From assembly GCA_029936155.1 (NCBI GenBank), contig JAPYUK010000001.1, positions 1 to 64,000 of the forward strand: a stretch of 64,000 bases of DNA, given 5' to 3'. Each line of letters starts with the position of its first letter. The first letter of the stretch is position 1. This DNA is from Dehalococcoidia bacterium (GTDB taxonomy: Bacteria; Chloroflexota; Dehalococcoidia; Lucifugimonadales; Lucifugimonadaceae). This document shows, piece by piece, positions 1-64,000 of this stretch. The position numbers and the translations under genes are program-made. The notes beneath the pieces were generated by a model. The model did no database searches. It saw nothing but the letters and a program-made list of their open reading frames with translations, and had not been told where the DNA came from.

Positions 1-42
1 TTCCTTGAATTGACAACCGAAGAGAATTTAGGCGAGTAGGAA

Positions 43-804
43 TTGCGTTTCATATCCGTCATAGCGATCAAAGAGATTCGCACATATTTCGCCTCGCCAA
101 TGGCCTACGTGGTTTCAGCGGCATTCCTGGCAATTACCGGCTTCTTCTTTGTAGCGTCGGTTTCCGACGCTTTTGCAGAAGCCAGCATCCGTGGCTATTT
201 GGCCGGTGCCATCTTCTTCATGATTTTCATGTCGCCAGCTCTTACGATGCGACTGATAGCTGAAGAGCAGAAACTTGGCACTCTGGAACTGCTTCTCACG
301 TCCCCTCTACGGGAATTTGAGATTGTGTTCGGCAAGTTCATCGCCGCATTTGTGATGACGATGATCATGGTTGGTCTTTCGCTCTACTTCGTGGTCGTCT
401 TGTTCGTCTACGGCGACCCGGACATCGGCCCGTTGTTAAGCGGCCTACTTGGACTAACCCTGTACGCAGCAGCAACTATTGCAGTTGGGTTGTTCGCATC
501 GTCACTGAGCAGTAACCAGATTGTGGGACTGGTCGTTGGTTCTGGGATTCTGACGGCACTAACGATTATCGATTTTGTGAGTGCCCGTCTTTCAGGCGTG
601 GCAGCGCAAGTTCTCGACAGTTTTCAGCTGGGTGCGTCGTTCTCAGTATTTGATCTTGATAGCTTCGGAGTTGCCGAAGGCGGCCACTTTGCAGACTTCG
701 CTAGGGGCATTATCTCGCTTACAGATATCGCCTATTACTCTTCATTAACAGCAGTGTTCTTGCTCCTCACAGTTCTTGTGTTGGAAGCAAGGCGATGGCG
801 CTAG
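43..804 (+). CDS. ABC-2 type transporter permease, GldF-like (gliding-type auxiliary ABC system)
   Basis: Six-TM ABC-2 permease pattern (AEEQKLGTLELLLTSPLREFEIVFGKFIAAF); directly followed by GldG-like and DUF4340-like genes; TTG start. Confidence 0.8.
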   Translation: MRFISVIAIKEIRTYFASPMAYVVSAAFLAITGFFFVASVSDAFAEASIRGYLAGAIFFMIFMSPALTMRLIAEEQKLGTLELLLTSPLREFEIVFGKFIAAFVMTMIMVGLSLYFVVVLFVYGDPDIGPLLSGLLGLTLYAAATIAVGLFASSLSSNQIVGLVVGSGILTALTIIDFVSARLSGVAAQVLDSFQLGASFSVFDLDSFGVAEGGHFADFARGIISLTDIAYYSSLTAVFLLLTVLVLEARRWR

Positions 805-818
805 GCCAGTATCAGTAG

Positions 819-2576
819 ATGTCAACAGAGCAGCAGAACAGGCCAGACAGTCGGCCATCCCCAGATTCCGTTCGTGAAAAGACTTCCGTTCTCGGAGGTC
901 TGAAGAACAACACGCGTTCGATACGTCAGGCACTCGCACTCATCGGTGTCGGTGCAATCGTATTCGGTGTGTTGATATGGATTTTCCTGCGAGGCCTAGA
1001 AGGTCCTTCGTTCACCGTCATGGGCGTCGGTCTTGCACTATTGCTAGTCGATGCGGTCATCTCGCTGGCAACAGTTCGCCAGGCGTTATTTGGTCGAAGA
1101 GGTCGTTACGGACTCAACACCGCGATCGTGTTTATCGTTTTCCTAACGATCGCAGTAATAGTCAACTACACCCTTTTCTGGGCTGTGGACCGACCGAATC
1201 CGGCCGGATGGCTGCGTGTGGATACGACAGCTACCAAGCAGTTCCTTCTTGAGGAACAGGTTGTTAACACGCTCGAAAACTTGAGAGAGCCGATCAAGAT
1301 CACCGTCTTTATGACTACCAACTCGGCGGCTGGTGCCGCTGCATGGCGAGACACCGACGACATGCTTAGCGAGTTCCGACGTCGTTCAGGTGATTTCGAA
1401 CTGACTTACGAGCAGGTCGACCCCGAACTGGATCCGACCACCGCTACTGCTCTAGGAGTGACACAGTTCCCCGCTCTCGCAATTGAGGGAATTGAAAGTC
1501 GTCGTCTGGACGTGGTTGTTGGGGACAATCCGAACGATGGCCCTGATATTTTCACCGAACAGCAGGTTGTGACGAGCCTTCTCGTCATCAACCAGATAGC
1601 CCAGAAGAAGATCACCTTTATCACTGGTCACTCTGAACGCGATGTGACAGATGTAACGGAGATTTCTGGACTTGGGCTTGCTGGACGAGCTCTCAACAGG
1701 GAGAACTACATCGTTCTCGTTGAGACCTTGCAGGAACTCGGAACGCGGATGGCCATTGGCAATCCGCAAGAAATGCCGGCAGCCCTCGTATTTGCTGGTC
1801 CGACACAGGACCTATTGCCGTTCGATCAGCAGGTATTGCTCGATTACGCCCGGTCTGGTGGCAGCATCCTGTTCATGTTCGAACCGTACGTCACTCCAGA
1901 TAGCTTCAAACAGTTCCTCTCCCGATACGCAGTGGCGATTGCTGACGGTCAGGCTGCAGATATCTCAAGCTTTGTTGCTCCGAGCCCGACGTTCATCCAG
2001 GTGAAGAGGAGCAATGGACAGCTTCCACCAAACCCGGTTACCGATGGTTTCGAGGTGCTTTACCTGCCCGGTACGACTCACTTTGGCTGGACGGTGGACC
2101 CGCAGTCGGTTCCGTTAGCGAATGAAACCACGCCGCTTGTGAATCAAGGCGTTATTGCATCGACCACTCTAAATAGTTGGTCGGAGACTGATCCCAACAC
2201 ATTGGATTTCGATCTGAACACTGAGGTGGCCGGCCCTCTGCCAATCGCAATCGTTGTCGAAGCAGTGGGAGAGTTGGCCGGTGGTGTATATAGCGACGGT
2301 GAAGGGCTAATAACTCTGAACATGGTGCTGATTGGTGACACGGATTTTGCCACCAACAACTATTTCAGCTCGGCGAACAACTCTGATCTGTTCGTAAACG
2401 CAGTGAATTTTCTTGCGGACGATTTCGAACTGATTTCAATACGTGAGAAGACCGATTCGAACCGCCAATTATTCCTTACTCGGAACGAGCGTGATTTCGT
2501 ACGTTGGTCTGGCTGGCTGTTGATGCCCGGTCTCATCAGTATTTTCGGGTTCTGGACCTGGTGGAGAAGGCGCTAA
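819..2576 (+). CDS. GldG-like ABC-type uncharacterised transport system protein
   Basis: Long extracytoplasmic domain flanked by TM helices (ITFITGHSERD, SILFMFEPYVTP), C-terminal TM; order after GldF-like permease. Confidence 0.8.
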   Translation: MSTEQQNRPDSRPSPDSVREKTSVLGGLKNNTRSIRQALALIGVGAIVFGVLIWIFLRGLEGPSFTVMGVGLALLLVDAVISLATVRQALFGRRGRYGLNTAIVFIVFLTIAVIVNYTLFWAVDRPNPAGWLRVDTTATKQFLLEEQVVNTLENLREPIKITVFMTTNSAAGAAAWRDTDDMLSEFRRRSGDFELTYEQVDPELDPTTATALGVTQFPALAIEGIESRRLDVVVGDNPNDGPDIFTEQQVVTSLLVINQIAQKKITFITGHSERDVTDVTEISGLGLAGRALNRENYIVLVETLQELGTRMAIGNPQEMPAALVFAGPTQDLLPFDQQVLLDYARSGGSILFMFEPYVTPDSFKQFLSRYAVAIADGQAADISSFVAPSPTFIQVKRSNGQLPPNPVTDGFEVLYLPGTTHFGWTVDPQSVPLANETTPLVNQGVIASTTLNSWSETDPNTLDFDLNTEVAGPLPIAIVVEAVGELAGGVYSDGEGLITLNMVLIGDTDFATNNYFSSANNSDLFVNAVNFLADDFELISIREKTDSNRQLFLTRNERDFVRWSGWLLMPGLISIFGFWTWWRRR

Positions 2577-2578
2577 AA

Positions 2579-3589
2579 ATGAATCTGCGCCTGATGCTCG
2601 TACTCATAACGATCCTTTCCTATGTCGCAATTGGTGTGACGTGGGTGATCACCAATCCAACCGAAGAAGCCGTCGAAGATAATCCGCCATTCTTCTATAC
2701 GCTGGACACTAATGATCTGCGGAACATCAGGATCGACACAGGCGATGCAGAAACCAGTTGGTCGCTCAAGGACGGTACGCGACGTTGGTATTTCGATGAC
2801 CTGAACGAAGTTCCAGCTGATCTGTTCCGGTGGGGTGGAATTACGCAGCTACTCGGAGGTCCACGGACTCAGCGAGTGCTCGCACCAAACATTGATGATC
2901 TCGCCACTTACGGTCTCGATCAGCCGAGTGCTACGTTCTCAGTCACTCTCCGGGACGATTCGAATGTCACACTTGTTCTCGGGGATCTGACACCCGATGG
3001 TTCAAGCAACTACGCGCGTGTCGAAGGCTTTCCCCAACTCGTGCTTGTCGACGCAACTTGGGGTGCGGTTCTCGAGCGCCTCGTGGACGAACCGCCTTTG
3101 CCAGAGTGGTATTACACGCTGTCGGGCCAAGTTCGAGAAGTCATTCTTTTCGACAACAACGAAGTACTGCGAGCGTACGGTTACGACAGAGAGATCGACG
3201 TGTGGACTGTCTGCGATGTTCCACTTGCCACCGACCCGTGCACAGGACCCCAGTTGGGTGATTCTGAGGCAATTGATATCGAGATTGCTCACTTTGGAAA
3301 TCCGCAGATCATTGGCGCGGTCGAGCTCAATCTTGCCGACGAAGAAGATTACGAGCAATACGGCACGGTTCTGGAGTCGCCATACATTGCGTTGCGAATC
3401 GAGAATCAATCTGCACAGAACGTGATCGAAGTCACTCGTCTAACGATGACAATTGGTGATGAAACGGAAGACGGCCTATCACGCTTTGCTGTCGCAAATG
3501 AGACATCGGACGTCATCATGGTCGACAAGGTCTGGGCAGATCGCGTACTTGAGCTGTTCTACGGCGATGTCCTCGCCGACAACAGCTAG
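2579..3589 (+). CDS. DUF4340-like domain protein, third member of the GldF/GldG-type cluster
   Basis: N-terminal TM then LATYGLDQPSATFSVTLRDDSNVTLVLGD; ATG at 2579 preferred over the ORF-track start at 2504. Confidence 0.7.
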   Translation: MNLRLMLVLITILSYVAIGVTWVITNPTEEAVEDNPPFFYTLDTNDLRNIRIDTGDAETSWSLKDGTRRWYFDDLNEVPADLFRWGGITQLLGGPRTQRVLAPNIDDLATYGLDQPSATFSVTLRDDSNVTLVLGDLTPDGSSNYARVEGFPQLVLVDATWGAVLERLVDEPPLPEWYYTLSGQVREVILFDNNEVLRAYGYDREIDVWTVCDVPLATDPCTGPQLGDSEAIDIEIAHFGNPQIIGAVELNLADEEDYEQYGTVLESPYIALRIENQSAQNVIEVTRLTMTIGDETEDGLSRFAVANETSDVIMVDKVWADRVLELFYGDVLADNS

Positions 3590-3768
3590 AACGTTGGTAC
3601 GGTCCGGATTTCTCAGTTAGTAGCCGTTCTCCCAACCGTGGTCGCGTTTGGCTTTAATCTGCTAATTAGTGGGCTTCCACTCAGTCGTCGCTAGGGTTAG
3701 ACGCGACTCGATCACCCCAGTACTGCCTTAGCCACTCACGCCGTCCACTGAAGGCGGTTCGAGTCGAA

Positions 3769-6700
3769 TTAGGTAGTCAGGTTGCGATAGAGCTGGGGCA
3801 GGCGCTTCGGAAGCAAGCTAATGTCTGACAGCACTTCATAACTGAAGTCTTCCATCATCGTTTTCATGTAGTCGTGACCTGCTTTGTCGACAGTCAGACA
3901 GAATGGTGTGATGCCCGCCTGGCGTGCCTCGATCAACGATTGCCGGGTATCGTGTACTGCGTATTCTTTCTCAACACCCTCACGAGAGTATCCGCGGTCC
4001 TGCGGTCGTCCATCAGAGATTAAGAACAGGAATCTAGATCGTGCTTCGACCTCGGCGAGCTTGGCTGCCGTGTGACGAATCGCTGGTCCCATTCGAGTCG
4101 CATGAAGCGGTGCAATGCGATCAATTCGGCGGGGAACGATATCGGTGAATTTCTCGTCGAGATCTTTGATTGTGTAGAACTCGACGTTTTCCCGACCGTA
4201 TCCCGAGAATCCATATATTCCGTAAGCATCGCCAAGCGCTTCGAGTGAGTTGACCAGAAGCGTGATGCCTTCCTTCTCAACGTCCACGATTCGCTTGTAC
4301 GTACGGCGCAAGCCCTCTGAGCGACGTGAGCGCAGCCAGACCATGTACTCGACAGGGTCATCAGGTGCGCCCCAATCGTCGGACGGTTTCTTTGCTTCGT
4401 CGATGGCTTCTGCCGTTGATGCTGACAGGTCCAGCAGGAACGCTACGGCGACTGAACGCTCATTCTTGTTCCTACGCCAGAAAAGTTTTTCATCTGGCGA
4501 CACGCCTACACGCAGGTCGATCAGTGCCTCAAGCACGGCGTCGAGATCATGCTCTTCGCCGTCTTCGAGTCGTTTTTGCTTCCTGTACATCTCGGGAATG
4601 ACCAGCTCGAACTGACGCTTGATCTGTGCAACGAGACCTTGATTCTCGGCGAGTGTTTCGCGGAAGAAATTCGGTTCACCGTCGGTCATGATCTTTTCGT
4701 GAACCATGCACCAGTCGGGTTTGTATTCGTTGGCTCGGAAATCCCACTCCGGGTAGGTAAAGGTGTCAGGTTCAGTTGCAGTGAGTGGCCCGCCATCTTC
4801 ATCGACGTGCTGTGAAGGTCCTGGTTGAAACTGCTGGTTTTCGGGATCGCGCTTCTGCAGCTCTTTCATCAGGTTTTCGATCATTTCTGAAACCTGCTGG
4901 TCGCCGCCTTCTTCACCTTCAGTCTGCTCCATCTCCATTTCAGGAGCATTCTTCATCATCTCTTCGAGCTGCTCTTGAGTGATCGGTTCCATCTCGCCGT
5001 GCTCAGTCATTTCACCGCTTTCCATCATCTGCATCTGCGAGAGCAGCTGGGAAAGCTCGGGTTTGAACTCGCCGCGATAGTCGACTTCCTGGGGAGATGA
5101 ATAGTCTTCTTCGCCTTCACCCTCGAACTCCTGCTCGCCGGTGCCTTCTTCTTTATCGCCTTCGCCCTCTCCTTCTGGAGATGGCTGCCCCATGAACTGC
5201 TGAATTACCTCTTCAGGATCGACAACATCTTCGTCATCGGAGCCGGAAGAATCTTCTTCTTCCTCTGGCTCGAGTTGCTCGAATTCGTCATCGTCCAGTT
5301 CATCGTTATCGATATCGATGAGGATTGAGTAGGCACGAATCGATGCTTCGGCAGCGTCCTCGACGATGGCGTCGATAGATGTGATCTTTCTGATCAGGCG
5401 GCGGAGCTTGCGTGCAGCATCCTTGTGCTCAGCAGGGACGATCATGTCGTCGACCTGATCGAGGCTGACCCTGATCATAAACTCGACAAGCGCCTCACGA
5501 GCGGGAAGCTCGGTGACGTCCGGGCGTGATTCGAGCGCTGCACTCCGGACGATGTTGTACATTTCCATCACGCCTGGGTAGAGTTCGGCGACGTAGCCGT
5601 CGATACGTGAGCTTTCGAGAACGGTGAACACGTCGAGCGCCAAACGGCGCTCCTGAAACAGGTCAAAGAACCTGCTCATGTCGGTGAGAAATTCCGGTGT
5701 CTCGGGCTCGGCCGCTTCCTGTGTGGCTTCTGCTGCGGCCTGATCGGCCGGCGGTTCGTGTCCAAACACGACAACCTGTGGCTTCTCAACGGTTTTCTTC
5801 TTGGCAGCTTCGTCGGCAGCCTTTGCAGCTTTTAGTTCCGATGCGCCGGGAAGGCGAGGTCGCAAATCGTCAAACAACAGCGATGGAATGTTAAAGTCAA
5901 ACGCGAATGATCCAAATTCAATGTGCCCGATCTGGTGGGTCGAAATGACTTTGAAGAAGCCGAAGTTTTCATCTTTGGTCGTGTATCGGTTGATAACAGA
6001 CGGCATGTAGATCGTTGTGCCTTCAGTAGTCGGCAGTTCGCCCTGGAACCAACCAATGTTCTTCTCAGCAAGCTGTTGAGCTGCCTGAACATCGATGGCG
6101 CGCCCAGTCAGCGCCAGACAGTACATCTGGATTATGTCTCTGACGCGAGAGAGCTCGATCGAAGACGATAGTGAATCGAGCATCTCTTGCGAGCGTGGAG
6201 ACTCGAGTTTGAAGTACGAGATTGCGGACTCATCGCTCTCACGAGCTATTTGAATGCCTTCCAACTGCCACTGCCCCATCTGCTCGAATGTAACGCGTTC
6301 CAGCACTTCAGGGACGATCTTGAGAAATTCGGGAGCGGCTGGAGCTGATACTGCTGCAATACCATCGGTCATTTCCAATAGGCGATCTCGCGTATCAGTT
6401 GGCACGCGGTTCACTGTGTTTGCACCGTCACGCAACATGCCAGCGGCATCGCTTACCCCTGTGATGACGAGACGGCGCGCCAAGGAAATGAGCGGTGCAC
6501 GGTGATTCGGCCCAAGCTCAACGAGAGATGCCGTGGCCGAGTCGAACAACACAGCCGTTTCACGCCACGACTTTTCCGCAACGATCTGTGCAAGGTTGAT
6601 AAACCGGTCTACGTCCCCAGTGATCTTCGGGAATAGCTCAATACCGGCGCCAAGAGCGTCACCGGCCTGATCGTACGAACGTCGGGAGAGGATCTCCAAA

Positions 6701-7206
6701 AATTCACCAAAGTGACAGAACTCCTCGAACGAAAGTGTTTCGAGTAGATCTGGAGTCGCTTCGAATAACCGGCAAGAAAGTGCTGAAGACTTCCAGGTTC
6801 CGCGGTAGAGCGCTCGGCATACGTTCGCCCAGTCGTCGATGTAACGGGGTCGCAGCCTGAGCATGGCTTTTGGGGATGACTTGAAATAAGCGACCGCGAG
6901 TGATGGCGAATCTTCGCAGAGTGACGTCCCTGTCTTTGCCCATTTCAGGAACTGGCCCGAGGGTAGCTGACGTTGAACGGCGACAGAGGCATCGAAGAAC
7001 TCTGCCGCTGCTTCCCATGACCGAACAGTCATGCGAGCGATCTCGAGACCTTCAGTAGCCCACTGCTGACAGGTCTCGTCGGCGAGTCGGCCAGAAAGCT
7101 TTTCGAGAGCAATTTCGTAGCGTTCGAGAACAGGAGCGGGGAACTGCTCGAGTTCTTTCCTAGTCACTTCAATAGCCGGCTGTTTTGGTTCGTCAGAACT
7201 AGTCAA
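3769..7206 (-). CDS. Large VWA-domain protein of NorD/CbbO type
   Basis: 1145 aa; C-terminal VWA-like segment (VAVAFLLDLSASTAEAI...FLISDGRPQDRGYSREGVEKEYAVHDT) with acidic linker; near a CbbQ/NorQ-type AAA+ gene. Confidence 0.8.
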   Translation of the reverse strand: MTSSDEPKQPAIEVTRKELEQFPAPVLERYEIALEKLSGRLADETCQQWATEGLEIARMTVRSWEAAAEFFDASVAVQRQLPSGQFLKWAKTGTSLCEDSPSLAVAYFKSSPKAMLRLRPRYIDDWANVCRALYRGTWKSSALSCRLFEATPDLLETLSFEEFCHFGEFLEILSRRSYDQAGDALGAGIELFPKITGDVDRFINLAQIVAEKSWRETAVLFDSATASLVELGPNHRAPLISLARRLVITGVSDAAGMLRDGANTVNRVPTDTRDRLLEMTDGIAAVSAPAAPEFLKIVPEVLERVTFEQMGQWQLEGIQIARESDESAISYFKLESPRSQEMLDSLSSSIELSRVRDIIQMYCLALTGRAIDVQAAQQLAEKNIGWFQGELPTTEGTTIYMPSVINRYTTKDENFGFFKVISTHQIGHIEFGSFAFDFNIPSLLFDDLRPRLPGASELKAAKAADEAAKKKTVEKPQVVVFGHEPPADQAAAEATQEAAEPETPEFLTDMSRFFDLFQERRLALDVFTVLESSRIDGYVAELYPGVMEMYNIVRSAALESRPDVTELPAREALVEFMIRVSLDQVDDMIVPAEHKDAARKLRRLIRKITSIDAIVEDAAEASIRAYSILIDIDNDELDDDEFEQLEPEEEEDSSGSDDEDVVDPEEVIQQFMGQPSPEGEGEGDKEEGTGEQEFEGEGEEDYSSPQEVDYRGEFKPELSQLLSQMQMMESGEMTEHGEMEPITQEQLEEMMKNAPEMEMEQTEGEEGGDQQVSEMIENLMKELQKRDPENQQFQPGPSQHVDEDGGPLTATEPDTFTYPEWDFRANEYKPDWCMVHEKIMTDGEPNFFRETLAENQGLVAQIKRQFELVIPEMYRKQKRLEDGEEHDLDAVLEALIDLRVGVSPDEKLFWRRNKNERSVAVAFLLDLSASTAEAIDEAKKPSDDWGAPDDPVEYMVWLRSRRSEGLRRTYKRIVDVEKEGITLLVNSLEALGDAYGIYGFSGYGRENVEFYTIKDLDEKFTDIVPRRIDRIAPLHATRMGPAIRHTAAKLAEVEARSRFLFLISDGRPQDRGYSREGVEKEYAVHDTRQSLIEARQAGITPFCLTVDKAGHDYMKTMMEDFSYEVLSDISLLPKRLPQLYRNLTT

Positions 7207-7234
7207 TTCTGTTCTCGCCCTTTTTCAGACTCTC

Positions 7235-7822
7235 TCACGCCGCGTTCATAACAATGTCGATGGTGTTCGCAATGATCCAGGCAGATGCTCCCCAGATGAT
7301 GCGATCCTCGTAAGCGTAGGCAACCATCTCTCGCCTACTACCGTTGCGGATGATCGTGATCGTCCGCTTCGATATGTCGTCCACAAATACTCGTACTGGG
7401 ATATTGACCACTTCAGCAACTTCGCCAGCTTCGGGTGTGAGCCGCACTTCGTCGGTAACACGCCCGGCGTATGGCCACACCTCGAATCCTGAAGAAGTAT
7501 CGACTGGCTTCATCCCGCACCAGATGTCGATTTCGCTCGAATCAATCCCCAGCTCTTCTCTTGTTTCACGTAACGCTGCCGCCATCGCCGACTCGTCCGT
7601 GTCATCGATCTTGCCACCCGGAAACGCCCACTCACCACCGTGGTGCCTCATGTTGGCTGCTCGTTTGATCATCAGTACGCATGGTTCCCCGTTGGCGATG
7701 CTGAATAACAGCGATACAGCCGCGGGAGGACTGCTACCCAGTGCATCCTGCTCAATTTTCGGATCAGAATGCGATCTCAGAGTAGTTTCGAGCCGTTGTA
7801 TCGTGAGCTTGGATGTGTTCAC
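7235..7822 (-). CDS. NUDIX hydrolase (CoA pyrophosphatase-like)
   Basis: Nudix box GGKIDDTDESAMAAALRETREELGI. Confidence 0.85.
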   Translation of the reverse strand: MNTSKLTIQRLETTLRSHSDPKIEQDALGSSPPAAVSLLFSIANGEPCVLMIKRAANMRHHGGEWAFPGGKIDDTDESAMAAALRETREELGIDSSEIDIWCGMKPVDTSSGFEVWPYAGRVTDEVRLTPEAGEVAEVVNIPVRVFVDDISKRTITIIRNGSRREMVAYAYEDRIIWGASAWIIANTIDIVMNAA

Positions 7823-8703
7823 GCGAAGATCGAAGTTACAACCTCGTCGATGCTGCGTTGGATCTGCGGGTCATCAGTGATACCCCAGGTAACGGATACC
7901 TGACATGCACGACGATTCGACACGCCTTCTTTGATGAGGCGACCTGCATAGATAAGCATTCGTGTGCTTGCGCCTTCTTCCAGGCCATGCTCACGAAGGT
8001 TTCGGATTTTCACACCGAGTCTTGCCAAACGCTCAGCAGTTTCAAGTTCGCAACCCGACTCGTAGGCGATGATTTGTGCTTCACGCTCTTCGTCCGGGAA
8101 GTCAAATTCAAGTGCGACGAATCGCTGACGGGTACTGTGTTTTAGGTCCTTGAGTGCATTCTGGTAGCCAGGGTTGTACGAAACAACCAATAAGAAACCA
8201 TCGGCAGCGTCAATGGTTGTACCAAGCTTGTCGATCGTCAGTGAACGACGGTGGTCGGTAAGTGGGTGAATGATGACGGTGGTGTCTTTTCTAGCCTCAA
8301 CGATTTCGTCGAGGTAGCAGATTCCACCGTATTTGACTGCGCGGGTTAGCGGACCATCGATCCAGCGTGTGCCGTCGGCATCAAGTAAGTAGCGTCCAAC
8401 GAGGTCGCTGGCTGTCAGGTCTTCGTGACATGCGACCGTGATTAGCGGGAGTTTTTCGTCCGTTTTACTGGGCGACGCGCCGTTGGGGTTCCGCTTTGCA
8501 ATACCCTCGCTCAATCGCCATGCCATGTGCTCAACGAAACGGGTTTTTCCGGTTCCGGTCGGGCCTTTCAGCAAGATTGGAACTCGCTGACGATAGGCCG
8601 ATTCAAAAATTTCGATCTCGTCAGAAGTCGATACGTAAAACGGCTCGTCCGCTACGTAATATTCTTCGATGTTCCGCTCGTTGTATTTCTGCTGTGTGGC
8701 CAT
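7819..8703 (-). CDS. MoxR-family AAA+ ATPase, CbbQ/NirQ/NorQ type
   Basis: Walker A KGPTGTGKTRFVEHMAWRLS, Walker B CYLDEIVEA, C-terminal region of CbbQ type; overlaps the NUDIX gene by a few bases. Confidence 0.88.
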   Translation of the reverse strand: MATQQKYNERNIEEYYVADEPFYVSTSDEIEIFESAYRQRVPILLKGPTGTGKTRFVEHMAWRLSEGIAKRNPNGASPSKTDEKLPLITVACHEDLTASDLVGRYLLDADGTRWIDGPLTRAVKYGGICYLDEIVEARKDTTVIIHPLTDHRRSLTIDKLGTTIDAADGFLLVVSYNPGYQNALKDLKHSTRQRFVALEFDFPDEEREAQIIAYESGCELETAERLARLGVKIRNLREHGLEEGASTRMLIYAGRLIKEGVSNRRACQVSVTWGITDDPQIQRSIDEVVTSIFA

Positions 8704-8792
8704 TTAGCACTCGCGCCTAGAAGGCGTTTCCTCACCGATTTATCCGGTGAACTACTTGGAATGAGGTCCCGTTTTTTATTGGCGATTTTGAT

Positions 8793-9398
8793 TTATCTAT
8801 TTCGTTTTTCTGGGATCGACTCCCAGAGCTCGACTATTTGATCACGCAGATCATCAAGAGTTGTGTTGTTTTCGATGACCAGATCAGCTATCGATTTACG
8901 TTCGTCCGAGGTCAACTGTGCAGCTACCCTCGCGCCTGTCTCAGATTCATCCAGACCTGATCGTTGCTCGACTCGTTTGACAATATCACCTCTCGGTGAT
9001 TCTACCGTCCAGACGATGTCTGCCAATCGATCCCATCCCGGTTCGTAAAGCTTTGCTGCCTCGAACACAACAACTTTGGTTCCGCGTTTTTCCTCTTCTG
9101 CAAGGCGAGCCTCGATCATCTCTTCGACGACTGGCCAAACAATTTCCTCAAGCTCCAAACGTCGGGCTGGATCAGAAAAAACGATCTTCCCCAAAGATTT
9201 CCTATCGATAAAACCGGAGGGGTCTAGTACGTCATTTCCGAACTGGCTGACAATCGCTTCGTGAGCCTTTGTTCCAGGCAGATAAGACGAGTGCGCAACC
9301 TTGTCCGACTCGATCACCACCGCCCCCAGTTCAAGAAGAACGTGTATAACCTCGGTTTTTCCGGTACCAATACCGCCGGTAAGGCCGATGACTAACAC
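8793..9398 (-). CDS. coaE: Dephospho-CoA kinase
   Basis: MLVIGLTGGIGTGKTEV P-loop and CoaE features. Confidence 0.92.
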   Translation of the reverse strand: MLVIGLTGGIGTGKTEVIHVLLELGAVVIESDKVAHSSYLPGTKAHEAIVSQFGNDVLDPSGFIDRKSLGKIVFSDPARRLELEEIVWPVVEEMIEARLAEEEKRGTKVVVFEAAKLYEPGWDRLADIVWTVESPRGDIVKRVEQRSGLDESETGARVAAQLTSDERKSIADLVIENNTTLDDLRDQIVELWESIPEKRNR

Positions 9399-9600
9399 TT
9401 ATGCTCCCAATTGTGCCCGGTTAGTTATGTGGCGAACCGATTAATCTTACGCCCGTGCGTTCGTTATCGCAGTGCTATTTCCAACTAGATTGCGGTTAGG
9501 CGGTAGTAAACTTTTGTTACCAGTGTTGCCCAGAAGTAGTTTCGGGAGGGAAACTTGGTCAGTATTTTTTTTCGTACACACCTCAGTTTGGAGAACGCTT

Positions 9601-10983
9601 GTGACCGAGTCCGCATACCGATCTCTACCATCGGTAGATGCGTTGCTTCAATCAGACGAAGTGGTGGCGTTGGCTCGCGACTTCTCGCATGAAGCAGTGA
9701 CAATGTTGGCGCGTGACGTGCTGGCAGGCGCTAGAGCGATGATCAAAAATGACGGTGATGCACCGTCCACAGAGTTGATGATCGCCGAGATCGCCGACCG
9801 GGCAGATCGAGCATGGGGAGCATGGCCGAAGCCAGTCGTCAATGCCACGGGTGTAGTGCTTCACACGAATTTGGGAAGGTCTCCGTTGAGCGCTGGAGTG
9901 GCAGAGGTTGCAGCGGCCTCTGCATCGATATATTCCGATCTCGAGTTCGATCTGGATTCCGGGAAGCGCGGATCCCGCAACGCTCACATTTCCGAGCTGC
10001 TGTCGCAGGTTTCTGGTGCCGAGGCTGGAATAGCGGTCAACAACAATGCATCTGGAGTGTTGTTGACCTTGGCCGCGGTTGTGGGCGCTGACAGTTCGAA
10101 AACCGAGGTGATCGTTTCACGAGGTGAAGCGGTCGAGATCGGTGGTGGCTTCAGAGTTCCGGACGTGATGCGCCAGTCGAGTGCGACACTTATCGAGGTC
10201 GGCACGACAAACCGTACGTACGCAGCGGATTACGAGGCCGCAATCACACCTCACACGGCTGCAATTTTAAAGGTCCACCCGAGCAATTTTGTGATCGAAG
10301 GTTTTACGCACGGCGCCGAATTGGCTGAATTGGCCGAGGTTGGTCAAAAACATGGAATTCCGATAATCAATGATCTGGGATCAGGGTGCTTGGTAGATAC
10401 CCGCAAATACGGTCTGAAGCAGGAGCCGCAAGTTCAAGATTCGATTTCGGATGGTGCAGCGCTAACGCTTTTCTCGGGCGACAAGCTTTTGGGCGGACCA
10501 CAGGCTGGCTTGATTGCCGGTGACCAGAACTGGGTCGACCTAGTTTCGAGGCATCCGCTGGCTCGTGCGGTTCGCATCGACAAGATGACTTTGTCGGCGA
10601 TTGCCGCCACTCTTACTTCGTATCTCAAAGGCGCACACGATGAAGAAATTCCGATCTGGAACATGATCTCAATGCGCGAGTCGGCGCTCGCGGCGAGAGC
10701 AGAAAAGTGGCGAGATGCCATAGGAGCTGGAACTGTTGAACGGGCAAGATCGGCAATTGGGGGCGGTTCGCTTCCAGGCCAAACTTTGCCCACATCGGTG
10801 TTGATTATCGAGCCCGGTGAGAGTGCCTACCGATTTGCGGCGAGTCTTCGTAGTAGTCCGGTTGCGGTAATCGCTCGAATAGAAAAAGATCGAATATTGT
10901 TGGATCCTCGAACCGTGTTCCCTGTACAGGATGACGCAGTCGTCGAGGCGCTGAAACTGGCGATTGGAAGCTCGGGAGAATGA
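9601..10983 (+). CDS. selA: L-seryl-tRNA(Sec) selenium transferase
   Basis: WPKPVVNATGVVLHTNLGRSPLS, INDLGSGCLVDTRKYGL, LFSGDKLLGGPQAGLIAG; GTG at 9601 fits SelA N-terminus better than the ORF-track start 9472. Confidence 0.92.
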   Translation: MTESAYRSLPSVDALLQSDEVVALARDFSHEAVTMLARDVLAGARAMIKNDGDAPSTELMIAEIADRADRAWGAWPKPVVNATGVVLHTNLGRSPLSAGVAEVAAASASIYSDLEFDLDSGKRGSRNAHISELLSQVSGAEAGIAVNNNASGVLLTLAAVVGADSSKTEVIVSRGEAVEIGGGFRVPDVMRQSSATLIEVGTTNRTYAADYEAAITPHTAAILKVHPSNFVIEGFTHGAELAELAEVGQKHGIPIINDLGSGCLVDTRKYGLKQEPQVQDSISDGAALTLFSGDKLLGGPQAGLIAGDQNWVDLVSRHPLARAVRIDKMTLSAIAATLTSYLKGAHDEEIPIWNMISMRESALAARAEKWRDAIGAGTVERARSAIGGGSLPGQTLPTSVLIIEPGESAYRFAASLRSSPVAVIARIEKDRILLDPRTVFPVQDDAVVEALKLAIGSSGE

Positions 10984-11372
10984 GTCCTAAGCGTCGCAGG
11001 CGGCCAAAGCCCGCCGCCGAACAATCGTGGTCGGCAAGTTCAGCTGGTGGAATCGATCCAGTCAACATCGAGATCGACCTGCATGGGATGCGTGCCAGTG
11101 AAGCCGAAACTATGATTAATATCCATCTCCAGCGGTGTCACAACGCACGTCTCCACATCGCCAAAATCAATCATGGCCACGGCACTGGCGTTCTCAAGCA
11201 ACTCACCCGAGACACGCTCACCAAAAGTGATCTAGTCGTCCGCCATTACCCCGGTTCGTACGGCGATGGTGGCGATGGTGTGACGATCGCAGAAATGAAC
11301 TACGGCGGGCACAAAGCGTTCAACCGCAGGGCGAACAACTCGATCGTGCCGAAGTCCTTGCCGAAAAGATAA
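10980..11372 (+). CDS. Smr-domain protein
   Basis: IDLHGMRASEAETMINIHL...INHGHGTGVLKQLTRD; ATGA overlap with selA. Confidence 0.82.
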   Translation: MSPKRRRRPKPAAEQSWSASSAGGIDPVNIEIDLHGMRASEAETMINIHLQRCHNARLHIAKINHGHGTGVLKQLTRDTLTKSDLVVRHYPGSYGDGGDGVTIAEMNYGGHKAFNRRANNSIVPKSLPKR

Positions 11373-11500
11373 CTGGCACAGCTTTGGACACGCCTATCGA
11401 GAGTTGCGGGTTGGTTTGGCGTAACCTGTCACCAACGACGCTTTCAAGCACACGTAGTTCGAATTTCCAGTCGATCACTTAGTCGATCTTAGAGTCCCAG

Positions 11501-12841
11501 ATGACGCTGTTTGACCATCGAAAACAAGAGATTCAGGATCGCATCGCTCCATTAGCGACACGCATGCGACCGCGAATTCTTGACGAGTATGTCGGGCAAA
11601 AACACATCCTCACTCCAGGCAAAGTGCTACGAAGAGCGATTGATGAGGATCGCCTTCCCTCAATGATTCTGTGGGGGCCACCGGGTAGCGGGAAGACCAC
11701 GCTGGCTCGGCTTGTTACGGGCGCTACCAACTCGCACTTCGAGCAGTTGAGCGCCGTTACTTCGGGTATCAAAGATGTTCGTGCCGTCATGGCACTTGCC
11801 AGTGATCGCTTAGGCCAGACTGGTCGACGAACAATTCTGTTTATCGACGAGATACACCGGTTCTCTAAGTCGCAGCAGGACGGGCTTCTGCCACATGTTG
11901 AGGACGGCACCGTGACCCTGATTGGGGCCACAACCGAGAACCCGTCATTCGAAGTTATTTCTCCGTTGCTGTCACGCACCAGGGTGTACACACTTGAGCC
12001 GTTGCACGATGAGGACATCACTGAGATCATCGAGCGAGCTATTACGGACAAGGAACACGGTCTCGGTCGTGAAAAAGTAACGCTTTCAGAAGATTCGATG
12101 CGCTTCCTTCTTCGTGTCGCCAACGGAGATGCTCGATCGGCTCTCAACACCCTAGAACTGGCAGTTGAATCTACGGAGCGTGATGAGGCTGGTGCCATCG
12201 CAGTCGAAGTCGAAACGATGGAAGAATCGGTGCAGCGCCAGTCACGCTACGACCGGCTCGGCGACATGCACTACGACACAATTTCGGCCTTCATTAAGAC
12301 GATTCGTGCTTCTGATCCAGACGCAGCGTTGTATTACCTGGCAAGGATGATTGACGCTGGTGAAGATCCGGTGTTTATCGCTCGACGGCTCGTTATTTCA
12401 GCGGCTGAAGACATTGGGCTTGCCAATCCGAACGGCCTTGCTGTTGCGATGGCCGCCCAGCAGGCGGTGAGTTTTGTTGGAATGCCGGAGGGTCGCATTC
12501 CGCTGGCGGAAGCAACTATCTATCTGGCGACTGCGCCGAAGTCGAACTCTGCTTACAAGGCTATCGACAAGGCGCTGGAGTTCGTGCGATCTTCACAAGA
12601 TGAACCTGTGCCAAACCACCTTCGAAACGCCCCTACCCGGCTGATGAAAGACCTTGGGTTTGGAGATGGCTACGAGTATCCGCACGACAAACCAGGGCAC
12701 TTTTCACAGGCAGAAAACTTGCCAGACGTTATCAAAAACGAACGTTTCTACGAGCCGGGTGATCTTGGGGCAGAAAGTGCGATTCGCGAGCGACTGCTCA
12801 AGTGGTGGGGCGAGCGATACGGTGACCCGAAGAAGAGCTAG
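11501..12841 (+). CDS. rarA: Replication-associated recombination protein A (AAA ATPase)
   Basis: LATRMRPRILDEYVGQKHIL, GPPGSGKTTLARL, FIDEIHRFSKSQQD. Confidence 0.93.
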   Translation: MTLFDHRKQEIQDRIAPLATRMRPRILDEYVGQKHILTPGKVLRRAIDEDRLPSMILWGPPGSGKTTLARLVTGATNSHFEQLSAVTSGIKDVRAVMALASDRLGQTGRRTILFIDEIHRFSKSQQDGLLPHVEDGTVTLIGATTENPSFEVISPLLSRTRVYTLEPLHDEDITEIIERAITDKEHGLGREKVTLSEDSMRFLLRVANGDARSALNTLELAVESTERDEAGAIAVEVETMEESVQRQSRYDRLGDMHYDTISAFIKTIRASDPDAALYYLARMIDAGEDPVFIARRLVISAAEDIGLANPNGLAVAMAAQQAVSFVGMPEGRIPLAEATIYLATAPKSNSAYKAIDKALEFVRSSQDEPVPNHLRNAPTRLMKDLGFGDGYEYPHDKPGHFSQAENLPDVIKNERFYEPGDLGAESAIRERLLKWWGERYGDPKKS

Positions 12842-12853
12842 ATCCCGGTCTAA

Positions 12854-13420
12854 CTAGTAGTCCGCCTGCCGTAGTGCTCTGAGTACGTCTCCGATGCCCA
12901 TTCGCTGGCCGTAAAGTAGCAGTCCGGCTCGGAACACTTGGGCGCTCAACCACATCAGGAATAATCCTGAAAGCGCGATCAACAGCAGTCCGGAGGCTCC
13001 AAGGCCCGTGATTTTCCCCAGCATGATGGATATTGGCGAGGTCGAAGTTATTAGCATTTCGACCATTCGATTTTCTTTTTCTTCAGAAAAGCATTGCGAC
13101 AGAAATGCCGGCGCAACTCTGGCCACTTCGCCTTGGAATGATCCGCTCGACTCGGGTCGACCTTCGTCATCAACGGTGAAAAGTACGTAGTCAGCCGGTT
13201 GCAAAATTCGTGCAATAAGTTCCGGCGGCAGCGACTCGTCGGCTACCCCCGCCCGAAGAATATTGTTAAACCCTTCGGTAGTGCGGTCTTATGATGAGAG
13301 TTCAGAACTTTTCTTGTACCAGTCAACTCGGCCGATTGAGGGGTAATCGGCTTGCACGACAAATAGCTCTTTGATCCCTCCCGCGGCAATCCCGAAAACC
13401 AAAGTAAAGACTACGTTTGC
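12854..13420 (-). pseudogene. 5'-truncated NatB-like ABC-2 permease with in-frame TAA
   Basis: Continuous reading ...VVQADYPSIGRVDWYKKSSELSS*DRTTEGFNNILRAGVADESLPPELIARILQPADYVLFTVDDEG...EEKENRMVEMLITSTSPISIMLGKITG; stop at 13289..13291, no plausible start; upstream edge approximate. Confidence 0.7.
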
Positions 13421-13428
13421 CCTTCCGT

Positions 13429-14463
13429 TTAGACGATTTCTTTCATCACTCGGTCGAGCGCAGACACGGCGAATTCGTAGTCGTGATCGGAAACGCCATA
13501 GTGAGTCACGATTCGCAATTCGGAGTCGCCACCGTTCATCAGCACGCCCTCTTCCAACATTCGAGCGGCAATCTGGTTGCCAGTGTGAGTTGGCACGTCG
13601 AATCTGATGATGTTGGTTTGGATGTGCTCCGGGTCTACACCGATGCCGTTCATCTCGGCCATTCTCGAAGCGAAGCGCTTTGCGGAATCGTGGTCTTCTT
13701 GCATGCGGTCGATCATCGAGTCGAGTGCGACAAGTCCAGCGGCAGCCACGACTCCGACCTGTCGCATGCCCGATCCGAGCATCTTGCGCCACCGGTCGGC
13801 CTCTTCGATGAAGTCTTTCGACCCTACCAAGATTGATCCGATTGGGCACGCCAGACCTTTCGAGAGACAGAACGTGGCGCTGTCGACATCTGCTGTGAGA
13901 TCGGATGCAGGAACTCCTAAGGCAACGGCTGCGTTGAAGATTCGGGCACCATCGAGATGAACACTCAGTTCTTTTTCGTGCGCAGCATCGGCCATGGCCT
14001 TCATCTGCTCAGCATTCAATGCCCGTCCACTTGAAGCATTGTGTGTGTTCTCGATAGTTAGAAGTCGAGTTGGCGGCTTGTGATAGTCACGGGGCTTTAC
14101 TGCCGCTCTTATTAGATCAGGGTCCAGAAAACCGAATTCGTCGGTTTTGATCGGGTACAGAATCACGCTGCCGAGCACCATCGTGCCACCGGCTTCGTTG
14201 TTCATGATGTGGCACTGATCACCAACGAGAACTTCATCACCACGTTCAGCGTGGGCCAATACCGCGACTAAATTTCCCTGTGTACCTGAAGACACGAACA
14301 AACCGGCTTCTTTGCCGAGTCTTTCGGCGGCGAGATCCTGGAGTTTGTTGACCGTGGGATCATCTCCGTAGACGTCATCGCCTAGTTCGGCCTCGTACAT
14401 CGCCTTGCGCATCTCGGGGCTTGGATGTGTGACTGTATCGCTGCGTAGATCGACTCGGATCAT
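13429..14463 (-). CDS. ltaE: Low-specificity L-threonine aldolase
   Basis: MIRVDLRSDTVTHPSPEMRKAM, AxLGDDVYGDDPTVNKLQ, HLDGARIFNAAVALG; ATG at 14463 preferred over 14550. Confidence 0.92.
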   Translation of the reverse strand: MIRVDLRSDTVTHPSPEMRKAMYEAELGDDVYGDDPTVNKLQDLAAERLGKEAGLFVSSGTQGNLVAVLAHAERGDEVLVGDQCHIMNNEAGGTMVLGSVILYPIKTDEFGFLDPDLIRAAVKPRDYHKPPTRLLTIENTHNASSGRALNAEQMKAMADAAHEKELSVHLDGARIFNAAVALGVPASDLTADVDSATFCLSKGLACPIGSILVGSKDFIEEADRWRKMLGSGMRQVGVVAAAGLVALDSMIDRMQEDHDSAKRFASRMAEMNGIGVDPEHIQTNIIRFDVPTHTGNQIAARMLEEGVLMNGGDSELRIVTHYGVSDHDYEFAVSALDRVMKEIV

Positions 14464-14667
14464 GCCGTGGGTTCTCCAGTTAGGACCAGTGAGGAACTGT
14501 GCCAGTTCAGTTTGCTGATTTGGTTTGCTGGCATCGAGGCTCGATACCAATTCTTGATTTCAATCGGCGATTCTAACCGCAGGATGACTCCACGCATACT
14601 GTCCGAACGTATACTCGAATAGGACTTTACGGACTGATCGGGATCCACGAGAAAAAGATCGACCAAC

Positions 14668-15267
14668 TTGACTACAGATCCAACCAGCGAGCTTACAAAA
14701 AGCAATCGAGCCAAATTTTCTGACCCTCTACCCTGGGCCATTATGTTCATCGCGCTAATTCTTGATCAGCTGACGAAGTGGCAGGTGATCGAGAATCTCA
14801 GCGTGGGTGAATCGTGGCCTACGACTGGCTTTCTCAGGTTCACACATGCGTGGAACACAGGCACGGCTTTTTCGCTGTTTCAGGGACAGGGCGACATTCT
14901 AACGTGGGTGTCGCTCGTTGCTGTCGTAGTTTTAACGTGGATTTACCGTTCCATCGATGATCCACCATGGGTGCTGCGTATAGCGTTTGGCCTGCAGTTT
15001 GGTGGAGCAATCGGAAATATCGTGGATCGAGTCCGGATCGGCCATGTGACCGACTTTATCGACGTTGGGCCCTGGCCGATATTTAACATCGCCGACTCTT
15101 CGATTGTTATCGGCATTGGGTTGATGATCTTTTACTTCTGGTTCCTCGATGGTGGGGAAAATATAGATACTGAAAAAACCGACGAGGCCAATGCAACTCC
15201 AATTTCTGGAACTATTGAGTCGACTGAACCTGCGGTCGTCAACTCCTCTGCTGAGTCGCCCGAGTAG
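14668..15267 (+). CDS. lspA: Lipoprotein signal peptidase (signal peptidase II)
   Basis: LILDQLTKWQVIENL, GGAIGNIVDRVRIGHVTDFIDVG...FNIADSSIVIG. Confidence 0.93.
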   Translation: MTTDPTSELTKSNRAKFSDPLPWAIMFIALILDQLTKWQVIENLSVGESWPTTGFLRFTHAWNTGTAFSLFQGQGDILTWVSLVAVVVLTWIYRSIDDPPWVLRIAFGLQFGGAIGNIVDRVRIGHVTDFIDVGPWPIFNIADSSIVIGIGLMIFYFWFLDGGENIDTEKTDEANATPISGTIESTEPAVVNSSAESPE

Positions 15268-15287
15268 ATTCTGATGGACGGTCACTG

Positions 15288-16199
15288 ATGGAGTTCACAG
15301 TTTCGGACGAACAGGCAGCCAAGCGCCTGGATGTGTTCCTGACGGGACGGCTTGACCAGGCCGAGTCACGTTCAGATGTCCAACGTTCGATAAAAGCCGG
15401 TGATGTTTCTATTGATGGTCGCATCGTTAAGCGGGTCTCGTTAAAAGTGAGTACCGGCCAATTGATAGTTGTAGCCGACGACGTCGAATCCGGCCCACGC
15501 GAAACGGTTTCGACAAATATTTCGTTGAACGTTGTATACGAAGATGAGGACATTGCGGTGATCGATAAACCGGTCGGGATGACGGTACATCCGGGTGCGG
15601 GTCACATCGACGACACTCTTGCCAATGCAGCGGTTTACCGGTGGCCACGGATCGTCGACATTGGTGAATCAGATCGACCAGGCATCGTTCATAGACTTGA
15701 CCGGGACACCAGTGGCCTGATGGTAATAGCGCTCAGCAAGCAGGCTTATAAGGGTCTCAACGAGCTGATTCGCAAACGAGAGATGACTCGGATTTACACG
15801 GCTCTGGTGTGCGGCGTACCGAAAACACGTGAAGGCGTTGTCGATGCTCCGATCGGTCGAGATCCGCACCATCGAACACGGCAGGCGGTAGACGAGGCAG
15901 GTCGGCCTTCACGGACCCACTACCGGGTCGACTATGAAATAGGAGATTTCGCATATCTTGAAGTGCGACTTGAAACAGGTCGAATGCACCAGATCCGCGT
16001 TCATTTGGAAGCTATCGGGCACGCCGTCGTCGGCGACCAGACATATGGCAAGCATGCGGGTTCATTGATCAAGAATTTGAACCGACAATTCCTGCATGCA
16101 TCGAGGCTAGAGTTCGAACATCCTGTCTCGGGCGAGTCACTTTCGATCTCGTCCGACCTGCCACAAGATCTTCAGCGAGCTCTCGATTCCCTGAAATGA
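15288..16199 (+). CDS. rluD: RluD-family 23S rRNA pseudouridine synthase with S4 domain
   Basis: GIVHRLDRDTSGLMVIALS; N-terminal S4 domain. Confidence 0.9.
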   Translation: MEFTVSDEQAAKRLDVFLTGRLDQAESRSDVQRSIKAGDVSIDGRIVKRVSLKVSTGQLIVVADDVESGPRETVSTNISLNVVYEDEDIAVIDKPVGMTVHPGAGHIDDTLANAAVYRWPRIVDIGESDRPGIVHRLDRDTSGLMVIALSKQAYKGLNELIRKREMTRIYTALVCGVPKTREGVVDAPIGRDPHHRTRQAVDEAGRPSRTHYRVDYEIGDFAYLEVRLETGRMHQIRVHLEAIGHAVVGDQTYGKHAGSLIKNLNRQFLHASRLEFEHPVSGESLSISSDLPQDLQRALDSLK

Positions 16200-16270
16200 C
16201 CACACGTATTTGCCATCTTAGATAGCCCATTCCATTTCACCCAGCCCTAGTCACTGCTAAAGTTTTTCGA

Positions 16271-17782
16271 ATGACAAGTCCAACCACCCCGGTTCGAGTT
16301 CGCTACGCGCCTAGCCCAACCGGCATCCCACACATCGGAAACATCCGCACCGCCCTGTTCTGCTGGATTCTCGCTCAGCAGACGGAAGGTCAGTTCATCG
16401 TTCGGATCGAAGATACTGATCGCAGCCGATACGATGCCGATGCCGAGAAGGCAATATTCGAATCTCTGGACTGGCTAGGGCTTAGCTGGAATGAAGGCCC
16501 CGGCAAGGGTGGTCCGCACGCCCCGTACATACAATCGGAGCGGCAGCAAACTTATATCGACGCAGCACTGAAGTTGATCGAAGCAGGTCACGCCTACTTC
16601 GATGACACGACTCCAGAGCAACTTCACGCGCTGCGAGAACGCCAGCGCGCCGCGAAGCAGCCGCCAAGGTATGACGGACGTGGACGACATCGCAGCTCCG
16701 ATGAAATCGAAGAGTCGCGCAAAGCCGGGCTCCCAATAACGGTTCGCTTGAAGGTTCCTGAACATGGTTCAGTGTCGTTCAACGACGCGGTGCGTGGCAA
16801 AATAACTTTCGAAGTCAAAGAGCTCGATGATTTTGTAATTTTGAAGTCGGATGAGATGCCGACCTACCATCTGGCTCATATCCTCGATGACCATGCGATG
16901 GGTGTTACCCACGTCATTAGGGGTGACGAGTGGATATCGAGCACGCCTCGCCACCTGTTGATTCATCAGGCACTGGGAATCGAGCCACCAGAGTATGTGC
17001 ACGTTCCGTTGATCCTCGGTAAGGACAAGGCGAAGCTCAGTAAGCGCCACGGGGCTACATCGGCACTCGAATATCGCGATCTCGGGTTCCTGCCGGATGC
17101 CGTGTTCAACTTCATGTGCCTGCTCGGCTGGTCGCCGGGTGATGACATCGAGGTAATGAGCCGTGAGGAAATTGTGCGTCGATTCAGCATCGACCGGATC
17201 AACGATTCCCCAGCGACGTTCGACAGTGAAAAACTTGAGTGGATGAATGGCGTCTACATTCGCAACATGGATAAAGACCAACTGATGTCCGAGCTGTTGC
17301 CGTTCATGGAACGGCCCGAAGCTGAAGGCGGACTACCCGATTCGGTTGCACGACCTATCGACCGTGACTACATGAGGAGTCTGCTTCCGCTTGTCCATGA
17401 ACGACTGAAGCTGCTCACGGAGGGCACAGAGACTCTTGGTTTCTTCTTTGCCGACAACGTGAACCCGTCAGCTGAAGACCTTCCAGGTCGAAAGATGGAC
17501 GCTGCCATGACTGAACAGGCACTTGAAGCTGCGCTTGGTCTCTGCAAGACGGCCTCGCCGTTTGAGCCGGAGCATCTAGAGGGTGAATACCGAGCGCTCG
17601 CGGAGAAGATCGAGATGAAGCCGGGGCAGCTGTTCTCCCCAATCCGTGTGGCTACAACGGGAAAATCGTTTGCGCCTCCGCTGTTCGATACGATGGCGGC
17701 GATCGGGCAGAATCGCTGTGTTGAGCGCATCGAGAGTGCAATAAAGATTCTTCGTTCAGCCGCGGTAACTTCTGACGAGTAG
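16271..17782 (+). CDS. gltX: Glutamate-tRNA ligase
   Basis: RYAPSPTGIPHIGNIRTALF (HIGH), KAKLSKRHGATS (KMSKS-like). Confidence 0.95.
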   Translation: MTSPTTPVRVRYAPSPTGIPHIGNIRTALFCWILAQQTEGQFIVRIEDTDRSRYDADAEKAIFESLDWLGLSWNEGPGKGGPHAPYIQSERQQTYIDAALKLIEAGHAYFDDTTPEQLHALRERQRAAKQPPRYDGRGRHRSSDEIEESRKAGLPITVRLKVPEHGSVSFNDAVRGKITFEVKELDDFVILKSDEMPTYHLAHILDDHAMGVTHVIRGDEWISSTPRHLLIHQALGIEPPEYVHVPLILGKDKAKLSKRHGATSALEYRDLGFLPDAVFNFMCLLGWSPGDDIEVMSREEIVRRFSIDRINDSPATFDSEKLEWMNGVYIRNMDKDQLMSELLPFMERPEAEGGLPDSVARPIDRDYMRSLLPLVHERLKLLTEGTETLGFFFADNVNPSAEDLPGRKMDAAMTEQALEAALGLCKTASPFEPEHLEGEYRALAEKIEMKPGQLFSPIRVATTGKSFAPPLFDTMAAIGQNRCVERIESAIKILRSAAVTSDE

Positions 17783-17918
17783 CAGTTCGAGTGAAAAACT
17801 CAGATTGACCAGCCACGGGGCTACTACCTATACTGGAAGGTAGCGCATCTGCATTTCAGATGAATTTTTCAGGCGGCCAATTAATATTGCTAGCCGTAAG
17901 CACGAATCAGGATCACCG

Positions 17919-18113
17919 TTGGTAGAACTACGAATCAACGAAGGCGAGAGCTTTGAAGGCTTTCTCCGACGCTTTACCAAGCGTGTACAGCAGGAATCGA
18001 TCATTTCTGAGGCTCGACGCCGACAGCATTTCGAGCCACCTTCCATCACTCGAAAGAAGACAGCAGCAGCCAAGCGACGCAAGAGCATCAAGGCGACGAT
18101 GAAAAACATGTAG
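17919..18113 (+). CDS. rpsU: 30S ribosomal protein S21
   Basis: VELRINEGESFEGFLRRFTKRVQQESIISEARRRQHFEPP. Confidence 0.93.
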   Translation: MVELRINEGESFEGFLRRFTKRVQQESIISEARRRQHFEPPSITRKKTAAAKRRKSIKATMKNM

Positions 18114-18153
18114 CCCACGTGTGGGGATTGCATTTGCTGTCCGATAACGACTT

Positions 18154-18178
18154 CACCCTGAATTTACGGGGTGTTTTT
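18154..18178 (+). terminator. Intrinsic terminator after rpsU
   Basis: CACCCTG-AATTTA-CGGGGTG (one G-T pair) followed by TTTTT. Confidence 0.75.
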
Positions 18179-18354
18179 GTTTAACTTTTGCTCGCTTCCC
18201 TGCCCGTCGAAAGATTTCACATCAGGTTAATAGAAAGACGTACAGAAACCGTGATTTTCTTTTCGGGAGGGGTGACAATAAACTGACCGTTCGCGAGCGA
18301 GCTGTTCTACAGCTTGCTTGACCGCCTACGAGTCTGCCATATGGAGCACGTAAA

Positions 18355-19056
18355 TTGAAATTCGGGATTGTTGTGTTCCCAGGTACGTGGAGTGAAAAAG
18401 ATACCCACCACGCAGTTTCAGGAGTGCTGGGCCAGGATGCCGAGTACATCTGGCACGGTGATGAGCAGCTCGATCAATTCGACGCCATCGCTTTACCCGG
18501 CGGCTTTTCTTATGGCGACTTCCTTCGGTGTGGCGCCATCGCCCGTTTCTCACCCGTCATGGAAGCAGTGGTTGCGTTTGCCAATCGAGGCGGACCGGTC
18601 CTAGGAATTTGCAACGGCTTTCAGGTGCTTTGCGAGTCGGGGCTATTACCTGGGGTTCTGATGCAAAACGACCATCTGGAATTCCGATGCATCTGGACCG
18701 ATCTCAAAATTGAGAACGATTCGACCATGTTCACCTCAGATGGGACCAATGGGCAGACCCTTCATATCCCGATGTCGCACGGAGAAGGCAATTACCAGGC
18801 CGATACGGCCACAATCGACCGGCTTGAAGGCAACGGGCAGGTGGTGCTGCGATACGCCGACGCAGCTGGGAATGTCACGCCCGAGATCAACCCGAATGGA
18901 TCTATCAACAATATTGCAGGGATCGTAAACGAGCATGGCAACGTGATGGGCATGATGCCGCACCCCGAGAAGGCCAGTGAGAAGATCATCGGCGGCGACG
19001 ACGGGAACGTTATTTTCAGTTCGATGATCAATAGTTTCGTCGCTTCAATGGTCTAA
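18355..19056 (+). CDS. purQ: Phosphoribosylformylglycinamidine synthase subunit PurQ
   Basis: KFGIVVFPGTWSEKD...GGPVLGICNGFQVL; TTG start. Confidence 0.93.
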   Translation: MKFGIVVFPGTWSEKDTHHAVSGVLGQDAEYIWHGDEQLDQFDAIALPGGFSYGDFLRCGAIARFSPVMEAVVAFANRGGPVLGICNGFQVLCESGLLPGVLMQNDHLEFRCIWTDLKIENDSTMFTSDGTNGQTLHIPMSHGEGNYQADTATIDRLEGNGQVVLRYADAAGNVTPEINPNGSINNIAGIVNEHGNVMGMMPHPEKASEKIIGGDDGNVIFSSMINSFVASMV

Positions 19057-19099
19057 CAACTACCGCAGAGATTTATCAGGAAACGGAACCAGACACGAA

Positions 19100-21310
19100 A
19101 TGACGGTAAGTCAGGAAACACTCGACGAAATCGCTCTTAGCCGAGACGAGTACGAAGCGATAATCGATCGACTCGGCCGGGAACCCGGTTCACTTGAGCT
19201 CGGCCTGTTCGGTGCATTGTGGTCGGAACACTGTGGCTACAAGCACACTAAGGCGCTGCTTCGTACCCTCCCCTCCTCCTCCGAGCGCCTGTTAGTGGCT
19301 CCCGGAGCCGAGAACGCCGGGGTTATTGATCTTGGCGATGGACTGGCGGTCGCTTTCAAGATCGAGTCGCATAATCACCCGTCGGCTGTTGAGCCGTTCG
19401 AGGGCGCAGCTACCGGTGTCGGCGGAATCATTCGAGACATTTTCGCAATGGGCGCACGGCCAATCGCCCTGCTCAACTCGCTCCGATTCGGTCAGCCTGA
19501 TGATGCTCGCACGCGTTACCTGATCAACGGCGTTATTGGCGGTATATCTTCCTACGGCAATTGCATCGGAATTCCTGACGTCGGTGGCGAGATATTTTTC
19601 TCCGACACCTACAAGGGCAACCCGCTCGTCAACGCCATGTGTGTAGGTCTAATCGAAGACGGCAAGATGGCAAGCGCCTCTGCCAAAGAGCCGGGTGACC
19701 TGCTGATTTTGGTCGGGGCCGATACCGGTCGAGACGGGATTCACGGTGCTTCTGGACTTGCATCACGAGCGTTCGAAGAACAGGCCGAGATGCGTTCGGC
19801 AGTACAGGTCGGGAATCCCTTTTTGGAAAAAGTTCTGATGGAAGCTTGTATTGAATCGCTCGATTTGCCCGGCGTGGTTGGTCTTCAGGATTGCGGCGCA
19901 GCGGGTATAACATCGGCGGCAATCGAGATGGCAGAGCGTTCCGTCATGGGCCTAAAACTGCTGATCGACAATGTGCCTCGACGCGAAGAGGGTATGACAC
20001 CTTACGAAGTGATGCTCTCGGAGTCGCAAGAGCGGATGCTGTTGGCGGTTACTCCAGGCCTTGAGGGTCCCGTTTTCGAGTTATTCCAAAAGTGGGACCT
20101 TGATGCGACGGTGATTGGCGAGTTCGAACTGGGTGAGAATGTTCGCATCTATGATGAGGGCAAAGAGGTTAGCTCGACTCCAGTCATCATGTTGACGGAC
20201 GCTCCGGAGTACAAGTTCACGGGAATCAAGCCTGAGTGGCTGACGAAGCTGCAAAATGCTGATCTTTCGACGACGCCGTTACCATCTGCATCGCCAACTG
20301 AGACTCTGCTGAAAATGCTCGCTGCGCCGAACATCGCATCCCGATTCCCGATCTACCGCCAGTACGACTACCACGTGCAGACCAATACGGTCGTTGAACC
20401 GGGCGGTGATGCAGCTGTGCTGCGACTCAAGGGTTCGAAGCGAGGAATTGCGGTCTCGACTGACTGCAATGGCAGAATCTGCTATCTCGATCCAGAGGTC
20501 GGAACTGTTATCGCCGTGGCCGAAGCTTGCCGGAATCTTTCAGTAACCGGTGCTAAGCCTGTTGCACTTACCGACGGACTGAATTTTGGCAATCCGGAAA
20601 CAGACGATGTTCAGTACCAGTTGACCGAGTCGATAGCGGGCATGAGTCGTGCTGCCGAGTCGTTTGGCATTCCGATCGTTAGCGGCAACGCCAGTATGTA
20701 CAACCAGTCGATGGGCATCGATATTTTCCCGACTCCGATCATCGGATCGCTCGGTCTGTTGGAGGACGTTGAAAAGCACGCCACTGCCGGGTTTAAGACC
20801 GAGGGTGATGCCATCGTATTGCTGGGTACCGATTCGACATGGGACAGTATCCAAGGCCTTGCTGGAAGTGAGTATCTCGATCTGGTTCACGGCAAAGTCG
20901 AGGGTCATCCTAGTATCGATCTCGATCTAGAGGTCAGGACTCAGGCTGTCTGTCGTGAGGCGATCGAAGCTGGACTTGTGGCTTCGGGTCATGACGTTTC
21001 AGACGGTGGAGTTGCGATTGCGATTGCCGAGAGCGCAATTATCGGTGGCATTGGCGCAGAGATAGACGAAGCGCCCGGTGACCGGTGGGATGCTGCAATG
21101 TTCGGTGAATCGCAGTCGAGGATTATCCTGAGTGTGCCTGCCGATGACGTAACCAGGCTTGAAGCCATGGCGGCGGCGAGTAACGTGCCGCTGACCGTAA
21201 TTGGCAACGTCGGCGGAAGTTCGCTGAAATTTGGTGACGCTGTTTCACTCCTACTTGCAGACGCCGAGGACGCCTGGAAAAACGGCTACACACTGGCAAC
21301 TTCAGACTAG
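19100..21310 (+). CDS. purL: Phosphoribosylformylglycinamidine synthase subunit PurL
   Basis: GLFGALWSEHCGYKHTKALLR, KIESHNHPSAVEPFEGAATGVGGIIRDIFAMGARPIALLNSLRFG. Confidence 0.95.
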   Translation: MTVSQETLDEIALSRDEYEAIIDRLGREPGSLELGLFGALWSEHCGYKHTKALLRTLPSSSERLLVAPGAENAGVIDLGDGLAVAFKIESHNHPSAVEPFEGAATGVGGIIRDIFAMGARPIALLNSLRFGQPDDARTRYLINGVIGGISSYGNCIGIPDVGGEIFFSDTYKGNPLVNAMCVGLIEDGKMASASAKEPGDLLILVGADTGRDGIHGASGLASRAFEEQAEMRSAVQVGNPFLEKVLMEACIESLDLPGVVGLQDCGAAGITSAAIEMAERSVMGLKLLIDNVPRREEGMTPYEVMLSESQERMLLAVTPGLEGPVFELFQKWDLDATVIGEFELGENVRIYDEGKEVSSTPVIMLTDAPEYKFTGIKPEWLTKLQNADLSTTPLPSASPTETLLKMLAAPNIASRFPIYRQYDYHVQTNTVVEPGGDAAVLRLKGSKRGIAVSTDCNGRICYLDPEVGTVIAVAEACRNLSVTGAKPVALTDGLNFGNPETDDVQYQLTESIAGMSRAAESFGIPIVSGNASMYNQSMGIDIFPTPIIGSLGLLEDVEKHATAGFKTEGDAIVLLGTDSTWDSIQGLAGSEYLDLVHGKVEGHPSIDLDLEVRTQAVCREAIEAGLVASGHDVSDGGVAIAIAESAIIGGIGAEIDEAPGDRWDAAMFGESQSRIILSVPADDVTRLEAMAAASNVPLTVIGNVGGSSLKFGDAVSLLLADAEDAWKNGYTLATSD

Positions 21311-21313
21311 ATA

Positions 21314-22177
21314 GTGGTTCTACCGACTCAAACGGATATCTCGTCGCTGATCAAGCGTTACGACGCGCTTTTCTTCGATTCGTTTGGCGTCCTGGTGGAC
21401 GGGGTTGATGCCATACCGGGCACTGTCGAGCTCATAAATCGGATGAACGAAGCCGATGTGAACTACTTCGTGGTCACGAACGATGCGTCGGTTTCACTCG
21501 TGAAACGGGTAGCCAAGCTCAAATCGCAAGGATTCGAGATACCGATCGAGCGCATCGTCAATTCGGGATCGTTGATCGCCGGGTACGTTGAAGCACATTA
21601 CCTGCAAGGCAAACCTACTCTTGTTCTCGGTACACAGGACTCGAAGGACTACGCGATCGAAGCCGGAGTTCGGTTGGCCGAGCCGAACGATCCTGAAAAC
21701 GAACCCGATGCAGTGATCGTTGGAGACAACCGGCCATACGACTGGGAACCGATGCTCGAACTGCTTCTCGGTCTACTAAGCCGCCGGTTTGTGCAACACA
21801 ACCCGGTTCGGTTAGTTCTCCCAAATCCTGATTTCATATTCCCAAACGGACCAGGGGCGTTTGGGTTTGGAGCCGCGGCATTTGTCGACCTCCTTGAGCA
21901 GGCTCTTGTTCGTCTGCACGGCACCCACGACGAGTTGATCGCTTCCAAGTTGGGTAAGCCCTACTCTCCGATATTCAAAGAAGCTATTCGGAGAGCTGGA
22001 ACCAGCAATGCCGTGATGATCGGAGATCAGCTAGAAACCGACATCTTGGGAGCCAATACGGCAGGTATCGATTCAGCTGTTGTTACGACCGGAATCAACC
22101 GTCGAAAATCGCCAGAAGACTTCGAAGAACTAGCTGAGGAGTTAACTCCTCGGTATATTCTTGCTTCACTCGTATAA
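21314..22177 (+). CDS. HAD-IIA (NagD-like) hydrolase
   Basis: DALFFDSFGVLVDGVDAIPGTVELI, MIGDQLETDILGANTAGIDSAVV. Confidence 0.85.
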   Translation: MVLPTQTDISSLIKRYDALFFDSFGVLVDGVDAIPGTVELINRMNEADVNYFVVTNDASVSLVKRVAKLKSQGFEIPIERIVNSGSLIAGYVEAHYLQGKPTLVLGTQDSKDYAIEAGVRLAEPNDPENEPDAVIVGDNRPYDWEPMLELLLGLLSRRFVQHNPVRLVLPNPDFIFPNGPGAFGFGAAAFVDLLEQALVRLHGTHDELIASKLGKPYSPIFKEAIRRAGTSNAVMIGDQLETDILGANTAGIDSAVVTTGINRRKSPEDFEELAEELTPRYILASLV

Positions 22178-22206
22178 AATCAGTAGATATAAGAATGATT
22201 TGAGAC

Positions 22207-22235
22207 AAACGCGAGTGGTCTTGGCACTCGCGTTT
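22207..22235. terminator. Hairpin terminator (11-bp perfect stem)
   Basis: AAACGCGAGTG-GTCTTGG-CACTCGCGTTT. Confidence 0.75.
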
Positions 22236-22263
22236 ACTTGTGGTCCCGGAATCCTAGATACAG

Positions 22264-22641
22264 ATGCCAACTTACGTTTACAAGTGTACTGACAACGGTC
22301 ATGTTTTTGAATTAGTCCAGAAATTCAGTGCAGACCCGGGCGCCAAGTGCCCAACTTGCCGAAGCGAGTCGAAGCGGCAAATTACTGCGCCGACCGTTAT
22401 CTACAAGGGTTCAGGCTTCTACACCACAGACTACGGTTCAGGATCAAGCCGGGCGAATAGCAAGCCTTCGAACGGCAGCTCGTCGGACAGTTCCAAATCT
22501 TCTGATTCTGAATCTGATTCGAGTTCACCGAGCAAATCTTCAGCCGAAAGCAAGAAATCGGATAGCGGCAAAGACAGCGGAAGCTCGCACTCTCACGACG
22601 GAGCGAGTCACTCGCACGGCGCCGGAAGCCACACCCACTAG
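22264..22641 (+). CDS. FmdB-family zinc-ribbon protein with Ser/His-rich tail
   Basis: MPTYVYKCTDNGHVFELVQKF...CPTCRSESKRQI; tail ...SHSHDGASHSHGAGSHTH. Confidence 0.85.
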   Translation: MPTYVYKCTDNGHVFELVQKFSADPGAKCPTCRSESKRQITAPTVIYKGSGFYTTDYGSGSSRANSKPSNGSSSDSSKSSDSESDSSSPSKSSAESKKSDSGKDSGSSHSHDGASHSHGAGSHTH

Positions 22642-22661
22642 CTGGCGATTTCAGTCTCAAA

Positions 22662-23135
22662 ATGCGCGTCGTAATCCAGCGGGTCAACCGAGCTTCAGTA
22701 ACCGTCGTTGGTCAGGTGACCGGTTCTATCGAGCTTGGGCTCTGCCTTCTTGTTGGGATCACTCACGAAGACACTCGGGAAGACATTCGGTACATCGTCG
22801 ACAAGACGCTGAATATGCGTATATTCCCTGACCAAACCGGCGATTCTGGATTCGATGAGTCTGTGATGGACGTCAATGGCGGACTGTTGCTGGTGAGCCA
22901 GTTCACGTTGTACGCGTCGACTCGCAAAGGTCGTCGCCCCGGCTTTACCGATGCTGCCCGGCCTGAGCAGGCGCAGCCGATGTTCGATGAACTTGTGGAT
23001 ACGTTCAGAATGAACAGTGGTTTGAGCGTCGAGACGGGTGTTTTTGGCGCATCGATGACTGTTGATATCGAGAACGCTGGTCCGGTGACGATCACCCTCG
23101 ATTCGGCCGAGCGTAGTGCACCGCGCAAGGGCTAG
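22662..23135 (+). CDS. dtd: D-aminoacyl-tRNA deacylase
   Basis: MRVVIQRVNRASVTV...LLVSQFTLYASTRKGRRPGFTDAA. Confidence 0.94.
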   Translation: MRVVIQRVNRASVTVVGQVTGSIELGLCLLVGITHEDTREDIRYIVDKTLNMRIFPDQTGDSGFDESVMDVNGGLLLVSQFTLYASTRKGRRPGFTDAARPEQAQPMFDELVDTFRMNSGLSVETGVFGASMTVDIENAGPVTITLDSAERSAPRKG

Positions 23136-23226
23136 TGCTCGTTTACTGCGGTGACGAAATTCAGGTTCATCTGAATCCCCGGACAGGTAGGAAGATACTG
23201 TTTGTCCGCTCGGATAGACGATCGAT

Positions 23227-24087
23227 TCAGGCGTGTTTGGTTTCGTAGTCGAGCGAAATATCCATGGCCGGAGGCGAGTGGGTCAGCGCGCCCACTGAAA
23301 TGATGTCGACTCCGCTTTTTGCCACATCGGCAATGTTCGCGAGCGTAATTCCACCTGATGCTTCGACTGTGCACTCGGCAGCTATCTGGTTGACTGCCGA
23401 GTGCATTTCTTCTGGTGACATATTGTCGAGCATTACGATGTCCGCCCCCGCGTTCGATGCGGCTAAGGCAGCCTCGATGGACTCGACCTCGACTTCTATC
23501 TTGACAGTGTGCGGTGCTCTGGCCCTCGCACGCCTGATCGCCTGGGCAAGGTTCACGCCTTCTCCGGCGAGTGCGGCAAGATGATTGTCTTTGATGAGCA
23601 CACCATCGGCGAGACTCATTCGATGATTGCGACCGCCACCAATCGACACGGCGTACTTGTCGAGAAGTCGAAGGCCGGGAACGGTCTTCCGTGTGTCTGT
23701 GATAGATGCGGTAGTGCCATCGACGGCGTTCACGTATTGGTCTGTGAGGGTCGCTATTCCGCTCATCCGCTGGAGAAAATTCAGGGCTGTTCGTTCCGCT
23801 GTGAGAATTGATGCCATCGATCCTGCAACGGTGGCGGCGATCTCACCGCCTTCAACGCGGTCACCGTCGAGTAACTGCTGTGTGAAGACCAGATTAGGAT
23901 CGACTCGGCGGAACGCGGCAGCAGCTACTTCCAGTCCGGCCAAAATTCCAGGTTCTTTGGGAACTAGAAACGCTCTTGCTTCGAGATGCGTTGGGATGAG
24001 CGCGTTGGTTGTGACATCGGCGCCAACTGAATCCTCCTCCAACGCACGGTCAATAAATAGGTCGAGATTGCCGGGAGTTGGAAGCAT
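23227..24087 (-). CDS. nadC: Nicotinate-nucleotide pyrophosphorylase (carboxylating)
   Basis: EDSVGADVTTNALIP, NFLQRMSGIAT, TRKTVPGLRLLDKYAV, ASGGITLANI. Confidence 0.94.
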   Translation of the reverse strand: MLPTPGNLDLFIDRALEEDSVGADVTTNALIPTHLEARAFLVPKEPGILAGLEVAAAAFRRVDPNLVFTQQLLDGDRVEGGEIAATVAGSMASILTAERTALNFLQRMSGIATLTDQYVNAVDGTTASITDTRKTVPGLRLLDKYAVSIGGGRNHRMSLADGVLIKDNHLAALAGEGVNLAQAIRRARARAPHTVKIEVEVESIEAALAASNAGADIVMLDNMSPEEMHSAVNQIAAECTVEASGGITLANIADVAKSGVDIISVGALTHSPPAMDISLDYETKHA

Positions 24088-24122
24088 TCAGGTTCTCTGG
24101 TGAGTGAGTAGTTCTATTATCG

Positions 24123-25337
24123 CTAGCCAGCGATTTCAAGCATTCGCTTAAGCGCAACAAGTGCATTTCGCTGGGTTTCAGGCTCAACTTCGATTCGGTT
24201 TATCGCGAGTCCCGCCATGATGCCTTCGAGAACCCACAGCACGTACGCTGGGTGAATTCGGTACATGGTGGCACACGGGCAAACCACTGGGTCGAGGCAG
24301 AAAATATCCTTGTCAGGATTTTCAGCTGCGAGTCGGCGAACCATGCTGATCTCGGTGCCAACACCCCACGATGATCCCGCGGGTGCTTCGGCAATCTTCT
24401 GAAGAATCAGCTCGGTCGAGCCGTACATATCGGCTGCAGCAACGACTTCCTGAGTGCACTCCGGGTGAACGATGATAGTTGTTTCGGGGTTACGTTCTTT
24501 CGCCTCTTTGATCTGATCGACCGTAAAACGAGTGTGAACTGAACAGTGACCCTGCCACAGTAAAACTTTGGCATTACTGATCTGTTCTTCGGAGAGCCCG
24601 CCCATCGGCAAGAAGGGATTCCAGACGGCCATATCGTCTTCCAATATTCCCTTTGCAATGGCAGTATTGCGGCCCAGATGCTGGTCAGGAAGGAACAAAA
24701 TCTTCTCGCCGCGTTCGAGTGCCCAGTCGAACGCTTTGTCCGCGTTTGAAGACGTGCACACGAGTCCGCCATTCTTGCCACAGTGAGCCTTTATCGCCGC
24801 GGCGGAGTTCATATATGTGATCGGAATTACACGATCGGTTGAGCCGAGTACTGACTCGATGTCATCCCAGCAGTCTTTCACGTCGGCGGGTTTTGCCATG
24901 TCGGCCATCGAACAGCCAGCGGCCATATTCGGAAGCAGGATGTTCTGGTCGGGCGAAGTAAGGATATCGGCAGTTTCAGCCATGAAGTGAACGCCGCAGA
25001 AGATGATCCACTTGGCGTCCTTGGTTTCAGCGGCCATTTTCGACAACTTGTAGGAGTCACCAGTGAAGTCGGCGTACTTGATCACATCGTCACGCTGGTA
25101 ATGGTGGCCGAGCAGTACGACCTTCTCGCCGATTTCGTTGCGTGCGTATTCGATACCTTCTGAGATTTCTTCAGGGGTTAGCTTGAGGTAGCGGGTTGGC
25201 ACTTTTTGCCATCGAACGCCGGCCTGAAATTCCTCTTCGAGGGTCTTCGTACGCAGGTTGCCGTCAGTCTGGCAAAATGCCGACTGCTCCAACTCCGTAA
25301 TTGGAATGGTGGTCTGCTTTGTGAAGGCAGTCGTCAT
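24123..25337 (-). CDS. nadA: Quinolinate synthase
   Basis: VLLGHHYQRDDVIKYADFTGDSYKLS, CGVHFMAETADIL, HPECTQEVV. Confidence 0.94.
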   Translation of the reverse strand: MTTAFTKQTTIPITELEQSAFCQTDGNLRTKTLEEEFQAGVRWQKVPTRYLKLTPEEISEGIEYARNEIGEKVVLLGHHYQRDDVIKYADFTGDSYKLSKMAAETKDAKWIIFCGVHFMAETADILTSPDQNILLPNMAAGCSMADMAKPADVKDCWDDIESVLGSTDRVIPITYMNSAAAIKAHCGKNGGLVCTSSNADKAFDWALERGEKILFLPDQHLGRNTAIAKGILEDDMAVWNPFLPMGGLSEEQISNAKVLLWQGHCSVHTRFTVDQIKEAKERNPETTIIVHPECTQEVVAAADMYGSTELILQKIAEAPAGSSWGVGTEISMVRRLAAENPDKDIFCLDPVVCPCATMYRIHPAYVLWVLEGIMAGLAINRIEVEPETQRNALVALKRMLEIAG

Positions 25338-26683
25338 ACGACCGGAACCTTTTCCTTTTTCACCGCTGTGCGCCCATCAGGTGCTTGCACTTGGGGCAAC
25401 ACTGCTTCGAGTGACCACGGTGAACTATCGGTAATTTCAACGTTTACAGTTTCGCCTGCCTGATGTTCAGGCATACCCAACCCATCTGGCACGTTTAAGT
25501 AGATAAGTTTATCGCCTCTGCTACGGCCATGCAGTCTACCTCGCTTGCGACCTTCGATAAGAACTTCGATGTTCTGGCCGACAAGAGTTGCGTTATTTTT
25601 GCCTTGAACATACTGCTGAAACTCGTCAACAGTGACTTTTCGAGCCTTCTTGACCGCACGTTCAACATCATCATGCATCTTGCGAGAGGCAAATGTGCCT
25701 TCTCGGTATGAGTATTCCGATGTATGTACCTTCTCGAACTCAACCGCTCGGAGGATGACCATGGACCGCTCGAACTGAGTTTCAGTTTCCCCAGAAAAGC
25801 CGACTATGAGGTCAGTGGTGAGAGTGACTCCTAGGATCATCTCTTTGATTTGAGCAACTTTTTCGAGGTACTGGCCACTAGTGTAACCGCGGCGCATATT
25901 CGCCAGAATCGTATCGTCACCGGCCTGAAACGGCAGGTTGATCATTTCGCAGACTTTCGGGAGGTCTCGGATCGCTTCGATTATTCGAATCGACATATCG
26001 TTGGGATGCGAAGTCATGAACCGGATACGTTCAAGACCGTTGATTTCGTGAATCTGTTCCATCAGATCAGCCAAGTCGATTCGAGGTCGAAGATCGTGGC
26101 CGTAGGAGTCGACGTTCTGGCCGAGCAACGTGATGTCTTTGACACCTCGTGCAACCATCATCTCGGCTTCGTGAACAATGTCGAATGTGGAGCGACTGTT
26201 CTCTCGACCCCGGCGATAGGGAATGATGCAGAAAGTACAGAACTTGTCACAGCCGTGGACGATCGGGATGAACGAGGCGACGTTCGGGTTTTCAGGCACT
26301 GCACCACTGAGGCAGCCTTCAGGGTCGAGACCGTGACGCATGCCGGCAAGTTCGAGGATAGGTTCGAACTCTTGCGGGCGCGCCCATACATGGACGTACG
26401 GGAAGCGGCGTTTGAGTTCTGATTGATGAGGCCCGACCATGCAGCCCATAACGGCGATCATGCGGTCGGTATTGCCCTTCATTCGCTTGCCGATTCTGCC
26501 AAGAAGCCCGGTTGCGGTGTCTTCGGCCGACTGGCGAACAACGCAGGTGTTTAGAACGACGACATCGGCCGACTCCATATCGTCGGTCGAGTCGAATCCC
26601 ATATTGGTGAAACCGCTGGACAAGCGTTCAGAGTCAGATGTGTTCATCTGACAACCGACGGTCCAAACGTGATAACTGGGCAA
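25334..26683 (-). CDS. miaB: tRNA-2-methylthio-N6-dimethylallyladenosine synthase
   Basis: WTVGCQMNTSDSERLSSGF, GCDKFCTFCIIPYRRGRENSR radical-SAM CxxxCxxC, TRAM-like C-terminus; start/stop overlap with nadA. Confidence 0.93.
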   Translation of the reverse strand: MPSYHVWTVGCQMNTSDSERLSSGFTNMGFDSTDDMESADVVVLNTCVVRQSAEDTATGLLGRIGKRMKGNTDRMIAVMGCMVGPHQSELKRRFPYVHVWARPQEFEPILELAGMRHGLDPEGCLSGAVPENPNVASFIPIVHGCDKFCTFCIIPYRRGRENSRSTFDIVHEAEMMVARGVKDITLLGQNVDSYGHDLRPRIDLADLMEQIHEINGLERIRFMTSHPNDMSIRIIEAIRDLPKVCEMINLPFQAGDDTILANMRRGYTSGQYLEKVAQIKEMILGVTLTTDLIVGFSGETETQFERSMVILRAVEFEKVHTSEYSYREGTFASRKMHDDVERAVKKARKVTVDEFQQYVQGKNNATLVGQNIEVLIEGRKRGRLHGRSRGDKLIYLNVPDGLGMPEHQAGETVNVEITDSSPWSLEAVLPQVQAPDGRTAVKKEKVPVV

Positions 26684-26916
26684 TTTAGATGCGGATCACT
26701 ATTAACGCTGAGAATCGCGGGCCAGAGGCGATCTTGGTAGCCAGCCCGGATTCGACTTTGTGAATGATTTAACCAACCGTTAGCGTATAAGGATATCCCT
26801 ACTGCCTGCCGAGTACCAGAAAATGGGCTAGTTACGGAGCAGAATCATGAGCCAGACGGATATCATGCGATTTTTCAGGGCGGGTTTATACCCGTAGTAG
26901 TGCGTTCGAGAGTGGA

Positions 26917-27768
26917 GTGATCAAGTCAGTGACAAATGCAGTAAACGTCGGACTAATCGGGTGCGGGTCGATGGGTTCCGAACTGGCACGGGCAGTAAAA
27001 CGTGGTGATGCGGGACCAGCGAGAATAGTTGGCCTATTCGATGAGTACGCGCCTGGACGTCATGCACTTGCAGAAGAACTGGGTGCAGGCGAGGGATCTG
27101 GTCCTGCTGAGTTCGATGATGTTTCGGATCTGATCGCCCATCCTGAGCTAGATCTGGTTATTGAGTGTGCGTCACAGGTTGCGGTGGTTGCTCACGCTGA
27201 AGCTGTTTTATCGGCTGGTGTATCGATGTTGGTGATGAGCTCTGGCGCGCTGACTTCGGGCGACTTCATGCGGAGCGTTTCTTCGATTTCGGCAAAAACC
27301 GGTGCTCATATATATGTTCCTTCTGGTGCCGTCGGCGGTATCGACACGCTTCGGGCGGCGAGACCGCTGCTTGAGTCAGTCACGATTGTTTCGACCAAGC
27401 CACCGATCGCATTAAGCGGCGCGCCGGGATTTGCAGATTTCGAGGACGCAGAGATAACTTCACCAACGGTTATATTCGAAGGCACAGCGTCGGAGGCTGT
27501 GAGCTTGTTCCCTGCAAATGTGAATGTAGCGGCAACTGTGAGTTTGGCCGGTCTGGGGCCTGATGCGACAAAAGTGAAGGTCGTCGCTGATCCCAACTCA
27601 CCCGGAAACGTTCACGAGATTAATGCTGTGAGCAGGGCCGGGAAATTTTCGTTCAGGTTCGAGAACGTGCCGCATGAGACGAATCCGAAAACGAGTTTTC
27701 TTGCGGTGCTGGCGGCGATAGAAACGCTGCGATCGATTTGTGAGCCGGGGCTGCGGATCGGCAATTAG
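26917..27768 (+). CDS. nadX: L-aspartate dehydrogenase
   Basis: GLIGCGSMGSELARAVKRG, IYVPSGAVGGIDTLRAA, NVAATVSLAGLGPDATKVKVVADP. Confidence 0.85.
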   Translation: MIKSVTNAVNVGLIGCGSMGSELARAVKRGDAGPARIVGLFDEYAPGRHALAEELGAGEGSGPAEFDDVSDLIAHPELDLVIECASQVAVVAHAEAVLSAGVSMLVMSSGALTSGDFMRSVSSISAKTGAHIYVPSGAVGGIDTLRAARPLLESVTIVSTKPPIALSGAPGFADFEDAEITSPTVIFEGTASEAVSLFPANVNVAATVSLAGLGPDATKVKVVADPNSPGNVHEINAVSRAGKFSFRFENVPHETNPKTSFLAVLAAIETLRSICEPGLRIGN

Positions 27769-27940
27769 ATCTTTTTGCGGGGATGCGGCACCGTTAATCG
27801 CATGTCGCCCGACCACGCCCGGTGCCTGTTCGGCTTTCCTCCTTCGGGAGGGATCGAGGGAGGGTAGATTTCGATGCACGATCAAATCGTCCTACGACGC
27901 CCGGAGCTAAACGCCGCGCCCTGAGCAACACGTAAAAAAA

Positions 27941-28033
27941 TGGCGGAGGGTGCGGGATTCGAACCCGCGAGGAGGCTCAACACCCCCAACCCGCTTAGCA
28001 GGCGGGCGCACTAGGCCACTATGCGAACCCTCC
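27941..28033 (-). tRNA. tRNA-Ser(GCU)
   Basis: Reverse complement GGAGGGTTCGCATAGTGGCCTAGTGCGCCCGCCTGCTAAGCGGGTTGGGGGTGTTGAGCCTCCTCGCGGGTTCGAATCCCGCACCCTCCGCCA: 7-bp acceptor, anticodon stem CCCGC/GCGGG with GCT, long variable arm, T arm, encoded CCA. Confidence 0.95.
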
Positions 28034-28171
28034 GCGGAAGATGTGCCAGTGCGAACCTACTAAATATAACTTCACTCTCCACTTCCGGCAAAGGAGTTCC
28101 GCATGAGTTCTTGTAATTAATTCTGAGTAGCGTTCGACACAAAAGCGCCATCTTGGCAGATCTTGCTGTCG

Positions 28172-28957
28172 CTAGCTGATTAGCTTGCGCCTCAACAAGA
28201 AGACGGCAATCGGCCATAGCACCGCAGTAACCGCAATCAGATAGAGGGCGGCCCACAAATGGGTTATGTCCAAACTTGCCAGCGCGAATCCACGTCCGAT
28301 ATGAACCGCAGATGTCAGTGGCATCGCCCATGCGATCGGCTCAACCCAATCGGGGAGAATTGAGATCGGGAAGAACGAACCTGAAAAGAAGAACATTGGC
28401 GATGCCACGAGCGTGAACACCAGAGTCAAGAAAGTGGTGTGCGGTGCGACCGCCGAGAACAGGAATCCCAACGCGCCGAACGTGATTCCCACCATGATTG
28501 CCGGGATGATCATTCCGATAGCTTCCCAGTGATTCAGCCAGCCGAACAGCGCGGCAACAATGGCCGTGCCAACAACCGTCAGGATCGACCTAGTGACCGC
28601 CCACAGGATATCGCCCATCGTGATTTCCAAGATGGTGATCGGTGTAGTTAGCGCCGTTTCATATACATCGTTGTCGATTCGGTTGTAGGCATTCCACGAT
28701 GTCTCGAACAGCGCATGGAACATTGCGTTTCCGATGATCAGCCCGGGCGTAACAAACTGTGCATATGAAACGCCATCGTCCATTGTTCCGACGAGTTTTC
28801 CGACGCCAAACCCGACAGCAACGAGGATGATGACCGGCTCGATCAACACCCAGGTAAGCACAAATTTCCAGTACCGCACGAAAGAAACTGCATGCCGCAA
28901 CCAGAGCCCAGTAACGCTCCTTCGCCTGATACCTGGAGTTGGAATTGCGAGATTCAT
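28172..28957 (-). CDS. ABC-2 permease (DrrB-like)
   Basis: ABC-2 TM pattern; paired with upstream ATPase. Confidence 0.85.
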   Translation of the reverse strand: MNLAIPTPGIRRRSVTGLWLRHAVSFVRYWKFVLTWVLIEPVIILVAVGFGVGKLVGTMDDGVSYAQFVTPGLIIGNAMFHALFETSWNAYNRIDNDVYETALTTPITILEITMGDILWAVTRSILTVVGTAIVAALFGWLNHWEAIGMIIPAIMVGITFGALGFLFSAVAPHTTFLTLVFTLVASPMFFFSGSFFPISILPDWVEPIAWAMPLTSAVHIGRGFALASLDITHLWAALYLIAVTAVLWPIAVFLLRRKLIS

Positions 28958-29935
28958 CTACCCGTCCCTCAACTCTCGTCCGGTTATCGTCAGGAAAACA
29001 TCTTCGAGGTTGCCTGCACGGTACGAGGTCCGGACGCCTTCGACATCTGATAGTCCGCTCAGATCAGGACGGTCTCCGTTGAGACCGGTGACACTCACAA
29101 GTGCACCAACTTCTCGGTAGGTGATTTCGCGTTCGGTCAAATAATCACGAACTGTGCGTAGAGCTGCTGGCGCAACCCTTAGTTGTGCGACTTCTTTCGG
29201 TGCGTGGTGTTCGATCATCTGGTCGGGCGTGCCCTCGTCAAGAATTTTGCCGTTGTCCATGATCGACAGCCGGTCGCACAGAATCGTTGCCTCTTCCATG
29301 TAGTGGGTCGACAACAACACTGTGACGCCAGCGTCCTTCAAGACAGCAAGTTCTTCCCAGACACGATTGCGACTTTGGGGGTCGAGACCGGTCGACGGCT
29401 CGTCCATGACGATCACTTTTGGACTGGTCATCATCGACCTGGCGATGGCGAGCCGACGCTTCATGCCGCCAGATAGCTCGTATGTGTTGTCTTTTGAACG
29501 GCCTCTCAGGCCGAAGAATTCGAGCACTTCATTTGCGCGGTTTTTAGAGTCTTTTCGCGACAGACCGGCAAGAAATCCGAATAGGAATAGATTTTGAAAT
29601 ACGGTTAGACCGCCATCGAGTCCGTCGTGCTGGGTTACTACGCCCATGACTTCTCTCACGGCGCGATTGTCTTTTACGACGTTAATTCCGGCGACCTCGA
29701 TTGAACCTGAGTTCGACGGGCTGAGACCGCTGAGCATTCTCATTGTCGTGGTTTTGCCAGCACCATTGGGTCCTAGCAGGCCGTAGGTTTCGCCGGGTTC
29801 CACGCTGAACGTGATTCCATCGACAGCCGCCAGATCACCGTAGAGTTTACGAAGTTTTTTTACACGAATAACAGAGCCGCCCGAGTTGCGAGCCGCAGCA
29901 TTAGTTGCGCCGGTTTGCTTCAATTCTTCGGTCAA
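28958..29935 (-). CDS. ABC transporter ATPase (DrrA-like)
   Basis: GLLGPNGAGKTTTMRMLSGL, LSGGMKRRLAIARSMM, VMDEPSTGLDPQSR. Confidence 0.92.
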   Translation of the reverse strand: MTEELKQTGATNAAARNSGGSVIRVKKLRKLYGDLAAVDGITFSVEPGETYGLLGPNGAGKTTTMRMLSGLSPSNSGSIEVAGINVVKDNRAVREVMGVVTQHDGLDGGLTVFQNLFLFGFLAGLSRKDSKNRANEVLEFFGLRGRSKDNTYELSGGMKRRLAIARSMMTSPKVIVMDEPSTGLDPQSRNRVWEELAVLKDAGVTVLLSTHYMEEATILCDRLSIMDNGKILDEGTPDQMIEHHAPKEVAQLRVAPAALRTVRDYLTEREITYREVGALVSVTGLNGDRPDLSGLSDVEGVRTSYRAGNLEDVFLTITGRELRDG

Positions 29936-30028
29936 GATCCCTCTTCTCGCTACATGTTGCAGCGATGGTCAGTCATCGTTAGTTACCCAGCCCCACGTCT
30001 TCGCCTAGCCATCGGGCAATACAGCGCG

Positions 30029-30766
30029 CTACCCCGGACTACCAGCGCCCGGTGTTTCGCCAATCCAGACATCACCGCCCTCGAAATGTTCTTTCTTCCA
30101 GATCGGGACGACTTCTTTTAGTCGATCCACAAAATAAAGTGCCGATTCAAATGCCGGTCGTCGGTGAGCCGATCCTACTGCGACAACCATGCTGGTTTCG
30201 CCGATATCGACTCGCCCGGTTCGGTGAGCAACGGATATCTTGCCCAGTTGCCATTTTTCCCGCATCTCGGCTATCAACTCAGCGATCTTGTTTTCGGCCA
30301 TTGGCTGGTAAGCCTCGTAGTCAAGGTACTCGACCTTTCGACCGTCATTGTGGTCACGAGTCACACCTAAGAAAGTGACAACGGCACCGTCCACGCCAGT
30401 TGTCACGAACTCAGTAAGCGGAACTGGGTCGAGTTTGTCAGGCGTCACGAAAACCCAGTCAGAGTCGGTTTTAATGTCGCCCGAACCACCGCTTACCGGC
30501 GGAATAAGTGCAATTTCATCACCGGCCTTCACAGATTGATCACCTTTTACATATTCGCCGTTCAATGCGAGCATCACTGTCGTGCCAGGTTCGGGGTCGC
30601 GAGGCGACGCTTTTCGTGCGGCCAACACCGCGTCATCGACTGTCATGCCCCCGGTCGCAATGACCCGTACGGCGCGCGTGCCCGCCCGCTCGTGCAGGAC
30701 AGCGAAGAACAGAACATTGATTTCTGGTTTATCGGATGATTGATCGGTCAAATGAATGCCAGTCAC
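30029..30766 (-). CDS. MoaD-MoaE fusion: molybdopterin synthase small + large subunit
   Basis: N-terminal MoaD ending GDEIALIPPVSGGSGD, then MoaE (GAVVTFLGVTRDHNDGRKVEYLDYEAY...SAHRRPAFESALYFVDRLKEVVPIWKKE). Confidence 0.9.
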   Translation of the reverse strand: MTGIHLTDQSSDKPEINVLFFAVLHERAGTRAVRVIATGGMTVDDAVLAARKASPRDPEPGTTVMLALNGEYVKGDQSVKAGDEIALIPPVSGGSGDIKTDSDWVFVTPDKLDPVPLTEFVTTGVDGAVVTFLGVTRDHNDGRKVEYLDYEAYQPMAENKIAELIAEMREKWQLGKISVAHRTGRVDIGETSMVVAVGSAHRRPAFESALYFVDRLKEVVPIWKKEHFEGGDVWIGETPGAGSPG

Positions 30767-31056
30767 GGAATGGTCGATTGCGATACCACATACGAGATGC
30801 GATTCAGCTTACCGCCGAACAGGTCAAACCGGGGGCTATCCGTGTCACCTTAACTAGTGAGGTTATTGGGGAGAAACAAAGGAATCAGATTCACTAGAAA
30901 ATGCTTGAGAACAGAGTTGATCTAAAACCCCTTTGACCAACAACCTGATTGCAAATACAATTTTAGGTCGATTGTGTTGAACTCTGGCAAGAAGCCCGGG
31001 TCTAACTATTTTCCTATACCGCCGCACCCTAACTACGGCACGGAGTGATTTCACGA

Positions 31057-31542
31057 ATGGTTCGAATCCGTCTTAAACGCGTTGGTGGCAAGAAGCACCC
31101 CTTCTACCGCATAGTTGTCGCTGATCAACGGGCTGCCCGCGATGGCGCTTTCATCGAGCAGATCGGAACGTACGATCCGTTCCCAGACCCGCCTGAGATC
31201 AAGGTGGACGAAGAGAAGGTTGCACAGTGGATCAAGAACGGCGCACAGCCGTCAGAGTCGGTTACGTCCCTACTCCAGACCACAGGATTTCTGCCCAAGG
31301 TAACCACTGCGGCACCGGTCGCAGAAAAAGAGGCACCTAAAGCAGCACCTAAGGCAGCACCTACTGCGACAGCCGTAGCCGAGGCTCCTGCTGAAAAGGC
31401 GCCCGAAGCGGAGAAAGCAACGACTGAAGAAAAAGCCCCTGCTGAAGAAGCCCCTGCTGAAGAAGCTCCTGTGGCAGAAGCAGCAGCCGAAGAAGCTACG
31501 GCCTCGGAAGATGAATCTGATAAGGACTCGACCAGTGACTGA
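31057..31542 (+). CDS. rpsP: 30S ribosomal protein S16 with Ala/Glu-rich C-terminal extension
   Basis: [44 protein letters not shown] at 31057. Confidence 0.95.
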
Positions 31543-31840
31543 GCGCGGCGACGACGCTCCAGTCGTTGACCAAGAAGAGCTCAACGGTGACGACATGTCG
31601 CCGATCGACTCGATGCGCGAGATGATCGAGTACATCGCCCGTGCTCTTGCATCGAACCCGGACGCCGTTTCGGTTTCCGAGGAAGACGACGGCGACCGAA
31701 TTTTCCTTCACCTTTCTGTTGACGATCAGGACAAGGGCAAAGTCATCGGCCGTGACGGTCGAGTCGCCCAGTCGATGCGCTCCCTACTTCGAGTAGCTGC
31801 GGTGAAGGCAGACGTTCGAGTCAGCCTCGAAATCGACTAG
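31535..31840 (+). CDS. khpA: KH-domain RNA-binding protein KhpA
   Basis: [24 protein letters not shown]; between rpsP and rimM; GTG overlapping rpsP stop. Confidence 0.88.
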
Positions 31841-31853
31841 CCTCTCAGGCTCG

Positions 31854-32417
31854 TTGGACAACTCTGGCACCATGACCGGCTCAATTGATCGTTCCGAAAA
31901 CTCGGAAAACCCACTTGTAACGATTGGCCGCGTTCGCCGTCCAACCGGCATCAAGGGCGCCGTTCTCGTTGAGGTCTACTCCGGGAACACAGATCGATTT
32001 GCTGTCGGTGGTTCGGTCATTGCCGAAGGTACGGAGTACAAGATCACCGGCACCGGCAAGTCCGGTGATTCTGCGAAGCTAACGTTTGCTTCAATCGACT
32101 CAATCGAAAAGGCGGGGGAGCTTCGGGGTGTCGAGCTTTTTGTGCCCGCCGACTCGCTTCCCGACAATCCTGATGGCGTCTACTACCACTACGAAATCCT
32201 CGGCGTCAGCGTTGTGACAACCTATGGTCGTGAACTCGGCACGCTCAACGAGATACTCGAGACAGGCAGCAACGACGTGTTTATCGTGGCACCGAAACGT
32301 ATCGAAGGCGAGAAAAAGCCTGCGGAACTACTGATACCAGTACTCGACGGCGTAATAGTCAGCGTCGACAAAGAGACCGCAATCATGACTATCGATCTCC
32401 CCGAAGGAATTCTCTAA
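31854..32417 (+). CDS. rimM: Ribosome maturation factor RimM
   Basis: VTIGRVRRPTGIKGAVLVE...ELRGVELFVPADSLPDNPDGVYYHYEILGVSV. Confidence 0.9.
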   Translation: MDNSGTMTGSIDRSENSENPLVTIGRVRRPTGIKGAVLVEVYSGNTDRFAVGGSVIAEGTEYKITGTGKSGDSAKLTFASIDSIEKAGELRGVELFVPADSLPDNPDGVYYHYEILGVSVVTTYGRELGTLNEILETGSNDVFIVAPKRIEGEKKPAELLIPVLDGVIVSVDKETAIMTIDLPEGIL

Positions 32418-32505
32418 AGCAGCTATTTTCGGTAAACTTGGTGCCTCGGAATACGAGGTTCGCCCTATTTGATCTCGCACGATCACGTACAGGATGGAAA
32501 TCTGA

Positions 32506-33267
32506 ATGTCAGGTCACTCTAAATGGAGCACGATCAAGCACAAAAAAGGTGCCGCTGATGCCAAACGTGGACAGCTGTTCACAAAGCTCGCTCGCGAAAT
32601 CATGGTCGCAGCACGCAATGGTGATTCCAATCCAGAGATGAACTTCCGCCTAAGGCTCGCAGTCGACAACGCGAAGTCGCTAAACATGCCGAAGGACAAC
32701 ATCGACCGTGCGATTGCTCGTGGCTCTGGCGTAGGCGACGACTCAATCATTCTCGAAGAAATCAGCTACGAAGCGTACGGTCCCGGCGGCGCAGGAATTA
32801 TCGTCCAAGCCCTAACCGACAACAAGAACCGTACTGCCGCTGAAGTTCGTGCGCAGATTACCCGTGCGGGTGGAAATCTAGCGGGCGCAGGCGCTGTTTC
32901 GTGGAATTTCGAAAACAAGGGAGTCATCACGGTTGAAGTGAACGAGGGCGATCCCGACGATATCGCGCTTGAGATCGTGGATGTAGGAGCCGAAGACGTT
33001 GAAGTCGATGGCCAAGTCGTTCAGGTCACTGCCCCGTATGAAGAGTTCGCTCAAGTCAAATCTGGCGTTGAAGCACTCTCTGGAATCACGGTTGAAAGCG
33101 GCGAAGTTGCCCTGGTTCCCACAACGCTGACTCCGCTCGACGATAAGGGTGCGATGCAGACATTACGTCTACTCGATGCCCTCGAAGAGCTGGACGACGT
33201 TGCCAAGGTCTACTCAAACGGTGATTTTTCCGACGAGGTTCTTGAGAAGTACGCCGGCGACGAATAA
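32506..33267 (+). CDS. yebC: YebC/PmpR-family regulator
   Basis: MSGHSKWSTIKHKKGAADAKRGQLFTKLAREI. Confidence 0.95.
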   Translation: MSGHSKWSTIKHKKGAADAKRGQLFTKLAREIMVAARNGDSNPEMNFRLRLAVDNAKSLNMPKDNIDRAIARGSGVGDDSIILEEISYEAYGPGGAGIIVQALTDNKNRTAAEVRAQITRAGGNLAGAGAVSWNFENKGVITVEVNEGDPDDIALEIVDVGAEDVEVDGQVVQVTAPYEEFAQVKSGVEALSGITVESGEVALVPTTLTPLDDKGAMQTLRLLDALEELDDVAKVYSNGDFSDEVLEKYAGDE

Positions 33268-33448
33268 CACCCCTGATCGGTCAGGTTCCGCAGCTTCGTA
33301 GCTGATTTCACGCGCTCGTCACTATTCCTCATTGCGGCATCACGTTCCGTAGGCATAGATTTCAAGCGTTGGATATGGTATAACCCGACGCGCAAAGTAC
33401 GCTTCGATCACATGGTTCAATACACAGATTGTTGAACGGAGTAGGTGT

Positions 33449-34372
33449 TTGATGACAGCAGCTATTAGCACTGCGGCCCTGACGAAGTTCTACGGGGAAC
33501 ACCGCGGGGTCATTGATGTCGACCTTGAGATAAATATGGGTGAGGTGTTCGGACTGCTGGGCCCCAATGGTGCGGGAAAGACGACATGCATTCGAATGTT
33601 TTTTGATTTCATCCGCCCAACCTCGGGTACAGCGACCGTTCTGGGTTTGGATTCAAAATCTGACTCCGTAGAAATTCGCCGACGAGTGGGATATTTGCCG
33701 GGCGATTTTGTTACTTACGAAAAGCTAACGGCCTTAGAGCTGCTCGAATATTTCGCAAACCTGCGCGATGGCAACATGACCCGTGCTCGCGTCCTAGCGG
33801 AACGATTCAATCTCGACTTATCGAGGAGGATTGGTGAATTGTCTCGGGGTAATCGCCAGAAAGTTGGACTCGTTCAGGCGTTCATGAGCGATCCTGAGTT
33901 TCTGATTCTCGATGAGCCGACAACCGGTCTCGACCCGCTTCTTCAACAGGAGTTCCACAAGCTGGTGCTGGAAGAGGCAAGAGCCGGGAAGACGCTGTTT
34001 GTGTCATCTCACGTTCTCTCCGAGGTTGAGATTATTTGCGACAGGGTCGGCATCATCCGAGATGGACTACTTGTCACTGTCGAAGAGGTATCTGTGCTGC
34101 GAGAACGAGCACTGACTCGGGTTGAGATTGAGTTTGCCGACAACGTCTCAGCTGCTGATTTCGAGGCGGTCGAGGGGGTGACGGATGTCGAAGTAAGCAA
34201 TCACCTGTTCGTGTGCAATGTCACCGGCAGTGTCAACTCTTTGATCAAAGCAGCAGCAAACCACACCGTAAACAAGATTCAGTCGGGACAACCAGGGCTC
34301 GAAGAGGTGTTTCTGGCTTACTACGATAGTGCGAATGACAGAGTCGATGGCGGAGGTTCCGATGCTGCGTAA
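33449..34372 (+). CDS. ABC transporter ATPase
   Basis: GLLGPNGAGKTTCIRMF, LSRGNRQKVGLVQAF, LILDEPTTGLDP. Confidence 0.9.
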   Translation: MMTAAISTAALTKFYGEHRGVIDVDLEINMGEVFGLLGPNGAGKTTCIRMFFDFIRPTSGTATVLGLDSKSDSVEIRRRVGYLPGDFVTYEKLTALELLEYFANLRDGNMTRARVLAERFNLDLSRRIGELSRGNRQKVGLVQAFMSDPEFLILDEPTTGLDPLLQQEFHKLVLEEARAGKTLFVSSHVLSEVEIICDRVGIIRDGLLVTVEEVSVLRERALTRVEIEFADNVSAADFEAVEGVTDVEVSNHLFVCNVTGSVNSLIKAAANHTVNKIQSGQPGLEEVFLAYYDSANDRVDGGGSDAA

Positions 34373-35159
34373 CGTTTATTTGAAGACGCTAAGGGACTCT
34401 AGGCGATCAATCCTCTACTACTCGATCGGCTCAGTGGCGATCGGGCTATACGTGACGCTTTTCTACCCGACGATTCGTGATGCGACGGGCTTCACAGAAT
34501 TTCTAGAGCAGCTTCCGGAGGCGATCAAGGCGCTGATGGGTGATGCCGAGACTTACACGACGGCCGAAGGATTCTTGAACGCCGAGATCTTCAGCTTCAT
34601 GGGGCCAATGGTGTTCGGAATATTCGCAATTATTGCGGGCATGGGCGCAATTGCAGGCGAGGAGGAGTCGCACACTCTCGACCAGCTGCTTGCGAACCCA
34701 ATATCTCGTACCAGCGTATTACTCCAGAAGGCTGGCGCGCTGATGACAGGGTTGGTGGGGCTTTCTATAGCTCTGTTCGTTGGGTTGATCGTAGGATCGA
34801 AGATCGCTGGATTCAGTCTTTCGATCACGGGTACGGCGCAGGGTATTCTCAGTCTTTACATGCTGGGAATAACGCTTGGGCTGATTGCTCTGGCGGTCGG
34901 TGCAGCTACCGGAAGGAAGGGGCTCGCCGGCGGCGTCGCAGCAGCTGTTGGCGTGGTCGGATTCTTACTCGATACGTTCCTTTCTATCGTCGAGTTACTT
35001 GATCCCGCACGGTTCATTTCAGTTTTCTACTACTTCAACAATAGTGACGTGATTATCAACGGAATCAATCTTGTTCACTTCCTAACTCTTGTCGGTATAT
35101 CGGCGGTTGCGATAGCAGTTTCCGTATGGCGCTTCGAGAAACGAGATTTGTCGAACTAA
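34362..35159 (+). CDS. ABC-2 permease
   Basis: Start overlaps preceding ATPase stop; GEEESHTLDQLLANPISRTSVLLQKAGA typical of ABC-2. Confidence 0.85.
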   Translation: MLRNVYLKTLRDSRRSILYYSIGSVAIGLYVTLFYPTIRDATGFTEFLEQLPEAIKALMGDAETYTTAEGFLNAEIFSFMGPMVFGIFAIIAGMGAIAGEEESHTLDQLLANPISRTSVLLQKAGALMTGLVGLSIALFVGLIVGSKIAGFSLSITGTAQGILSLYMLGITLGLIALAVGAATGRKGLAGGVAAAVGVVGFLLDTFLSIVELLDPARFISVFYYFNNSDVIINGINLVHFLTLVGISAVAIAVSVWRFEKRDLSN

Positions 35160-35254
35160 TTTAGCTTGATTCAGTTTCATCCGTTCACCGGCGGCAGTAC
35201 AATTTCAAGGTTGTATTTCAGCTTTTTATGGGACAGATCGGACGCTACGACTAG

Positions 35255-35454
35255 ATGTGCAGAGCTACTGCGGGGCCTTTGTTGGCGGTGATGGGCGTTG
35301 TTGGCACGATGGGTGGGGTTGCTCTTGCGATTATCCGAGAGCGAATCGATCGTAAAGCAGACTCACGCGCCATGAAGCAGGCAGCTGAAGAGTCGGCTAA
35401 TTCCAGTAATGATTTGGACGATACAGACGAGTCGACCTCGTCTGAAAACACCAC

Positions 35455-35458
<4 letters not shown>
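35255..35458 (+). CDS. Small hypothetical single-TM protein
   Basis: 67 aa ORF, hydrophobic N-half; weak. Confidence 0.35.
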
Positions 35459-37515
<2,057 letters not shown>

Positions 37516-37567
37516 GTTTGGTTGGGATTCTAGCTGTAACTCAGGAGGTTGTGAGAGTTCGATGCGA

Positions 37568-38033
37568 TCACAAACCGGCGGGATGCTCCAGAAACCTCGG
37601 GAGGTAAATCGGTGATTCGAAGCCAGTTTCAAGGTCGTTGAAAAATCGGTCTATAAGAAACGGCGGAAGAATTCTCTTGTCTTCCAGATCACCCCTGCCG
37701 AGCCAGACAAATTCATCGATCCACTCACTATCCCATCCGCCTTCGCCCTGCACGGCTGGAGTGCCCTCCATATCGGAGACGACGAAAAGAAAACCTGCTA
37801 CGTTCGTCTTGGCATCTGTGGCCTGCTGAACGTAGGCGAGTCGAATGTTACTTGCTTTCGCACCAGTTTCCTCGAAGAACTCTCTCTCTCGGCACAATGG
37901 TTGATTGATTCCGCGCCGTCAAGCCCGCCAGCCGGTGGCCACAGTGCTGGCCGATCACCGGGTCGTTGCTCTTGTACATAAGCACACGATTGTCGCGAAC
38001 CATCAGTACTCCGCAGCGGATTCGGTGGATCAT
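37568..38033 (-). pseudogene. NUDIX hydrolase split over three frames (two frameshifts)
   Basis: MIHRIRCGVLMVRDNRVLMYKSNDPVIGQ / ALWPPAGGLDGAESINHCAER / EFFEETGAKASNIRLAYVQQ...; second shift inside a CTCTCTCTCTC tract at 37880..37890. Confidence 0.75.
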
Positions 38034-38160
38034 CGAGGCACTTCGTTCTGGAAATCGATGTATATCGGATTTGAAAATTCCAACACTCATGCTCCCAGAA
38101 AACTGGAGTGCAGATGACGTCAGGGTAGACCCGGTCGGGAAAACCACTCATCGGTCATCT

Positions 38161-38507
38161 TTAAGGAATCCACTCAACGCCAATTATTTGTTGATCTTCT
38201 GGTCCGAATTCGTGATCGCTTCCCGTGACAGCGCTGAGGTTGTTCACTTTGGCTCTAAAAAAAGTGCGAGGTGATGGATATCGGTTACCGTTTGGGTGAA
38301 CTCCTTGGGGTACACGAGCCGATCCACCGTTGGCACCAACCCGGTCTCCTCACGCATTTCTCGAATTACACACTCTTCAAACGTTCCGGAGTCTTCAACT
38401 CCACCGCCCGGCGGTATCCAGAACTCATCACTATCGCCCTTGTGTTTTATAAGCAATACCGAGTCACTTTCGATTGCCAGTCCTACGGCTCGCATTCTTG
38501 TTCTCAT
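38161..38507 (-). pseudogene. NUDIX hydrolase frameshifted at an A7/T7 homopolymer
   Basis: MRTRMRAVGLAIESDSVLLIKHKGDSDEFWIPPGGGVEDSGTFEECVIREMREETGLV...; adding one T at 38257..38263 continues to ...FRAKVNNLSAVTGSDHEFGPEDQQIIGVEWIP. Confidence 0.7.
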
Positions 38508-40012
38508 AGGCCGGAAAGTTCGAGTGATGCGACTTCGTCGGTCTCGAGATCGACAACTCTGATCTTGTGGTTGTTGGTGTCGGCAACGTAGATTCGATTG
38601 TCGATCAACGCAAGCCCAGCGGGTTCGCTGAACGTTGCTTCTGCGAGAGTGCCATCCTGATAGCCATTCTCGCCCGATCCGGCGATCGTTCGAGCTTGCA
38701 ATGACCCGATGGCGATCGACTTGATCTTGTTGTTATAGGAGTCTGCAACGTAGATTGCGTCGTTGTGTACGGCTAGTCCTTGAGGATGCTGGAGCAGTGC
38801 TTCTTTGCCAACGCCATCATGATCTCCGAAGTCGAACAGCCCTGTGCCCACAAGCGTTACGACCCTGCCCTCCTCCGCGATGGCAGCGACACGTACTGAG
38901 CTGGTTTCACTATCGATGAAGAACACAGTGTTGTTCGACACTTCGATTCCATACGGCTGAGCGAGGCGTGCTTCGGGTTTCATGCCATCGACGATATCTT
39001 CCCCGCCATCACCAGCGAACGTTGCAACGGTTCTCTCATCGAGGTTCATGGTCCAGAGTTGATGGAATCCGGCCATAGCGATGTAGAGCGTATCTTCGTA
39101 CAAAGACAGGTCGTAAGGCGAGTTGAGCGGTACTCCCAGCGCATTACCACCTGTGTGGCGATAGAGCGATTGTTCGCCCGTGCCAGCGAGTGTTCCGGCA
39201 ACGCCTTCATCTAGGTCGACCTCGACAATGGTGTGGATCCCAGCGTCGGCTACATATATCGTATCGCCAACAATGGCGGTTCCCTGAGGATTATCGAACA
39301 GTGGATCGTTGAAACCGACTGATCCGTAGACGCCTCGACGATCGCCGTTTACGAGCGGCGATTCACCGTTTCCAATAACGGTTTCGACTTTACCATCAAG
39401 ATCGGTGACTATAAGCCGACGATGATTCGAATCCGAAATTATCAGGCGCTCACGCTCGGCGTCTGCTGTGATTTTTCCGGGGAACGACAGTTGCTCCCCA
39501 GCAGCAATTTCCGACTGCAACGCGAACTCGCCACGCTGAAATAATCCCGATGGCTCGTGTTCAGCAATCATCTGTGAAATAACTTCGTCGAGTGTGTCGA
39601 CGGGAAATTCGCCCTCATGGCGTCCGATGACTTTTCCTGAGGGATCAAGGAACATCAGTGTTGGCCAGGCACGTGCTGCGTACGACTTCCAGATTTCGAA
39701 ATCTGCGTCGTTTACCACCGGACTTTCGATGCCGTACCTACGCACGGCCTCTCGCACGTTATCTGATGATTTCTCAGCGTTGAACTTTGCGGAGTGCACG
39801 CCGATTACGGTCAGGATATCGGCGTATTTCTGTTCCAGCTTCCGCAACTGCGGAAGTACGTGCATGCAGTTAATTCAGCAGTAGGTCCAAAAGTGGAGAA
39901 TCACGAGACGGCCCCGGAGGTCGTCCAGTTTTATTGGCGATTTTGTGTTGAACCACTCGAGGTTCGCAGGGAACTGCGGAGCGTGGATCTTGCCTTCGTA
40001 TCGCGTTGCCAA
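38504..40012 (-). CDS. Probable selenoprotein: thioredoxin-like domain + NHL repeats, UGA(Sec) at 39875..39877
   Basis: Frame continues upstream of the ORF-track Met (39865): (TTG)[44 protein letters not shown][UGA][14 protein letters not shown]; in-frame TAA at 40016..40018 bounds the N-terminus; SECIS-like hairpin downstream of UGA. Confidence 0.85.
39839..39856 (-). promoter_or_regulatory. Candidate bacterial SECIS hairpin
   Basis: CTTCCGC-AGTT-GCGGAAG, perfect 7-bp stem, G within first two loop bases, loop begins 26 nt after the UGA. Confidence 0.75.
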
Positions 40013-40098
40013 TCCTTACCCCCGTTTTTCACCCCGTGAATCTCGCTTGAACAATTATTTCACGTCGAGTGTCGACTGGGCGACAGAACCATGCTCAA

Positions 40099-41034
40099 CT
40101 ATTCAGCGTCGATGAATACAGGCTGTGTCCATCCGCGGGTGCCTCTAGAAGAGTAGACCGTGGCTCGGACGTATCCGTCGAGGCGGGTTGGCGTGTATGA
40201 GGGCGAGATGCTGGTTGATTCGTAAAGCAGTCGACCGTTCAAGCCTGTAAACAGTGTCGTGTACTTAGCTTGGATGCCGTCGCTCAGGTTAGTCTCGGGG
40301 TCGATGTCCAGTTTGATCTCGCGAGCATTCGACACCATGTCGCCAATGGCCACACCGGTCGATGCGTAGAACTCGCCGTCCGACATCGCTTCGCAGATAT
40401 CCTGCTGCGCCAGCCTGGCAGCCTTCACCTGAATCCAACCTCTTCCCGGATTCGACAGGTTGGGGTTGAACTCGTCCACGTAGTGGTGGGCGTCGTCGAC
40501 AGCTAATCCCCACACCCGGCGCCCATTACTCAGCAGCCGATCCCAGATGCCGTCAGTACTCGCCTTGCCACCGCCACCAGCGTTGTGAGTGTCTGGGTGG
40601 CCGTTGAAGACCTCCATGAATTTGTAGCCTTCGACCTGCATCATTGCGCCATCGTCAAAAGCCCAGCGGAAGTTCGGGTGATTGATAGAGGCCATGCCGC
40701 CCGCAGCGATAATGGCGTCAACATTCTCTCGCATTGCAGTAACGATGTCGGTCGAGTCGGATGCTTCAACCAACTCCTCAACTCCGTACCCGTTAACGTG
40801 AACAGGGCCCTCGGAATTGCGAGATGTTACTTCCTCGCCGCGAACGAGCAGTGGCCACTTGGCCTTCTCGGCGTCGGTACCTTCCACAATCGTGAGGTGA
40901 TTGTGGTCAGATAGACACAGCCAGTCGTAGCCATGCTCGTGATACCACTCGGCAACGTGCTCGGGTGAGTCATCACCATCGCTATTGGTCGTGTGGGTGT
41001 GAAGATTGCCCTTTAGCCAAGTTTTAGTGGTCAT
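40099..41034 (-). CDS. PHP-domain phosphoesterase
   Basis: LKGNLHTHTTNSDGDDSPEHVAEWYHEHGYDWLCLSDHNHLT. Confidence 0.9.
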   Translation of the reverse strand: MTTKTWLKGNLHTHTTNSDGDDSPEHVAEWYHEHGYDWLCLSDHNHLTIVEGTDAEKAKWPLLVRGEEVTSRNSEGPVHVNGYGVEELVEASDSTDIVTAMRENVDAIIAAGGMASINHPNFRWAFDDGAMMQVEGYKFMEVFNGHPDTHNAGGGGKASTDGIWDRLLSNGRRVWGLAVDDAHHYVDEFNPNLSNPGRGWIQVKAARLAQQDICEAMSDGEFYASTGVAIGDMVSNAREIKLDIDPETNLSDGIQAKYTTLFTGLNGRLLYESTSISPSYTPTRLDGYVRATVYSSRGTRGWTQPVFIDAE

Positions 41035-41116
41035 GCCCAGATATTACAGATCATTCGAGCCGGCTGTAGCGAGGATCGTCGTTGACAGCCATCATACTTA
41101 GCTAGAGACTCCGTCG

Positions 41117-41814
41117 ATGCCACAAGATTTCACGATATGCAACCCGCAGTTACGTACGCTTTTTCCCGACTATTGGAGGCTCGACAGCTTTGCTCGCGCC
41201 GAGGTTTCGGAGCTGTCCGACAAGGCGATCAATTGGACATCGGATCGATGGGGATGGTCGGAATGGTCGGCGTGGTCTATCAAGCAACAGGCCAGTCATA
41301 TCACCTCGGTACCGCTGCGGTGGCTTATCGGACAGTGGGGTGATCAGTTGTACGGTGACGATCGTTCGGTATCGGATAAGCGATATCGCGAGCTGAGCTC
41401 GAACGAGTTTGACCGGCGGCTGGACGATCGCGTTTTCGGAGATATTGAAAGTATTTTGAGCGCGCTGGGTGAGGTGATCGGCATTTGCGGGATGTTCTGG
41501 TCGGGACAACTGTTGATCGGGCGCGGTCGATCGTGGTTCAGCGGAGGATGACCGATCAGCGGCCACTCATGCTCACATTTCACCCGGACGAAATCTCCCA
41601 AAATCCCGAGACTGGCGAGATGACTGGGATGGACCTTGTCGCAACGTTCAAGCACATCCAGAACGAGTTCTACACCCATATGTTCAATGTCCCGGAATCA
41701 AAGATAGCTCTCGGGATCGATCCGATTGTTAGGCTTCCCGACGCCGGTTATCACATCACCACGTGCCACTCCGAGCTCTGGAAGCTCGGAGTGGCACGTG
41801 GTGATGTCGACTAA
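41117..41814 (+). pseudogene. DinB-like protein gene interrupted by a frameshift (or misassembled)
   Basis: 41117..41551 and 41485..41814 read as one protein in two frames (...SALGEVIGIC / RDVLVGTTVDRARSIVVQRRMTDQRPLMLTFHPDEIS...); family call tentative. Confidence 0.55.
41753..41807. repeat. Perfect inverted repeat, 25-bp arms, 5-nt loop
   Basis: ACATCACCACGTGCCACTCCGAGCT-CTGGA-AGCTCGGAGTGGCACGTGGTGATGT. Confidence 0.97.
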
Positions 41815-41838
41815 TTCATTCGTAAATCAGGAGTAAAA

Positions 41839-42753
41839 ATGGCGAAACGAAAAGTTCTACTGACCGGTGCGAGCGGTTACATCGCATCGCTGATGCTCTC
41901 AACGCTCCGTGACCACTTCGACCTGACTCTTGCCGACGTGTCCGGCACCGACCGCGTTGGAAACAAGATCGAGGGCGTGCAGTTCGCCGACTTCATCGAT
42001 CCGGATAGGTCGAAATACGCCCACTTGTTTGAAGGCATTGACGCAGTGATCCACCTTGCGTTCAAGCCGCATACGCCCCGGGGTGAACAGTTCGAGAAGG
42101 CAGAGATTGATCGATTCGACAACGAGCACGAAAATATTCAGATGGCGAACAATATTTATCGTTCTGCCTATGACTCTGGGGTTCGCAGAATCGCTATCGC
42201 AAGTTCGAATCACGCAGCCGACTGGTACGAGCATTCGTTGATCCACAATCGGAAGATGGACATGGTTCGCCCTGCCGATTTCCCGGTTTCCGATAATTTT
42301 TACGGCTGGGCAAAGGCGGCTTACGAGCTCCTGGCGTTCCCTTACGCTTGCGGCATTTTCGGCAGGCAGCTGGAAACCGTGATGTTACGTATCGGCTTTA
42401 CCCGACCGATCGCTGTAGACGAGTATCTTGGGGCATCGCCGATGTCAGAACAGACCACCGGTGGGATCGCTGAATTCAAGCGAAATCTTGGTGCTTACAT
42501 CAGCCCTCGCGACATCATCCAGTTGTTCACGAAAGCGGTTGAGGCACCGAACATTGCGGATGAGCACGGCGTTCCATTCGTGGTTGCTTACGGCTGCAGC
42601 GACAACACGAGAAGGTTCTGGTCACTCGAGACTGGGCGGAAGTATCTCGATTATCAACCGCAGGACGACACGGAGATTCTCTACGCTAACGAGGTGGCTC
42701 AGCTGTTAACTGGCACGGGTACCGACGTACGAGGTGGGAAGGTCGGGATATAA
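41839..42753 (+). CDS. NAD-dependent epimerase/dehydratase (SDR)
   Basis: KVLLTGASGYIASLM; SDR extended pattern, YxxxK-like NFYGWAKAAYE. Confidence 0.85.
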   Translation: MAKRKVLLTGASGYIASLMLSTLRDHFDLTLADVSGTDRVGNKIEGVQFADFIDPDRSKYAHLFEGIDAVIHLAFKPHTPRGEQFEKAEIDRFDNEHENIQMANNIYRSAYDSGVRRIAIASSNHAADWYEHSLIHNRKMDMVRPADFPVSDNFYGWAKAAYELLAFPYACGIFGRQLETVMLRIGFTRPIAVDEYLGASPMSEQTTGGIAEFKRNLGAYISPRDIIQLFTKAVEAPNIADEHGVPFVVAYGCSDNTRRFWSLETGRKYLDYQPQDDTEILYANEVAQLLTGTGTDVRGGKVGI

Positions 42754-42937
42754 GGGTTCAGGCTTTTGATTCGTCATTCTGAACTTACTGTGAGCTCCGA
42801 AGAAGTCGGGGATTCAGGATCTCACTCTGGGGCTGCCGCGACGGAGGGAAGGCTCGACGCTCGGTGAAGTCACCTATTCGACCCACCTTCTATCTCCCTC
42901 CTTGCCAAGGACGGAGAATATGAACCTGACGACGTCC

Positions 42938-44650
42938 CTAGTAGAACGAGAACTGGCGGCGGATCATCTTGTCTGCGCCGATCTTGACTACGATCTGCTC
43001 GTGCAGTTCGAAGTCCCACTCGCCGATAAAACTGACTGCCGTGCCACGTTTGCCCATGCGAGCCGTGCGTCCGATTCGGTGGACGTATTCCTCGATGTTC
43101 TCGGGCATGTCGTAGTTGATGACATGCGAGATCGTCGGGATATCTAGACCGCGTGCGGCCAGATTCGTTGCGACCAACATTCTCAAACTGCCATCTCGGA
43201 AAGAGTTCATCACGCGGTTTCGCTCTGGTTGCGACATTCCACCGTGAATCCCCTTTATAGCGAATCCTTCGCCAGCAAGGCCCTTCGACAATCGATCGAC
43301 TCCGACCTGCATCTTGCGGAAGATGAGGATCTGAGAATCTTCCTCGATATTGTCAAGAATTTCCATGATTCCGTCCGCTTTGTCTTGCGACGCAACGTCG
43401 TAGAAAATCTGGTCGACCTCATCGACAGTTTCGAGCCCCTTGGACGAAGAGACCAACTGAATCCAGCGTGGATCGTCTAAATACCGGCGGATGAGTCCCC
43501 GAATAAATCCGGGGATAGTCGCAGAGAACAGTGCCGTCTGGCGAGTGCTTGGGGTTCGCTTGAGGATGAATTCCATATCGTCGGCGAATCCGATGTCGAG
43601 CATTTCGTCCGCTTCATCTAGGACAGCGAACTTAACGTAACCCAAATCTAGAATTCGACGATTCATCAGGTCTTTTAGACGACCCGGGGTACCGACGACG
43701 ATCGGCATTCCGTGTTCGAGAGCCCTGATCTGTTTTGCTATTGGCTCTCCACCGTAGACGGCAACTACGCCGACCCCACGATCACGTCCGATAAGAGAAA
43801 GTTCACGCTGAACCTGCTGTGCCAACTCACGTGTTGGAACTAGGACGAGACCCTGCACGTCGCGAGAATCTGGATCGACCATGTTGCACATCGGGATACC
43901 GAAGGAGGCGGTTTTGCCCGAGCCTGTTACGGCCTGAGCAACTACGTCACGGTCTTGCAGCAACCACGGGATCGATGCCTCCTGGATCTCAGAAGGCTTT
44001 TCGTATCCCATAAACAGAATAGAGTTAATAATAGACTTTTCGAGTTCGAGTCCACCCCAGTCAGCGGTGCCCTGTAAGTCCTGCACCACCTGTGGCTTTG
44101 CGTCGGCCTGCTCTTCTCGATCGCGCCGCCTTACTGGACGCACTCGAACCGGCGTTCGATCATCTTGAGGTTCTTCACGAGTCTCGCGGTACTCACTGCG
44201 AACGTAACGATCTTCATTCCGAGACTTATTGCCGCGGCGTGGTGTGGTTGAGGATACGCTTTGCTCTCTGCGAGCCGGAGGATCGTCACGTCTGTCACGG
44301 AAATCTTGACGCTGGTCTCGATCAGCAGGACGGCGACGATTTCCGCCGCGCTCGCCTCTGCCGCGTTCACTTCTAGGCTCAGAGTCTCGGCGCGATTCAC
44401 TGCGTGGCCGGTCGCGTCGATCTGATGATCGATTTTCCGATCGGTCGTCGTGTCGAGACCTGCTCGGTCGTCGGTCACTATCGTGATTGTCTCGTGAGTC
44501 GTTGTCGCGACTATCTCGACCACTACGCCGTGATTCTAAGCGTTGAGTGTCTTGCTGGTGATCTCCAGCGCCTTGGTTTGGGCGACGGCGAGCCTTACGC
44601 GATCTTTCTGAGGACGAGTTCGCAGATGACGATGATCTGGAAGAGTTCAA
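42938..44650 (-). CDS. DEAD-box RNA helicase with long Arg/Ser/Asp-rich N-terminus
   Basis: AVTGSGKTASFGIP, VLDEADEMLDIGF, FSATIPG, HRIGRTARMGKRGTA. Confidence 0.93.
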   Translation of the reverse strand: MNSSRSSSSANSSSERSRKARRRPNQGAGDHQQDTQRLESRRSGRDSRDNDSRDNHDSDRRPSRSRHDDRSENRSSDRRDRPRSESRRDSEPRSERGRGERGGNRRRPADRDQRQDFRDRRDDPPARREQSVSSTTPRRGNKSRNEDRYVRSEYRETREEPQDDRTPVRVRPVRRRDREEQADAKPQVVQDLQGTADWGGLELEKSIINSILFMGYEKPSEIQEASIPWLLQDRDVVAQAVTGSGKTASFGIPMCNMVDPDSRDVQGLVLVPTRELAQQVQRELSLIGRDRGVGVVAVYGGEPIAKQIRALEHGMPIVVGTPGRLKDLMNRRILDLGYVKFAVLDEADEMLDIGFADDMEFILKRTPSTRQTALFSATIPGFIRGLIRRYLDDPRWIQLVSSSKGLETVDEVDQIFYDVASQDKADGIMEILDNIEEDSQILIFRKMQVGVDRLSKGLAGEGFAIKGIHGGMSQPERNRVMNSFRDGSLRMLVATNLAARGLDIPTISHVINYDMPENIEEYVHRIGRTARMGKRGTAVSFIGEWDFELHEQIVVKIGADKMIRRQFSFY

Positions 44651-44958
44651 GCTAGTAGATTCGGGGGGATTTGGAGTGCGGTTGGCGGGTTGGCGTTTGC
44701 TAGGTCGTGAATTCGATTCAGCAGACGTTGATTCTTCGATTAGATCGCCGCGACCGATCAGACTTTTCAGTCGGCCTATGGTGCCCAGTGTACTGGTGCC
44801 CTTCTGATGCGGGAGGTATTTCCGTGAATGTTTGAGGATTGAGTGTCTCTAGTGTACGACTTCATCGCCAACATACACAGTCGGATCCCACATAGCTGCT
44901 GAAGAATTCTGTTGTTTGGGAAGGATTCCGCAAACTCGGTTGCACCGTAAACAGGTAG

Positions 44959-46176
44959 TTGACGGGCAGATTTGGCTATGTTGGTGAGATGACTTTCGAC
45001 CAGATCACCAACTCGCACAGCAATTCAGAATCCACCGTCACAAGTTTCGTTCGGGCGTGGGCCAATTCGTTTATCGACAGCTGGGCTGTATACGCAACTG
45101 TACTGAGCGCAGCTACTGCGGTCGTAATTTTGGCTGGATTTGTTGTTGGCAGTGCATTGCTAATTTCTGGGATTGCAATGCTGTTTCTGGTTGGCGGAAT
45201 TGGGATTCATATGGCGATATCGATGCAGAGCATCAAGCTTGGGCAAACGGTTCTCGAACTTGAGCGGCGACTTGCCGACGAGGCGAGTTCGAGCAGAGTG
45301 CTTTCCGGAATAAGACTGCTAGGTAGTAACAATTCACAGAGCTCCGATGCTCGATTTGCAGCGGCCGCTCGGATGGCAACTGAGTACCCTGCTTCAGTCT
45401 TGTTCAACCTGCGTGAAGCTCACGGAATTCTTGCTCCTTCGATCTGGAGTTACGACGGTCAGCTGTCACAGATAAGAGAAGAGTTCGAGGCGATCGACGG
45501 CGACTCTCCGGGTGCAATTGCGGCTCGGCAGGGCTCGGCGATTGTTATGTCGCGAACAGTCGAAGACGGATGTGCGGCTCTGCCTGAATGGGCTGTTCAG
45601 TCTGGATTCACACAGGGAATCGTCGCGCCAGTCACGCATGGATTGGATACGACAGCGGTCATATATGTGCTTGGTAAGTCAGAAGTACTTCCGACTCTAA
45701 ACGAGATAGAACAGCTTGAGTTGATCATTGGGTTTCAGTCGACAGGTTTGAGTGCCGGTCAGGTTGAATATTCCCCTTCGAATAGTCAGCCTTTCAGGAT
45801 TGTGGAGAAATCTGGAACGGAAAATCGACCCGCGGCTCCTGCTCCGATTCGCATGGGAGGATTCGCATTGAATCCCGAGTTTGAGCGTATGGAGATGGAC
45901 GGTGTCCGTATTTCGTTGTCGCCAACTGAGTTTTTGCTTATGCATGCATTGGCGTCTTCGCCCGAGCAGCCCGTATCGCCAATCGAACTGATGGAGAGGT
46001 GCTGGACGAAGGACGCCCGGCCCGCAGACAACGCCATAGATGTCGCAATATTTCGGCTGCGGAAAAAGCTGAACAAAACGGCTTCGGGTAAAGGTCTAAT
46101 CAAGACCGTTAGAGGCAACGGCTACATGTTTGTGCCTCCGAGCGTCGATGCGAGCTCGGTTGTAGTGGCTGACTAG
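44959..46176 (+). CDS. Membrane protein with C-terminal OmpR/PhoB-type winged-helix domain
   Basis: Two N-terminal TM segments; C-term RISLSPTEFLLMHALASSPEQPVSPIELMERCW...DNAIDVAIFRLRKKLNK...IKTVRGNGYMF. Confidence 0.8.
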   Translation: MTGRFGYVGEMTFDQITNSHSNSESTVTSFVRAWANSFIDSWAVYATVLSAATAVVILAGFVVGSALLISGIAMLFLVGGIGIHMAISMQSIKLGQTVLELERRLADEASSSRVLSGIRLLGSNNSQSSDARFAAAARMATEYPASVLFNLREAHGILAPSIWSYDGQLSQIREEFEAIDGDSPGAIAARQGSAIVMSRTVEDGCAALPEWAVQSGFTQGIVAPVTHGLDTTAVIYVLGKSEVLPTLNEIEQLELIIGFQSTGLSAGQVEYSPSNSQPFRIVEKSGTENRPAAPAPIRMGGFALNPEFERMEMDGVRISLSPTEFLLMHALASSPEQPVSPIELMERCWTKDARPADNAIDVAIFRLRKKLNKTASGKGLIKTVRGNGYMFVPPSVDASSVVVAD

Positions 46177-46434
46177 GTTTCACATTTGTTCGAGCACCAT
46201 TTCCCGAGTGAAGCCTCGATCTTCATCGGGATAGACTGCGCTGAATTTAGAGATCACGGTGGGAATTGTAAATTTGTAGCTCCGAGACCAACGCGATGTC
46301 CCACACAGCTTGGTGGCAGGTGAGTTGATTTGCGCGAGATACCTCTACTCCGCTACGCACCGATCCGGAAATGGCTGTGAGGGGTTCATTTGATTTTCCT
46401 GAGTTCCGACATCGCCACTGTCCGTCTTAACCCC

Positions 46435-46468
46435 AAACGCCGCACCGAAGGCGTTTGGTGCGGCGTTT
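46435..46468. terminator. 12-bp perfect hairpin between convergent genes
   Basis: AAACGCCGCACC-GAAGGCGTTT-GGTGCGGCGTTT. Confidence 0.8.
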
Positions 46469-46517
46469 GCGCCTGCCGGTCATGAGACCGGGTCCGTCAG
46501 GTAATTACAAAAACTGC

Positions 46518-47594
46518 CTAAGCAGTCGGCAACAATACGGGGCCTCGTGTTCGTACCGGATGAGGTGAGTCGAAGATCGATACACTCGGGATTGGGTCGC
46601 GAAGTTGCAGGTCGCCAATTGGGCTCATCGTCTCATTCAGATCCCGAACCTGATCCACTCCGGTCAACATCAACGTCACCCGAATATCTTGCCCCAGACC
46701 GACGTGGCGCTCACTGGAAACGTGAATCTCGCCTCGTCCGTCAATGCTGGTCCGCAACGCAGTTACGGCCTCTGCGACCTGACCGAGTGACAACCCGATG
46801 CCGCCATCGACGTGGATGACCGCGTTTTTCACGTCCAAGCTTTCGTTCTCAATGCCGTCCAAAGCACCAGCAACCGCAGATTTACCCGCATGTAAGCCAC
46901 TTGCCGATCCTGTGAGGATCAGTGATTTTCCCGCGTTTTCGAATGAAGAGCGAATAGTCTCGAACCGGTCGGCCGATGAACCGAGAGCCACCATGATCGC
47001 TTGAACCGTATCGGCGGTGTGTTTATCGGCCTCCCTGAACACATCATTCAAAGAAACACTGGCTCCACCAGGTTTTGAAAGTTCGCTGTTACTTGTTGTG
47101 ATCACTGCATCTGTGGATTTTTCCAGACGGGCGTGTGCAATTTTTGCCGACTGCTTGCGGAACCTACCTTCAAACTTGAACGGCATGTTGACCGCGGCGA
47201 TGGTCAGTGCGCCGGTACTCTTCGCCAGTTCGGCAACCAGCGGAGAAACAGCCGAGCCGGTTCCCCGTCCGAGGCCAGCCAGAATGACGACCACATCCGC
47301 GTGAGCCACGAAACGTTCAACCGTTCTTCTAACTGGTAGGAACTGGTCGATTGCGGCATCAATGTCGCCGCCACTTCCAAAACCGTTTCCAAAACTCAAG
47401 GTTTCAGTCAACCCGCTAAGCGTCTGTACCGCAGAGCCTGTGTCGATTCCGAGCAGCGAAAGTTGACGTGACTCAACGAACGCCGACTCGGCGACACTCC
47501 TAAGGGAAGAGCAGCCTGCCCCTCCAATTCCAATCACACGTACATCAAATTTCTTTTGTGCGCTTAGCTCTAAGAGTTTCATCATTTCGTCCAT
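46518..47594 (-). CDS. Divergent FtsZ/tubulin-like GTPase
   Basis: VIGIGGAGCSSLRSV, LAGLGRGTGSAVSPLVAELAKSTGALTIAAVNMPFKFEG, ASVSLNDVFREADKHTADTV, GQDIRVTLMLTGV. Confidence 0.8.
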   Translation of the reverse strand: MDEMMKLLELSAQKKFDVRVIGIGGAGCSSLRSVAESAFVESRQLSLLGIDTGSAVQTLSGLTETLSFGNGFGSGGDIDAAIDQFLPVRRTVERFVAHADVVVILAGLGRGTGSAVSPLVAELAKSTGALTIAAVNMPFKFEGRFRKQSAKIAHARLEKSTDAVITTSNSELSKPGGASVSLNDVFREADKHTADTVQAIMVALGSSADRFETIRSSFENAGKSLILTGSASGLHAGKSAVAGALDGIENESLDVKNAVIHVDGGIGLSLGQVAEAVTALRTSIDGRGEIHVSSERHVGLGQDIRVTLMLTGVDQVRDLNETMSPIGDLQLRDPIPSVSIFDSPHPVRTRGPVLLPTA

Positions 47595-47810
47595 CCCCTT
47601 GCTTCTCGGTTTTTTGGGAATGGATTAGGTGGCTACATCCCTGACCGAGCTAATAAATTAGCACGTCTGTTCTAATAATTGGAAGGGGTATAGAACATTT
47701 ATTCCGAACAGTTGTACTAATTCACTCGTTTACAGGTAAGGTGTCAGTTAAGTTAGGAGTTTGTAATCGTCTGTGGGATGATCTGATTTCGGTCAAATCT
47801 AGAGGAAATC

Positions 47811-48530
47811 ATGCCCACTACTATCGAAACGCCTGCAGATTCAACTGCGTTTACAGAGTTCAAAAACGGCAACGAAACCGAGTTGACCTACTCGCTTAAA
47901 TGGGTGGCGTGGAAGTGGTTGTGGGATGTGGCTGGCTGCCGGTTGATTGCGTTCGAGGTGAGACTGGAGGGTCCGTTCGGGCGGATCGCCGATGTGGTAG
48001 GGCTTGGGCCTGAGAATCGAGTGTTCTTGATCGAGGTCAAGTCGAGTCGATCAGATTTGAAGCGAGATGACAACAATGATCGCACCCGCAAGAAACTGAT
48101 CGAAAAGTCAAAGTCACTCGACACTGCGGTCGTCCTTATTGAGACCGTTTTGGCGGATTCTCAGACGGCGGCCAGTTCGGGTTCGTCAATGAATCCACGA
48201 GCTGTGGCGATCGCTCAGGCGGACGTTCAGAACGTCGCTCACAAGTCTGAGTCGACTAAGAGTCGGATCGAAACGTTGTCAACGAAGTTCCATGACCCGG
48301 CATATCTGCGGTGTGCCGACTACCACTACATTATGGCTCCGCACCGGATGATACGAACTACTGAATTACCCGATCAGTGGGGGTTGCTCAACGGGGACAC
48401 CGAAATAGTTGTCGAGGCTCCGTTGAAGCAGGTTAAGCGGGTGACTCAGCATGTGCTGCGGGCGATCGCCCGGGCGAACACGCGGGATCTCATGAAGGCG
48501 TGTGAGGTTGAGGTTCAGCGGGTGAAGTGA
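47811..48530 (+). CDS. MmcB-like / PD-(D/E)XK-type nuclease-fold protein
   Basis: GRIADVVGLGPENRVFLIEVKSSRSDLKRD. Confidence 0.6.
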   Translation: MPTTIETPADSTAFTEFKNGNETELTYSLKWVAWKWLWDVAGCRLIAFEVRLEGPFGRIADVVGLGPENRVFLIEVKSSRSDLKRDDNNDRTRKKLIEKSKSLDTAVVLIETVLADSQTAASSGSSMNPRAVAIAQADVQNVAHKSESTKSRIETLSTKFHDPAYLRCADYHYIMAPHRMIRTTELPDQWGLLNGDTEIVVEAPLKQVKRVTQHVLRAIARANTRDLMKACEVEVQRVK

Positions 48531-48809
48531 GGCGGAAGCGTTCAGGAGATTCTCAAATTCGTTCTTACTGAACGGCCGGATTTCCCGAACGAGGTCATCG
48601 GAGCCGAGGCATCTCGATGGAAATAGCTAGATAGACGACTCGAGTATGCGTCGATTATGTGCGGTCTGCTAGCAAGTGATGTGTTGGCCGCGAGATTCCT
48701 CTACTCCGCTGGGCTGCGATCGGGAAATGGGTTGTATCTACTCAGTGGCACGATGCCACAACTTGTGCCGTTCTACAACTCTGGATGCGCGTCTATCGGA
48801 ATGTCGAAG

Positions 48810-49973
48810 CTACAGAATCTTCCGGAGGCGTTCGATTGCTTCTTGTAGATTTTCCTGCGAGTTGGCGAACGAGATACGAACGTAGCCGTCACCGAACACG
48901 CCGAATGCCGTACCAGCCAAAAGGGCCACGCCGGCTTCGTACATCGCCTTCTCCGCAAATTCTTTCGAGCTTAGTCCGGTACCAGTGATGTTCGGGAATG
49001 CGTAGAACGCTCCCTTAGGAGTTAGGCACGAAACGCCCGGAAGAGAGTTCAGCCCTTCGACCACGAGATCGCGGCGTTTGGTGAACTCTTTCATCATGAT
49101 TCCGACAGATTCCTGTGAACCCTCGAGTGCTGCAATACCCGCCATCTGAGTGTGTACTGATGTGCAGGAAACGCTATTGGTCATTAAGCGGGTGACAGGC
49201 TCGACAAGGAAGTCGGGGAAGACTCCGTAACCAAGCCTCCAACCGGTCATAGCGTAGCTTTTCGAGAAGCCATCAAGAATCACGGTGCGTTCACGCATGC
49301 CAGGGAATTTTGTAATAGATACGTGCTCGACGTCATCGCCGTAGTACATATCCTTGTAGATCTCATCAGCCATCACCGTGATGTCGTTTTCTACGGCCAT
49401 CTGCGCGATTTTCTCGAGATCAGATTCCGGGATCACGCTGCCGCACGGGTTGTTTGGCGAGTTGACGATCATCAACTTAGTGCGGGGAGAAATCAGCGAT
49501 CGCAGCTTGTCGATATCGGCGTTATAGCCGGTCTCTTCGTTCAGTTGCATAGGAACGGCAGTACCGCCCATATACTCGATCATCGACTCGTAGATCGGGA
49601 AACCGGGGTTCGGATAAATTACTTCGTCACCCTCTTCAACCAGCGCCATGATCGTGAAGAACATGACCGGCTTGCCACCGGGGGTTACGACCACGCTGTC
49701 GGGCGAAACGTCGTAGCCCTGACGCTCGGTCTGATGCCGTGCGATCGCCTCACGGATTTCGAGCTGGCCAGCGGATGCTCCGTAGTGGGTGAAGCCATCG
49801 TCGAGAGCCTTCTTTGCGGCGTCTCTGATGTGCTCAGGGGTGTCGAAATCGGGCTCGCCGATCTCGAGGTGAATGATCGATTTTCCCTGGCGCTCCAGTT
49901 CTTTGGCTTTCGCAAGGGTTTCGAACGCGGTTTCGGTACCCAGGTTTGCCTGTCGAGATGCGAGCTGTGTCAC
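48810..49973 (-). CDS. Class I/II PLP aminotransferase
   Basis: IHLEIGEPDFDTPEHIRDAA, NSPNNPCGSV, DGFSKSYAMTGWRLGY. Confidence 0.93.
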   Translation of the reverse strand: MTQLASRQANLGTETAFETLAKAKELERQGKSIIHLEIGEPDFDTPEHIRDAAKKALDDGFTHYGASAGQLEIREAIARHQTERQGYDVSPDSVVVTPGGKPVMFFTIMALVEEGDEVIYPNPGFPIYESMIEYMGGTAVPMQLNEETGYNADIDKLRSLISPRTKLMIVNSPNNPCGSVIPESDLEKIAQMAVENDITVMADEIYKDMYYGDDVEHVSITKFPGMRERTVILDGFSKSYAMTGWRLGYGVFPDFLVEPVTRLMTNSVSCTSVHTQMAGIAALEGSQESVGIMMKEFTKRRDLVVEGLNSLPGVSCLTPKGAFYAFPNITGTGLSSKEFAEKAMYEAGVALLAGTAFGVFGDGYVRISFANSQENLQEAIERLRKIL

Positions 49974-50233
49974 TGTGGCGCGGCCTATTCAACTATGTCG
50001 GGGCGAGTTCTAAAGCGTATTCACTGTGTGTTGATTGCGAAGCCGGTCGCCGCGAGGCGATTACGAATTTCGCAACAAGGTGAAAGTTTCCTCTCGCGCA
50101 GTAGGCATGTCAAGATTTGAAGTGGAGCAGTCTTGTCTGGCGCGTGACCATATTTACGATCATCATATGTAACCAGTTAAGACTTACCGCTATATCGACA
50201 CCCGAACACCGGTTATCGGAGCCTCAATTTCCT

Positions 50234-51004
50234 ATGCCACAGCTGCAGCAAAACAGAATGAAAAACCTGATCAAGTCGGGAAAACCGGCTTACGGGGTAT
50301 CGATCCAGTTCGCCTCTGCAGATCTTGTCGAGATGATCGGAGAGTTGGGATTCGACTGGGTGATGCTCGATGCCGAGCATGGTTCGATCACACCGGGCAA
50401 CATCGGTTCGATGATCATGGCAGCTGAGATTCGGGGTATTACTCCGATAGTCCGACCCGAGAACAACGATCCTGCGGTTATCAACAAGTACCTAGACCGA
50501 GGAGCGATGGGCGTTCAGGTGCCTCACGTAAACACCGCGGACGAGGCCAGAGCTGTAGTTAATGCGTGCCTGTACGACCCGCAAGGTTCGAGAGGTCTTG
50601 GCGGCGGAAGAATGGCCGACTTTGGCTGGGGTACGCCTACTACCGAATATGTGAAAGAGGCGAATCGGCAAATGCTCGTTTGCGTGCAGATTGAGGAATT
50701 CGCGGCGGTAGAGAATTTAGACGAGATCCTTGCAGTACCCGATATAGATGTGTTCTTCATCGGGCCGACCGATCTTGCGCAGTCGATGGGTCACCCCGGC
50801 AACAACGGGCATCCAGACGTGCAAAAAGTCATCGCTGAAATCTTCGACAAGATTCATGCCGCAGGCCACGCATCCGGAACGCCCAGCGCCGTTGAACAGG
50901 CCATCAAGAACACCGAAGCCGGTGTTCTGTACCACTACACCCACATCCCAACGTTCATGAGCGCCTACGGTCGGCAGTTCATGGAATCGGTGGGGCGGGT
51001 TTAG
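50234..51004 (+). CDS. HpcH/HpaI aldolase family protein
   Basis: MKNLIKSGKPAYGVSIQF...GFDWVMLDAEHGSITPGNI...FIGPTDLAQSMG; ATG at 50234. Confidence 0.92.
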   Translation: MPQLQQNRMKNLIKSGKPAYGVSIQFASADLVEMIGELGFDWVMLDAEHGSITPGNIGSMIMAAEIRGITPIVRPENNDPAVINKYLDRGAMGVQVPHVNTADEARAVVNACLYDPQGSRGLGGGRMADFGWGTPTTEYVKEANRQMLVCVQIEEFAAVENLDEILAVPDIDVFFIGPTDLAQSMGHPGNNGHPDVQKVIAEIFDKIHAAGHASGTPSAVEQAIKNTEAGVLYHYTHIPTFMSAYGRQFMESVGRV

Positions 51005-51008
51005 ACGC

Positions 51009-51788
51009 TTGACGATGGATTACGTGGCGTGGGCCGAGTGGTATGACATTTTTTACGCGGCGGCCGATCCGGGTGATGCCGAATTTTATCACGAGCTTTG
51101 CCGGGCGTCAGGTGGACCGATACTGGAGATCGGCATCGGTACTGGGCGCATTGCGTTACCCCTCGCTCAAGAAGGTATGGAGATCGTGGGGATCGATCTT
51201 TACGAGCCGATGCTGAAGGTCGCACAGCAGCGAGCGCTAGATGTTGCACCGCTCGATGGAAGCCTGGAGCTGATTCAGGCCGATATGCGGACCTTCGATT
51301 TGAAGCGGAAGTTCCCGGTGGTGACGATTCCGGCACGAACGCTGCTGCTTGCTACTTCCGAGAAGGAGCAGGTGCAGACGCTATGCTGCACCGTTCAGCA
51401 TCTAGATCAGGACGGAACGCTGGCATTCAACCTGTTCTATCCAGACCCCGAAATGCTGGCCGATGATCCAGATGAAGAGTTTCTACTTGAGGTCATCGAG
51501 AAGCCAGACGGTGGTCGATATGTGCTAACTGCGAGGAATCGCTTTGATCTTGAGAGCCAGATCAATCACGGTGTGCAGATCGCTGAAGAGTTAGATCCTG
51601 ATGGCGAGGTTCTGAGGCGACAAGAGCTTGAGGTGGTAGTTCGGTATCTCTATCCAGACCAGGTTCTAGCTTTGTGCGATCTGGTCGGGCTAGAGGTGAT
51701 CGACATGTGGGGTGACTTCGAGGGTGGCGAAGTGGACGAAAAGAACGATGAGATTGTGGTTGTAGCGAGGCACGCCGGGCCGGCTTGA
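51009..51788 (+). CDS. Class I SAM-dependent methyltransferase
   Basis: GPILEIGIGTGRIALPLAQEGMEIVGIDLYEPML. Confidence 0.9.
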   Translation: MTMDYVAWAEWYDIFYAAADPGDAEFYHELCRASGGPILEIGIGTGRIALPLAQEGMEIVGIDLYEPMLKVAQQRALDVAPLDGSLELIQADMRTFDLKRKFPVVTIPARTLLLATSEKEQVQTLCCTVQHLDQDGTLAFNLFYPDPEMLADDPDEEFLLEVIEKPDGGRYVLTARNRFDLESQINHGVQIAEELDPDGEVLRRQELEVVVRYLYPDQVLALCDLVGLEVIDMWGDFEGGEVDEKNDEIVVVARHAGPA

Positions 51789-51948
51789 ACGGCCCGGCGA
51801 CGATTTCCCGAGCGGAGTCATCGAAGCCGCGGGACCTGGCGGGGTCGCGTGTGTGCAAGCGTCTGCATCTGAGTCACCTCACTATTCGCCCAACCACCGC
51901 AGCTCCCTCTACTTCGCTTCGCTGCGATCGGGAAAGGGGATTTCACCG

Positions 51949-52914
51949 CTAAAACCCCGCCGTTTTGTCACAAATATTTTCGAGTGGTTTGCCGTCGGCG
52001 AACAGCCGTAGGTTTGCCTTGAAGGCCTGGCGGCGCATTTCGTATAGCTCCGGAGTGAGCGCTGAGGAGTGGGGTGTGAGAATGACATTCGGGAGCGTCC
52101 ACAATCGAGAGTCATCTGCCAACGGCTCGACAGCGGTCGCATCGAGCGCAGCGCCAGCGAGGTGGCCTGATTCAAGTGCATCGCACATTGCATCTTCATC
52201 GACAATCTCACCACGTGATATCACGATGATGTAGCTTCCTTCGGGCATCATGGCAATTCGTCGGGCGTCAATCGAATTTCGAGTGGTGTCGAGCACCGGA
52301 GCAGCGATAACGAGGAAGTTTGAGACACGCGCTAGATCGTCCAGCCGATCAAGTCCCCAACATTCACGCACGCTGGCAGGAACATTCGAAGGGGCTGGGT
52401 CGATAGCGAAAGTAATAGTACCGAACACTGCCACACGTTCTGCCACTGCCCTACCTATTGCGCCGAGTCCAAATATTCCTACCGTAGTTCCTGTGAGCTC
52501 AGTAATACGAGAAGCGTATTTTTCGGTGTCCCAGACCTTGTTTTGGCGATCTTCGAACGCTTCCTGAAAACGGTGGGTCAAGCCAACCATCGCTCCAACG
52601 ACATGATCACTCATCGATGTGACATGGGTGCCAGGGGCGTTGGTGATAGGCACGTCTGAATCAACGATGTTCTGGTAGGCGACTATCTTGTCGATTCCCA
52701 TGCCGGGGCAGGCGATCCACTTCAGCTGCTGAGCGGCTGCGAATGCATCGCCGCTCGGCCAGCCAAAAAACGCGTCGGCATCACGGATAACTTCGACGTG
52801 ATCAGCAGGATCGTACGCAACCACGAAATCTATATCAGGGAATGAATCGATAAGCTCATCGGCGTACTGAGTCCCAACGTGGTCAGTGCCTACTACAACT
52901 TTTAGATTCGCCAT
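51949..52914 (-). CDS. D-2-hydroxyacid dehydrogenase
   Basis: GTTVGIFGLGAIGRAVAERVAVFG, VISRGEIVDEDAM, LTPHSSALTPE; ATG at 52914. Confidence 0.9.
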   Translation of the reverse strand: MANLKVVVGTDHVGTQYADELIDSFPDIDFVVAYDPADHVEVIRDADAFFGWPSGDAFAAAQQLKWIACPGMGIDKIVAYQNIVDSDVPITNAPGTHVTSMSDHVVGAMVGLTHRFQEAFEDRQNKVWDTEKYASRITELTGTTVGIFGLGAIGRAVAERVAVFGTITFAIDPAPSNVPASVRECWGLDRLDDLARVSNFLVIAAPVLDTTRNSIDARRIAMMPEGSYIIVISRGEIVDEDAMCDALESGHLAGAALDATAVEPLADDSRLWTLPNVILTPHSSALTPELYEMRRQAFKANLRLFADGKPLENICDKTAGF

Positions 52915-52977
52915 CTCGTGTTCCTCGGCTTGTTTTCTATGAGATGCGCATGGTGTCACAACAGGCATAATGCGCCA

Positions 52978-53646
52978 ATGGCCATCGCCGAAAATTCAAA
53001 CGAATATGAAAGATTCCAGCCCGGCGACCACATCGTTATGCGAAACGTGTTTGATGGTCGAGTCCAGACCGTGTTCGCATCGATCGTCATAGTCGACACA
53101 CCTGAACTAGTTGGAATCTGGATTCCACTTAGCGCACCGATCATGAATGGCGTATCCGACCCCAGCATTGATTTTGATACCGGCAAAGGCCATCTGAGCG
53201 CAGAATCCGTAGCAACAAAAGACTGGACGATGGTGCCAAGAACCTGGCACACGGCGGGGACGCTTCGTCTAAAAAATCCGCGTGCTATGTGGTCGCTCTG
53301 GGTTTTCTGGGACGAGGGGTTGGAGAACGTTCGGGGCTGGTACATCAATATTGACTCGCCGTATAAGCGAACACGGTTCGGCTTCGACACATGGGACATG
53401 TTTCTAGATGTTGTTGTGGAAGCCGATCGAAAATCGTGGCGCTACAAGGATGAGGATGAGTTTTCCGACGCCATTAAAGCCGGTCTGTTCACTGAACGTG
53501 AAGCCGAAGAAGTACGGGCCACTGCAGCACAAGCGTTAGAGATCATCAAGTCGAATCGCACACCGTTCGACAACGTGTGGGAGAAGTGGCGACCCGATCT
53601 GCTGTGGGAGATGCCGCAGCTACCGGACGACTGGGAGCGGGTTTAG
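52978..53646 (+). CDS. DUF402-like protein
   Basis: FDTWDMFLDVVVEADRKSWRYKDEDEFSDAIKAGLFT. Confidence 0.75.
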   Translation: MAIAENSNEYERFQPGDHIVMRNVFDGRVQTVFASIVIVDTPELVGIWIPLSAPIMNGVSDPSIDFDTGKGHLSAESVATKDWTMVPRTWHTAGTLRLKNPRAMWSLWVFWDEGLENVRGWYINIDSPYKRTRFGFDTWDMFLDVVVEADRKSWRYKDEDEFSDAIKAGLFTEREAEEVRATAAQALEIIKSNRTPFDNVWEKWRPDLLWEMPQLPDDWERV

Positions 53647-53652
53647 ACACCT

Positions 53653-54283
53653 ATGGGCGAACCACGACGACACGAGCCCGGTGACCACATAACTTTTTGA
53701 TGGGTTTACGGCGGAAGAGTCAAAACCGCGGCTCCGATGATCGTAGCGAAGTACACGCCCCAGCTTCTCGGGCTCTGGATGCCCAAAGGTGCTCGTCTAA
53801 TGTCTGGATTGAACAATGGGATTCTCCATCTCACCGGCAAACAATTTGAAAATTTGGATTGGACGATGCATCAACGCGAATGGCAAGGAGAAGGATCACT
53901 TAGACTGAAAATTCCGGATTCTTTGTGGTCATTGAACGTGTTCTGGGAAGAAGGGATGGGCGAAGTGAAGGCTTGGCACATCAACATGGGCGCGCCAACT
54001 TCACACAGTCGGTTCAGATTTGACTCATCGAACATGTTCCTTGATGTCGTCGTTTCGCCCAATCGTCAGACCCGGCGTTACTAGGATGAGGTTGAATTCG
54101 CAGATGCCGTTGCGGCCGGAGTTATCGACGAGATCGCTGTTGGAGAGATCCGTACGGCTGCCGAAGCAGCTATTAAAGACGATCACTGAAAATCTAAAAC
54201 CGTTCGATGATTCTTGGACTGACTGGCGACCTGATCCAGCACGGGAGTTGCCGCAGCTGCCGGACGATTGGGAGCATGTCTGA
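53653..54283 (+). pseudogene. Decayed tandem paralogue of the DUF402-like gene
   Basis: MGEPRRHEPGDHITF*WVYGGRVKTA...SSNMFLDVVVSPNRQTRRY*DEVEFADAVAAG... then frameshift to ...KPFDDSWTDWRPDPARELPQLPDDWEHV. Confidence 0.85.
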
Positions 54284-54346
54284 TTTCGCCAGGCTGATGC
54301 ACCACTAAATGCTGAGATTAGGTGCGGGTCGCTGTAGAATTCGGGT

Positions 54347-56434
54347 ATGCCGAACACTGAAGGTCGATTCGAAATCGAAGCCAGCTTTAAACCCACGGGC
54401 GACCAGCCCGCGGCAATCCGCTCTATATCCGAGGGGTTGAACGAGAGTCTGAAGCACCAGACAGTTCTCGGTGTGACCGGTTCAGGCAAGACCTTCACGA
54501 TGGCGAAGATAGTTGAAGAGGTGCAGCGCCCTACTCTGGTTATTGCGCACAACAAGACGCTTGCTGCGCAGCTATCAGCAGAGTTTCAGGACTTCTTCCC
54601 GAACAACTCGGTTCAGTACTTCGTCAGCTACTACGACTACTACCAGCCGGAAGCCTATATCCCGCAGTCGGACACCTTTATTGAGAAGGAATCTGACGTC
54701 AACGAGGAGATCGATAGGCTCCGCCACGCGGCGACTCGTGCATTACTTACGCGGCGTGACACGTTGATCGTCGCAAGTGTTTCCTGCATTTACGGTCTAG
54801 GATCACCCGAAGAGTATCGCTCAGTTGTTTTGAACCTCCGAAAAGGCGAAGAACCCGGGCTGCGCAGGGTCGTTCGCAAGCTGATCGATATGTACTACGA
54901 GCGGAACGACATGGAGATGGTGCGCGGACGCTTCCGTCTGCGAGGCGACACTCTTGAGATTATGCCAGCCTACGAAGAGTTGGCCGTCCGTGTTCAGTTC
55001 TTTGGTGATGAAATTGAGCGAATCATCGAGCTAGACCCGCTTACAGGTGAGGTTCTGGCCGAGCTTGATCACATCGATATCTTCCCCGGCAAGCACTTCG
55101 TGACACCAGAAGACGAGATGAAAGACGCGCTCAAGGAGATCGAAGAGGAGTTGGGTGGTCGTCTAGATGTGCTGCGCTCCAGCGGAAAACTACTTGAGGC
55201 ACAACGGCTCGAACAGCGCACCAACTTCGATCTCGAAATGCTCCGCGAAACGGGCTCGTGCCCGGGTGTTGAGAACTATTCTCAACCGCTTGGAAGGCGA
55301 CCGCGTGGGTCCGCTCCATGGACTTTGTTGGACTACTTCCCTGACGACTTCCTGATGTTTATCGACGAGTCGCACATCACGTTGCCCCAGGTTCGAGGCA
55401 TGTACAAAGGCGACGTTGCTCGTAAAACCAACCTGGTTGACTACGGTTTCAGGCTGCCATCTGCGATGGACAACCGTCCGCTTGCGTTCGAGGAGTTCGA
55501 GGACCGCGTGAATCAGATTGTTTATGTATCGGCGACTCCGGGTCCATATGAGGACACGCACGAGGAACGCCGTGTAGAGCAGATCATTCGTCCTACCGGG
55601 CTGATCGATCCCGAGATCATCCTGCAGCCGTCAGAGGGCCAGATCGACGATCTTCTGGAGCGCATTCAGGCGACAACCAAGAAGAACGAGCGCGTACTTG
55701 TTACTACGCTGACGAAGAGGATGGCTGAGGAGCTTTCCGACTATCTGCGGGAACTAGGAGTTCGCGTTCAGTACTTGCACTCGGAGATCCAGACGATGGA
55801 GCGAACCGAGATTCTGCGTGACCTGAGACTCGGTATATACGACGTTGTGGTCGGCATTAATCTTTTGCGAGAGGGTCTCGATCTTCCAGAGGTTTCACTT
55901 GTGGCGATCCTCGATGCAGACAAAGAGGGTTACCTCCGATCCAGCACATCGCTTGTTCAGACAATCGGGCGAGCGGCACGCCACATCGAGGGCAAGGTGG
56001 TCATGTACGCCGACAAGGTCACTGCCTCGATGAAGTTTGCGATCGATGAGACGAATCGACGTCGAGAGATTCAGTCGGCTCACAACGACGCAAACTCAAT
56101 CGTCCCGAGGTCGATTGTTAAGGAAGTCCGAGATATTACTTCGCAAGCTAGACAGGTCGCCGAGACTAAAACGCCGCACGTCACCCCGACTGCTCTGCCG
56201 AAGAACGACCTTGTTCGCCTCGTGAAAGATCTCGAACGCCAGATGAAGAAGGCGGCACGAGATCTGGAGTTCGAGAAAGCTGCACTGCTGCGTGATCAGG
56301 TAGTTGATCTTCGCAAGGTGCTTGTCGATCTTGGCGACTCAGATGATGCGGTCGACCCGGAGCCAGACAAGTCAGTCGATCTGGCACCAACGGCCGAAGA
56401 CGGTGTGCCCGAGGAACTCGTGGGAGCGGACTAG
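54347..56434 (+). CDS. uvrB: UvrABC system protein B
   Basis: [54 protein letters not shown] motif at C-terminus. Confidence 0.96.
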
Positions 56435-56692
56435 GTAGTGGTTAGGACTCCCCTTTACCGCCACTCAGCTTCGCCTCATTCGTCATTCTGAACTTGATTC
56501 AGGATCTCCTACGCATGGAATTCAACGTTGTATCCCTGTGTCCACCGTTCACGCCATCCAACGTGATTGCCACGTCGTGCCTCCCCGCAATGACAGAGTC
56601 GTCCACTCCTTCCCTTCTTAGAACTTGCCTCTCTTCAATGTTAGCGGGGTAATCAGGTAATTCCGACCCCTACATACATACGAAGCATCGAC

Positions 56693-57216
56693 ATGACGAC
56701 TGACAACGCAACGATCCAGAAATGGTTCGGTTCTCACATCGACAAAGACTGGGACTCTGTCGCTGTCCGAGTGAGTTTTGATGACGATGAAATACTCGTT
56801 GTCGTCGGGGTGAAAAACGACGATGATGAGCTTCCAGAGCAGGCCGACGATCGGGAACTTGCCATCAAGCAAATCGCACGTCGATTCCATAAGTCCAGCA
56901 AACTACACGCATGGCGGTCGCCGATCAGGTGCAAGAGTTGTTTGAGCGAAAAGTGTCCTGGGGGGTGTGCAGGCTGGTAATGGGATACACCTTCACTCAC
57001 GTAACTGCACCTGCCATGACCCAGCTCCGAATGGGCGAGCGCAGAGTTCTCGACACTTTGGCGAATTCTGGTGTCGCAACATCCCGCAGCGAAGCACTTA
57101 CATGGTGCGTAAAATTCGTCAAAGACATCGAGTCGGATTGGCTGGGAAACCTACGAGATGCCTTCGAGTCAGTTGAGAACGTGCGCAACGACGGTCAATC
57201 AATCACAAAATCCTAA
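56693..57216 (+). pseudogene. Small conserved-looking gene split by a frameshift near 56885-56910
   Basis: 56693..56980 and 56911..57216 read as one protein: ...AIKQIARRFHKS / QQTTRMAVADQVQELFERKVSWGV...LRMGERRVLDTLANSGVATSRSEALTWCVKFV. Confidence 0.55.
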
Positions 57217-57331
57217 TATCGAACGCCAGCAATTCCTGACCTCTCTGGTAGACTAATAGTCCTTTCCAGGTGATCCAAATGCGGTCGCAGCTCGGAAATG
57301 GATTTCGATTCTGGGGCTCACGGAGACAACG

Positions 57332-57646
57332 ATGGCCGAAGTTGAAGTACTCGAACAGCAAACAGTTCTCGAGGCACTACGAGATGTGTACGATCCCGAG
57401 ATCCCGGTCAACGTTGTCGACCTTGGTCTGATCTACACGATCGAAGTCGCTGACGGCGATGTTCACGTCGAGATGACGCTTACAGCTCCAGGCTGCGGAA
57501 TGGGTCCATACATCGCACAGCAGGCCGAGTGGCGAATCGCCGAGATCGACGATGTTGAAGATGTTCAGGTTGATGTCGTTTTCGACCCGCCATGGACTCC
57601 CGACATGATTACCGAAGACGGCAAGCGCCTACTCGGCATCGACTAG
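57332..57646 (+). CDS. MIP18/DUF59-family metal-sulfur cluster assembly factor
   Basis: EALRDVYDPEIPVNVVDLGLIYTIEV...MTLTAPGCGMGPYIA. Confidence 0.92.
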   Translation: MAEVEVLEQQTVLEALRDVYDPEIPVNVVDLGLIYTIEVADGDVHVEMTLTAPGCGMGPYIAQQAEWRIAEIDDVEDVQVDVVFDPPWTPDMITEDGKRLLGID

Positions 57647-57731
57647 CTCATCGGTCAATCTTCTTCGAACGAGATCAGATCGTTGAACTTTACCGCGGTC
57701 AAATACAAACACCCCATTTAATACACTGAAT

Positions 57732-58550
57732 ATGTCGTCACCAAGAAAACTGACCCCAGCAGAAGAAGCCCGGCTTGCGCAGGTGCGAGCGAACTTTCAG
57801 GAGCGTCGAAAAGTTTCGGAGTCTCTTGAAGGAATTGGCGTACGTGTTGGTGTCTACTCGGGTAAGGGCGGAGTCGGTAAAACAACCATCGCAACTAACC
57901 TGGCTGTAACGCTAGCAACGCAGGACAACGACGTAGCGCTTTTCGACTGCGACATCGACTGTCCGAACGTAACCCGAGTGTTGCGAATCAGTGAAGGGCC
58001 TATACAGAATGGCGAGAAGCTGGTTCCGCCGTCACGCTTTGGTGTGAAGGTCATGTCGATGGCGTTCTTTCAGGACAACGAGGACGAAGCAATTGTCTGG
58101 CGTGGTCCGATGATCCACAATGCAATCAACCAGTTCCTGCACTCGACTGAGTGGGGCAATCCCGATTACATGATCGTCGACCTGCCCCCTGGAACCTCTG
58201 ACGCCCCACTTACTGTCATGCAGACGCTTAATCTTGATGGGTTCGTGATCGTCACCACCCCACATGAATTGGCTGTTCTCGACGCCAAGCGATCCATCAA
58301 CATGATCAAGAAGATGAACCTGAAGGTGTTCGGGATTGTTGAGAATCTTTCGGGTGGAGTATTCGGCACAGGCGGGGGTCAGGCACTTGCTGAAGAGATG
58401 GATTTGCCATTCTTGGGTGCGATCAACATGAGTGCTGCTTTCACCAATTCCCAGAAGCCCGCATCGCTAGAATCTGACGCGGTTGCTACCGAGTTCAACT
58501 CGCTTTCCGAGAAGTTGAAGCAGCAGATTCCAGCTAATAACTCGGACTAA
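57732..58550 (+). CDS. Mrp/NBP35-family Fe-S carrier ATPase
   Basis: VGVYSGKGGVGKTTIATNLAV, DYMIVDLPPGTSDAPLTVMQ. Confidence 0.93.
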   Translation: MSSPRKLTPAEEARLAQVRANFQERRKVSESLEGIGVRVGVYSGKGGVGKTTIATNLAVTLATQDNDVALFDCDIDCPNVTRVLRISEGPIQNGEKLVPPSRFGVKVMSMAFFQDNEDEAIVWRGPMIHNAINQFLHSTEWGNPDYMIVDLPPGTSDAPLTVMQTLNLDGFVIVTTPHELAVLDAKRSINMIKKMNLKVFGIVENLSGGVFGTGGGQALAEEMDLPFLGAINMSAAFTNSQKPASLESDAVATEFNSLSEKLKQQIPANNSD

Positions 58551-58571
58551 CAGAGCGGGCACACCGCTTAC

Positions 58572-58874
58572 TTAGAGCACGATCTCAGCGCGGAAACGGG
58601 TCTGGCACGCGCCGCACCGATACGTTGCTCTGTCGTCTGTGAAGACCTCTGTCGAACCACAGCTGACGCAGCGCAGCGGCTGGCGAGCACTCGCATCATT
58701 CAGGCCCGTAGAACCGGAAATACCCTGTCGATTGAGCCTGTGAAGAACGGGTATCGTGATAGTCGCTGCCGTAAGAATTATCGCCAGTGTGCCCATTACT
58801 CGGATCAGGTTCTTGTCGTCTGGCTCCCCCCATATCGCTGCAACGATCATTACGGACAGCACGGCAACTAGCAC
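58572..58874 (-). CDS. Small membrane protein with C-terminal zinc ribbon
   Basis: Two TMs then CVSCGSTEVFTDDRATYRCGACQTRF. Confidence 0.6.
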   Translation of the reverse strand: MLVAVLSVMIVAAIWGEPDDKNLIRVMGTLAIILTAATITIPVLHRLNRQGISGSTGLNDASARQPLRCVSCGSTEVFTDDRATYRCGACQTRFRAEIVL

Positions 58875-58962
58875 ATAGGATGAATGGCGGGCGGTTTGTC
58901 ATCCATCAACAACCGTCGCAGCTTTGATAACGCGACCGTTCGGCAGAACGCAATTAAACAGA

Positions 58963-58998
58963 TAGGGCGCCCAATCTGTTCGACCGGGCGCCCTATTT
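58963..58998. terminator. Bidirectional-looking hairpin, 10-bp perfect stem
   Basis: TAGGGCGCCC ... GGGCGCCCTA followed by TTT. Confidence 0.75.
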
Positions 58999-59016
58999 AT
59001 CGATGCTTATGTAGCG

Positions 59017-60171
59017 TTACCCGCCCTTTACAGCGGCAGCAATGGCTTTGCCAACTAGATCAGCCTGGCCATCACTGAGACCGAATACGTGAAGTTCCAG
59101 CCGCGTTTCACCTTCCGGGACTCTTGTCCAGATCGAAGGGTCGCCGTCTCTAAGTTTTTGTACGAGGTCTTCGTTCGTGAACCCAACAATGTCGGGATCA
59201 ACATTTACGAAAGCTCCGTATGGTTGGTGTCCTTTGGTATTCGTGTTTAGTGAGACGGTCACGCCGGGAATACCCTGTAGTGGACGTAAGATTTCCTGCG
59301 ACTGCCCCTCGGCGATTGAGAGTCGATTCTCGTGGTCAAGAGTCAGCCATCGGTCAACTGCAGCTACTACACCAACTATTTCCTGGCGATCGATCTTCTG
59401 CGGTCGACCAATCCCACGGACGCGCCTGCCTTCGTATCCGACAAACGAGTGTCGACTTATGGCATCGATCATTTTTTTAGTGCCAAGAGCAAAGCCTGTT
59501 GAGTGTGGCGCTCCCATGTACTTGGCCGCGATGCACTGGAAATCTGCTCCCATCCTCACATACTTGCCAAAATTCTCGAGCGGATAAATCTGGCCGGCAG
59601 CATCGACTGAAACAGGCTTACCAGCTTCATGGGTGATATCGATTACCTGTTCAAGAGTCAACACGTGCGGGTCGGTAGGTTTCTGTTCGTAAACGACATA
59701 GTGGACAGCAGCTGTGCGATCAGAAATAGCGTTCCTCAGATCGTCTTGCGTCGTGCCGTTCTCATCACCGAATTCGACCAGTTTCGCCCCGGCCAGTTCC
59801 AGACACCGGTCGTACCAGTAGCGCTGACGTTTCTGGATGAGAATTTCGTTCGGCATTCCTGTCGTATCGGGCAGTTGTTCGATTTTATCATCGTCAGTTC
59901 CGGCCATGAATGCTGCGGTCGCTAGCGTCAGTGCCGAGCCGGCCCCAGAAGTGATGTACGCAGCCGGCACGTCGAGCATTTCGGCAATCCGGTCGCCTGC
60001 AACCTGCTCGAGTTCGATAAGTGGGATGTAAGCAGAATCTGCTGCATCCATCGCATCTTTTACTTCAGCGGCAGGCGTTGATCCGCCGAGTAACGTTACG
60101 CTTCCAGTCGCGTTGACGACTGGCTTCGCACCCATTTTCTTGTAGATCGCTCCCCAGTTACTCGTTGTCAC
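59017..60171 (-). CDS. SelA-like fold-type I PLP enzyme (not SelA proper)
   Basis: GAKPVVNATGSVTLLGGSTPAAEV, SVDAAGQIYPLENFGKYVRMGADFQCIAAKYMGAPHSTGFALG. Confidence 0.85.
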   Translation of the reverse strand: MTTSNWGAIYKKMGAKPVVNATGSVTLLGGSTPAAEVKDAMDAADSAYIPLIELEQVAGDRIAEMLDVPAAYITSGAGSALTLATAAFMAGTDDDKIEQLPDTTGMPNEILIQKRQRYWYDRCLELAGAKLVEFGDENGTTQDDLRNAISDRTAAVHYVVYEQKPTDPHVLTLEQVIDITHEAGKPVSVDAAGQIYPLENFGKYVRMGADFQCIAAKYMGAPHSTGFALGTKKMIDAISRHSFVGYEGRRVRGIGRPQKIDRQEIVGVVAAVDRWLTLDHENRLSIAEGQSQEILRPLQGIPGVTVSLNTNTKGHQPYGAFVNVDPDIVGFTNEDLVQKLRDGDPSIWTRVPEGETRLELHVFGLSDGQADLVGKAIAAAVKGG

Positions 60172-60392
60172 ATCTGGTTCCTTTTCACGTTATTAAGAGC
60201 GCCCGCACACGCTCGTTTGCACCTGGCCAGACTTCACGCCGGTTTATTGCGATGGCAAATATACCCTCGAAGCCCGTGACTCGCACCCATTAATCACGAA
60301 TTGGCCACCTTTAACGAGTTCGAGTTGGTTCAGGCGAGATACTATTTCCGTCTACGATGCTGGTTCGCCAGCCAACCGAGCACGAGCGATAC

Positions 60393-60992
60393 ATGGCCGA
60401 TCCGTTAAAAACCGTAATAACCCTGCAATCCGGCGTGGAAGTGCCGTTTTACATTTGGGACACACTGAGCCATTGGTCGCCGATGTTGATTGTTGCGCCA
60501 GGTACATCACCTGAGGATTGGCACGAATTTGCTGCTTATCTCGCACCGCCGAGTTCTCCAGTTCTTCCAGAAGTATCATCGGCGCTTGAGATATTAATGT
60601 TCATCTGGGACATGGGAACACCCGTGAATCTGGTTGCACAGGGGCAGCAAGCTTCTGGCTGGGTGAGCGAGCTTGTCGCCATGGCTCCGGCTGCGGCGGC
60701 ATCGATAACAATCTGCAACGGCGAGCTAACCGTCGACCAGATAAGCGGAATGCACGAAATTTCCACGTTGATTCTGAGAGGTCGGCAAAGCAGCTCGCTC
60801 TCTCACGAGTCCGTTGTGAAGATGCACGATTTGCTCCGACATTCGACTTTGACCGAGCCTGAAGAATGTGCCGATTTCCCGGCGAAAGACAATCCAAATG
60901 CTGCGGCATCGGCGCTCAACTGGTTCCTGGCAGGATCAGGAAGCAATGACGACGAGTTCTCGGCTGCGGAGCCGATAGACCCGAAAAGCTAG
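60393..60992 (+). CDS. Hypothetical protein, degenerate alpha/beta-hydrolase-like
   Basis: PFYIWDTLSHWSPMLIVAPGTSPEDW...VNLVAQGQQASGWVSELVAMAPAAAASIT; start uncertain. Confidence 0.5.
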   Translation: MADPLKTVITLQSGVEVPFYIWDTLSHWSPMLIVAPGTSPEDWHEFAAYLAPPSSPVLPEVSSALEILMFIWDMGTPVNLVAQGQQASGWVSELVAMAPAAAASITICNGELTVDQISGMHEISTLILRGRQSSSLSHESVVKMHDLLRHSTLTEPEECADFPAKDNPNAAASALNWFLAGSGSNDDEFSAAEPIDPKS

Positions 60993-60996
60993 TCAC

Positions 60997-61440
60997 CTAC
61001 TTTGATGGCAGCAGCGGTAGTCCATCCACCCCTATGTGGTGACGTTCGAGCGTTCCTGCGTCCTTGACCGTTACGTAGATATCGCCGCTACCTTCGGGAC
61101 CGAATGCGACGTTCGTTGGCTGCTTTCCGCCGACCGGGATTCGCTCCACAACCGATCCGACGGTATCGACCACCATTACATCGCTCTGCCCTACTACGGC
61201 GCAGTACAGATAGCCGTTCTGACCAACCGCCAATCCATCACCACCAATGAAGCCGGCCGGCTGTGATCGATCGATAAGATCGGCAAAGTTTTCGCTCGGA
61301 CCAAGGGTTCCATCACTTTTCCATTCGTATCGGTAGACCAGTCCGGGAGCGGCCGCGGTTACATACAGCGCCTCGTCGATTCCAAACGCTAGGCCGTTTG
61401 CGAACTGTAGCCCGAGCATCATCGTTGTTGTACCTTTATA
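60997..61440 (-). pseudogene. N-terminally truncated SMP-30/gluconolactonase-like protein
   Basis: LQFANGLAFGIDEALYVTAAAPGLVYRYEWKSDG...GGDGLAVGQNGYLYCAVVGQ...GKQPTNVAFGPEGSGDIYVT; only the C-terminal half. Confidence 0.6.
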
Positions 61441-61611
61441 AAGTTGGAATTTGAACAGCCGGGCGTCTGCCCACACGATTTGTTCGAATAACCCACATCT
61501 AGCACAGTGAGTGTGACGGCAGTCGCGTAGCGTATTACGAGGCTGGGTCGGCATGCCGATCCGCTGTTTTTCAGCGCAAAACCTACCGTCGGACTCCAAG
61601 GTGACGAAAAA

Positions 61612-62253
61612 GTGAAAGTTCTATTTCTACTGGATGTACGTCCTACCGCACGAGCCGGTGACGTAAAGGAAGTCAAACATGGCTTCGCACGAAATTACCT
61701 AATCCCTCAGGGGTTCGCAGTTCAGGCAACAGAGCATGAACTACGCCGAGCCTCAAAGCTTCGTGCACAGGCCGAAGATCGTCGACTCGTTGAAGCCAAA
61801 GAGTGGCAAGATGTCGCCGACGCTTTCAAGGATCAGAAGGTACGGATCGAAGTACGAACAGGTCCGACCGGCCGTCTGTACGGTTCAGTTACGAATACCA
61901 TGATTGCCGCCAAGGTCAGCGAGATGACCGAGCGCGAGATCGACCGTAAGGGAATTCAGATTGCTGCGCCGATTCGAGCGGTTGGCGACTACAAAATTCC
62001 GGCGCGATTCGTCGAAGGTGTAACGGCAAACCTCGTGATTGAGGTTGTTGCGGACGATGCTTCTATCGAGCTGAACAAGCAGATGGAAGAAGCTCAAACA
62101 CTGATGACTGAAGAGGACACCAACGTTCTCGATCCATCATTCGAAGACGTTCTGGCTGCTGCTGAAGCACAGATCAACGAAGAAGTGGCTGAAGGCTCTG
62201 AAGCTGATTCGGATGATTCTTCAGACGACTCGGAAGAGAAGACTGAAGAGTAG
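61612..62253 (+). CDS. rplI: 50S ribosomal protein L9 with acidic C-terminal tail
   Basis: KVLFLLDVRPTARAGDVKEVKHGFARNYLIPQGFAVQAT. Confidence 0.93.
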   Translation: MKVLFLLDVRPTARAGDVKEVKHGFARNYLIPQGFAVQATEHELRRASKLRAQAEDRRLVEAKEWQDVADAFKDQKVRIEVRTGPTGRLYGSVTNTMIAAKVSEMTEREIDRKGIQIAAPIRAVGDYKIPARFVEGVTANLVIEVVADDASIELNKQMEEAQTLMTEEDTNVLDPSFEDVLAAAEAQINEEVAEGSEADSDDSSDDSEEKTEE

Positions 62254-62276
62254 GTCTCGCACCTCCAATTGATTTC

Positions 62277-62312
62277 TAAATCGCCCGGGGCGTTGAGCCC
62301 CAGTCGATTTTT
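62277..62312 (+). terminator. Intrinsic terminator after rplI
   Basis: AAATCGCCCGGGGCGTTGAGCCCCAGTCGATTTTTTT. Confidence 0.8.
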
Positions 62313-62457
62313 TTAAACCTGCGATATTGGCTCCAAGTTGCTGACTTGATCTGAACTGTGGAGAACGTGTGGACGGTTGGGGATAACTTAGTCTTGAACT
62401 GTCTGACTATCGCGCTTCAATTTAGCGCTACAGTCCTTGTATATTCCAACCACACCA

Positions 62458-63879
62458 ATGCAAGCTGACCGACTCCCACCACACGACTTAAGCGCCGAAG
62501 AATCTGTTCTCGGATCAATCCTCATTGATGGCTTGACGATCACCCAGATCGCAGGCTTTCTTTCGGCCGATGACTTCTACCGCGAGATCAACCGCCAGTG
62601 TTTCGAGGTCTTGTACGACCTCTTCCAGCGCGATGAAGCAATAAACCAGGTCACCGTAACCCACGAACTCGAAAACCGTGGAATTCTCGAAGACATGGGC
62701 GGGGCAGCTTATCTCTCTCACCTCGTCGAGGTGACACCAACCTCGGTTCACATCAAGCACTACGGCAATCTCGTGCGGCGCACCGCCACGATGCGCAGGC
62801 TCATCGCCGCGGCGGGTGAAATCTCCGATATCGGGTACAACGACGATCCCGACGTGGACGACGCACTCTCAAAGGCGGAAGACGCTCTATTCAGCATCCG
62901 TCAAGGTTCGCAGAATCGCGACTTTGTACCACTCGCTGATTCACTTACCCCGTATTTAGAAGGCGCATCACCACTTGACCAGGTTGACGGCGAAAAAGAC
63001 AATCTACCGATCGTCACCGGGTATCGGCGGCTCGACGAGTTGCTTGTCGGGGGTCTCCAGCGTTCCGACATGGTAGTGCTTGCAGCGCGGCCGTCTGTTG
63101 GTAAATCAATGATGGGTTTGAACCTCACGCTGAGTGCGGCAAAAGCCGGATTCAAGGTCGGTATTTTTTCACTCGAAATGGGTCGTGACCAGATCGCCCA
63201 CCGCCTGCTCGCAGCACAGTCGAGAGTGAATATGCAGCAAATCCGAAACCGGATTCAGTCACCTAGCGAAGAAGATCAGGTCATCAACTCGATTGGTCTG
63301 CTGTCTGACCTTACGATCTATGTTGACGACACTCCGTTCCAGACCGTCGCTGAGATGCGCGGCAAAGCTCGCAGGCTCCAGATGACTCATGGTCTCGACT
63401 TTCTGGTTGTCGACTATATGCAGTTGATCAACGGTGGATCGAGCGGTGGCCGTGAGGGCAATCGTGCGCAAGAGGTTTCCGAGATTTCTCGACAAATGAA
63501 GGGAATGGCTAGAGATCTGCACATTCCGGTGCTCGCAATATCGCAGCTCAGCCGTGCAATTGAGCACAGGACTTCGCATCGTCCGATGCTTTCTGACCTT
63601 CGTGAGTCGGGTTCGATTGAGCAGGACGCCGACGTCGTAATGTTCATACACAGAGAAGACAAGTTCACGACTGAAGAAGAGTGGAATAAGTCGAACCCTA
63701 CGCAACCGTTCCCGCGCGATCGGGCCTCGCTGATCATCGCAAAACACAGGAACGGCCCGACCGATGAAGTTGAGATGCGAGTTCGAGACTCGATCGGAAT
63801 ATTCGAAGAACTGGCATTCTCAACCCAACGGCAATCTAAGCCGTCGCCGTCATTCTCATCAGGTGGAGCAGGGCGGTGA
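62458..63879 (+). CDS. dnaB: Replicative DNA helicase
   Basis: RLPPHDLSAEESVLGSILID, LAARPSVGKSMMGLNLTL, FLVVDYMQLI; ATG at 62458. Confidence 0.95.
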   Translation: MQADRLPPHDLSAEESVLGSILIDGLTITQIAGFLSADDFYREINRQCFEVLYDLFQRDEAINQVTVTHELENRGILEDMGGAAYLSHLVEVTPTSVHIKHYGNLVRRTATMRRLIAAAGEISDIGYNDDPDVDDALSKAEDALFSIRQGSQNRDFVPLADSLTPYLEGASPLDQVDGEKDNLPIVTGYRRLDELLVGGLQRSDMVVLAARPSVGKSMMGLNLTLSAAKAGFKVGIFSLEMGRDQIAHRLLAAQSRVNMQQIRNRIQSPSEEDQVINSIGLLSDLTIYVDDTPFQTVAEMRGKARRLQMTHGLDFLVVDYMQLINGGSSGGREGNRAQEVSEISRQMKGMARDLHIPVLAISQLSRAIEHRTSHRPMLSDLRESGSIEQDADVVMFIHREDKFTTEEEWNKSNPTQPFPRDRASLIIAKHRNGPTDEVEMRVRDSIGIFEELAFSTQRQSKPSPSFSSGGAGR

Positions 63880-64000
63880 CAGACGGATTCCCACGCGGGG
63901 TTCAGTTCACACCAGTTCCAAATCCACTCCTAGCCTCGCTACTCGAAGATATCGATGACCTTGACGAACTCAAGTTGGTGCTGCGGACGATCCACGCCCT
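63876..64000 (+). CDS. 5' part of a DnaD-like replication protein (runs off the window)
   Basis: GTG overlapping dnaB stop: MTDGFPRGVQFTPVPNPLLASLLEDIDDLDELKLVLRTIHA. Confidence 0.6.
   Translation, partial: MTDGFPRGVQFTPVPNPLLASLLEDIDDLDELKLVLRTIHA

Follow-up and report, generated by a model that had tools for sequence, protein, structure and literature searches.

A predicted selenocysteine form of the NHLRC2/SOQ1-type thioredoxin-like/NHL-repeat protein in Dehalococcoidia and other Chloroflexota

Background

Human NHLRC2, which is linked to FINCA disease, and bacterial homologues with a CC(I/V)NC motif share one architecture, a thioredoxin-like domain followed by a six-bladed NHL propeller, with the CCINC motif in the cleft between the two. 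CCINC also occurs in the lumenal domains of Arabidopsis SOQ1, which form part of a larger HAD-transmembrane protein. Selenocysteine (Sec) is used almost exclusively at catalytic redox positions, and Sec/Cys pairs have been newly discovered in proteins with the thioredoxin fold before. Related thioredoxin-like domains without the NHL propeller are present in the C-terminal domain of Mycobacterium tuberculosis DipZ and in the ResA/StoA/TlpA thiol-disulfide oxidoreductases. Among listed selenoproteins, several families with a thioredoxin fold, a UxxC motif and a nearby downstream SECIS element have been reported (thiol-disulfide isomerase-like, redoxin family, Prx-like, thioredoxin; PMC13188914, PMC9312934, PMC1088965), none of them named as an NHL fusion.

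Here we describe a gene of a Dehalococcoidia bacterium that shares fold, UxxC and downstream SECIS-type hairpin with these selenoproteins. It lies in a stretch of 64,000 nucleotides (assembly GCA_029936155.1, contig JAPYUK010000001.1, positions 1 to 64,000; hereafter the window). We estimate at about 95% the probability that this is a selenoprotein gene, i.e., that SelB and a SECIS element direct Sec insertion at its in-frame UGA to give a 502-residue product of the NHLRC2/SOQ1 type.

Methods

Orthologs were surveyed at the order level by a protein search of 250 genomes in which stops were read through, and 134 orthologous frames spanned the site (rows counted by hand); 95 loci were inspected base by base. 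The published bSECIS constraints (PMC13188914) served as the standard for spacing, loop G and stem. The structure was modelled using 15 sequences, with Cys substituted for Sec. To find other conserved in-frame TGAs, the rest of the window was compared with three genomes of the same genus. The features discussed are collected in Table 1.

Table 1. Positions of the predicted selenoprotein gene, its signals and other genes in the window
Feature	Position	Strand	Remarks
Predicted Sec-containing thioredoxin-like/NHL-repeat protein gene	38504..40012	minus	502 residues with U46; TTG start, TGA stop
Putative Sec codon UGA	39875..39877	minus	first position of UxxC (UINC); frame reading and ortholog alignment
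Bacterial SECIS-type hairpin	39839..39856	minus	stem CUUCCGC/GCGGAAG, 7 bp; loop AGUU, 39849-39846
selA, L-seryl-tRNA(Sec) selenium transferase	9601..10983	plus	HMM match 9616-10956; GTG start and TGA stop by eye
DUF255/YyaL-type protein with thioredoxin-like domain	35455..37632	minus	conserved downstream neighbour
CehA/McbA-family metallohydrolase (PHP-like)	40099..41034	minus	conserved upstream neighbour

Results and discussion

Reading frame and protein architecture

By direct reading, the 502-codon frame has a single interruption, the TGA at residue 46. On its 5' side the minus strand reads TAA (40018-40016), GGA and TTG (40012-40010), and the frame ends at a TGA (38506-38504). The TTG is a plausible start codon: among the 83 Sec-form orthologs, its alignment column holds TTG in 14, ATG in 13 and GTG in 7, and 26 have ATG one codon earlier. 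Residue 46 falls on the first Cys site of CxxC, in the local context TYC-U-INC (i.e., CUINC), and a plain ORF call, which begins at ATG 39865, loses the first part of the thioredoxin-like domain together with the redox motif. This reading bears out a preliminary description of the locus, which had seen the frame continue upstream of Met 39865 to the TTG bounded by a TAA, had placed its sole interruption on the first Cys of CINC (a position also confirmed by the Cys homologues described below), and had noted that the ORF-track start removes the redox part of the domain.

The thioredoxin-like and NHL assignment made there likewise agrees with the Pfam matches of the read-through product, namely Thioredoxin_8 over residues 34-128, the TGA included (E 3e-14), and NHL (E 3e-21). 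The best solved relatives by sequence were SOQ1 (E 6e-108) and NHLRC2 (E 1e-98). The structure model (pLDDT 91.3) has a thioredoxin-like domain followed by a six-bladed NHL propeller, as in NHLRC2 and SOQ1, and over its full length reached a TM of 0.92 to both SOQ1 (7djk; lumenal domains also in 7djj; 40% identity) and NHLRC2 (6gc1; 38% identity). The CC(I/V)NC motif is retained as CUINC apart from the Sec substitution, residue 46 aligning with the second Cys of CCINC in NHLRC2. In contrast to its relatives, the window's protein lacks the C-terminal beta-stranded domain of NHLRC2 within its 502 residues, and it stands alone rather than as part of a HAD-transmembrane protein.

The N-terminal thioredoxin-like domain would carry a selenol nucleophile, U46, and a resolving Cys49, facing the NHL beta-propeller. 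By analogy with the established thioredoxin mechanism, Sec would attack the substrate and C49 would resolve the intermediate, and the product may act as a thiol/selenol-disulfide oxidoreductase, with the propeller serving to position its substrate. Acidobacteria with GCINC instead of CCINC retain the Cys at the U position and drop the preceding one, which fits a nucleophile at the U position. Since Sec is nearly confined to catalytic redox sites, its location also suggests which Cys of CCINC acts in NHLRC2 and SOQ1. For the chemistry only, the main rival is a Sec-containing enzyme that mainly performs a peroxidase or other reaction instead of disulfide exchange. For plants, the study that placed CCINC of NHLRC2 in the inter-domain cleft (PMC6107167) reports that DTT did not reverse the change of plastid lipocalin that depends on the orthologue SOQ1, and takes this as a sign against thiol-disulfide exchange; however, the thioredoxin fold is kept together with UxxC/CxxC and the conserved WP (cis-Pro region), and we regard such other chemistry as unlikely, though deserving of serious consideration.

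Conservation of the TGA and its Cys counterparts

Of the 134 spanning order-level orthologs, 122 have a TGA at this codon, in 121 of them as the sole stop; the 12 Cys forms comprised ten from one family (f17) and one each from the genomes G245 and G153. A sample of 400 genomes of the phylum gave 70 long matches (E ≤ 1e-100) outside the order, of which 50 had the TGA and 20 did not. Base-by-base inspection gave TGA in 83 loci and TGC or TGT in 12. Among named genomes, Sec forms occur in Dehalococcoidia, the SAR202 cluster, Ardenticatenia and other Chloroflexota, in Thermomicrobiaceae, and in one MAG contig each with the labels Rokuibacteriota and NC10, and Cys forms in Planctomycetota, Acidobacteriota, Armatimonadota, Cyanobacteriota and others. 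Nearest to the window's genome were Dehalococcoidia/Chloroflexi MAGs (L137, L138, L144), at 70–73% protein identity.

In the NC10 (Methylomirabilota) MAG L186 the UGA is kept and the sequence 3' of it is different. One ortholog (G178:C349:8665-10125, L118) has a TAG besides the TGA, which may reflect a broken gene copy or a misassembly.

When sequences of the same genus were compared, the 40 codons 5' of the TGA gave values of 0.157, 0.138 and 0.502 for change at positions 1, 2 and 3, respectively, a third-position bias which indicates that this region evolves like coding sequence.

The SECIS hairpin

The hairpin begins 18 nt 3' of the UGA and agrees with the bSECIS constraints, with a UGA-to-loop spacing of 25 nt, G at the second loop position, a stem of 7 bp and an energy of −11.5 kcal/mol. 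Energies of −7.5 kcal/mol or lower were obtained in 80 of the 83 Sec-form orthologs, and of 110 sequences 108 had the AGUU loop; stem mismatches are seen in a few Sec members. Among 47 distinct sequences, two-sided changes were found in four of the seven pairs (27 cells), which none of 500 shuffles reached, and the covariation score of the hairpin was 0.263 vs. at most 0.112 in slid controls. In two members (L198 and L205) the stem was rebuilt with the AGUU loop kept. Synonymous constraint in the gene peaks at the hairpin, whose codons rank 1, 3, 5 and 7 of 481, and the Leu56 codon is TTG in all 83 Sec-form orthologs. The 12 Cys homologues mostly lack the hairpin (mean −3.7 kcal/mol vs. −10.5 in Sec forms). 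Taken alone, the 46-nt window sequence had a folding energy unremarkable against shuffles (z −1.09). The helix preferred by RNAalifold (AACUGC/GCAGUU) was rejected because it had no compensatory changes. In a scan of the window's own genome with the SECIS model, which is specific to this family, the site in this gene was the sole confident match.

The covarying hairpin 3' of the TGA and the coding-like codons 5' of it speak against taking the UGA for a true stop, which would make the locus either a pseudogene or a gene for a truncated NHL protein starting at ATG 39865. That start is the one given by the plain ORF call, and the full-length product is a prediction; nevertheless, the same TGA in an otherwise intact frame recurs in more than 100 genomes, and truncation would leave CxxC without its first half. 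We hold a true stop to be very improbable.

Sec machinery and the reading of the UGA

In addition to selA in the window, the genome has selB on another contig, its product comprising EF-Tu, beta-barrel and winged-helix SelB domains. With a tRNA-Sec from the same genus as query, a DNA search recovered the 3' 28 nt of tRNA-Sec at the edge of contig C46 (bases 76860-76887 of 76887); as this piece ends at the contig edge, selC is cut by the assembly and not shown to be absent. No selD match was found in the window's MAG (89% complete), while selD was over the cut-off in 35 of 40 genomes in the search of relatives. Since neither a complete selC nor a selD was seen in the window's genome, the pathway is partly reconstructed from relatives: Sec-tRNA would be made by SelA, with selD assumed from those genomes, and SelB bound to the hairpin would insert Sec at the UGA.

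The relatives' selD is a selenoprotein gene too, as every listed over-cut-off match (L055-L062) has one in-frame TGA of its own. In the related assemblies G000, G004 and G012 (L121, L122, L133), tRNA-Sec is found at the ends of contigs or close to them, so selC may be wrongly scored absent in such genomes. A tRNA-Sec-like match of ~52 bits in the window's genome was identified as tRNA-Ser and not selC, as tRNA-Ser was the sole RNA found by Rfam and ARAGORN in the window.

The preliminary description had proposed an unrecognised Sec codon, to be checked by a bSECIS search, by Cys at the UGA position in homologues and by selB, selD and selC in the genome. The covarying hairpin, the TGC or TGT codons read in non-Sec relatives and the presence of selA and selB all support that proposal; of the machinery it named, selB was recovered, selC by its 3' fragment only, and selD was not found in the MAG. 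The same evidence weighs against the idea that a different amino acid is inserted at the UGA through near-cognate read-through or a code change. UGA read-through is possible in principle, but other homologues have Cys at this site, SelA and SelB are encoded and the hairpin fits a SECIS; moreover, 30 of the 83 Sec-form orthologs terminate at TGA, so UGA acts as a stop elsewhere, and we give this reading even less credence than a true stop. A sequencing or assembly error concealing TGC or TGT, codons for which the preliminary description had proposed a check, could draw on the fragmented assembly and the frame-disrupted look of the ORFs at 37568-38507, but its probability is negligible, as the same TGA and the same hairpin occur in independent assemblies, the TGA in more than 100, which excludes a base-call error for the family.

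Sec/Cys switching

The tree requires ~6 Sec/Cys changes, a number from a quick search with weak deep branches. The Cys form of G153 groups with Sec forms from the same family (support 100), that of G245 beside a Sec form (support 92). No selA match was found in either genome, both being MAGs in which absence is no proof, and the two appear to be reversions to Cys with loss of the pathway. Across the genomes tested, selA was present in 26 of 26 with the Sec form vs. 27 of 32 with the Cys form; as selA is kept in so many of the latter, including most of family f17, the codon follows the machinery loosely and the association is weak by itself.

Relation to known selenoproteins

Neither the 2022 nor the 2026 list of prokaryotic selenoproteins (PMC9312934, PMC13188914) mentions NHL, and it does not occur in the main texts of the Sargasso Sea, GOS, deep-Sep and 5,200-genome surveys either. 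Literature searches on NHL repeats with selenocysteine or selenoprotein, and on SAR202 or Chloroflexota with selenium, found no such family. In NCBIfam, selenoprotein models included, every listed match of the window's protein was under the cut-off (DipZ/ResA/StoA/TlpA models far under it), and for 15 members the sole selenoprotein model to appear was a weak WAxxUGC_long match. Since members could sit under broad listed names such as thiol-disulfide isomerase-like or redoxin family, we regard the gene as a known redox architecture in Sec form.

With this proviso, we think it probable that these genes represent a previously undescribed, phylum-wide family, i.e., a Sec form of NHLRC2/SOQ1 that is common in Chloroflexota and underwent several Sec/Cys conversions, and in which the second Cys of CCINC is catalytic family-wide, the human and plant proteins included. 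If true, a widespread UxxC selenoprotein family would be added in Chloroflexota, together with a bacterial model for testing the CCINC chemistry of human NHLRC2 and plant SOQ1. Wherever annotation proceeds without a model for the family, its genes are open to truncation.

Genomic neighbourhood

The TGA scan gave many matches, either in frames that do not code or at the normal ends of genes; no second site in the window combined > 80% identity, the gene's own frame, a TGA in all three relatives and an intact frame beyond. PADLOC gave no match. At same-genus loci a CehA-type metallohydrolase precedes the Sec gene. In the same family of genomes the DUF255/YyaL protein follows downstream, with a gap of ~20 nt or less in L038 and of ~85–150 bp in G004, G013 and G008. 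In the window, the interval 37568-38507 between the two genes holds a Nudix-domain ORF (38244-38507), its frame apparently lost after a T run, and beside it overlapping short ORFs that resemble a second disrupted gene. As these intervene in the window while DUF255 is close downstream in relatives, an operon of the two genes is likely in the relatives and less clear in the window. Homology of the window's DUF255/YyaL ORF to its relatives begins ~36 residues past the listed start.
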